From Microgenomates group bacterium RIFCSPHIGHO2_01_FULL_45_11 (GTDB lineage Bacteria > Patescibacteriota > Microgenomatia > UBA1400 > 2-01-FULL-45-11), in contig MHDE01000007.1 of the NCBI GenBank assembly GCA_001803465.1, positions 7,445 through 43,360 on the forward strand: a stretch of 35,916 bases of DNA, given 5' to 3'. The translations under genes were made by a program, and so were the position numbers. The notes under the pieces are model-generated. The model saw only the letters and a program-made list of their open reading frames with translations, was not told the DNA's origin and did no database searches. This document shows, one piece after another, positions 1-35,916 of the stretch (within the stretch, counting starts at the first letter, position 1; the number at the start of each line of letters is the position of its first letter).

Positions 1-237
1 CAAAATTCAAGCTGGTCGCTGTTTGCCACCATCGCCAGAGCCCTAGAGGTGTATCGAAATCCCCAAGCCTGGCGTCAAGTGGTCACCAACGCCATGACTG
101 CAGATTTTTCCTGGCAAGCGGTGGCTAGTGAGTATGAAAAACTTTTTAAGCGTGTAGTACGCTTACGAAAACAGCTGGTGACGGAGAATCCCCATCCTTC
201 CCGGTTGCCGGTATTGCCGCAAGATCAACGAGGGTGA
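1..237 (+). CDS. glgA: Glycogen/starch synthase, C-terminal end (partial, 5' truncated by window)
   Basis: Open in frame from base 1: QNSSWSLFATIARALEVYRNPQAWRQVVTNAMTADFSWQAVASEYEKLFKRV, typical of the GT5 C-terminus. Confidence 0.7.
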   Translation, partial: QNSSWSLFATIARALEVYRNPQAWRQVVTNAMTADFSWQAVASEYEKLFKRVVRLRKQLVTENPHPSRLPVLPQDQRG

Positions 238-599
238 AGCTTATTTTCGAGAAGAGGTAATTTTGCCGGCTTGGGCTGAGTGCGGCGATGTTCGATTTTT
301 TTTAAAGAATACATAACTCTGTCGTGAAGATTGATATTTTTGATCCGGGAAAATCTCAAAATGGCGACGAGAATGTCGCCTAACTCTTGTTCGTAGCTTT
401 CGTCCAATTGGGCGGCAATGTTGGTTTTTTTGCGGCCATGGCGGGCTAAATAGGCGCGGGCTAATTCTCCTAATTCTTCTACGAGAGAAAGGATGAGAAA
501 AGAGCCATACTCCCTGGTATAGCGGACGCCTTTGTCGATTTCGTCTAAGTAGCGAAAGTACTCGCCAAAGGGGGTTTTTTTGTAGGTAATTTTCTTCAT
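225..599 (-). CDS. MazG-like nucleotide pyrophosphohydrolase domain protein
   Basis: LVEELGELARAYLARHG...ESYEQELGDILVAILRFSRIKNINL resembles the MazG EExxE...ExxD pattern. Confidence 0.75.
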   Translation of the reverse strand: MKKITYKKTPFGEYFRYLDEIDKGVRYTREYGSFLILSLVEELGELARAYLARHGRKKTNIAAQLDESYEQELGDILVAILRFSRIKNINLHDRVMYSLKKIEHRRTQPKPAKLPLLENKLHPR

Positions 600-738
600 G
601 GTTAAGTGACCCTAGCCTTTCCGCATCCGAAACAGATTATAGCTGATTTGGTTAACCTTTTTAATACCTTCTGTCAGACGTAAAGCAACTTGGGTTACTT
701 ACATCCCATTAGTCCTTCAAACCAGTTATAATTTGTCC

Positions 739-1668
739 ATGCCGGGAATTGATAATAGAGAAGCCCTTAGGGTTTTTATTAGTCGATACAAACTAGACGA
801 GAATAGTCTCACGCCTATTACTCATGGCGCATGGGCGAACGCTTACACATACGAGAGGGGTGGACAGAAATATATTGTTCGTCTGAGCAATGCTAGAGAA
901 AATTTTGATCGAGACGCTCTCGCTCGCAACTACAATAGTCCGAGCCTGCCTATTCCTGAAATACTAGAGATAGGCGAGAGTAGCCAAGGATTCTATGCCA
1001 TTTCAAGGTTTGTTGAAGGGGATTTTTTTGAACACTTGGGTTCTAATCAGTTTCAGAGGGTTTTACCGGATGTCGTCAAAATGTTCAAAGCTTTGCGCGA
1101 CGTTGATCTGGGTGCGACAAAGGGGTATGGACATTGGGATGCTCAAGGGAAGGGTGAAGTTGAGAGCTGGAAACGTTTCTTATTGGGTGTGAATGAAGAT
1201 GGGCGGAATAGTCTAATTCACGGATGGAGAGACAACCTTAAGAAATCACCAATCGGTACAGGTGACTTTACTAGGCTTTACGAGAAATTGCAAACAAACG
1301 TACACGCTTGTCCTGAAGTAAGAAATCTTGTTCACTCAGACCTTCTTAACTTCAATTTTATCGTTAAAAACAATCGTCCAGCCGCAATAATAGATTGGGG
1401 ATCTTCTATTTATGGAGACTCATTGTATGAGATTGCCTGGTTTCTTTTTTACGAGCCGTGGTATCCTCAATTTAGAGAGGCGAACTTAACTCAAAGGATT
1501 CTGAAAGAATATCAATCCGACCCAACAACAAATAAAGCTAATTTAAATCTTAGACTTGCATGTTACCAACTCCACATTGGACTGGATTCAATTGCTTATA
1601 ATTCGTTTAAACAGAATTGGGAAAATGCTAAATCTACAGCAGATTATACCATGAAGATAGTCTTCTGA
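739..1668 (+). CDS. Aminoglycoside phosphotransferase-family kinase, hygromycin-B phosphotransferase (APH(4)/Hph)-like
   Basis: LVHSDLLNFNFIV and AAIIDWGSSIYGDSLYEIAWFLFYEPW kinase motifs; co-linear with Hph from memory. ATG at 739 preferred over TTG at 733. Confidence 0.8.
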   Translation: MPGIDNREALRVFISRYKLDENSLTPITHGAWANAYTYERGGQKYIVRLSNARENFDRDALARNYNSPSLPIPEILEIGESSQGFYAISRFVEGDFFEHLGSNQFQRVLPDVVKMFKALRDVDLGATKGYGHWDAQGKGEVESWKRFLLGVNEDGRNSLIHGWRDNLKKSPIGTGDFTRLYEKLQTNVHACPEVRNLVHSDLLNFNFIVKNNRPAAIIDWGSSIYGDSLYEIAWFLFYEPWYPQFREANLTQRILKEYQSDPTTNKANLNLRLACYQLHIGLDSIAYNSFKQNWENAKSTADYTMKIVF

Positions 1669-1682
1669 TATTACCAAACTTG

Positions 1683-1754
1683 TGAGCCGTGCTGGATTCG
1701 AACCAGCGACACCCTGCTTAAGAGGCAGGTGCTCTACCGCTGAGCTAACGGCCC
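1683..1754 (-). tRNA. tRNA-Lys (anticodon CTT)
   Basis: Reverse complement GGGCCGTTAGCTCAGCGGTAGAGCACCTGCCTCTTAAGCAGG...GGTTCGAATCC...ACGGCTCA; 7-bp acceptor (one G-U). Confidence 0.93.
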
Positions 1755-1775
1755 TAAAAAATTCTTCGAATTTTT

Positions 1776-1794
1776 CAGGGTAAACCCTGTTTTT
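1776..1794 (+). terminator. Rho-independent terminator
   Basis: CAGGG TAAA CCCTG followed by TTTTT, downstream of the APH-like gene. Confidence 0.6.
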
Positions 1795-1805
1795 CTCTTA
1801 AACTA

Positions 1806-2069
1806 TCACCTCTTAACTAACTTCCTCTGAACTAATTTTAACTTATATTCTCTCTTCCAACTCTTTATTGTACTTTCTCTTTTAGCCGCTTCCTGTTGCG
1901 AAGGATATCTTTCAGTGTAAATAATTTTTACCGGTAGTTTTCCCCGCACTGATTTAGCGCCATTAAGGTTATTATGTTGCCGTTCTCGTCGTTTCGGATT
2001 AGTGGTAATACCGGTGTAAAGCGAATTATCTTTACATTTAGCAACATATACAAACCACTGCTTGTTCAT
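1806..2069 (-). CDS. GIY-YIG domain protein (UPF0213/YhbQ-like)
   Basis: MNKQWFVYVAKCKDNSLYTGITTNPKRRERQHN; internal ATG preferred over the ORF-track start. Confidence 0.85.
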   Translation of the reverse strand: MNKQWFVYVAKCKDNSLYTGITTNPKRRERQHNNLNGAKSVRGKLPVKIIYTERYPSQQEAAKRESTIKSWKREYKLKLVQRKLVKR

Positions 2070-2150
2070 GTAAGTACTTGTTAATGGGTGTTTACACCTT
2101 AAATTTGTGTACAAGAATTGCGCGAAATCAATTAGCGCGCAAGTTTAAGG

Positions 2151-2223
2151 TGCGCCCAGAGGGAGTTGAACCCCCAACCTTCTGTTCCGAAGACAGACGC
2201 TCTATCCATTGAGCTATGGGCGC
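2151..2223 (-). tRNA. tRNA-Arg (anticodon TCG)
   Basis: Reverse complement GCGCCCATAGCTCAATGGATAGAGCGTCTGTCTTCGGAACAGA...GGTTCAACTCC...TGGGCGCA. Confidence 0.93.
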
Positions 2224-2347
2224 CTGAGTAAATTGTAGCACAAGAGAGTAATATTCTTCGATTTACGAACTACACTTTCAGAAGAAGAACTATCCTATCC
2301 ACCCGACGGGTGGCTGTCTGGTGACTGCAAAAACTTTCAACGATAGC

Positions 2348-3622
2348 CTACAGATGAGCAGATGAGATAGTGCTTGATAATAAGTGAGTAAAATTGTCTA
2401 CTCCCATCTTGTAAACAACATCGAGTGGAACAGTAAGATTAATCCTATTAGCGTATTGTCCAACTTTTATGATTTTAATATTGTTTGATTCTAATTCAGC
2501 AGCAGAACCTTCATTAATTAGTAAGTAATTGTTATAATATGGTTTAAATTCAAATATTTCTTCTTTAGCTTCATCCTGACCATAAACCCAATGATCGACA
2601 GAAACTCCAAAAATTGAGGAGTAGTGCATTACGGCTTTTTGCTCAACCAAATGAACGGGATTAGTTATCCTTGATTGGTCACAACAAACACTATCCAAAT
2701 AATATTGTGGCTTGTGTAGAAAAGCTTCGATATTTAACTGTTTAAGATTATTTCCTAGATAGCTCAATGTCTCGTTCGCAACGATTTCGGCTACCACACT
2801 GTGACAGTAAGAGCTATTTTCTAGGGAAATACTTTTACAAATTTTTAACTTCAAATCTTCTAACTGACTCGTGTTTAATTTTTCGATATCGAGTGCGCTT
2901 CTTTTATACTCACCCATTATGTATGTTGCCACACAAATATCTTTTTTATCTGCATTTTGGCATTTACTTACATCTTTGGAAGTAACAGCTTTCTTAGCAA
3001 TTTGTATCGTGTTATCCCAATCGGAAAGATGCAGATGTATACCCTGCGTTGAGTAGTCGTAGTAGAAGATTCCTAATAAAATTAATATAACGGTTAAATT
3101 CAGAAAAAGGATTACTTTTCTTAATTTAACAAGTACTCCAGGGAGGGTGATAAGGTCAGTCGGTAGTCGGTTAAAGGAATATTTAAGCAATAGAATACGA
3201 ATTCCACCTAAGATAGAAGCGAGAATAGCAACGATGAGGGCGATGACTGGAAGTAATGGAAGCATCAAATAAGTGTCACCTTGGCCTAAGACTTCGGGTA
3301 CTAAAAAGAAGTAGATTAGTGTTGCAAAAAAATACATCACCCCTAAACGAAGTGGATATTTAACTCCCAATCTTTCAGTAGAAGTTTGAGTCTGAAGCTT
3401 TTTTTCCAAATAAAATTCAGAAATAAAAAATGGAAAGATTATTAAGAAATATTTCCAAAAAGTTCCAACTAAGACGTCTTTACCTTCTAGGGTTCTTCGT
3501 AAAAGGTTTAATAGGTAATAATAATCATATGGAAACTTTTTAATGAATGAAATTGTGACGATGACTAAAATAAATGAGCCAAATACAAGATAGGCTAAGA
3601 AAGTTCTTTTCTTTAAACTCAT
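2348..3622 (-). CDS. Multi-pass membrane protein of unknown function
   Basis: Long ORF with several hydrophobic segments in the N-terminal half and a soluble C-terminal half. Confidence 0.75.
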   Translation of the reverse strand: MSLKKRTFLAYLVFGSFILVIVTISFIKKFPYDYYYLLNLLRRTLEGKDVLVGTFWKYFLIIFPFFISEFYLEKKLQTQTSTERLGVKYPLRLGVMYFFATLIYFFLVPEVLGQGDTYLMLPLLPVIALIVAILASILGGIRILLLKYSFNRLPTDLITLPGVLVKLRKVILFLNLTVILILLGIFYYDYSTQGIHLHLSDWDNTIQIAKKAVTSKDVSKCQNADKKDICVATYIMGEYKRSALDIEKLNTSQLEDLKLKICKSISLENSSYCHSVVAEIVANETLSYLGNNLKQLNIEAFLHKPQYYLDSVCCDQSRITNPVHLVEQKAVMHYSSIFGVSVDHWVYGQDEAKEEIFEFKPYYNNYLLINEGSAAELESNNIKIIKVGQYANRINLTVPLDVVYKMGVDNFTHLLSSTISSAHL

Positions 3623-3690
3623 ACGATATAATCATATACTAAATTATAAAAGCGGGTATTCAACCCCCGGGGTTAAATGGCCGAAATGCT

Positions 3691-4083
3691 ATGAATTACA
3701 AAGGCATCATAATAGCAGAAAGCCTAGAAGATTCATCTTTATTAAAAGAAGTTAGAATTCTCGACACAAAAGTCGAGCCGATTACCCCTGAACATAAAAC
3801 CCCTTGGTTGAAACAATGGACTCTTAATACAGTTGAAATACCAGAAGATATTGCTCAAATAATTGCCGAAAAGATAAGTCAGTCATTCGATAGAAAACAC
3901 CCCGACTGGTATGCAGATTATAAAAATGACAAATATCACTTCATTATCTTTTCCGGAAAGATATTTAAGGTGGATTTAGCAAATCCTGTACTGTATAAAG
4001 ACGCAAAAGCGTATGGTATTTCTATTGGAATACCAGAATATCAGGTTGACTTTGTACCAGAGGATAAAACGTGGGAACGATAA
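3691..4083 (+). CDS. Hypothetical protein
   Basis: 130-aa ORF without internal overlap, plausible composition. Confidence 0.7.
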   Translation: MNYKGIIIAESLEDSSLLKEVRILDTKVEPITPEHKTPWLKQWTLNTVEIPEDIAQIIAEKISQSFDRKHPDWYADYKNDKYHFIIFSGKIFKVDLANPVLYKDAKAYGISIGIPEYQVDFVPEDKTWER

Positions 4084-4233
4084 TGTTTGCCAAGTAAGAT
4101 CCACTGTTCACCCGACGGGTGGCTGTCCACTGTCCTGAGTGTTTGTCTAGTGATTGAACGCTAATATGTCATTCTCCTTTAGATGATAACCCACTCTTTA
4201 TAGCGGGAAGGGTGGCATTAATAAGAAAAAATC

Positions 4234-4261
4234 TTGACTTGAAAGCCACTTATGTTAAATT
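4234..4261 (+). promoter_or_regulatory. Sigma70-type promoter candidate
   Basis: TTGACT - 16 nt - TAAATT upstream of the ORF at 4308. Confidence 0.4.
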
Positions 4262-4307
4262 TATATTGATTATATTGTTTATTTTCGGGAAATTGGTTTA
4301 AAAACGT

Positions 4308-4535
4308 ATGCCTACATATATAGAAGCTGAGGTTGAACTGCTTGAATTTATACACCAGCGTGGTAGCGTATCTTTCCAAGAAATATTTGAGTTACAATCT
4401 CGACAGAAATTGTTATTTGGACTTAATATTGGTTTAGCTGATATACTTTGGAGACATCGAAGCCGTGGTGAGATTGATTATGATATTAAGGAAGGAGTAG
4501 TAAATAGCCGGATACAGCAACAACCAACTCTATAA
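4308..4535 (+). CDS. Hypothetical small protein
   Basis: 75-aa ORF with a promoter-like sequence upstream. Confidence 0.5.
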   Translation: MPTYIEAEVELLEFIHQRGSVSFQEIFELQSRQKLLFGLNIGLADILWRHRSRGEIDYDIKEGVVNSRIQQQPTL

Positions 4536-4629
4536 TTCAGTTATTTCCTTAATGAAAACCCAAGAAGACAGGTACTTTTGAAATGAACACAGTGTCTGCA
4601 TAATTAGGCATTTAAAATTTAAGGGGTGA

Positions 4630-5403
4630 TTATTTTGAAGTTGTTATCTTCTGTATAACTTCACTCAAAGTTTCTGTCTCTTTTTCTTCTAAATATTCCA
4701 CTATCGACTCTGGTAAGGCTAAACTTTGTAAAGATGATAACACCCTTAAATCAGAAGCGGCTTCCTGCTCGAGTTTGGGAAGATAACTTAACGAGTCTTG
4801 GCCAATTAATAGCGAGGCAATGTCAAATCTATCTCTTTGATGGGGCTCTAAGCCTCTGGAAAGACGCTGGTAGGTACGAACCAATTTTCCCATAATTAAC
4901 TCAAAGGGCGCAATCATAGCCAGAGGATGTGAACAAAGGTGCTGTCCATTTTCTATGGGCGCTTTATAGACCGCGTCGGGCGCGATGTCGCAGTTATTAA
5001 TGTCTAGACGGATGGTGATTGCCTCATTCAGCCGGCGGGTGCCAACATAACAACCCCAATTAACCATGAAACCTAACCCAAGGTCTTCGACCATTCTGGC
5101 AGCAGTCAAGGAGTCAACGAGGAAATCCAACTCGGGGCTAGCGCTTCGATTTCCAACTAGCCTCTGACATTGCCAGCGCACTGCCCAGCCACCGCTGAGA
5201 ATGGCCCAGCCGCCTTTGGCAGCAGCGAGGGATTGAATTTCTATGACCGCAGGGATTATCGTTTCCGACCTTATGGTTTTCGGCGATGCAAATACCTGTT
5301 CAAAATCTGCCGATGATGCATGGGGGATTCTAAACCGATATTGATGCATGAAGGCTACTTCTGATCCGACTTTCCTGGACGTTTCAAGAAAAGCAAAAGA
5401 CAT
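4630..5403 (-). CDS. Nucleotidyltransferase-fold protein (aminoglycoside nucleotidyltransferase / AbiEii-like)
   Basis: GGWAVRW...PELDFLVD resembles the NTase GG...DxD-type pattern. Confidence 0.5.
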   Translation of the reverse strand: MSFAFLETSRKVGSEVAFMHQYRFRIPHASSADFEQVFASPKTIRSETIIPAVIEIQSLAAAKGGWAILSGGWAVRWQCQRLVGNRSASPELDFLVDSLTAARMVEDLGLGFMVNWGCYVGTRRLNEAITIRLDINNCDIAPDAVYKAPIENGQHLCSHPLAMIAPFELIMGKLVRTYQRLSRGLEPHQRDRFDIASLLIGQDSLSYLPKLEQEAASDLRVLSSLQSLALPESIVEYLEEKETETLSEVIQKITTSK

Positions 5404-5404
5404 A

Positions 5405-6361
5405 TTAATCGAGATTTTTGATAACCTGATTGAGGGCGTTTAATTGTGGGGAAGGGGAGTTGTCGCTATTGAGAAGGGAGAATTCTTTGAAGGGGCCGGG
5501 GTTACCCTGAAGGACAAAGACAGTGACGGCTTTGACCTGGGGGTGGTTCCAGATTTTGGTAACTGCGGTTTGGTAGTAACTTTTCAGACGGGGAGTAATG
5601 GATTTAGTAGCCCGCCAGCCGGTTTCGGTAATGTAAACAGGTAAATCGCCTTTGCCGTAGCGGCGAAGAAAGTTTAATTCTGACTCGAAACCACGAAGAC
5701 TATTTTTGCCGGTGCGGTAGGGTGGGGCGGTAAAATCGGGATTGGGGTAGGAATGGGACGTCCAGCCGTCAAAAGACTCCAGAAAATCCGGTTCGGCGTT
5801 AAGCATTTGTTCCAAAAAAACAAAACTGTCCCGGGTATCAGGGCCATTGGGAGCGGCGGCATCCAGACCAGCAGGCAAGATAACGTAAGGGTAGGGTTCG
5901 GTTTTGAGCCAGGAAGCTACAAATAAGGCTGTTTTAGCATAATCGTCAGGATTTATCTCTCCTCCCCATTCGTTGGCGTGATTGGGTTCGTTAAAGACAA
6001 TAATGTAGCGAGGGCCAGGCCAATTGAGGCGCCGGAAAAAGTTAGCGGCGTCAACGATTTGGCGTTTAGTCGGCCGCGGCCAGATGTGATTATCGGATTG
6101 AGTAACTAAACGGACTAAAGGTGTAATGCGGTTTTCTTGGGCTAACCTAAAAAATTCATTCCAAACCGCCTCGCGCCGGTCGTTTAAGGCAAAAGGAACA
6201 GTAACAAAAAATTCTTCAGAGTTATTTCGATTGGCTGCAGCCAATTTGATTTCTTCCGGATGAAGGAGGTGGAAACCAAAGCCCATGGCTACGGTTGGAG
6301 CAGCGGCGCTAAAAACTAAAACAAGCACAAAGAAAATAGTTAGGAGTGATTTCGTGAGCAT
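5405..6361 (-). CDS. Secreted glycoside-hydrolase-like (clan GH-A TIM barrel) protein
   Basis: N-terminal signal peptide; YIIVFNEPNHANEW and VYITETGWR resemble acid/base and nucleophile Glu motifs of clan GH-A. Confidence 0.7.
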   Translation of the reverse strand: MLTKSLLTIFFVLVLVFSAAAPTVAMGFGFHLLHPEEIKLAAANRNNSEEFFVTVPFALNDRREAVWNEFFRLAQENRITPLVRLVTQSDNHIWPRPTKRQIVDAANFFRRLNWPGPRYIIVFNEPNHANEWGGEINPDDYAKTALFVASWLKTEPYPYVILPAGLDAAAPNGPDTRDSFVFLEQMLNAEPDFLESFDGWTSHSYPNPDFTAPPYRTGKNSLRGFESELNFLRRYGKGDLPVYITETGWRATKSITPRLKSYYQTAVTKIWNHPQVKAVTVFVLQGNPGPFKEFSLLNSDNSPSPQLNALNQVIKNLD

Positions 6362-6477
6362 TCTTATATTATAGCCTGTGAGTCTTGGTAACCTTGCAAA
6401 CTGGATACGAATATGACATCCTGTACTTCATGAAAGGATAAGAAGCTAAACTTTTAAGTTTTGAAGGTAAAGGGATC

Positions 6478-7092
6478 ATGAAACAAATCCTCATCGTTAG
6501 TGGTTGGTTGGTAGGGATGTCTTTAACCCTGTTTGTCTCCATTTTAAGTCTAAATACCCTGACGCGAACCCAGGAGTTACCCGCCTTAATCTTGTCGCAA
6601 CTGACCACTGGCACAGATACCAATAAGTTATTAACCGTGTCTAATTTTAGCGGCGCAGTCAAAGGCATTAGCACCGCGGTGCAAACAGGGGACGCCAGAC
6701 CGATTCTTATTGCCCAGTTCTTAGAAGAAAATAACTCGCCTCTAAGCCCTTACGACTATTGGGGAGACTACCTTGTCTATGTGGCGGATAAATATAACCT
6801 TGATTACCGGTTGTTGCCGGCGATAGCCATGCAAGAAAGCACGCTATGTAAGTTCATTCCGCCCGATAGTCATAACTGTTTGGGGCTCGGGGTGCACTCG
6901 CAAGGTACTTGGGAATTTCCTTCTTATGAAGCTAATTTCGATAAAGCCGCAGAGATTTTACGGACAAACTATTTGGATGAGGGGCTAATCACTCCGGAAG
7001 AAATTCAAGATAAATATACGCCTTTGAGCCAAGGTTCGTGGCAGAAAGCGGTTAGCAAATTCATGTATCAACTGGAAACCGCCGAGTTTTAA
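6478..7092 (+). CDS. Membrane-anchored lysozyme/glucosaminidase-like protein
   Basis: N-terminal TM segment; LLPAIAMQESTLCK...HNCLGLGVHS...SYEANFDKAAEIL lysozyme-like core. Confidence 0.65.
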   Translation: MKQILIVSGWLVGMSLTLFVSILSLNTLTRTQELPALILSQLTTGTDTNKLLTVSNFSGAVKGISTAVQTGDARPILIAQFLEENNSPLSPYDYWGDYLVYVADKYNLDYRLLPAIAMQESTLCKFIPPDSHNCLGLGVHSQGTWEFPSYEANFDKAAEILRTNYLDEGLITPEEIQDKYTPLSQGSWQKAVSKFMYQLETAEF

Positions 7093-7165
7093 AGAGGAGT
7101 TTGAATCTTATATAATAACGATGATTGAACACTTATAGCCTTCAATTGGGTAGAATACCTTCTAC

Positions 7166-7194
7166 TTGACAGGCTCATAGTGTTGTGATAAATT
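7166..7194 (+). promoter_or_regulatory. Sigma70-type promoter of candidate ncRNA
   Basis: TTGACA - 17 nt - TAAATT. Confidence 0.7.
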
Positions 7195-7199
7195 ATGGC

Positions 7200-7376
7200 T
7201 AGATCCGAAGGTTTTCCCTCACCGGGATTACGTTCGGATTTTTCGTATAGACCCTGATTTTTTAAGTTAATGTTAAAAAATCAGGAGGTATATACGAACC
7301 CGCAGTATTTCCGATTTGCAAAACGGCTGAACAAGCCGTCTGTGCAAAATCGAGAAAAGCGGGCGGGTTATTTTTA
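7200..7376 (+). ncRNA. Candidate structured non-coding RNA, family not recognised
   Basis: Three consecutive stem-loops: ATCCGAA/TTCGGAT; TCGTATA/TATACGA enclosing a 13-bp CCTGATTTTTTAA/TTAAAAAATCAGG; AACCCGC/GCGGGTT plus ATTTTT terminator enclosing ACGGCT-GAACA-AGCCGT. Confidence 0.65.
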
Positions 7377-7670
7377 AGAACTATGGTAAATAGTGAGTAA
7401 TTGGTCTATCAAGCATAAAAAGACTTAAGAGTAACAATTTTCCCTCAACTAAGTTATACTAATTCTGCGCCAGAGTGCTGAGTCCATTCGACGGGCCAGA
7501 ATCGAAAGCCCTGCCTCGTACCTTTTGTCGGAGTGGCTAAATCCTTCGGCCCTTCGACTACGCCACGTCTGACGTGGCTTCGCTCAGGGTAAACAGGTTC
7601 AGGACAAGTCGGTGGACCCACCATCGTATGCCGTAGTGGTGGGATTGATAGATAGCCCCGTAACAATTTT

Positions 7671-7752
7671 GGGCTGGTGGCGAAACTGGTAGACGCGTAC
7701 GGCTTAGGACCGTATGGGGCAACCCTTGGAGGTTCGAGTCCTCTCCAGCCCA
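7671..7752 (+). tRNA. tRNA-Leu (anticodon TAG)
   Basis: GGGCTGGTGGCGAAACTGGTAGACGCGTACGGCTTAGGACCGTA...GGTTCGAGTCC...CCAGCCCA; class II variable arm. Confidence 0.93.
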
Positions 7753-7764
7753 CTAAAATTTGTA

Positions 7765-7807
7765 CGGGGTACCGAAAGGTATAGAGGTTCAACTCCTCTG
7801 CCGCACA
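7765..7807 (+). pseudogene. 3' half of a second class-II tRNA (Leu-like remnant or interrupted tRNA)
   Basis: CGGGG + variable arm TACC-GAAA-GGTA + T-arm AGAGG-TTCAACT-CCTCT + GCCGCAC-A; no continuous 5' half adjacent. Confidence 0.65.
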
Positions 7808-7837
7808 CTTTAAATTTGAAATTCTAAAGGGTAAACG

Positions 7838-8200
7838 ATGACAACAATAACTTTGAATCACTGGTTGAAACGGTTGGTGTTTATAGCGCTAATTTTATCT
7901 GGCCTCTACAGCCTATCTGAATCTGTCTGGCATTTTTTTGGTATTTATCCAAAATTACGGATCTTGGTGACGTTTGACGATTATATCCAACTGTTGCGCC
8001 AAGCCTTTCTCCTATCTTTAGCCGGATTGGCGGAATCAACTTATGGCCTGATAATGCTCCTTCGCCCAACCGCCACAGTTAAACGTAGTCAAGTTGCTAT
8101 CGGTCTATTGATTCTTTTGACGATAATCTATCTTAAAAGCCTGTGGCAACTGCCGCGGAGCTCATGGTTACCAGTGATGTTACGAAGGGCAGGGTTTTAA
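7838..8200 (+). CDS. Small membrane protein of unknown function
   Basis: 120-aa ORF with several hydrophobic segments. Confidence 0.65.
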   Translation: MTTITLNHWLKRLVFIALILSGLYSLSESVWHFFGIYPKLRILVTFDDYIQLLRQAFLLSLAGLAESTYGLIMLLRPTATVKRSQVAIGLLILLTIIYLKSLWQLPRSSWLPVMLRRAGF

Positions 8201-8347
8201 ATGAAGCGAGTCGTGCCAACCAGCCACCGCTTACCTGACTGGTTTAAACGGGAGATAAAACACCGTAAACGTCAAATCGGGGAGAGTAAAGAACGATTTA
8301 AAATGCCGAAAATGGTGCGAATGAACGCGCCGCAAAAGCGGCCTTAG
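8201..8347 (+). CDS. Small highly basic protein (48 aa) of unknown function
   Basis: ATG immediately follows the previous stop: MKRVVPTSHRLPDWFKREIKHRKRQIGESKERFKMPKMVRMNAPQKRP; below the ORF-track cutoff. Confidence 0.5.
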   Translation: MKRVVPTSHRLPDWFKREIKHRKRQIGESKERFKMPKMVRMNAPQKRP

Positions 8348-8370
8348 CATGGCGATATTCCAAACAGTAA

Positions 8371-8387
8371 CCTGGTTGACAACCAGG
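8371..8387 (+). promoter_or_regulatory. Perfect hairpin upstream of the trigger-factor-like gene
   Basis: CCTGGTT-GAC-AACCAGG. Confidence 0.4.
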
Positions 8388-8409
8388 ATAGAATTGGGAA
8401 GAGGAGTTT

Positions 8410-9231
8410 ATGCAGTTTGATCTAACGATCCCCAGAAAACAGGTCGACGAAGCCTATGAGCACGTCTTAGATGAGGCGGCGAAAGAAAGCACTGTCGCCG
8501 GTTTTCGCCAGGGAAAAGCGCCCCGTAAACTGGTGGAAGAAAAAGTGGGCAGAGAGAAACTAATTGAAGCCACGCTGCAGCATGTTTTGCCCAAGGCCTA
8601 CGGGGAGGCAATCCGAGAAAAGAATTTGAAACCCTTAACTTCGCCTAAAATTACTCCTAAAAAGGTAGCTAATGATGGAGATTGGGAATTTGGGGTAGAG
8701 ATTGCCGAGGCGCCAGAGGTGGCACTGGGGGATTATAAAGGAGCCATCAAATCGGCATTAGCCCAAGGTTTTATTTGGGTACCGGGTAAAGACAGCCAAG
8801 AGAAAAAGCCGACTGACGACGAAAAGCTGACTAAAATCTTTGACGCCCTGCTCTCGACTGTCAAACTAACCCTACCCGAACTGCTTCTTGAAGAAGAGGT
8901 CAATCGGGCCTTGTCACAACTTATAGACCAAACCGCTAAAGTCGGGTTGACCGTTGATCAGTACTTGGCTTCCAAAAACTTAAGTGCTGAACAGTTACGG
9001 AATGAGTATCGCAAGACCGCTGAAGAGAGGTTGAAACTGGAATTTATTCTCCAGGAGATAGCCGATGACCTGAAAATAACCGTCACTGATAAAGAAGTAG
9101 ATAGCCTCATTGTCAAAGCCGAATCTAGTGAGGAGAGAAAGCGATTTGATAACTCTCACGAACGGGAGATTCTTACCAACTTTCTTAAAAAGCGCAAAGT
9201 GCTGGACAACCTCTTGAGTTTGGCCAGCTAA
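8410..9231 (+). CDS. tig: Trigger factor-like chaperone lacking the PPIase domain
   Basis: N-domain STVAGFRQGKAPRKLVEEKVG motif followed directly by a C-domain-like helical region. Confidence 0.8.
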   Translation: MQFDLTIPRKQVDEAYEHVLDEAAKESTVAGFRQGKAPRKLVEEKVGREKLIEATLQHVLPKAYGEAIREKNLKPLTSPKITPKKVANDGDWEFGVEIAEAPEVALGDYKGAIKSALAQGFIWVPGKDSQEKKPTDDEKLTKIFDALLSTVKLTLPELLLEEEVNRALSQLIDQTAKVGLTVDQYLASKNLSAEQLRNEYRKTAEERLKLEFILQEIADDLKITVTDKEVDSLIVKAESSEERKRFDNSHEREILTNFLKKRKVLDNLLSLAS

Positions 9232-9330
9232 TCGAGAAAAGCAGCGCTACCGGGATTGACTCTCCAACAGTAAATTGCTACAATGCGAGCCAAAACCGTC
9301 AGTGTTACGGAGTTTTAACGATAGGAAAAG

Positions 9331-9960
9331 ATGGATTCGACAATTAATCCTTTTAAGCCCCAAACTCGGAGGGTAAGACGACCGGCCAGTTTTGCCGAGG
9401 CTCTTCTGGAGATCGGCGGGCAGGTAGCCAGTGAAACGCGCAAAGCGGCGGGTGATATTGCGGCGGGGACGATAGATTCCTTAGTAGGTAATTTTCCTCA
9501 AGCTAGCGGCGAGCTTAAACCCCAGCAGCCGATAGATCCAGAGGCGGCTTTGCGGGAACAAGAAGCCCGGTTGAGAGCTGAACAAGAAGAGTTGAGGCGA
9601 CATCAAGAGGTAATCCAAACTACGATTTACAACCGGGAAGAAGAGGAAACTAAACGGCAAATTGAAGGGCTTCAGGCAGAGCTAAAACTTTTGGCTGAAG
9701 AGTTGGCCAAAGCCGGCATGGTGGTAGACAAAGTAGTGGATGAGGAAATTGTAGAGCCGGGAACGTATCATGTTAATTTCTTTGTTAAGATGAGGGAATT
9801 TTTGATTCAGCTGAGAAAAAGAGTGGTGGAATCGCGCAATTGGATGGCCTTAACAGCTCAACGGGCTAAATCCAAAAACTACTTCTGGGGGCAAGTGAAG
9901 AGGTCGGGGACCAAGTATCTTCTTTCCCAAGAGCGGTATATGTCAACGTCGGGCGGTTAA
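9331..9960 (+). CDS. Coiled-coil protein of a CPR-type conserved family (DUF5660-like)
   Basis: Charged coiled coil, then GTYHVNFFVKMREFLIQLRKRVVESRNW; family name from memory. Confidence 0.65.
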   Translation: MDSTINPFKPQTRRVRRPASFAEALLEIGGQVASETRKAAGDIAAGTIDSLVGNFPQASGELKPQQPIDPEAALREQEARLRAEQEELRRHQEVIQTTIYNREEEETKRQIEGLQAELKLLAEELAKAGMVVDKVVDEEIVEPGTYHVNFFVKMREFLIQLRKRVVESRNWMALTAQRAKSKNYFWGQVKRSGTKYLLSQERYMSTSGG

Positions 9961-10019
9961 TTGATTTTTAGATTTTCTTAGATAATTTTCCTGATTGATT
10001 GATGTTATAATGACGCAGC

Positions 10020-10093
10020 GGAGCCGTAGCTCAGTTGGTTAGAGCGTTGCATTGACATTGCAAAGGTCTGTGGTTCAAATCCACACGGCTCCA
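10020..10093 (+). tRNA. tRNA-Val (anticodon GAC)
   Basis: GGAGCCGTAGCTCAGTTGGTTAGAGCGTTGCATTGACATTGCAA...GGTTCAAATCC...CGGCTCCA. Confidence 0.95.
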
Positions 10094-10102
10094 CTGCCTG
10101 GT

Positions 10103-10130
10103 AAGGAACTTCCTTTAAAGGAAGTTCCTT
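10103..10130. repeat. 28-bp perfect palindrome
   Basis: AAGGAACTTCC-TTTAAA-GGAAGTTCCTT. Confidence 0.85.
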
Positions 10131-10150
10131 TAAAGCTATTAGTTGGAAAT

Positions 10151-10825
10151 ATGATCGAGCCGAGAGTAATCGAAGTCACCGGCAAGTTTTTGGGAGGATT
10201 GGAAAAAGCCAGTGAGGTTTCGGCGTGGGCAAAGGATAATCTCAATCGGGTGGAGGAGTTCCGGCAAGGATATGATGAATTGATTGGGTTAATGAATGAC
10301 GTACCAGGAGACTCTCCGCTACTGGCAGTAATGCCGGAAACAGGGAAGCTAAAAAGGTTATTGGATAAACAAAAGCTGCCTTTAACCGAAGAAATGGCAG
10401 ATGGTAATTTTGCTTTGGCTCTGCTCGAGGCCAGAGGGCCGATGATCTATGGCCAAAAAATCAAACAGGGAGAAATAACTCAGCCGAGTGACGAAGATCG
10501 ACAATATGCGATTGGAACACCCTCAATGGCTACCTCAATTGAAGCTTTGGTGGTAGGGACAATGGGGCATCTTATCGAACGGACTTTTTTCCAATGGGCG
10601 AGAAAACATGGTTTTAACCCTGAAGGTGGTTGGAAGAAGGATGATTTCCTTCACGCTCTCATGGAAGTAACGTTATTTAGGCTGGCACAGGAGAAAAGCC
10701 TACTACTGATCGATTATTTCCTCCATTCCAATGCCGAAGGTGGCCTAGGTTGGTTAACTTTGGATAAAATAGACAAGTTTAACAACCAGTTGGTACAACT
10801 AGAATGGGGAAGTGCTACACCTTAA
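10151..10825 (+). CDS. Hypothetical protein
   Basis: ORF-track start at 10052 lies inside tRNA-Val; first ATG downstream of the tRNA is 10151 (MIEPRVIEVTGKFLGG). Confidence 0.7.
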   Translation: MIEPRVIEVTGKFLGGLEKASEVSAWAKDNLNRVEEFRQGYDELIGLMNDVPGDSPLLAVMPETGKLKRLLDKQKLPLTEEMADGNFALALLEARGPMIYGQKIKQGEITQPSDEDRQYAIGTPSMATSIEALVVGTMGHLIERTFFQWARKHGFNPEGGWKKDDFLHALMEVTLFRLAQEKSLLLIDYFLHSNAEGGLGWLTLDKIDKFNNQLVQLEWGSATP

Positions 10826-10831
10826 TTTTAT

Positions 10832-10929
10832 ATAATATCTAACTCTGGCTGGAACCAGAGCGATGTTACAAGCTTCGCTTATAATATCTAACTCTGGCTG
10901 GAACCAGAGCGATGTTACAAGCTTCGCTT
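10832..10929. repeat. Two identical tandem copies of a 49-bp unit
   Basis: ATAATATCTAACTCTGGCTGGAACCAGAGCGATGTTACAAGCTTCGCTT x2, then partial ATAATAT; each unit has hairpin CTCTGG/CCAGAG. Confidence 0.95.
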
Positions 10930-10998
10930 ATAATATTATAGTGGGGTATTGAGTTAAAAGGGATATGATTTAATTAGTACGGTTATGTCGCTTAAAAT

Positions 10999-11247
10999 AT
11001 GACTTTGTCAGCGGATGTAAAACCAGGATTTTGGGATTTAGCGGACGTAGTCTATGGGAAAAATGCCGATGGTACAGTTTCAATCATTTATAAGTACGTC
11101 GTCGGTGCAGAGGAATGGTTTTCTGAAGTCAGAGTTGACCTAATGGATCCGGCTACCATTCTTAAGCCTCTTGAACCTCTGATTCCTGACAGTAACCAGT
11201 TGGGTTTAATGATTCAATATAGTTTAGTTAAAAGAACAATCGGGTGA
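10999..11247 (+). CDS. Hypothetical protein
   Basis: 82-aa ORF. Confidence 0.55.
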   Translation: MTLSADVKPGFWDLADVVYGKNADGTVSIIYKYVVGAEEWFSEVRVDLMDPATILKPLEPLIPDSNQLGLMIQYSLVKRTIG

Positions 11248-11278
11248 CTAAAGTTAAGAGTTACACACTTACTCTTTT

Positions 11279-11851
11279 ATGATTTTGGCGGATAAGGATC
11301 TTAAGAAAGCGTTGCGGCAAAAGCGGATTATTTTTAGGCCGACTCTTGACCTAAAAACGCAGCTTGGTTCCTGCTCAGTTGACTTGAGGCTAGGAACGTC
11401 GTTTAGCGTCTTCAAACACAGCCGCTTTCCTTATATTGACCCGCATGATCCGAAGCTCTCCAGTGATATGATGGAGAGTTTAACAGTGGCTGTCGGTGAC
11501 AAATTTATCCTGCAGCCTGGTGATTTTGTGTTGGCGGTATCGATTGAGTCGTTCAAACTACCCAACAATTTACTGGCTCGGATTGAAGGTCGCTCCAGTT
11601 TGGGAAGATTGGGAATTGTGGTGCATTCGACGGCATCGATTTTTGAGCCGGGATGGGAGGGGGTAGCGGTCATGGAACTGGGGAATATGGGTAGGATGCC
11701 GGTGGCTTTGTACCCGGGCATGCGGATTGCGGCGCTAACTTTTGAAGAATTGAGTTCACCGGCAGAGGTACCGTATTCGAAGAAGAGGGGAGCTAAGTAC
11801 CTGAAACAAAAAACGCCCACCGCGAGCAAAATTGCTGAAGAGTCGAGCTAG
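11279..11851 (+). CDS. dcd: dCTP deaminase
   Basis: ARIEGRSSLGRLGIVVHSTASIFEPGWEG motif and overall length. Confidence 0.93.
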   Translation: MILADKDLKKALRQKRIIFRPTLDLKTQLGSCSVDLRLGTSFSVFKHSRFPYIDPHDPKLSSDMMESLTVAVGDKFILQPGDFVLAVSIESFKLPNNLLARIEGRSSLGRLGIVVHSTASIFEPGWEGVAVMELGNMGRMPVALYPGMRIAALTFEELSSPAEVPYSKKRGAKYLKQKTPTASKIAEESS

Positions 11852-11855
11852 TTGG

Positions 11856-11884
11856 TTGCACGAGTTGCTTTTTTTTGCTAAACT
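11856..11884 (+). promoter_or_regulatory. Promoter of the thrS-cluster leader
   Basis: TTGCAC - 17 nt - TAAACT. Confidence 0.6.
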
Positions 11885-11890
11885 AAAATT

Positions 11891-12049
11891 CTAATCCCAC
11901 TATTGATCTGGCTTACCATCCAGGGAAGCGGGCGGACTGGGACGAACCCAGAGAACGAAGTTGTCCCGATATTACATCGGGGAAATGGGGTGGAACCATC
12001 CCGATATCAATTGGGGTCCCCATGGCTAGAAGTGGCCATGGGTTTTTTT
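11891..12049 (+). promoter_or_regulatory. T-box-like riboswitch leader with antiterminator/terminator
   Basis: GGTGGAACC core; antiterminator ATGGGG[TGGAACC]ATCCC...GGGGT-CCCCAT; competing terminator CCCATGGC/GCCATGGG + T7; thrS downstream. Confidence 0.7.
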
Positions 12050-12064
12050 AGTAAAAAGGACATT

Positions 12065-12394
12065 ATGAATGACCAATCGGCTGAAAAGACTGTTAATCAA
12101 AGTGTGGTTAAGGAAGAGAGGATGGGAGAGACGAAGACCGTGTACAACGCCTCGGGTGGGGAAGTGTTTTGGAAGAACTTCTTGGCTGGTTTTGGCCGAG
12201 CTTTAGGAAGTGTTTTCGTGTATTTGCTTTTTCTGGGATTAATCGTTTATCTATTCACCAATTACCTGTTTCCCCAGATTAAACCATGGCTTGATCAGTA
12301 CGCCAAAGCCATTGAGGTTTTGACTCAGCAAAAAGGCGGGCAGTCCGGTAATCAACAAGAATTACAACAAATGATGGAGAAATTATATCGATAG
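12065..12394 (+). CDS. Small single-TM membrane protein of unknown function
   Basis: MNDQSAEK...GSVFVYLLFLGLIVYLFTNYLF; ATG downstream of the terminator preferred over 11903. Confidence 0.7.
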   Translation: MNDQSAEKTVNQSVVKEERMGETKTVYNASGGEVFWKNFLAGFGRALGSVFVYLLFLGLIVYLFTNYLFPQIKPWLDQYAKAIEVLTQQKGGQSGNQQELQQMMEKLYR

Positions 12395-12462
12395 CAGTTG
12401 ATTTGGCCTGGCAAGGAAGTTCCTTGCAAGGATGTTCCTTACAGGGATGGACCTGGTAAGAT

Positions 12463-14232
12463 ATGAAGCTTGATAACCAAGAACAACTTGAGGCATTGCG
12501 GCATTCAACTGCTCATTTATTGGCGGCGGCGGTGATGGAGTTGTGGCCCAAGGCTAAACGGACGATTGGGCCGGCGATTGAGGACGGCTTTTATTACGAC
12601 TTTGATTTCGCCGGGTACAAGTCTCCCCCGGGTGAAGCTGACTTTCCTAAGATTGAGGCTAAGATGCGGGAGTTGGTCAAAGATTGGAAAGACTTTAAAA
12701 GGGAAGAATTAACGATATCAGAAGCAAAGGCCCGGTATCCTGGTAACTCTTTTAAGCATGAACTGATTGAGGAATTTTCCGAAGGCGGAAAGAAAAAATT
12801 GAGTTTTTACACCTCGGGGAACTATTCTGATCTCTGCAAGGGCGGACATATTTCCGAACCCAGCAAGAAACTCAAATATTTCAAATTGCTGTCTGTCGCC
12901 GGCGCCTACTGGCGAGGTGATGAGACGAAGCCGGTCTTAACCAGAATTTACGGCACAGCTTGGTTTAGCCAAAAAGAGTTGGATGAGTACATTCGGCGGC
13001 GGGAGGAAGCCAAGAAACGCGATCATCGGAAACTTGGTAAGGAATTGGGACTTTTCTTAATTAGCGAAGATGTGGGACCGGGGCTTATCTTGTGGCAACC
13101 GAAAGGTAATATCATCAAAGAAGAACTGGAGAATTGGGCGAAACAGGCTGAAAAGTCTTGGGGGTATCAGCGAGTAACGACGCCGAATATTACTAAAGCG
13201 GGGCTTTACTACACTTCCGGCCATTTGCCGTATTACCAAAAGGATATGTACCCGCCGATGAAGTTAGATGACGGCGAAGAATATTTTTTGAAACCGATGA
13301 ATTGTCCGCATCATCATCAGATTTATAAGGCAAAGCCACGAAGTTATCGAGAGCTGCCGCTAAGACTGGCTGAATTTGGCACCTGCTATCGCTACGAAAG
13401 TTCAGGCGAGCTGTTTGGACTAATGCGGGTTAGAGGCTTTACCCAAAACGACTCCCATATTTACTGTACTAAAGAACAAGCAGTGGACGAATTTGTGGCG
13501 GTGATGAAGCTTCATGAATACTATTACCGGACGCTTGGCATCAACGAATATCATTTGGAGTTGGCTCTCCGCGATCCTAAAGACAGTGGGAAGTATCATG
13601 GGGATGACAAAATGTGGGCATTGGCAGAGAAATTGATGCGTCAAGCTGCAAGCAAAGTGGACATTCCTATGGTGGAGTCAATAGGCAATGCGGCTTTTTA
13701 CGGTCCAAAAATCGATTTTATTATTCACTCGTCCATCGGCCGGGAGTTTGCCATTTCGACAAACCAGATTGATTTGTATATGGGACAACGATTTAAGCTC
13801 ACCTACACTGATAGAGACGGTTCAGAGAAAACGCCGGTCATTATTCACCGGGCTCCCTTGGGTTCTCACGAACGGTTCATTGGGTTTTTGATTGAGCATT
13901 TTGGTGGAGCCTTTCCGACTTGGCTCACCCCTGTTCAGGTAAAAGTGCTGCCGGTAACCGACCGTCAGTTAGCTTACGCTAAGTTGGTAACCAAGCAATT
14001 AGACGAGGCAAATGTCCGAGCGGAAGTCGACGAGGGCAACGAAACTCTGTCGGCAAAGATTCGCGATGCCCAACTAGAAAAGGTTGCTTATATGCTCATT
14101 GTCGGCGACAAAGAAGAAAAAGAAAAGACAGTTACCGAACGGAGGAGAAGCGGCAAGGATTTTGGGGCACAACCACTGAAAAAGTTTATAGAGAGTATTA
14201 GAAAAGAGATTGAGGAAAAGACAATCAATTAG
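12463..14232 (+). CDS. thrS: Threonyl-tRNA synthetase without N-terminal TGS domain
   Basis: LRHSTAHLLA, FLKPMNCPHHHQIYK, EFGTCYRYE, RGFTQNDSHIYC class II aaRS motifs. Confidence 0.96.
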   Translation: MKLDNQEQLEALRHSTAHLLAAAVMELWPKAKRTIGPAIEDGFYYDFDFAGYKSPPGEADFPKIEAKMRELVKDWKDFKREELTISEAKARYPGNSFKHELIEEFSEGGKKKLSFYTSGNYSDLCKGGHISEPSKKLKYFKLLSVAGAYWRGDETKPVLTRIYGTAWFSQKELDEYIRRREEAKKRDHRKLGKELGLFLISEDVGPGLILWQPKGNIIKEELENWAKQAEKSWGYQRVTTPNITKAGLYYTSGHLPYYQKDMYPPMKLDDGEEYFLKPMNCPHHHQIYKAKPRSYRELPLRLAEFGTCYRYESSGELFGLMRVRGFTQNDSHIYCTKEQAVDEFVAVMKLHEYYYRTLGINEYHLELALRDPKDSGKYHGDDKMWALAEKLMRQAASKVDIPMVESIGNAAFYGPKIDFIIHSSIGREFAISTNQIDLYMGQRFKLTYTDRDGSEKTPVIIHRAPLGSHERFIGFLIEHFGGAFPTWLTPVQVKVLPVTDRQLAYAKLVTKQLDEANVRAEVDEGNETLSAKIRDAQLEKVAYMLIVGDKEEKEKTVTERRRSGKDFGAQPLKKFIESIRKEIEEKTIN

Positions 14233-14261
14233 AAATTTATAAATGTATCCTTGATGGCTAA

Positions 14262-14290
14262 TTGCGCAAATAAGGATCGTATAGTACAAT
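14262..14290 (+). promoter_or_regulatory. Promoter candidate for infC
   Basis: TTGCGC - 17 nt - TACAAT. Confidence 0.45.
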
Positions 14291-14308
14291 TTACCCTGGA
14301 GGAGTACC

Positions 14309-14821
14309 ATTAGTCGCCCGTTTTATCAATTAAACCAGCACATTAAAGCGGAAACGCTGCGAGTAGTGGACGAAGAGGCGGGCCAAATTGGAGTCATGTC
14401 CAAAATGGAAGCGTTGAATCTGGCCCACGAAAAAGAGGCAGACTTAATTTTAGTGGCCCCGAACGCCAATCCACCAGTCGCCAAAATCATCATCTTTGCC
14501 AAGTTTAAGTACCAACAGCAGCAGAAAGAAGCCAGCGGCAGGAAAAAGGCCAAAGCGGTGGACATTAAAGAAATTCGGTTCACGCCATTTATTGCCGAAG
14601 GTGATTATAATCAGCGAATTAAACGGGTACGACAATTTTTAGAGGATGGCGACAAAGTGAGACTGACGGTAAAATTTGTCGGCCGGCAAATTACGAGGAA
14701 AGACTTTGGAGATAAGTTGTTAAATAAGGCTGTAAGCGAATTGTCGGATATAGCCACGGTGGAATTTCCGCACCGGTTGATGGGTAAACTATTGTATACC
14801 CAGTTACAGAGAAAGAAGTAG
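14309..14821 (+). CDS. infC: Translation initiation factor IF-3, AUU start codon
   Basis: GGAGGA then ATT; in-frame SRPFYQLNQHIKAETLRVVDEEAGQIGVMS restores the IF-3 N-domain missing from the ATG-based ORF at 14366. Confidence 0.9.
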   Translation: MSRPFYQLNQHIKAETLRVVDEEAGQIGVMSKMEALNLAHEKEADLILVAPNANPPVAKIIIFAKFKYQQQQKEASGRKKAKAVDIKEIRFTPFIAEGDYNQRIKRVRQFLEDGDKVRLTVKFVGRQITRKDFGDKLLNKAVSELSDIATVEFPHRLMGKLLYTQLQRKK

Positions 14822-14862
14822 AACATAGAGCTGAGAGCATGAAGAGTGAGTGAAGGAAACGT

Positions 14863-15057
14863 ATGCCGAAGGTTAAGACCAGAAAAATTGTGGCCAAGCG
14901 GTTTAAAATTACCAAGACCGGTAAAATTTTACGCCGGGCTCAGAATATGCGCCATTTGCGGCGGAGAAAGTCTAAGCGGCAAATTCGCGCTTACCGGGTG
15001 CCGAAGCAAGTAACGGGAAAAATGGCCAAAAAAATACGAACGATGTTGGGAAGGTAG
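14863..15057 (+). CDS. rpmI: 50S ribosomal protein L35
   Basis: MPKVKTRKIVAKRFKITKTGKI...AQNMRHL. Confidence 0.95.
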   Translation: MPKVKTRKIVAKRFKITKTGKILRRAQNMRHLRRRKSKRQIRAYRVPKQVTGKMAKKIRTMLGR

Positions 15058-15296
15058 TGAGCAATAAACGCCGTTTTAACCGTTTGTTTAACCAAACTGC
15101 CAGAGCTTTGAAAGCAGTCAGGGCGGCACAGGTTTTTGGCAGATTGAATCGGTTGATGCCTTATACCTTACCTGTCGATAATTTTTTTCGAAGGCATATT
15201 AATAAAATTAGACAAAAAGATTGGTTGAAAAGGAGTAAACCATGGCCAGAGTCAAAACCGGGCCCAGCCGGAGGCGACACCATAAAAAAGTCTTAG
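15057..15296 (+). CDS. Hypothetical basic protein between L35 and L20
   Basis: GTG start overlapping the rpmI stop; 79 codons; 55-bp overlap with rplT. Confidence 0.4.
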
Positions 15297-15601
15297 CTAG
15301 AACGGCCGGCATGCGCATGTCGAAGGGCCGGCTGTATAAGGTAAGTCGGGAGGCAGACCTTCACGCTGGGCAGTATGCCTATATTGGTAGAAGACTGAGA
15401 AAACGCGATATGAGGAGGTTATGGATACTTAGAATTAATGCGGCTCTCAAAAGCTATAAGTTAGAGATAACCTATTCTCGTCTTATCCCGCTACTAAAAA
15501 AAGCAAAGATAGAACTGGACAGAAAAATTTTGGCAGAGTTGGCGGTAACTGATCCGGATACTTTCAAGGCTGTGGTTGACAAAGCAAAGGGCTCTCAATA
15601 A
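15242..15601 (+). CDS. rplT: 50S ribosomal protein L20
   Basis: [33 protein letters not shown]. Confidence 0.96.
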
Positions 15602-15602
15602 A

Positions 15603-15659
15603 ATGCAAGTAATGACTAGTTTAATCGCCTTCACCGCTTTCTTTTTTAGCCTCGGCTAA
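15603..15659 (+). CDS. Phe-rich leader peptide (pheM-like), MQVMTSLIAFTAFFFSLG
   Basis: 18-codon ORF with four Phe codons (TTC ACC GCT TTC TTT TTT), at the E. coli pheM position. Confidence 0.75.
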   Translation: MQVMTSLIAFTAFFFSLG

Positions 15660-15711
15660 AGGGGAGCGGTCAGGTGGCGTTTTTGACAAGCTCCCCAAGG
15701 GGGCTTTTTTT
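15630..15711 (+). promoter_or_regulatory. Ribosome-mediated transcription attenuator upstream of pheST
   Basis: 1:2 ACCGCT(15633-15638)/AGCGGT(15665-15670); 2:3 GGGGAGC(15661-15667)/GCTCCCC(15690-15696); 3:4 AAGCTCCC-CAA-GGGGGCTT + T tract. Confidence 0.75.
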
Positions 15712-15769
15712 ATTGGAAAAATTACTCACAATTGCCGCCAGCTTAAAACTTAAGTAGACTAGAAGAACG

Positions 15770-16792
15770 ATGCAAGAACAAATAAACAATCTTAAAAACG
15801 AAGCCATTGCGCTTATTACCCAGGCAGGTTCAGCCAACGAGCTCGAGGAATTGCGCCGGACGTATCTCGGGCGAAAAGGCAAAATTAATGAATTTGTCAA
15901 ACTCATGGCCGAAGCAACGGGTACAGAGCGGGCACAACTCGGCAAGTCAATTAACGAAACCAAGCAGGTTATCGTTCAAGCACTTACTGACCAGGCAGAA
16001 AATTACCGCCAGCAAACAGCGTGGCTGGATGTGACTCAGCCAGGGAAATTGCCACCGATGGGGCATTTGCATCCGATAACCCAAGCGATTGAGGAAATCA
16101 CCAGGATTTTTGAAGGGATTGGCTTTACGCGTGTCAGATACCCGGAAATTGATTACGACTGGTATGTCTTTACCGCGCTTAATATGCCGCCCAAGCACCC
16201 GGCGCGGGATGAATGGGAAACGTTCTTCATTGACGCCTCTTCCCATCCTAGTAAAGGCGAGTTGGTATTAACGACGCATACCAGTAACGGCCAAGTGCGA
16301 GAAATGGAACGGGTTAAGATACCTCCGATTAGAATGCTTAATATTGGTAAATGCTATAGGCGGCAACAGGATGTGACCCACACGGCTATGTTTCACCAAT
16401 TTGAAGGTTTGGTGATCGATTCGGGAATCACTATCCAACATTTGAAAGGGACGCTCAACTATTTCGCCAGGAAGTTTTACGGACCGCAAGCTAAATCTCG
16501 AATTAGGCCGTTTATGTTTAAGTTTACTGAACCAAGTTTTGAAGTTGATTTCTCCTGTGTCCACTGCAACGGTGAAGGCTGCAGATTTTGCAAGTCCGGT
16601 TGGCACGAAGTCGGTGGAGCCGGAATGGTACACCCTAATGTTTTGAAAGCGGGCGGGATTGACCCGGAAAAATATACAGGCTTTGCCTTTGGTTGGGGGG
16701 TGGAGCGGGTTTATACCCTAAAGCCAGGATTACACCTTGATGATATTAGACCTTTATATAGCACCAATTTGGAATTCCTTGAACAATTTTAA
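15770..16792 (+). CDS. pheS: Phenylalanyl-tRNA synthetase alpha subunit
   Basis: HPITQAIEEITRIFEGIGF, HTSNGQVREM, FEVDFSCVHCNGEGCRFCKSGWHEV, GFAFGWGVERV. Confidence 0.96.
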   Translation: MQEQINNLKNEAIALITQAGSANELEELRRTYLGRKGKINEFVKLMAEATGTERAQLGKSINETKQVIVQALTDQAENYRQQTAWLDVTQPGKLPPMGHLHPITQAIEEITRIFEGIGFTRVRYPEIDYDWYVFTALNMPPKHPARDEWETFFIDASSHPSKGELVLTTHTSNGQVREMERVKIPPIRMLNIGKCYRRQQDVTHTAMFHQFEGLVIDSGITIQHLKGTLNYFARKFYGPQAKSRIRPFMFKFTEPSFEVDFSCVHCNGEGCRFCKSGWHEVGGAGMVHPNVLKAGGIDPEKYTGFAFGWGVERVYTLKPGLHLDDIRPLYSTNLEFLEQF

Positions 16793-16805
16793 AAATTGAA
16801 AATTT

Positions 16806-18860
16806 ATGAACATTTTAATACCCCACCGTTGGTTGTTGGAACACTTGAAGACCTCCGTTTTGCCCCAAAAAATCCAGGAGTATTTATCTTTGTGCGGGCC
16901 GAGTGTGGAACGGTTGAGTAAGGTTGACGGTGATTGGATCTATGACATTGAGGTAACCACTAATCGGGTAGACATGATGAGTGTGATCGGTATTGCCCGA
17001 GAGGCGGCGGCGATTTTGCCAGAGTTTGGTGTCAAAGCTGAACTGGTTCCGCTGACTTTGCCACCGATAGCTAGTTACAAATCACTGGACATAAAAATCA
17101 TCAATAATCCTCAACTGTGTCAGCGGATTTTGGCAATCAAACTAGGAGGGGTAAAAATTGGACCGTCGCCAGAATGGCTACAAAAACGTCTCATCCAAGT
17201 GGGACAACGGCCACTCAACAACGTCATCGACATTACTAACTACGTGATGTGGGAAGTGGGGCATCCAGTGCACGTGTTTGATTATGACCGGTTGACTAAA
17301 AAAACGATTGCCGTTCGTGAAGCTAAAAAGGGTGAACGACTGAAAACCTTGGATGATAAAGTTCACCGACTTGTCGGTGGGGAAGTAGTGTTTGATGACG
17401 GTACAGGAACAATCATTGATTTGCCGGGAATTATGGGGACGGCCAACACGGTGGTGACTGATAAAACAACCAATATCCTACTGTGGATTGAATCGATTGA
17501 CCCGGTTAAGATTCGACAAGCGTCCATGACACTTGCGATTCGGTCACAAGCAGCGGTACTCAATGAAAAACAGGTAGATCCGGAGTTGGGACTGATGGCG
17601 GTGTTACGAGTTGTCGAACTGTGCCAAAAGCTAACCCAAGCCAAGGTGGCTAGTAAACTGGTGGATATTTACCCGGTCAAACCAGTTATTAAGCCAATTA
17701 CCTTAACCGATGAACGATTGACCACGTATTTAGGCCTTCGAGTTGAACCAGAGAGAGTAAAAGGGATTTTGGAAAGGTTGGGGTGCCAAATTCAAGTTAA
17801 AAATGAAAATTTAAAAGTTAAAAATAATAAAAAAGGCGGGGATGAGGAAACTATCAATTATGAGGTGGTGCCGCCGACCTGGAGGGCAAGAGACCTAACC
17901 ATTCCTGAAGATCTGATTGAGGAAGTGGCCAGAATTTACGGCTATCATAATTTCCCCAGTTCCGTCATGGCAACAACGATTCCAGATGCGCCGTCGGAAG
18001 AAAACTTTCGCTTGGAGTACCAAATAAAACAGTGGCTAACGGGCTGGGGATTTACTGAAATCTATACCTATTCCATGGTAGCCAAGGATTTGGTTTTGGC
18101 GTCAGGATATCCTCTGGCCTCACACTTAAAAATCAAGAACCCGTTGTCCGACGAGTGGGTTTATATGCGTCGGTCTTTGGTACCGTCGATCATGGCCGTC
18201 GTTGAAAGTAACCAGCGTGATATGATTCGGGTCTTTGAAATGCAAAATGTTTTTCACCCGGCAGGAAAACGGTCCGAACTACCGAATGAGGAATTACAAT
18301 TAGTGGTAGCGACTACGACGAGTTATCAGGAGTTGAAGGGTGTGGTTGATGGGTTGATGACTAAGTTGTTTTTGGCTAATGAACTTTACGTAGTGCCTAC
18401 TAACGTTGATCAGGATGGTTTTGGCGTGGGGCAGACCGGAGAGATAGTGGTCGGGAAAAAACGGCTAGGAGTAATGGGACAATTGAAGGCAAAGAAAATG
18501 TGGGTGGCGAAAATTTTGATGAGGGAGTTAATGGCTTTGGCCAGAACGCACCCCCGGTATATTCCGATTAAAACCACGCCACCGATTAGGGAAGACTTGA
18601 CGTTTCAGGTTCCAGATAAAACCTACCTTGGTAACTTGCTCCTTACTGTTGCTAAGACGAGTAAACTGGTGGAGACAGCGATTATTTCTAAGCGTTATAA
18701 ACCACCAACGGCAACCGATTCTACCAATATTACTTTGACTCTGACTTACCGTGACCCCAAGAAATCGCTGACTGATAAAGAACTAATGCCGGTTCGGAAA
18801 AAGATTGCGACCTCCTTAGCGCAACTGTATTCAGCTCAACTGGTTGGTTTACTGGAGTAA
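16806..18860 (+). CDS. pheT: Phenylalanyl-tRNA synthetase beta subunit, no N-terminal EMAP/tRNA-binding domain
   Basis: NVIDITNYVMWEVGHPVHVFD, IPEDLIEEVARIYGYHNFP; C-terminal FDX-ACB-like region. Confidence 0.95.
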   Translation: MNILIPHRWLLEHLKTSVLPQKIQEYLSLCGPSVERLSKVDGDWIYDIEVTTNRVDMMSVIGIAREAAAILPEFGVKAELVPLTLPPIASYKSLDIKIINNPQLCQRILAIKLGGVKIGPSPEWLQKRLIQVGQRPLNNVIDITNYVMWEVGHPVHVFDYDRLTKKTIAVREAKKGERLKTLDDKVHRLVGGEVVFDDGTGTIIDLPGIMGTANTVVTDKTTNILLWIESIDPVKIRQASMTLAIRSQAAVLNEKQVDPELGLMAVLRVVELCQKLTQAKVASKLVDIYPVKPVIKPITLTDERLTTYLGLRVEPERVKGILERLGCQIQVKNENLKVKNNKKGGDEETINYEVVPPTWRARDLTIPEDLIEEVARIYGYHNFPSSVMATTIPDAPSEENFRLEYQIKQWLTGWGFTEIYTYSMVAKDLVLASGYPLASHLKIKNPLSDEWVYMRRSLVPSIMAVVESNQRDMIRVFEMQNVFHPAGKRSELPNEELQLVVATTTSYQELKGVVDGLMTKLFLANELYVVPTNVDQDGFGVGQTGEIVVGKKRLGVMGQLKAKKMWVAKILMRELMALARTHPRYIPIKTTPPIREDLTFQVPDKTYLGNLLLTVAKTSKLVETAIISKRYKPPTATDSTNITLTLTYRDPKKSLTDKELMPVRKKIATSLAQLYSAQLVGLLE

Positions 18861-18930
18861 AAGTAGCGACTCTTCCCGAGGTTGTCTCAAGTGTTAACCC
18901 CCGGGGTTGGAGGAGATAATGGGAAACAAC

Positions 18931-19149
18931 TTATATCACTTCTCCTGTGCTTAACAGGACCCTGATTTTTACTCCTGATCCAGTTTCTAATTCTACTATC
19001 GAGCGCCAAAAATCTAACTTTTCAACAATTCTATCAGCTTCGTCAGGAGGGATCTGATACCAGTCGGTTATTTCCTTAGCGGAAAGAAAGCTGTTCTTTA
19101 CAACATCTCTAGCAATAGCCGCAATAACTCGTTCGCTTAATCTTTCCAT
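18931..19149 (-). CDS. Small hypothetical protein, possible winged-helix
   Basis: MERLSERVIAAIARDVVKNSFLSAKEITDWYQIPPDEADRIVEKLDFW. Confidence 0.5.
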   Translation of the reverse strand: MERLSERVIAAIARDVVKNSFLSAKEITDWYQIPPDEADRIVEKLDFWRSIVELETGSGVKIRVLLSTGEVI

Positions 19150-19289
19150 TCTCAACCTCGTCGGTGGCAAGACGCTGCCAGAGATTAATAAACTGCTGTC
19201 ACTTTAGACCAGTATCAATTCCGAGGTGACTACCTAACACCACCTCCGAAGTGGTGAGGAGGTCCGAGGTGTTGATAGGTGGTGACGAG

Positions 19290-19598
19290 CTAGCCTTCGG
19301 CGAGAAGTACGTATCCTAAAAAAGGAAAGACGTCTTGATTTAATGTCCCCAACATCTCTTCTCCACCATACCAAGTTCCGATACATAATGTGTCCGGAGA
19401 AGCTGTCCGTAAGCAGGGAGCAAGAGAACTGACTCCTGCTGCCAATACTGGAGGGTTGTCTCCGCCGCCTTGAATGATGGCCACTCTTCCACCACTGCTA
19501 AAGTAAGTTGTTTCGTCAACAGCACCATGACCACTTAGACATTGACGACATTGACTGGTGTCAAGCAGGGGAATTAATGGTAACTGTTTCTCAGTCAT
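19290..19598 (-). CDS. Hypothetical protein
   Basis: 102-aa ORF, immediately downstream of the next minus-strand ORF. Confidence 0.5.
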   Translation of the reverse strand: MTEKQLPLIPLLDTSQCRQCLSGHGAVDETTYFSSGGRVAIIQGGGDNPPVLAAGVSSLAPCLRTASPDTLCIGTWYGGEEMLGTLNQDVFPFLGYVLLAEG

Positions 19599-19606
19599 AG
19601 TTGGTA

Positions 19607-19936
19607 TTATAGATCAGGGTAAAAGAGTTGCATCCGAATTAACGGGTCGAATGGAGATTCGCCTTGGACGGTACGAGTGATTATCCTGCCATCAAGGTGG
19701 TAAATGAACGTTGTCATTTCATCATCATCGGCATCCGGAAAGATCGCAATTGGCTGACCAGCTAAGATAAAAAGGTTTTCTGATATTTCCATAACTTCAT
19801 CGTTTTCATTTGCCGTTGGTGCCCAACGGACACCTATTTCCGACGGATAGTCGATTGGCCAAATGCCGCGAGCTAATTGTTCACTGATGGCTTTAATTTC
19901 TGCTGCTTTTTTCTCTTTTAATGTCTCTATGTCCAT
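19607..19936 (-). CDS. Hypothetical protein
   Basis: 109-aa ORF, plausible composition. Confidence 0.6.
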   Translation of the reverse strand: MDIETLKEKKAAEIKAISEQLARGIWPIDYPSEIGVRWAPTANENDEVMEISENLFILAGQPIAIFPDADDDEMTTFIYHLDGRIITRTVQGESPFDPLIRMQLFYPDL

Positions 19937-19962
19937 TTACATTACCTCAAAATTGCTACTTT

Positions 19963-22539
19963 TTAAGGAGTCGGGCTAGGAGCGGGAGTCGGTTCTTCCC
20001 AAGTCACACCGCCGACGCCGATACGATGTTCTTCGGATTCGGCATTCCTACCGTCTTTCATGGTGACTCTGACTCGGACGGTATGGCGGCCGGTACCTAG
20101 ATTGGTGGTTTCGCTAATGCGACTGCCGGTAAAGCTTAGGTGAACTGAGCCGTCGACCAAGAAATCAACTTTGTCAATGTCGCCTTCGGCGATGACGTCT
20201 ATTTCCACCGGAATGTCGTTGCCGTCAAAGTTTTGATGGTCTTCGGGTTTTTTGAAGCGGATGGCGATGTCTTTTTTGGAATCACATTGTTCCCGCGGCG
20301 GTTGGTACTTGGGGTCGGAATAACCAGCCAGCCAAGCGTCGATGCCTGACTGCCACTTATTGACTTCTTGGTTAAACGGATCTTTTTCTTGTAAAACTAC
20401 AAATTCCTTTTCGTCGTAGTCGCCTTTGGCGATATCGACTTCGGTGGCGAGCTTACCGGATGATTTGCAGAGTTTGAGCATGGCGTGAATGGGGTCGGGA
20501 AGAGAAGGCAGAGTGCCGTCGATAATGTATTCAGTTCTTGCGACAAAGCCGTGGTGCTCCGGATAGCCGGAAACGGAGTCTACTAAAACGGCCTTGATGT
20601 TACCAGGAATTGGCCAGGGTTCGGAGGCATGGTCTTTAATGACTTCGGTCATAATCCGCCGCCAGATAGGCGAAGCGCCGGTAACACCCGAGGCTACTTC
20701 TTTCATGGGGCTATTGTCATTATTGCCCACCCAGACGCCAACGATGCCCCGACGATTCCAGCCGACGGTCCAGTTGTCGCGCTTGTCGTTGGTGGTGCCG
20801 GTTTTGACGGCAATTTCATTGCCCATATTGAGATAGGAGTTAGGGCCAAAAGTTAGCAAGCGGGCGTTGTTGTCGCTTAAAATGTGGTTAATTAAGAAGG
20901 TCTCAGATTCTTCCAAAACGCGCCGGCCTTCAATAGATTTTTGTTCATACAAGGTTTTGCCATCCTGGTCTTCGACTTTGAGGATGCTGACCGGTTCAAT
21001 TTTATGGCCGCTGTTGGCAAAAGCGCTGTAGGCGGTAACCATGTCAAGAAGGCGAACTTCGCCGCCGCCGAGGGTAACTGCCAGACCGAAGCGGCTCAAG
21101 TTTTCAGTTGTCGGTTCGAGGGAGGTAAAACCCAGATCGAAAGCGGTCTGGAGCATGTTTTTGACGCCAACTAGAGCCAGCAATTTGACCGAGGGGAGGT
21201 TTAAGGAGCTCCCCAGAGCAAAGCGGAGTTGAACCGGGCCGCGGAATTTGCCGTCATAGTTGGCCGGAGCATAGGCTGGTTGACCGAAGCCACCAGGGAA
21301 TTCGGTGGCAGCATCGACCAACATAGTGGCTGGGGTATAACCCTGTTTAAAGGCGGTAACATAGGTAACTGGTTTGATGGCTGAACCGGGCTGGCGAAGG
21401 GAAGTAGTGACGTTGACTTGACCATCATAATCCTTAGCAAAAAAGTCTTTACTGCCGACCATAGCCAGGACTTCGCCATTGTTAGGATCCATGACGACAG
21501 CGGCGCCGTTGCCAATGTCTTGATTTTTCACTTTTTCGATTTCTTCGCTAACAATGGTTTGGGCTTTCTCCTGCAAGTCGAAGTCGAGGGTGGTGGTAAC
21601 TTTGAGGCCGCCCTGTTCGACCAGACGATCGCCATAGATATCAATTAGTTTTTCTTTGACGTACATGACAAAATGTGGGGCTTTGATGCCGACAGATTGG
21701 GGGAGAAACTCAACGTCGGCCAATTCTTTGCCGACAGCCTCTTCTTGTTCTTTGGTAAGGTAACCGTCTTCGCGCATCCGACGAAGCACATGTTTGGTGC
21801 GGTCAATATAAGCATCCGGGTAGGGACCATAAGGCGAGTAGACGCTGGGACGCTGAGGCATGCCCGCCAGAATGGCGCTTTCGAGGAGAGTTAAGTCGTT
21901 AACTTTTTTACCAAAGTAAGTTTCAGCGGCGGTAGCTACACCCCAGGCAGTGCCTCCATAAGGCGCTTCGTTCAAGTACATCTGGAGAATTTGGTCTTTG
22001 TTGTAACGCCGTTCGATTTGGACGGCTAAGATAAACTCTTTGATTTTTCTCGGGAGAGTGCGTTCGGAAGAAAGCAGGACGTTTTTGACCAGCTGTTGAG
22101 TGAGAGTGGAGCCGCCGGCTAGCTGGCCCCGAAAAGCGATGGTCAAAAATGCCCGGGTCAAGCCTTTGGGGTCAAAACCGCCATGTTTATAAAAATTTTG
22201 GTCTTCAATGGCCACCGTCGCTTGTTTTAAATACTCAGGCAAGTCTTTAAACTCAATGGAGGTACGTTGCTCCTGGCTAAAAACGTCGTAGAGAAGATTG
22301 CCCTCCCTATCTAAAATTTTGGTGGCAAAGCCTTCGCGGCGAACGACTTTGTCTGGAGAAGGCAAATCGCGGGCGTACCAGGCGAAAAGCAAAGCGGTTA
22401 GTAAAGATCCAGCAATAACAACGAGGAGAAGGCCCAAAGCGGCAGTTCTAACCAGTTGAGCTTTCTTTAAACCGCGGGGTAGACGGCGAAACTGGTGAAT
22501 TCCTATCAGGCGTTTCCGCCATAGTTGACGCCAATTCAT
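19963..22539 (-). CDS. Class A penicillin-binding protein (PBP1A-type transglycosylase/transpeptidase)
   Basis: ATVAIEDQNFYKHGGFDPKGL...GGSTLTQQLVKN; RQPGSAIKPVTY; VKTGTTNDKRDNW. Confidence 0.95.
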   Translation of the reverse strand: MNWRQLWRKRLIGIHQFRRLPRGLKKAQLVRTAALGLLLVVIAGSLLTALLFAWYARDLPSPDKVVRREGFATKILDREGNLLYDVFSQEQRTSIEFKDLPEYLKQATVAIEDQNFYKHGGFDPKGLTRAFLTIAFRGQLAGGSTLTQQLVKNVLLSSERTLPRKIKEFILAVQIERRYNKDQILQMYLNEAPYGGTAWGVATAAETYFGKKVNDLTLLESAILAGMPQRPSVYSPYGPYPDAYIDRTKHVLRRMREDGYLTKEQEEAVGKELADVEFLPQSVGIKAPHFVMYVKEKLIDIYGDRLVEQGGLKVTTTLDFDLQEKAQTIVSEEIEKVKNQDIGNGAAVVMDPNNGEVLAMVGSKDFFAKDYDGQVNVTTSLRQPGSAIKPVTYVTAFKQGYTPATMLVDAATEFPGGFGQPAYAPANYDGKFRGPVQLRFALGSSLNLPSVKLLALVGVKNMLQTAFDLGFTSLEPTTENLSRFGLAVTLGGGEVRLLDMVTAYSAFANSGHKIEPVSILKVEDQDGKTLYEQKSIEGRRVLEESETFLINHILSDNNARLLTFGPNSYLNMGNEIAVKTGTTNDKRDNWTVGWNRRGIVGVWVGNNDNSPMKEVASGVTGASPIWRRIMTEVIKDHASEPWPIPGNIKAVLVDSVSGYPEHHGFVARTEYIIDGTLPSLPDPIHAMLKLCKSSGKLATEVDIAKGDYDEKEFVVLQEKDPFNQEVNKWQSGIDAWLAGYSDPKYQPPREQCDSKKDIAIRFKKPEDHQNFDGNDIPVEIDVIAEGDIDKVDFLVDGSVHLSFTGSRISETTNLGTGRHTVRVRVTMKDGRNAESEEHRIGVGGVTWEEPTPAPSPTP

Positions 22540-22636
22540 GGTACTATTTTAACAGAGGAACGGTGAACGTTCCAGGGAAGGAAAGTTTCTAGAAAATTGT
22601 CTGAAAGCATTTAAATAATTTCTAAGGAAAATTTAT

Positions 22637-23071
22637 ATGAAGTTGGTTATTCAACGAGTTGATGAAGGATTGGTGACAGTGGCCGACAAAGTGGTGGGGA
22701 AAATTGGGGGGGGTTACGTGGTGTTAGTAGGAATTGGCAAGAATGATGAGGAGAAGGTGGTGCGGGCGATGGCCAAAAAGCTGATTGACCTTCGAATTAT
22801 GGCGGATGAAAAGGGGAAGATGAACCAGTCGATTGTTGAAGTTTCTGGCGAGATTCTACTAGTATCTCAATTTACCTTGTACGCCCAAACAGCTGGTCGG
22901 CGGCCCGGTTTTACTCAAGCGGCGTCACCAGATGAGGCTCGGAAATTATTCGAATTATTCGTAAACGAGATTAGAAAAGCCGGAGTTATAGTTCAAACCG
23001 GACAATTTGGCGAGTATATGAAAGTAACGCTAACTAACGATGGGCCAGTGACCATAATATTAGAGAGTTAG
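22637..23071 (+). CDS. dtd: D-aminoacyl-tRNA deacylase
   Basis: MKLVIQRVDEGLVTV...GEILLVSQFTLYAQTAGRRPGFTQAASP...TNDGPVTI. Confidence 0.95.
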   Translation: MKLVIQRVDEGLVTVADKVVGKIGGGYVVLVGIGKNDEEKVVRAMAKKLIDLRIMADEKGKMNQSIVEVSGEILLVSQFTLYAQTAGRRPGFTQAASPDEARKLFELFVNEIRKAGVIVQTGQFGEYMKVTLTNDGPVTIILES

Positions 23072-23279
23072 AAATCCCTTCGACTGGTTCCCTCCTTCGT
23101 CCTTCGATTAACTCAGGACTACGGTGGGCAGACAGGGCAAGCATGAATTATGAATAAGGCAACAGTAAACAGAACAGCAAACAAAAAAGACTCTTGAAAC
23201 AGTTTCAGGCCTGATATAATCGAGGGGGGGAGATTATTGGAAGTGTCTAGGAAAGTGGGAAAACATATAATTGGGGACT

Positions 23280-24470
23280 ATGACAATTGATGAAGCATTG
23301 ACCAGGCGAGTGGATAAAATATTGCCTTCTAAAGAGGGTTTAAGGCAGCTAATGGAAAAAGGGAAGATTCGGCTGTATCAGGGTTTTGACCCGAGCAAGC
23401 CGGACCTTCACATCGGTCATTTAGTGGGACTATTGCAACTTAAAGCTTTTCAAGACTTGGGTCACGAAGTCATCTTTTTGATCGGGGACTTTACCGGCAT
23501 GATCGGCGATCCGACTGATAAATCGGAGACCCGAGCCAAGCTAACGCGTAAACAAGTAGAAGAAAATGCCAAAACCTACCAAAAACAAGCGGGTAGGATT
23601 TTACGGTTCGAAGGAAAAAATGCTGCCAGGATGCGGTTTAATTCCGAATGGCTTAAGAAACTAACTCTTGCCGATGTGATTGAGCTATCAAGCAATTTTA
23701 CCGTACAACAACTGATTGAGCGAGATATGTTTCAGAAGCGGATTGGTGATAAGAAGCCAATCTTCTTGCACGAATTTATGTATCCTTCGCTAGTGACGTA
23801 CGATGCTATCGTTCTTAAAGTCGATCTGGAAATAGGAGGTGGTGACCAACTTTTTAATATGACTGTCGGCCGACCGCTTATTAAACAACAAATCAATAAA
23901 GATAAATTCGTCCTCACCACCAAATTATTGGCTGATGCGGCAGGCAATAAGATTGGTAAAACGGCCGGTAATGCCATTAATTTGTTTGCTGATGCCAACG
24001 ATCTATATGGACAAATAATGTCGCTGTCTGATGAGGTAGTAATAGAGGCGTTTAGATTAATCACTGAAGTACCGCTGGCGGTGATTGATGATTTAGCCGC
24101 AGAAATGAAGACGCGACCAATGGCGGTCAAAAAGCAGCTGGCGTTTGAAGTCACCAAGCTCTGTCAAGGTAAAGAGGTGGCCCAAGCGGCGCAAAAACAT
24201 TTTGAGCTGACAGTTCAAGGCGGAAAAGTGCCAGAAAAAATAGCGACTGTGCCTAACTGGAAAACTCCCTTGACTGCTTCAGCTACCGTGGCTCGAATGG
24301 TTCCCGATACAACCCACTCGGAAATCAAGCGGCTGATGCGACAGGGTGGAGTAGAATGGAATGGGGTAGTAATTACTGACGTAACAAAAATGATTACCCC
24401 TAAATCCGGCGATGTGTTAAAGCTTGGTAAGAGAACCTTTGTCCGAGTAAAAACTGATGAGTCTAAGTAA
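23280..24470 (+). CDS. tyrS: Tyrosyl-tRNA synthetase
   Basis: YQGFDPSKPDLHIGHLVGL (HIGH); GGGDQLFN; C-terminal S4-like domain. Confidence 0.95.
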   Translation: MTIDEALTRRVDKILPSKEGLRQLMEKGKIRLYQGFDPSKPDLHIGHLVGLLQLKAFQDLGHEVIFLIGDFTGMIGDPTDKSETRAKLTRKQVEENAKTYQKQAGRILRFEGKNAARMRFNSEWLKKLTLADVIELSSNFTVQQLIERDMFQKRIGDKKPIFLHEFMYPSLVTYDAIVLKVDLEIGGGDQLFNMTVGRPLIKQQINKDKFVLTTKLLADAAGNKIGKTAGNAINLFADANDLYGQIMSLSDEVVIEAFRLITEVPLAVIDDLAAEMKTRPMAVKKQLAFEVTKLCQGKEVAQAAQKHFELTVQGGKVPEKIATVPNWKTPLTASATVARMVPDTTHSEIKRLMRQGGVEWNGVVITDVTKMITPKSGDVLKLGKRTFVRVKTDESK

Positions 24471-24561
24471 GAGACAGCGGAAAATTTGGACGATAATTAT
24501 CTTTATCGCCGGCCTAGCGCTGGTGGCGACATCACTACTGCCTTTTTTCTTTGCTTCTTAA
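24457..24561 (+). CDS. Small single-TM protein (34 aa)
   Basis: MSLSKRQRKIWTIIIFIAGLALVATSLLPFFFAS; ATG overlaps the tyrS 3' end. Confidence 0.5.
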   Translation: MSLSKRQRKIWTIIIFIAGLALVATSLLPFFFAS

Positions 24562-24620
24562 CTGGCGGTATAAATATTTTTCTAACACCCTCTTGAAATT
24601 TTGCTTGTTATACTAGGGCT

Positions 24621-26678
24621 ATGGCTGCGATAACATCCAAGACGCCTGTGGAGAAACTGCCGATGGTGGGGCCGACCTTCGCCAAACGGTTGGCCAAGCT
24701 CGAGATACGTACGGTGGAGGATCTTATCTACCACGTTCCCCATCGATACCTTGATGTATCGATGGTAAGCCAGATTGGCCAAGTGCAAGCAGGGGAGACG
24801 GTAACTGTTACCGGCCAAGTGGTGGCGGCTAAGAATATCTTTACCAAGCGGGGAAAAAGAATTCAAGAGGTGACAATTAGCGACGGCACTGGCCAGCTGA
24901 CCGCCGTTTGGTTTAACCAACCATATTTGGTGACGACATTTAAAAAGGCTGGAAAAATTTCTCTGGCTGGGACGGTGGACCGGTTTGGAGCGAAACTATC
25001 GATGACGACGCCGGAGTACGAGATAATCACAAGAAACAAGAAACAAGAAACAAGAAACAAACTTGGGAGCATCCATACCGGTAGGTTGGTGCCTATCTAC
25101 CCGGAAACATATGGGGTGAGTTCCAAGTGGTTACGATCAAGAATTGCTCCGATTTTAATTGACGCTAACGTCCTAATTGCCGATTGGCTACCAGAACCGA
25201 TTCGGACGAGGGAAAAATTGTTGCCATTGCCTCAAGCATTAATTAGTATCCATTTTCCTGACAATGAGACAGCTATCGACACTGCTCGTAAACGGCTGGC
25301 GTTTGATGAATTATTCCTCTTACAACTGGCGTCACAAAAACGCAAGTGGCTGTGGCAAAAGGTAAAACTCTCTCATCCGTTAGCGGTCGATCAGGAAAAG
25401 GTCTCGCAACTTATCGCCGCCCTCCCCTTTAACCTGACTTTAGCCCAAAACCGAGTGGTGAAAGAAATTCTGTCTGATTTAGGCCGATCGCTACCCATGA
25501 ATCGTCTACTGCAAGGTGATGTGGGCTCGGGCAAAACCGTGGTGGCCGCCATCGCCATGTATGTGGCGTATCTTAATAACCTTAAGTCGGCTCTCTTGGC
25601 GCCTACCGAAATTTTAGCCCTGCAGCATGCACAGACGCTCAATACTATTTTGGAGCCGAAAGGATTGACACTGTCTACCCAGACTGGGAGTCGAAAAGAT
25701 AAACTGGAGAACGCTAATATCTTTATCGGCACTCATGCCTTACTCTACAGAGATATCCCTAAAGAATTAGGTTTACTGGTCGTTGACGAACAGCACCGGT
25801 TTGGGGTAGAACAGCGGGCTAAACTGCTTAAAGCTTCGAAAACGCCTCACCTTTTGACTATGACCGCTACGCCTATCCCCCGCACCATTGCCTTAACTAT
25901 CTATGGTGAGCTGGATCTGTCGCTTGTTGACGAGATGCCATCGGGAAGGAAAGCAGTGAAGACCTGGGTGGTACCTCAACTCAAACGTTTACGGGGCTAT
26001 GACTGGATTAGAAAACAAATTCAGGAAGATAAAGTGCAGGTGTTTATCGTTTGCCCGTTAATTGAAGAGTCGGAAAGCGAAGGCCTCACCCAAGTCAAGG
26101 CGGCGGAGGCGGAATTCAAACGTTTGTCAAAAGAAGTGTTTCCTGACTTACGACTAGGCCTATTGCACGGACGGATGCGGTCTAAGGAAAAAACGGCGGT
26201 GATAAGTGAATTTTTGCAGAAAAAATTAGATATTTTGGTCAGTACGCCGGTCATTGAAGTGGGGATTGATATTCCCAACGCTACCATAATGGTGATTGAA
26301 GGAGCGGAGCGATTCGGGTTGGCGCAACTCCACCAACTGCGGGGTCGGGTGGGCAGGGCAGAAAAACAAAGTTATTGTCTATTGTTTACCAGTAAGAATG
26401 GGGGAGCGACGCAGCGGCTAAAGGCGATGGAAAAAACTCAATCGGGATTTACCCTAGCGGAACTCGATCTAAAACTGCGCGGGCCGGGAGAACTGTATGG
26501 ACTCCGTCAACACGGCTATCTTCGACTCAAGGTGGCTAATTTTTCTGATCAAGCGCTAATGTCCAAAACTCATGATTATGCCCGGGAGCTTTGCTCTTAT
26601 GACCCTGACTTAAAAAAATACCCGGCCTTAGCTAAGAAACTAGACTTAATTTTGTCAGCCCAAATTGAGCCAAATTAG
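24621..26678 (+). CDS. recG: ATP-dependent DNA helicase RecG
   Basis: LLQGDVGSGKTVVA, VVDEQHRFGVEQR, TMTATPIPRT, LLHGRM, QLRGRVGR. Confidence 0.97.
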   Translation: MAAITSKTPVEKLPMVGPTFAKRLAKLEIRTVEDLIYHVPHRYLDVSMVSQIGQVQAGETVTVTGQVVAAKNIFTKRGKRIQEVTISDGTGQLTAVWFNQPYLVTTFKKAGKISLAGTVDRFGAKLSMTTPEYEIITRNKKQETRNKLGSIHTGRLVPIYPETYGVSSKWLRSRIAPILIDANVLIADWLPEPIRTREKLLPLPQALISIHFPDNETAIDTARKRLAFDELFLLQLASQKRKWLWQKVKLSHPLAVDQEKVSQLIAALPFNLTLAQNRVVKEILSDLGRSLPMNRLLQGDVGSGKTVVAAIAMYVAYLNNLKSALLAPTEILALQHAQTLNTILEPKGLTLSTQTGSRKDKLENANIFIGTHALLYRDIPKELGLLVVDEQHRFGVEQRAKLLKASKTPHLLTMTATPIPRTIALTIYGELDLSLVDEMPSGRKAVKTWVVPQLKRLRGYDWIRKQIQEDKVQVFIVCPLIEESESEGLTQVKAAEAEFKRLSKEVFPDLRLGLLHGRMRSKEKTAVISEFLQKKLDILVSTPVIEVGIDIPNATIMVIEGAERFGLAQLHQLRGRVGRAEKQSYCLLFTSKNGGATQRLKAMEKTQSGFTLAELDLKLRGPGELYGLRQHGYLRLKVANFSDQALMSKTHDYARELCSYDPDLKKYPALAKKLDLILSAQIEPN

Positions 26679-26738
26679 AAATGGTGATAAGCGGATTTTT
26701 CCTGGATGTGATACAATTAGTTACCTCAAGGAGAATTT

Positions 26739-26900
26739 ATGGGAGCGTTACCGAAACGAAAGATAAGTAGCCATCGACAAGGTAAGCGGCGAAGAGCAAT
26801 TTTTCTTCGGCCGGTAAACTTGACTACTTGTAAAAACTGCGGCAAGCCCAAACGACCACATCAGACCTGTGGCCATTGTGGTTTTTATCAGGCTACCTAG
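26739..26900 (+). CDS. rpmF: 50S ribosomal protein L32
   Basis: MGALPKRKISSHRQGKRRR...CKNCGKPKRPHQTCGHCGFY; 53 aa, below the ORF-track cutoff. Confidence 0.92.
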   Translation: MGALPKRKISSHRQGKRRRAIFLRPVNLTTCKNCGKPKRPHQTCGHCGFYQAT

Positions 26901-26967
26901 TACTCCCAGCTTGGATGTTCATTAGTCTCCTGTTTCACGCGGGAAATGATGAGTATATACTAGCGGT

Positions 26968-27336
26968 ATGAAACAGGCGGCTGACCCCAGGCACCAGAAA
27001 CGGATTCGTCTGGTGAAAGATTTATTTGCTTATAGCTTTAGTCATGGTCTAAAACCAACATCAACGATTAAAACCCTATTAGAAAACCAAGAAGAAATTG
27101 ATAGGTACATTCAGGCAGCGGCCCCCGAATGGCCGCTAACTCAAATTAATCGGGTTGACTTGAGTATCTTAAGGCTGGCCGTGCATGAATTGCTGCTTCG
27201 AAAAGTTCCCCGAAAAGTGGTGATTGACGAGGCGGTAGAACTGGCTAAAGCTTTTGGTTCCGAAGCCTCGCCTAAATTCGTTAATGGGGTGTTGGGAACG
27301 GTGGTAGAAAGGTTGACCGTCACTACTTTTGGATAA
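26968..27336 (+). CDS. nusB: Transcription antitermination protein NusB
   Basis: [17 protein letters not shown]...[27 protein letters not shown]. Confidence 0.93.
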
Positions 27337-27393
27337 GTTCCTACTAGGAGAAGGAACGAATTTGAAGTTAAATACTTAAATAGAACCAGCTGG

Positions 27394-27434
27394 GCTGTAT
27401 GTAACGTTAAGGATCAGTTATTATATCTTGTTAT
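27394..27434 (+). repeat. Upstream repeat module, copy A (before the ACP-like gene)
   Basis: GCTGTATGTAACGTTAAGGATCAGTTATTATATCTTGTTAT. Confidence 0.85.
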
Positions 27435-27672
27435 GGATCAACAGCAAAAAAAGACTCTTTATCAGTTGATTGTCAATACTCTCGGGTGTAATCCCGGCCA
27501 ATTATCTCAAGGAACCGAATTTGGGGCGGATTTGAACGCCAGTCCTTTAGAAATGGAACGATTGGTAAGTTTGATTGAGCGCGAATTTGATATAGAATTA
27601 TCTGCCACTAAACCAGGTGAGTTGATGAATATTGGACAATTGGTCACTGACATCGAAGAGGCGATGTTGTAA
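27433..27672 (+). CDS. Acyl carrier protein-like, canonical phosphopantetheine Ser not conserved
   Basis: EFGADLNASPLEMERLVSLIEREFDIEL aligns to the ACP [24 protein letters not shown] motif. Confidence 0.75.
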   Translation: MDQQQKKTLYQLIVNTLGCNPGQLSQGTEFGADLNASPLEMERLVSLIEREFDIELSATKPGELMNIGQLVTDIEEAML

Positions 27673-27688
27673 CTGGAACCAGTCCAGG

Positions 27689-27782
27689 GCTGTGTGTAAT
27701 GTTAAGGAAGAAACTATTGTATCTTGTTATAAACAGCTACGCTGTATGTAACGTTAAGGAAGAAACTATTGTATCTTGTTAT
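27689..27782 (+). repeat. Upstream repeat module, copies B (27689-27730) and C (27741-27782), before rnc
   Basis: GCTGTRTGTAAYGTTAAGGAAGAAACTATTGTATCTTGTTAT twice. Confidence 0.9.
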
Positions 27783-28446
27783 GAAAGCTAGGGTGCCGGC
27801 TATCAACCAAAAACTCCTGACTATCGCTTTGACCCACCGGTCGTATCTTAACGAGCATAAAACCGTCAAAGAACACAACGAGCGTTTGGAGTTTTTGGGT
27901 GATGCAGTATTGGAACTAGTAACCAGTCAGTACATCTTTGAGAAATACCCGGATAAACCTGAAGGGGAAATGACGGCGCTAAGGTCGGCTTTGGTGCGCA
28001 CCACCACGTTGGCCGAAGTAGCTGAAAAACTTAAGTTAGGAGACCAATTACGTCTAAGCCGGGGTGAGGCGGCTTCCGGGGGAAGGGAAAATCGGGCACT
28101 TCTCGCTAACACTTTTGAAGCGGTACTCGGGGCGTTGTACCTGGATCAGGATCTAACCGCAGTCAGAGAATTTTTGACAACCTGGCTCTTTCCAGAACTG
28201 GCTACTATTGTTACTAAGGAGCTCTACCGGGATTATAAGAGCACCTTACAAGAAGAAGTCCAGGCTGAAGGACAACCATCACCGGTGTATGAAGTGGTGA
28301 GTGAAGTTGGACCCGACCATGATAAGCAATTTACGATCAGGGTGATGGTGGGGACCAGAGAGTTGGCTGCTGGTTCGGGTAAAAGCAAGCAGGCTGGCCA
28401 GCAAGAGGCCGCCCGAAGAGCGCTTGAGAAACTGGCGAAGGGTTGA
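27781..28446 (+). CDS. rnc: Ribonuclease III
   Basis: ERLEFLGDAVLELV; ANTFEAVLGALYLD; C-terminal dsRBD GSGKSKQAGQQEAARRAL; ATG at 27781. Confidence 0.96.
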   Translation: MKARVPAINQKLLTIALTHRSYLNEHKTVKEHNERLEFLGDAVLELVTSQYIFEKYPDKPEGEMTALRSALVRTTTLAEVAEKLKLGDQLRLSRGEAASGGRENRALLANTFEAVLGALYLDQDLTAVREFLTTWLFPELATIVTKELYRDYKSTLQEEVQAEGQPSPVYEVVSEVGPDHDKQFTIRVMVGTRELAAGSGKSKQAGQQEAARRALEKLAKG

Positions 28447-28474
28447 TACAATCGGAGTTTACTGGTAAATCGTT

Positions 28475-28711
28475 ATGCTCAAAATTAAATTGTCTCGCAC
28501 TGGCAAACGAAATGAGCCGCACTATCGGATAGTCGTCGCCGAAGCCCGGTCTAAAAATCAGGGGCGGGTGGTAGCTGCTTTAGGCCATTACAATCCGCGG
28601 ACAAACCCGAGCACCTTGGTGATTGATAAAATTCAATATCAAAAGTGGCTAGCGGTAGGAGCACAACCGACAGCCAGTGTTCATAAATTAATAAGCAAGG
28701 CAACCTCATGA
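28475..28711 (+). CDS. rpsP: 30S ribosomal protein S16
   Basis: MLKIKLSRTGKRNEPHYRIVVAEARSK...LGHYNPRTNP. Confidence 0.95.
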   Translation: MLKIKLSRTGKRNEPHYRIVVAEARSKNQGRVVAALGHYNPRTNPSTLVIDKIQYQKWLAVGAQPTASVHKLISKATS

Positions 28712-29091
28712 AAGACCTATTAACTTTAATTCTTACTAACATTACTACCCATCCGGACAAAGCCCAAGTTGACCAAACTCAAGAGGACGGAGTGGACGTT
28801 TACACTATTACTGTTGAGCCGGATGATATGGGTCGGGTAATTGGTAAGAGCGGTAAAGTAATTAGGGCCATCCGCACTTTGGTATATGTAGCCGGAATTC
28901 GGAGCGGAACCCGAGCCAGAGTCAAGCTTAATGCCGGAGAAGAGGTAGCCGGTCAAGAACCTTCGGCTTTGGGAGCTAGCGGGCAAACGTTAGAAGACGA
29001 GATTGACCTGAGTGAAGAATTGCCTCAAGAAAAACAGGAGGAGAAAGCTACCGAAGTCACTCCTCAAGAAACAGACGATACTAAGGAGTAG
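28708..29091 (+). CDS. KH-domain RNA-binding protein (KhpA-like) with acidic C-terminal extension
   Basis: ITVEPDDMGRVIGKSGKVIRAIRTLVYVAG; follows rpsP with a 4-bp overlap. Confidence 0.9.
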   Translation: MKDLLTLILTNITTHPDKAQVDQTQEDGVDVYTITVEPDDMGRVIGKSGKVIRAIRTLVYVAGIRSGTRARVKLNAGEEVAGQEPSALGASGQTLEDEIDLSEELPQEKQEEKATEVTPQETDDTKE

Positions 29092-29120
29092 CGTCGAAGA
29101 TTTCGGGCTTGGCAGCCTGG

Positions 29121-29882
29121 TTAGAAGGAAAAGGGGTTGGGACGAGGCTCGGTGGCCGGAATGGCGCCAAAAGTAGCCACAAATTCAAGGTTTTCCAAAG
29201 TCGACATCATTGCCTGTTGGTTAGAGGTGATCTCGGGAAGGGGAGCATCGATAGCCGTTAAGTTGGCAGAAGGCAGGGAATAATAGGCGATTAGTTCGGC
29301 TTGAGCGCGGATAAGGTCGATGGGAGTTTCGGGATTAGCATTTCGGTTCAGGATTAAAGTTTTGGGCTGCAACAGCGGCCTAGTTTGGATAAGCAAGCCA
29401 AATAAGTTGAGCATTTGCGACTTGTCGCCGGTGACTCCAGCGGAAATATCCATCTCGGCTGTTTGACCGGGAACGGGAGCTTGACTAACCTGCTTCTGAG
29501 TGGCGCTGTCCGTGGCTAAGGGACCGGGAGAAAAAGAGATGTCGTTAATAAAAGCTTGGGCTTTCTGAGCTTGGGCTTGAATAGAGGCTAGGGTTAAGAA
29601 GACCGGTTTTTCCGAAGGCAAAACGGTTTCCAAAAAGGCCACCTGACTATTGAGGCTGTCAAGATTGAGGCCTTGAAGGAAGTCGACTTTAGCAGCAATC
29701 GCTGCCAATTTTTCCCTGGCAGTAATGATCTCTTGACGGTTACTCAAAATCGATTTTAGCTGGGGGATGGCTATAAAGGGAACGGAAATGATAATGGCCA
29801 GAACGATAAGTAAGGGTAATCCCCAGATTTTAAGCCAGGTTTTGGCTTCGTCGCGAGAGTAAGCGGGAAGTGGTTCAATCAT
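29121..29882 (-). CDS. PilO-like type IV pilus inner-membrane protein
   Basis: N-terminal TM plus coiled coil; position after PilM/PilN. Confidence 0.65.
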   Translation of the reverse strand: MIEPLPAYSRDEAKTWLKIWGLPLLIVLAIIISVPFIAIPQLKSILSNRQEIITAREKLAAIAAKVDFLQGLNLDSLNSQVAFLETVLPSEKPVFLTLASIQAQAQKAQAFINDISFSPGPLATDSATQKQVSQAPVPGQTAEMDISAGVTGDKSQMLNLFGLLIQTRPLLQPKTLILNRNANPETPIDLIRAQAELIAYYSLPSANLTAIDAPLPEITSNQQAMMSTLENLEFVATFGAIPATEPRPNPFSF

Positions 29883-29885
29883 CGG

Positions 29886-30506
29886 TTAATTACCTTCCTT
29901 TTCATCTGAAACTGTCGTGGCCGGAGAGGGCGTCGGATTTGGTTGAGGAAAGGCTATTTCCTCCTTGGAAAGAGTGATGCGGGCGAGGTACTCGGCTGTC
30001 TCATTACGGCTGGTCGACTCGATAGCGATGGTTTTAAAAAGAGCTTTAAGAGGTGAAGTTTTTAGGGCTTCGACGAGGTTATAAAAGCGAAAAACGTCAG
30101 TGGCTATGGCGGACAGGTTAACAGAATTTTCATCCTTGAAAGTTAGGTTTTGCAACGTCACTCCCTCGGGCATGGTGTCGAAGGCAGCAGCAAGAATGGT
30201 TGGTACATCGGCCCGACTGGAAATGATTTGGTTAGCTAACTTGAGTTTGGTGTGTACTAAAAGGTATTTGACCTCGGTAGCGCTAAGGGATTGGAGGACT
30301 TGTTTCTCTTTGTTAATTTTTTGGTTCAACGAGGCCAGCTGGATGCTGACAAAAACACGGAAGGCCACTAGAGGAATTAGGATGCCCAGGTAGGTTAAGA
30401 TAATGACCGTACTGATCATGATAATTTTCCGGTGTGACTCCCGTTGGCGGGTGAGGCTGGCTTGACGGCGGGATAAAAGGTTGACTGAAAAAGAATCTTG
30501 AGGCAT
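29886..30506 (-). CDS. PilN-like type IV pilus assembly protein
   Basis: NLLSRRQ start, TM, coiled coil, PEGVTLQNLTF. Confidence 0.75.
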   Translation of the reverse strand: MPQDSFSVNLLSRRQASLTRQRESHRKIIMISTVIILTYLGILIPLVAFRVFVSIQLASLNQKINKEKQVLQSLSATEVKYLLVHTKLKLANQIISSRADVPTILAAAFDTMPEGVTLQNLTFKDENSVNLSAIATDVFRFYNLVEALKTSPLKALFKTIAIESTSRNETAEYLARITLSKEEIAFPQPNPTPSPATTVSDEKEGN

Positions 30507-30507
30507 T

Positions 30508-31536
30508 TTACTCCACGGTTTTCATGGCTAAACCGGTAGCGATGGCAAAGGTAGCCACTTCCTGGGAAAAGGCGCTGCCGCTTCTGACTTCCATAGCTTC
30601 AAAGGGATTGCCGATAGCGACTTCGACTGAAAGGGAATTGGCCAGGAAGGCGACGATGCCAGGTAAATAAGCGCCGCCGCCGGTAACGATGACTGATTTC
30701 AGGTTGGTTTCTGGCCTTTCGGAGCGAAAATATTGAATGGTTTTTCTGACTTCGCCGACCAGGGAATTAAAAACGGGCAGAAGAGAATTTCTGACCTTGC
30801 CTTCTAACTGATTTTCCATTAAACCATAAGAGCGTTTGTATTCCTCGGCATGAGACGGATCCAGGCCTAAACTTTTTTCGACGGCTCTGGTTAAGGCCAA
30901 GCCGCCGGTGGGTACGGAGTGAGTGGTAACAATAAAACCGTCATCAATGATGACTAAGTCTGTCGAGAGAGCGCTGATATTGGTGATGACGGTGGCTCCA
31001 GATTGATTAGTTTTGGCGGAAAACACCCGGGAAAGGGCAATGAGGGAGGTTTCCAGGCCGGCCGGTTCGACGCCAACCCTCTCCATCAAGGTTACCAATT
31101 GGTTGACTCTACTTTTACTAGCGGCGGCCAAAAGCACGGTCATTTTTTCTTCGCCGCTGCCTTTGGGTGGGCGGCGCAAAACCGTGTATTCCAGGTTGAC
31201 TTCGTCCAAGGACACCGGAATATGCTGTTCGGCTTCCCATTGAATGGCCGAGGATAATTCGGCGTCGGTCAAAATGGGCATGGTAACGACGCTGGTAAAA
31301 GCTTCAGTTTCAGGTAAGGCTAAAAAGACGGGTTGGCCCAAAACTTTTTGCTCTGCCAAGAGTTTTTTGATGGTTTCGGCTAACTGGACGGTGCCGGCTT
31401 CCTCTTTGGGTAAGACTTGACCGACGGGGTTATAGGCGCTGCCTAAACTTCTAACGACAAACTTGCCTCCCTGGTGGTCGAGGCCAACAAGTTTGATGGC
31501 ATAGGAACCGATGTCTAGTCCGACGGTAACGGCCAT
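30508..31536 (-). CDS. pilM: PilM type IV pilus actin-like ATPase
   Basis: VGLDIGSYAIKLVGL; TVITNISALSTDLVIIDDG; VIVTGGGAYLPGI. Confidence 0.92.
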   Translation of the reverse strand: MAVTVGLDIGSYAIKLVGLDHQGGKFVVRSLGSAYNPVGQVLPKEEAGTVQLAETIKKLLAEQKVLGQPVFLALPETEAFTSVVTMPILTDAELSSAIQWEAEQHIPVSLDEVNLEYTVLRRPPKGSGEEKMTVLLAAASKSRVNQLVTLMERVGVEPAGLETSLIALSRVFSAKTNQSGATVITNISALSTDLVIIDDGFIVTTHSVPTGGLALTRAVEKSLGLDPSHAEEYKRSYGLMENQLEGKVRNSLLPVFNSLVGEVRKTIQYFRSERPETNLKSVIVTGGGAYLPGIVAFLANSLSVEVAIGNPFEAMEVRSGSAFSQEVATFAIATGLAMKTVE

Positions 31537-31598
31537 AAAATGCTCCTCGTTAATTGGGTTGGGAATAGGCTGGGCAGGTTAGAGTTCATAGGTAAAGG

Positions 31599-32411
31599 CT
31601 ATTGAATGAGGCTGGAACCGGAAAAAACAACATAATCAAAAATTGAGGGAATAAAGGGGTTGGTGCGGGTAGTCAGAATGGCCCTGGTTTCTCCGGTTAG
31701 GGCCTTGGTGCCTTCGGATTCGATGTTATATTGTTGGGGAGGGAAGCTAGCTACCCAACCTCCTCGTGGAGTTATCCGAATGGGCATATCGGCATAGGTG
31801 GCTCGGATACGAAGAAGGACATCATTACTCGTAAAACCAGGGACAAGGCCAAACCCTAGTGCCAGCCTCCAAGCGCTACCGGGTGGGGCGATTACGAAAG
31901 TGTCGATAAAATTGTCTCCGGAGACACAGCCGGCACCTATAAAACCCCAGCGTCTGACCGTCGGGCCGGCCGCGTTGTAAATGGCCACCACAATCCCGCC
32001 GGCAGAGCAGCCAGCGGTTGGTTCTCCCCAATCAATCCAAAGGCCGTCGGTGCCGCTGACACCGCTGACATTAACGTCAATGGTGTGGCCTTGGGGGACG
32101 ATGACTTCTAAAATATCATCCTTCTCTATTTGGTAATCGTAGGTCAAGCTGTCGGGGACGCTAAAGGTATAGGGGGCGGGATTATAGACGTCGCCGATAT
32201 AGGGGAGATCGGGCAAGGGCGTAGCCAGACCCAAGGCACTTTCGATGCCGGCTTCGGCGGCATTAAAGACCCTGGTGGTTTCCTCTTCTTTTCTGGAAAC
32301 AGAAACGTCTTCGGTGGTTCTAGTGGCCACGGAAATGCCGATAGTTAAAATCACTGCCATAAACAATAAAATAATAAGGGCAATTTGGCCCCGATTTGAT
32401 TCTTTTACCAT
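31599..32411 (-). CDS. PilX-like pilus assembly protein
   Basis: RGQIALIILLFMAVILTIGISVATRTTEDVSVSRKEEETTRVFNAAEAGIESAL. Confidence 0.65.
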   Translation of the reverse strand: MVKESNRGQIALIILLFMAVILTIGISVATRTTEDVSVSRKEEETTRVFNAAEAGIESALGLATPLPDLPYIGDVYNPAPYTFSVPDSLTYDYQIEKDDILEVIVPQGHTIDVNVSGVSGTDGLWIDWGEPTAGCSAGGIVVAIYNAAGPTVRRWGFIGAGCVSGDNFIDTFVIAPPGSAWRLALGFGLVPGFTSNDVLLRIRATYADMPIRITPRGGWVASFPPQQYNIESEGTKALTGETRAILTTRTNPFIPSIFDYVVFSGSSLIQ

Positions 32412-32468
32412 TACCTTTCCATTGTAGCCACTGACGCGGCTTGTAGTCAATGAGCTCTGAAAATGAAT

Positions 32469-32975
32469 TTAGTAAGTTCTTAATAAGGTGGTGGTGACAA
32501 AGGTTTCCCGGACTACATCTGACGGTCGGGCGCCAGTTTCGCCGCGCTGCAGGGTAAAGGTGATACCGACTTTGGGTGGGGTAAAAACGGTACCGGCGAT
32601 GCAGGTAAAAGATAAGTTGCTGGCGATAATATTACTGGCAGTCAAGTATAAACCGGCGTTGAGTTGAATCCGGTTCGGGGTAACACTAGTATCAATTTGG
32701 ATAGTGTAAGTAGTCGGTGGGGTAGTGTTTTTGACGATATCTAACTGGGTGGCGGGGGAGCCACCGACGCAGGTGACCGTATCGGCATTTCTAACTAAGC
32801 GCTCAATTTGGGCCAGGGCATAGTCGCCGCTACTTCTGACTTCATTTAGACGGGCGGCTTTGCTGCCGCCTTGGACGCTGGTTAAAAATAAATTGACCGT
32901 GGCTACGGCTAAAATAGCGGTTAAAGTAACCACTACTAAGACTTCGATGAGGGTATAACCGTAAACTAACTTCAT
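32469..32975 (-). CDS. Type IV prepilin-like protein (PilW-like)
   Basis: MKLVYGYTLIEVLVVVTLTAILA class III signal; start overlaps the upstream stop. Confidence 0.75.
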   Translation of the reverse strand: MKLVYGYTLIEVLVVVTLTAILAVATVNLFLTSVQGGSKAARLNEVRSSGDYALAQIERLVRNADTVTCVGGSPATQLDIVKNTTPPTTYTIQIDTSVTPNRIQLNAGLYLTASNIIASNLSFTCIAGTVFTPPKVGITFTLQRGETGARPSDVVRETFVTTTLLRTY

Positions 32976-33502
32976 CACAAAGGATTCCACTCCTCTAAAC
33001 TGCTGGTTAAACGTGACTGAAATTGCTGTGTGCCTTCCCACCACTCGACAGTGACGATTATGTCGACCGCTTCCGGGTCAGGGTTGGCGTCTTGGTTAAC
33101 CGGAGTGATGGTTAAGAAACGTTCAAAATTGGTACCAGGGATATATTGGCTGCCGGAGCAGACGCCGGCGGTAAAGGGGGAGAAAGAGGGACCATTAAGG
33201 TCTGGCAAAGTGGGAGTGCAATAGGTGGTCATGCCCACCGGTAACCAAGTGGTGAAGGCAAACCAGCCGACCCGGTCGCGTTGTTGACGAAACCATTCCA
33301 CTCCCTCCTGGGCATAGCGGGTGGATAGGGTTTGGTCGCTACTCTTGCGGCTGGCTTTGATGCTTAGCGATAAGGAATGGACGACGGCGACCAAGACCAC
33401 GGCGGTAATGGTGGCGGCAAAGATGACTTCGATTAAAGTTTGGCCTTTAGTGGTGGTTGGTTGCGGGCGGGTTTTATTCATTAGGGTAGTTGACAACGAC
33501 AA
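32975..33502 (-). CDS. Type IV prepilin-like protein (PilV-like)
   Basis: KGQTLIEVIFAATITAVVLVAVVH class III signal. Confidence 0.75.
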   Translation of the reverse strand: MSLSTTLMNKTRPQPTTTKGQTLIEVIFAATITAVVLVAVVHSLSLSIKASRKSSDQTLSTRYAQEGVEWFRQQRDRVGWFAFTTWLPVGMTTYCTPTLPDLNGPSFSPFTAGVCSGSQYIPGTNFERFLTITPVNQDANPDPEAVDIIVTVEWWEGTQQFQSRLTSSLEEWNPL

Positions 33503-34278
33503 TTGGTAAAATTAGTCGTATAGGGCACGCCACCGATAAAACAGTTTGGTTGAGCAATCATCTGCATCCCACAGTTACCTACGGGTATATCGAAACACAG
33601 AAATTGTGGTGAAGGACCGCGACCACGAACATTACTGTCGGTGCCATTAGGGTCGGTGCCGACACTGGCACAGGTGGCCCCGGGAATTGTAATACAAAGC
33701 TGATCACAGGTTTGGTTAGTAGCCCCATTGGCAATAACATTGTAAAAGGGAACGGAGACGACGGGGCCGATGGAGGCCAGGCGAACATATTCGGTGGTGC
33801 CGCCTTGGCCGACGACGGGGCCGCTGCCGTTATCGGGGATGCCGGTTAAGACTTCGAAATTGAAAGTTAAGGAGTTGGTAAAAAGGACGTTAGCTTTAAA
33901 GGCAGTAGAGGAAATTAATGGACCGGTCCCGACGCCAAGGCAGATGGCTTGAGCCTGGGCAGTATTGGTGCCGCTAGTGACAATCACCCGGTAACCGTCT
34001 AGTTGAGAGCAACCGGCGGGTTTGTCGCCGGCTGTAGCCCGTTTTTGGATGGTGCGCAAGAACTCGGTGGTTTCCTGGGCGGCGTTACGGACTTGTTGCT
34101 TCTCGTTAAAGCGGCTGTAGACTGCTAAACCACCGCCCAAAAGAATGCCGGTGACGGTAACAATAACCAGGATTTCAATTAAGGTAAAGCCCTTCCTAAC
34201 TAGGTTGGACAGGATAGCACCTAATTGAAGCTTTTTCCACTGGTTAGCTGGGTAGTTAGCACTGGGCAGAAACCACAT
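33481..34278 (-). CDS. Type IV prepilin-like protein
   Basis: RKGFTLIEILVIVTVTGILLGGGLAVYSRF; start position uncertain. Confidence 0.75.
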   Translation of the reverse strand: MWFLPSANYPANQWKKLQLGAILSNLVRKGFTLIEILVIVTVTGILLGGGLAVYSRFNEKQQVRNAAQETTEFLRTIQKRATAGDKPAGCSQLDGYRVIVTSGTNTAQAQAICLGVGTGPLISSTAFKANVLFTNSLTFNFEVLTGIPDNGSGPVVGQGGTTEYVRLASIGPVVSVPFYNVIANGATNQTCDQLCITIPGATCASVGTDPNGTDSNVRGRGPSPQFLCFDIPVGNCGMQMIAQPNCFIGGVPYTTNFTNCRCQLP

Positions 34279-34285
34279 ACGTTGT

Positions 34286-34789
34286 TCACGGCTCGCCTAA
34301 ACAAACTCTCGTGCCAGGACCAGCCAGAGTAGCGGGAAGGTAACTAATGCCATATTCTCTACCTGCTGTCGTACAGGTACCGGCAGCACAGCCGGAAGCG
34401 GGACAGCCGTAGGTGTACACATAAGTACCGCCGACTGGGTCTTGGACACTATTGGTAAGATAGGTAGCGCCTACTGCAGTTTGCATATTGCCACTGACGC
34501 TGACGTTGGGATAAGTACCGTTGTCAGAACGATAAATTTCCAGGGCGGTTCTGACTTGTTGGATGTCGGCTTCACGACGGGCGTTTTGGGCGCGAATGCG
34601 GGTGGTACGGTAACTAACGGTAGCAATAGCCAAAAGGACGCCAATCATGGCCATGACAATGAGCATTTCAATGAGGGTAAAGCCCTTCGATAAGCTGCCT
34701 CCTTCGCCGAGACTACGAAAGGCAGGCAGGGTAACCCTACGAGACAGAGAGAATGGGAGGGTTGAGGATTTTAATGAGGAAAGTTTCAT
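34286..34789 (-). CDS. Type II/IV prepilin (PulG-like)
   Basis: KGFTLIEMLIVMAMIGVLLAIATVSYRTTRIRAQNARREADIQQVRTALEIYRSDNGTYP. Confidence 0.85.
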   Translation of the reverse strand: MKLSSLKSSTLPFSLSRRVTLPAFRSLGEGGSLSKGFTLIEMLIVMAMIGVLLAIATVSYRTTRIRAQNARREADIQQVRTALEIYRSDNGTYPNVSVSGNMQTAVGATYLTNSVQDPVGGTYVYTYGCPASGCAAGTCTTAGREYGISYLPATLAGPGTRVCLGEP

Positions 34790-34795
34790 ATATTC

Positions 34796-35257
34796 CTATT
34801 GCTGATTGCTAACGCAAAAATAGTTGCCGGTACCATAGGCACAGCTGTTGTTGGTGGCGTTGCCGCTGCCCGTTTCTTCCAGCTGCTGGGTGCAGACACA
34901 ATATAGATCGGAGTTACAGGCGAAAACATAGGTGGTGCCGCGCGGGTCTTTGGGCTGGCCGTTGGGTAGATAGGTGGTGGTTGACCACAAGTCCGAACAG
35001 GTTCCCGGCGGATTGGGAGGATAAGCATTATTGGCAGCGTAGTATTGTTCGAGGGCTTTCTGAACCTGTTTTAAGTCCGCCCGGCGGCGGGCATCGCGGG
35101 CGCGGGGAGTTTGGTTGGCGAAAATGGACATAACGGCAATTGTTAAAGTGGCGATGAGGGTAATGACGACAATGATTTCAACTAAAGTGAAACCTTGTTT
35201 TTTGGACAGTTGCATTATTTTGAGTATGGCAAGAATTGGTAGCGGCGTCAAGGGCAA
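34796..35257 (-). CDS. Type II/IV prepilin (PulG-like)
   Basis: KQGFTLVEIIVVITLIATLTIAVMS...RDARRRADLKQVQKALEQYYAANNAYP. Confidence 0.85.
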   Translation of the reverse strand: MPLTPLPILAILKIMQLSKKQGFTLVEIIVVITLIATLTIAVMSIFANQTPRARDARRRADLKQVQKALEQYYAANNAYPPNPPGTCSDLWSTTTYLPNGQPKDPRGTTYVFACNSDLYCVCTQQLEETGSGNATNNSCAYGTGNYFCVSNQQ

Positions 35258-35364
35258 GGGTAGGGTATAGAGTGTAGGTTATAGGTTATAGGGTATAGGG
35301 CATAGAGGATAGCTGATAGTGGATAGAGAAGGATGAATAATAGCGTGATTGGGATACCAAAGAC

Positions 35365-35910
35365 TTAAGGGGAAGGGGAGACAAATTGGGTGAGGAAAAC
35401 CTGGCTAAAGCGGGTTTCGGCCAGTTTCAAACCAGTAGTATCTTCGGCGGTGAGCTTGACAATATAGGCACACTCTTTCTGACCACACTGGAAGCGGTGG
35501 CTGACAATGCTAGCAGACATAGTACTCACCAGGTTTTGGCCGTCGCCAAAGTCGAGACTGACTGATTGTAAGGGGCTATCGTAATCAACCACCGAATAGC
35601 CAAATTCAACGTCGCTGGCTTGGCCGCTGACTTCCAGCTGGCGGGTTTTGGGATTCAAGCCGGGCTGGGTATTTAAGTACAAAAGAATGGGTCTATTGAG
35701 ACAGGTGCGATAACAATCGCTTTTACAGTCGGTCACGCCTTGGCTTAAGCGTTTACCCCGGCCGGCCTGAAATTTGGCGTCGCAACACTGATAACCCCAG
35801 CCTTCACAGGTAGCTTGGGCCTGGCCGCTACCCGGGTCAATAGCTTCGGCCGGCTTTTGAAAAGCAAGGCTAAAGTTGGATAGAATCAGGCGACCGTGAC
35901 TGTATTCCAC
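35365..35910 (-). CDS. Hypothetical secreted/pilus-associated protein with PKD-like segment (possibly 5' truncated by window)
   Basis: SLDFGDGQNLVSTMSASIVSHRFQCGQKECAYIVKLTAEDTTG resembles PKD; ORF reaches the window edge. Confidence 0.55.
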   Translation of the reverse strand: MEYSHGRLILSNFSLAFQKPAEAIDPGSGQAQATCEGWGYQCCDAKFQAGRGKRLSQGVTDCKSDCYRTCLNRPILLYLNTQPGLNPKTRQLEVSGQASDVEFGYSVVDYDSPLQSVSLDFGDGQNLVSTMSASIVSHRFQCGQKECAYIVKLTAEDTTGLKLAETRFSQVFLTQFVSPSP

Positions 35911-35916
35911 TGACCG

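Follow-up and report, generated by a model that had tools for sequence, protein, structure and literature searches.

A T-box-type leader with an ultrashort Stem I upstream of thrS in a Microgenomates-type Patescibacterium

The thrS locus and its surroundings

The leader described here lies in a DNA stretch of 35,916 nucleotides (the window, to which all coordinates refer) from a Microgenomates-type Patescibacterium with a 1.08-Mb genome in 38 contigs. It spans 11895–12049 and is located between the dCTP deaminase gene, which ends at 11851, and a small open reading frame (ORF) that precedes thrS. From Stem I to the end of the antiterminator, it measures about 130 nt. The small ORF (12065–12394, + strand) is the first putative regulated gene and encodes a membrane protein-like product, 109 aa long and containing a hydrophobic stretch. 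An NCBIfam search with this product gave no match; the ORF also adjoins thrS in several relatives (L178, L190, and L192). The second putative regulated gene is thrS (12463–14232, + strand), which encodes threonine–tRNA ligase (TIGR00418, 659.5 bits versus a cut-off of 383.65). On the same strand, thrS is followed by infC, rplT, pheS, and pheT. Hence, contrary to the preliminary description of this DNA, thrS is not the only synthetase gene downstream of the leader.

Two observations concern the downstream genes. infC (14309) apparently starts with ATT after GGAGGAG; the start codon of E. coli infC is AUU. Upstream of pheS (15770), the region 15576–15715 contains a promoter-like TTGACA-17-TAAAAT sequence, a short Phe-rich ORF (15612–15659, MTSLIAFTAFFFSLG*), pairable GGGGAGC/GCTCCCC segments, and a terminator (GCTCCCCAAGGGGGC followed by T7). 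The sequence of this region resembles an attenuator for pheST that works through a Phe leader peptide, and pheS appears to be under its own attenuator despite its same-strand position after thrS.

The promoter that had been proposed for the leader is present as a sequence: TTGCAC (11856–11861) and TAAACT (11879–11884) are separated by a spacer of 17 nt, with the extended −10 element TGCTAAACT (11856–11884, + strand). It is weak, however, with about 7/12 consensus matches, and was not listed by the scan. Transcription from this promoter-like site would start just upstream of Stem I.

Anatomy of the leader

Stem I: The preliminary description had not assigned a canonical Stem I. An ultrashort Stem I of 37 nt exists at 11896–11932 (+ strand), a K-turn hairpin that ends in the specifier loop. 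Its base helix is formed by CCCACU (CCCACT in the DNA, 11896–11901) and AGCGGG (11927–11932), in which A11899 and C11929 are mismatched and unpaired. In 15 aligned thrS leaders, all six columns of this helix covary and 85% of the positions are paired. Above it, the bulged strand AUU plus GA (11902–11906) faces a GA partner (11925–11926); we infer a K-turn from the consensus match, and the NNN-GA … GA pattern is present in the thrS leaders of most relatives. The apical hairpin CUGG/CCAG with the loop CUUACCAU (11908–11923) is supported by the sequence, the relatives, and covariation (four covarying pairs, 92% paired in the 15 leaders). An elbow-binding interdigitated T-loop motif, as in a distal Stem I, is absent from the window leader.

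Specifier codon: The apical loop displays the Thr codon ACC (11915–11917), followed by A11918. An automatic rule detected the apical hairpin in 35 of 40 non-redundant thrS leaders. In these, the loop codon was ACC in 34 and ACU in one, and the next base was A in all 35. The failure of the other five is ascribed to a larger loop. As the covariance models include the codon columns, part of the codon conservation among model matches reflects selection by the models; the seed leaders, by comparison, were collected via ThrRS and the UGGAACC/TGGNACC bulge, and the codon was not used. ACC pairs with the host tRNA-Thr(GGU) through three Watson–Crick pairs. Two Thr codons had been suggested as candidates beforehand. 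ACC at 11915 is the specifier codon, whereas ACT at 11936 sits in the next hairpin, is not conserved, and was rejected.

Central region: The next hairpin, P2 (11937–11951, + strand), consists of CUGGG/CCCAG with the loop ACGAA. P2 is conserved as a hairpin, and its loop is of the C-N-A-A type in most relatives. It is followed by the conserved linker GAACGAAG (11953–11960; GAANNAAG in relatives) and by a Stem III-like hairpin, UCCCGAU/AUCGGGG (11964–11982), which is missing or replaced in most relatives. Apart from P2, no hairpin separates Stem I from the Stem III-like hairpin, and neither an S-turn nor a pseudoknot of the Stem II or IIA/B kind was recognised in the window leader. In relatives, such elements do appear to be present in the leaders of ileS and serS.

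Antiterminator: The antiterminator (11985–12023, + strand) comprises helix A1 (ATGGGG 11985–11990/CCCCAT 12018–12023), a 7-nt bulge TGGAACC (UGGAACC in the RNA, 11991–11997), and helix A2 (ATCCC 11998–12002/GGGGT 12013–12017), where the preliminary description had placed them. The motif GGTGGAACC covers 11989–11997. UGGA (11991–11994) is the predicted partner of the tRNA 3′ end U73-C-C-A. In the 15 aligned leaders, A1 and A2 are 98% and 93% paired, respectively, with covariation. According to first-order Markov shuffles, a TGGNACC bulge between two such helices is expected by chance 0.05 times per window (both strands), and one was observed.

Terminator: An intrinsic terminator (12019–12049, + strand) follows, with a stem of 10 bp (12019–12028/12033–12042), the loop GAAG, and T7 (12043–12049). 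It is unusually stable (z = −5.1) and the strongest among seven terminator-like sites in a scan of 11700–19400. The ribosome binding site and the start codon lie past it, at about 12054–12067. The 3′ strand of A1 is reused by the terminator, as had been claimed: because 12019–12023 belong to both structures, antiterminator and terminator are mutually exclusive. The evaluated conformers have −41.6 kcal/mol (terminator) and −36.5 kcal/mol (antiterminator), a difference of 5 kcal/mol, and this order is as expected for a default-off switch.

Folding energies: Compared with shuffled sequences, Stem I alone (z = −0.3) and the antiterminator alone (z = −0.5) are of ordinary stability. As neither folds unusually stably by itself, the support for both elements is comparative. 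In the minimum-free-energy fold of the full leader, the 5′ strand of Stem I (11894–11907) pairs with the antiterminator loop (12006–12017); Stem I must therefore form co-transcriptionally. This long-range pairing is specific to the window sequence and was equalled by 40 of 2000 shuffles, so we did not build on it.

Conservation in relatives and match to tRNAs

At the Rfam gathering threshold, no T-box was called in the window. In E-value mode, a search of 601 bases matched RF00230 to the leader with 24.3 bits (E = 0.0022), short of the gathering score of 93 bits, which is a search threshold and not a defining T-box trait. The match extends over the entire model, with deletions in place of most of Stem I, and RF00230 was the sole significant family on the leader. 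We also made a lineage covariance model from 14 thrS leaders, all from other genomes and none from the window. In this leave-one-out setting, the window leader scored 49.9 bits (E = 7.3e-9), the next-best match in the window 10 bits. Against the whole host genome, the leader ranked first (E = 2.2e-7). Another, weak match in the host genome (C18:5374, 24.1 bits) had no visible T-box anatomy and was dropped.

The thrS leaders of relatives were gathered by ThrRS searches and then read for the bulge. A strict regular expression, GTGGNACC, missed half of them; the relaxed TGGAACC recovered these. In the 15 aligned leaders, the loop AC-N-A and the complete UGGAACC bulge are invariant. Across the 21 base pairs tested in Stem I and the antiterminator, 91.9% of the alignment cells were paired, compared with 61.0 ± 1.9% after shuffling. 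The covariation score was 0.906 versus 0.313 for shuffled alignments, and none of 500 shuffles reached it. Changes on both sides were seen in all 21 tested pairs, and when the partners were slid by 1–3 columns, the signal collapsed, with all controls much lower. Within the order, a model that included the window found matches in 39 of 88 genomes (E up to 0.01); within the class, it did so in 93 of 374 (E up to 0.001). thrS lay downstream in 39/39 fetched loci scoring at least 57 bits.

These data bear on whether the leader could be a degenerate T-box that has lost tRNA sensing and retains a partly constitutive terminator. Such a remnant would agree with the small size, the missing distal Stem I, and the score under the Rfam cut-off. 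Across many families, however, codon, bulge, K-turn, and helices have been kept by compensatory change, and leaders of like or lesser size in relatives are conserved just as well. We consider a vestigial element very unlikely.

Not every relative has such a leader. Among named records, the nearest ThrRS sequences are those of Candidatus Collierbacteria (71%), then Gottesmanbacteria, WWE3, and Woesebacteria; in the Collierbacteria relative, the closest by ThrRS (71% identity), thrS has no leader of this kind. In two loci without a T-box (L090 and L076), we noticed by eye Thr-rich leader peptides, MKKFFNYTTTSTTSP and MKNVSLVLTTTTTR, just upstream of thrS, with terminator-like sequences next, before thrS. 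Their sequences suggest leader-peptide attenuation in place of a T-box. These peptides, like the Phe-rich one at pheS in the window, make it conceivable that a ribosome stalled on Thr codons governs the thrS terminator in the window as well. A Thr-rich start-to-stop ORF was not seen within 11891–12040, though, and the T-box elements covary; we give this explanation almost no weight.

The T-box reading makes a prediction for the tRNA, as the A of the UGGA bulge is complementary to U73. The 36 host tRNA genes include three for tRNA-Thr (GGU, UGU, and CGU), and all three carry U73. This is informative because only Gly and Cys tRNAs otherwise have U73 in this host. The preliminary description had recognised a T-box-like riboswitch in front of thrS and had named in advance the absence of a covariance-model hit, of bulge conservation, or of a U discriminator as findings against it. 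The lineage-model match, the covariation, the invariant bulge, and U73 sustain its view, with none of the three contrary findings obtained.

The host has two further T-box leaders with fitting discriminators. One precedes the racemase-YbaK-trpS region (L001 1501–1749, − strand). Its bulge is UGGC and its apical loop contains UGG, which matches the host tRNA-Trp with G73. The other precedes an ORF-argS pair (L003 1501–1699, − strand) and has the bulge UGGU, in accordance with A73 in all host tRNA-Arg. In relatives, hairpins curated by eye have an apical codon that fits the downstream synthetase: GGC for glyS, AUC for ileS, CCC for proS, UGG for trpS, and UCC for serS, with AGC in one serS leader (L028). 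A purine follows the codon with two exceptions (GGC-U in L035 and AUC-C in L066). Some ileS leaders have a UGGA or UGGC bulge. The glyS leaders L029, L031, L034, L035, L042, L043, L049, L051, L057, L058, and L200 are also T-boxes of the ultrashort kind: their apical codon is GGC, their bulge is UGGA, and no Stem II is recognisable in them.

In E. coli, ThrRS binds the thrS operator, which imitates tRNA-Thr. An operator of this type, by which ThrRS would regulate its own synthesis, would account for the position in front of thrS and for the conserved triplet in a hairpin loop. The loop of the window leader, however, displays the codon ACC and no anticodon (GGU, UGU, or CGU), its UGGA bulge fits U73, and antiterminator and terminator are exclusive. 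In addition, leaders of like architecture with other codons precede glyS, ileS, serS, proS, and trpS. ThrRS autoregulation is thus extremely unlikely at this locus.

T-boxes are common in the phylum. RF00230 matched in 35 of 53 relatives (eight above the gathering score). In a sample of 380 genomes from across Patescibacteria, 128 (about a third) had matches, 13 of them above the gathering score. Many of the matches are short. Full-length, canonical-scoring T-boxes with up to 105 bits occur in several relatives of the same order (L006–L018 region). By eye, some T-boxes in loci of other relatives apparently precede amino-acid biosynthesis genes (TrpB-like and ArgH-like ORFs). In a survey from 2008, essentially all listed T-boxes belonged to Firmicutes and Actinobacteria, and Chloroflexi, Deinococcus, and Proteobacteria contributed few (PMC2494555). 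Our search for literature on T-boxes in the Candidate Phyla Radiation, Patescibacteria, or Microgenomates, in which subscription papers were incompletely covered, found nothing. The host, which had been called unusual for a T-box, is so relative to the literature found, but not within its own phylum.

In 24 thrS leaders of relatives, the terminator is arranged differently (L071, L099, L118, L122, L126, L130, L164–L167, L170, L174, L181, L184, L188, L208, L210, L212, L215, L220, L221, L223, L224, and L226). Its 5′ strand precedes the antiterminator, which is thereby enclosed by the terminator stem. The nested terminator strands covary: the mean duplex energy is −9.65 kcal/mol with their own partners and −6.69 kcal/mol with others, and none of 5000 permutations was as low. 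Most minimum-energy folds of these leaders contain both the antiterminator and the terminator. Pairing of the terminator 3′ strand with the bulge strand was also considered; 3305 of 5000 permutations were as low, and it was discarded as not specific. Unlike these relatives, the window leader has the ordinary exclusive arrangement.

Proposed mechanism and relation to known T-box classes

Judged by its sequence, the window leader is a T-box in specifier, UGGN bulge, discriminator match, K-turn, and exclusive terminator. Very probably, it is a transcriptional T-box in which Stem I is ultrashort; by monitoring whether tRNA-Thr is charged, this T-box would regulate the small ORF and thrS. The computed evidence (a conserved structure, the codon and bulge, the fit to the discriminator, and the association with the genes downstream) leads us to infer tRNA binding, amino-acid sensing, and antitermination. 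During transcription of the leader, Stem I would fold into its K-turn hairpin and present ACC at the apex for pairing with the tRNA-Thr anticodon GGU. An uncharged tRNA has a free U73-C-C-A end, which would pair with UGGA in the bulge and stabilize the antiterminator. The A1 3′ strand would then be unavailable to the terminator, and the polymerase would read into the ORF and thrS. With charged tRNA-Thr, the acceptor end would be blocked, the terminator would form, and transcription would stop. The weak promoter, the sub-threshold Rfam score, the missing elbow motif, the lack of a recognisable Stem II, the long-range pairing in the minimum-free-energy fold, and the thrS of the Collierbacteria relative without such a leader are points against the T-box reading.

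The unusual aspect is a transcriptional T-box without an elbow-binding distal Stem I and without a recognisable Stem II. Transcriptional T-boxes are said to need distal Stem I elbow binding and Stem II for fast tRNA capture, with elbow binding serving to catch the tRNA before the polymerase arrives at the terminator, and short Stem I elements with an apical specifier are associated with translational T-boxes that use Stem II (PMC7583486). A conserved family that dispenses with elbow binding, and apparently with Stem II too, makes the supposed requirement for tRNA capture directly testable. It also provides structural studies and RNA design with tRNA-sensing RNAs of very small size. The leaders extend the range of T-boxes to Patescibacteria, for which our incomplete literature coverage yielded no published account, and would show how reduced, probably host-dependent bacteria sense amino-acid supply.

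Possibly, though we would not call it probable, these leaders form a third, transcriptional T-box class in Patescibacteria, of about 100–130 nt, in which the tRNA would be read via apical codon and acceptor end only and P2 would replace Stem II. In the nested relatives, termination would be prevented by a steric block and not by strand competition; that the tRNA blocks these terminators through a steric or tension effect is our guess.

The window leader fits neither described class. With class I (RF00230; Bacillus glyQS, tyrS type), it shares the UGGN bulge between A1 and A2, the exclusive terminator, the K-turn at the base of Stem I, the purine after the specifier, and the synthetase gene downstream. 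It differs in that Stem I ends at the specifier, which lies in the apical loop, whereas class I uses an internal loop. Further differences are the lack of the elbow-binding double T-loop motif and of a recognisable Stem II, the length of only about 130 nt, and the Patescibacteria host. The glycine T-box (glyQS) is transcriptional and does without Stem II and its pseudoknot. However, the Stem I of glyQS is long and retains the elbow-binding motif that the window leader lacks. Class II (actinobacterial ileS) resembles the window leader in its short Stem I, K-turn, and apical specifier (PMC7583486). In contrast, class II is translational, with an antisequestrator over the ribosome binding site, and uses Stem II, whereas the output of the window leader is an intrinsic terminator and no Stem II is recognisable in it. 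Its specificity is for Thr, and that of its relatives for Gly, Ile, Ser, Pro, and Trp, not for Ile alone as in class II.

Follow-up and report, generated by a model that had tools for sequence, protein, structure and literature searches.

A probable phenylalanine leader-peptide attenuator upstream of pheST in a class of Patescibacteria

Introduction

As of 2010, the documented cases of transcription attenuation by leader peptides were confined to Proteobacteria, Actinobacteria and, as a recent addition, some Firmicutes (PMC2965389). Described cases include the actinobacterial trp, trpS and leuS attenuators and the His leader of hisS/hisZ in bacilli (PMC1262725, PMC2965389), and an attenuator of pheST is established in gammaproteobacteria (PMC1262725). 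In Sinorhizobium meliloti, the leader mRNA of the trpL attenuator starts at the AUG and is thus leaderless (PMC7298713). The closest counterpart of the locus described here is pheM of E. coli (Rfam RF01859, Phe_leader), with which it shares a short ORF carrying a run of Phe codons, a three-segment RNA switch and an intrinsic terminator. T-box elements (RF00230) likewise subject aminoacyl-tRNA synthetase genes to transcriptional control by uncharged tRNA, but do so by binding the tRNA directly.

To our knowledge, regulation in Patescibacteria is almost uncharted. Attenuation goes unmentioned in a 2024 review of these bacteria, and we found no paper in the open-access literature on attenuation or leader peptides in the candidate phyla radiation (CPR). 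Here we analyze the interval between rplT and pheS in a 35,916-nucleotide stretch of DNA, hereafter the window, together with the corresponding region of related genomes.

Results

Pfam assignments give the gene order thrS, infC, rpmI, rplT, pheS and pheT in the window, identical to that of E. coli, where pheM lies between rplT and pheS. The spacing differs: about 120 nt separate rplT from the pheM ORF in E. coli, compared with 1-10 nt between rplT (stop codon, 15599-15601) and the ORF in the window. A sequence-only reading of this DNA had described an 18-codon, Phe-rich ORF 1 nt past the rplT stop, in a probable CPR lineage. The ATG at 15603 and the Phe cluster were recovered base for base, with four Phe codons at 15630-15632 and 15639-15647, and the lineage was borne out by the best-matching rplT records, which are Patescibacteria MAGs, many of them from Microgenomates lineages. 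As in pheM-type attenuators, a Phe-clustered short ORF thus sits directly upstream of pheST with an intrinsic terminator in between (Table 1).

Table 1. Features of the rplT-pheST region, in window coordinates
Feature	Position	Strand	Basis
rplT (ribosomal protein L20), upstream gene	15242..15601	+	Pfam PF00453, E 2.8e-35
Promoter-like site TTGACA-17-TAAAAT, end of rplT	15576..15604	+	11/12 match
Leader ORF, long form, MQVMTSLIAFTAFFFSLG then stop	15603..15659	+	sequence
Leader ORF, short 15-codon form, MTSLIAFTAFFFSLG then stop, preferred start	15612..15659	+	promoter spacing
1:2 hairpin, no-ribosome state, sequesters segment 2	15626..15679	+	MFE fold
Putative regulatory Phe codons (TTC ACC GCT TTC TTT TTT)	15630..15647	+	sequence, ribosome-position folding
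Segment 2, GGGGAGC, 1 nt after leader stop codon	15661..15667	+	sequence; most relatives same position
Antiterminator inner helix, 15669-15674 with 15682-15687	15669..15687	+	fold of 15651-15696, -19.7 kcal/mol, z -2.5
Intrinsic terminator (3:4), 8 bp stem, loop 3, T tract	15688..15711	+	sequence, folding
Segment 3, GCTCCCC, common to antiterminator and terminator	15690..15696	+	sequence, folding
pheS, phenylalanyl-tRNA synthetase alpha subunit, putatively regulated	15770..16792	+	Pfam PF01409, E 2.3e-81
pheT, beta subunit, putatively regulated	16806..18860	+	Pfam PF03483, PF17759, PF03484

Two other ORFs on the same strand were observed near these genes. A 79-codon basic ORF (15057-15296, +) begins on the rpmI stop codon and overlaps rplT; it has no Pfam match, and its one similarity, a weak one, is to the equivalent position in the relative L061 (46% over 26 aa, E 0.02). 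Upstream of thrS, a small membrane-like ORF (12065-12394, +) shows weak, below-cut-off similarity to DUF4199, and its homologs in L031 and L064 apparently also lie upstream of thrS.

The leader region of the window folds at z = -3.2 relative to dinucleotide shuffles. All three pairings proposed in the sequence-only reading were recovered: ACCGCT (15633-15638) with AGCGGT (15665-15670), which lies within the longer 1:2 hairpin; the 3:4 terminator (stem 15688-15706) with its T tract; and the 7-bp antiterminator GGGGAGC/GCTCCCC, which understates the helix, as the inner helix extends it. We then folded the RNA with a ribosome placed at every codon of the leader from 15612, taking the ribosome to extend 12 nt downstream from the start of the A-site codon. 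Without a ribosome, the 1:2 hairpin formed and terminator probability was about 0.95. With a ribosome at any of the four Phe codons, the probability of the 2:3 pairing was 0.99-1.00 before segment 4 was made, and in the full RNA those of antiterminator and terminator were 1.00 and 0.00. At the stop codon the ribosome covered segment 2 and terminator probability returned to 0.95. A mutually exclusive antiterminator is thereby freed in silico by a ribosome at the regulatory codons, as characterizes pheM-type Phe attenuators, and the folds switch with ribosome position in the way the originally proposed stalled-ribosome logic demands. When the leader was shuffled by dinucleotides and the terminator kept, 2 of 400 shuffles reproduced this three-state switch. 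E. coli pheM, our positive control, yielded the same pattern: before segment 4 was made, antiterminator pairing reached 0.69 with the ribosome on Phe codons, compared with 0.19 when it stood on the stop codon and 0.04 in its absence.

For comparison with relatives, we examined the sequence preceding pheS, to a maximum of about 1.9 kb, in 152 genomes of the window's class (92 from its own order and 60 from other orders), scanning for short ORFs with at least 3 identical residues in seven codons and a terminator 8-45 nt downstream. Phe matches occurred on the sense strand in 33 of the 152 genomes compared with 8 on the antisense strand (Fisher 3.5e-5), and the residue ranked next, Leu, was found in 11 genomes. 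A slightly wider scan, from which rplT tails and two unlikely matches were removed by hand, placed a dedicated Phe leader upstream of pheS in 35 of the 152 genomes, representing 22 families (family labels such as f4, f5 and f11 are anonymous); examples, each ending at its stop codon, are MSHKENLFFFFTTS, MKTNSVTSRFFFFTQQ, MYSGNSTSPFFFPAI and MNLTTFSASFFFFTKK. Most resemble the window in having a G-run 0-6 nt past the stop codon and a terminator about 25 nt past it. None of 40 genomes from other classes of the phylum had such a leader (Fisher 1.5e-4); two long frames that passed the scan there were dismissed as not leader-like. The expected conservation of Phe codons, position and alternative pairings was seen among these leaders but not across the class, as a strict Phe leader was found in only about a quarter of its genomes and is absent or undetected in most.

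The leaders also bear on what the element would sense. The 2:3 pairing of the window forms for every ribosome position in the range of codons 5-13 of the short form, a span reaching beyond the Phe codons, and this is consistent with a leader-peptide attenuator that responds mainly to generally slow translation, or to stalling caused by a drug or by the peptide itself, rather than to Phe-tRNA. The peptides, however, are not conserved apart from their Phe runs, and the downstream genes encode the Phe synthetase, making such a response very improbable.

The -10 box of the promoter-like site in the window ends 7 nt before the in-frame ATG at 15612. This placement recurs: a sigma70-like promoter matching at 9/12 or better precedes the ATG in 17 of the 35 dedicated leaders, with 5-12 nt (mostly 7-9 nt) between the end of its -10 box and the ATG, compared with 14 of 917 control ATGs (Fisher 9e-19, somewhat inflated by leaders that have several candidate ATGs). 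With the promoter-like site directly before it, 15612 is no less likely than 15603 to be the start; the ATG first chosen is present, but that beside the leader's own promoter appears the more likely of the two. Since the promoter ends 5-12 nt before the ATG in about half of the leaders, the leader mRNA is probably leaderless or nearly so. No Shine-Dalgarno sequence was evident before the window leader, a point that weighs against the attenuator reading. E. coli pheM differs in lacking such promoter placement. The leader peptide mRNA of S. meliloti trpL is leaderless, whereas for the window a leaderless start is read solely from promoter spacing; trpL differs further in its Trp codons, its trpE(G) operon and its alphaproteobacterial host. 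We found no promoter-like site between the terminator and pheS in the window, so that pheST transcription, whether from the leader promoter or from rplT, must pass the terminator.

Segments 2 and 3 co-vary between families, a check that the sequence-only reading had proposed: GGGGAG/CUCCCC, GGUGGG/CCCACC (f6), GUGGAGG/CCUCCAC (f13), CGCGGGG/CCCCGCG (f4) and GGGAGGUU/AACCUCCC (f5) differ in sequence and remain complementary. As a MAFFT alignment of 19 leaders left the G-runs out of register, column-based pair counts were dropped in favor of an alignment-free swap test. Each segment 2 scored 15.15 with its own terminator arm versus 12.39 (sd 0.37) when arms were swapped, a value reached in 0 of 20000 permutations; with one genome per family the scores were 14.89 and 12.59 (sd 0.52). 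In both the shuffle and the swap tests shared ancestry is not fully removed, related sequences not being independent. An antiterminator helix score of at least 15 was reached by 66% of leaders compared with 15% of 41 unrelated terminators; against other terminators of the same rplT-pheS regions, a control that includes a possible rplT-tail class, complementarity was weakly distinctive (p 0.06). A ribosome at Phe gave an antiterminator pairing of 0.80 across 37 leaders (the 35 dedicated leaders plus two rplT tails), compared with 0.22 when it stood at the stop codon and 0.48 when it was absent (Wilcoxon 7e-11 and 5e-6).

These results can be set against a simpler explanation, namely that the hairpin is the ordinary terminator of the thrS-infC-rpmI-rplT operon, that the pheST promoter lies further down and that the Phe-rich ORF arose by chance. 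Relatives commonly have rplT followed by a terminator without any leader ORF, and some complementarity to upstream sequence is frequent among terminators close to rplT. Yet an 11/12 promoter match lies just before the leader ATG and no promoter-like site was seen between terminator and pheS, Phe is specifically enriched, shuffles rarely show the ribosome-position switch and many families keep the pairing, leaving this explanation quite improbable.

The same tests point to a second arrangement. In family f11 the terminator directly follows rplT, a G-run lies just past the rplT stop, and the end of rplT carries an extra Phe (F[TS]xKK or similar before the stop, for example a terminal VSFTVKK); two f11 genomes with overlapping rplT and pheS have neither the terminator nor the extra Phe. 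G025 (f5) has an rplT tail ending in TFKFVFTKAS, and its relative G004, which has no terminator, has a different tail of 11 residues that lacks the additional Phe codons. Ribosome-position folding of rplT tails gave 0.68-0.89 with the ribosome on the Phe codons and no more than 0.15 with it on the stop codon. We tentatively propose, at slightly less than even odds, that in f11 and independently in G025 the rplT tail itself serves as the Phe-tRNA-sensing leader for pheST with no separate peptide, while the lineage of the window uses a separate leader on a leaderless mRNA; the proposal draws on two independent lineages. The f10 tails (DFxxF followed by a terminal VRG) were not counted as leaders because DFxxF also occurs in f10 genomes without a terminator at that place, marking it as a lineage trait. 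G019 (L002/L110), which has the most similar rplT of the relatives searched, shows a possible rplT-leader fusion: its rplT continues in frame into a leader-like end, MTTARSLASFLFNLH before the stop, followed by GGAGGGGAGT and a terminator.

Other elements occupy the rplT-pheS interval of some relatives. A conserved RNA-like element with its own promoter was observed in L249-L254 (f4) and L248 (G002), laid out as TTGACA..TAnnAT followed by TGCGAGAAGCAACC and, further on, GGAAGGTTGCTTTTGGCGTAT. Exact AGGTTGCTTTTGGCGT occurs in 7 of 55 relatives, once per genome, always between rplT and pheS and nowhere else, and the element had no credible Rfam match. G147 (f35), G136 and G097 carry variants with compensatory changes, fused to the leader. 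In some relatives pheS is separated from rplT or from the leader by an AlaX-type (alanyl-tRNA editing)-like frame, recognized by eye; in L016 and L026 this frame lies between the rplT-proximal terminator and pheS.

T-boxes are frequent in the window's order, with matches in 34 of 55 relatives, 8 of them above cut-off. The window itself contains a T-box-like element (11894-12042, +) upstream of ORF 12065-12394 and thrS, with a GGGGTGGAACCATCCC core whose UGGA fits a discriminator-U tRNA such as Thr, a short upstream hairpin loop containing ACC, and a terminator of 10 bp with T7; it scores 24.3 bits (E 0.016) with the Rfam T-box model, below cut-off, and its Stem I is seemingly very short. Both observations lend some plausibility to sensing upstream of pheST by a T-box or another tRNA-binding riboswitch instead of by leader translation. 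However, no T-box match was obtained at 15603-15711 even at a relaxed threshold (up to E 10), the Phe codons share the frame of a short ORF, and relatives with otherwise different leader sequences have the Phe cluster too, so that we regard this form of sensing as extremely unlikely.

Against RF01859 the window scored 23.7 bits over the full model, far below the gathering score of 55 bits, and it is therefore not a member of that family. As a detector in relatives the model proved too unspecific, with matches at E of at most 1 in 53 of 55 genomes and 0 of 55 over the cut-off.

Discussion

We observed computationally a Phe leader between rplT and pheS, a fold switch governed by ribosome position, and the recurrence and co-variation of this arrangement in relatives. 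The most probable reading, at roughly 86%, is that pheST is controlled by a ribosome-mediated transcription attenuator responsive to the charging of tRNA-Phe. This agrees with the pheM-type logic that the sequence-only reading had proposed for a CPR lineage, which the fold switch, the relatives and the co-variation support at the computational level.

Under this model, RNA polymerase would transcribe the leader ORF, either from the promoter in the last part of rplT or by readthrough from rplT itself, and a ribosome would follow it, translating the leader from a start at or near the 5' end of the mRNA. When Phe-tRNA is scarce, the ribosome would stall at the Phe cluster and mask the 5' half of the 1:2 hairpin; the freed GGGGAGC would then pair with GCTCCCC, no terminator would form and pheST would be transcribed. 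When Phe-tRNA is plentiful, the ribosome would reach the stop codon and cover GGGGAGC, the terminator would form and transcription would end before pheS. Without translation, the 1:2 hairpin would likewise permit termination.

The mechanism is thus a known one, of the pheM type, and what is new is its probable occurrence in a class of Patescibacteria, a phylum for which we found no earlier report in the open-access literature. The site is syntenically identical to that of pheM while the sequence is unrelated, which suggests convergence or repeated re-invention relative to E. coli. Like the actinobacterial and bacillar leaders, the window leader would represent leader-peptide control of aminoacyl-tRNA synthetase genes outside the Proteobacteria, although those leaders involve other amino acids and other phyla. 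Unlike T-box control, it would operate through leader translation, at a site without a T-box match, in an order that has T-boxes elsewhere. The window leader is a compact element, amenable to testing in a heterologous host. Collectively, these findings imply that a class with reduced genomes may tune its Phe synthetase to the supply of Phe-tRNA, and that the coupling of transcription to translation in these bacteria would be tight enough to let a stalled ribosome govern RNA polymerase.
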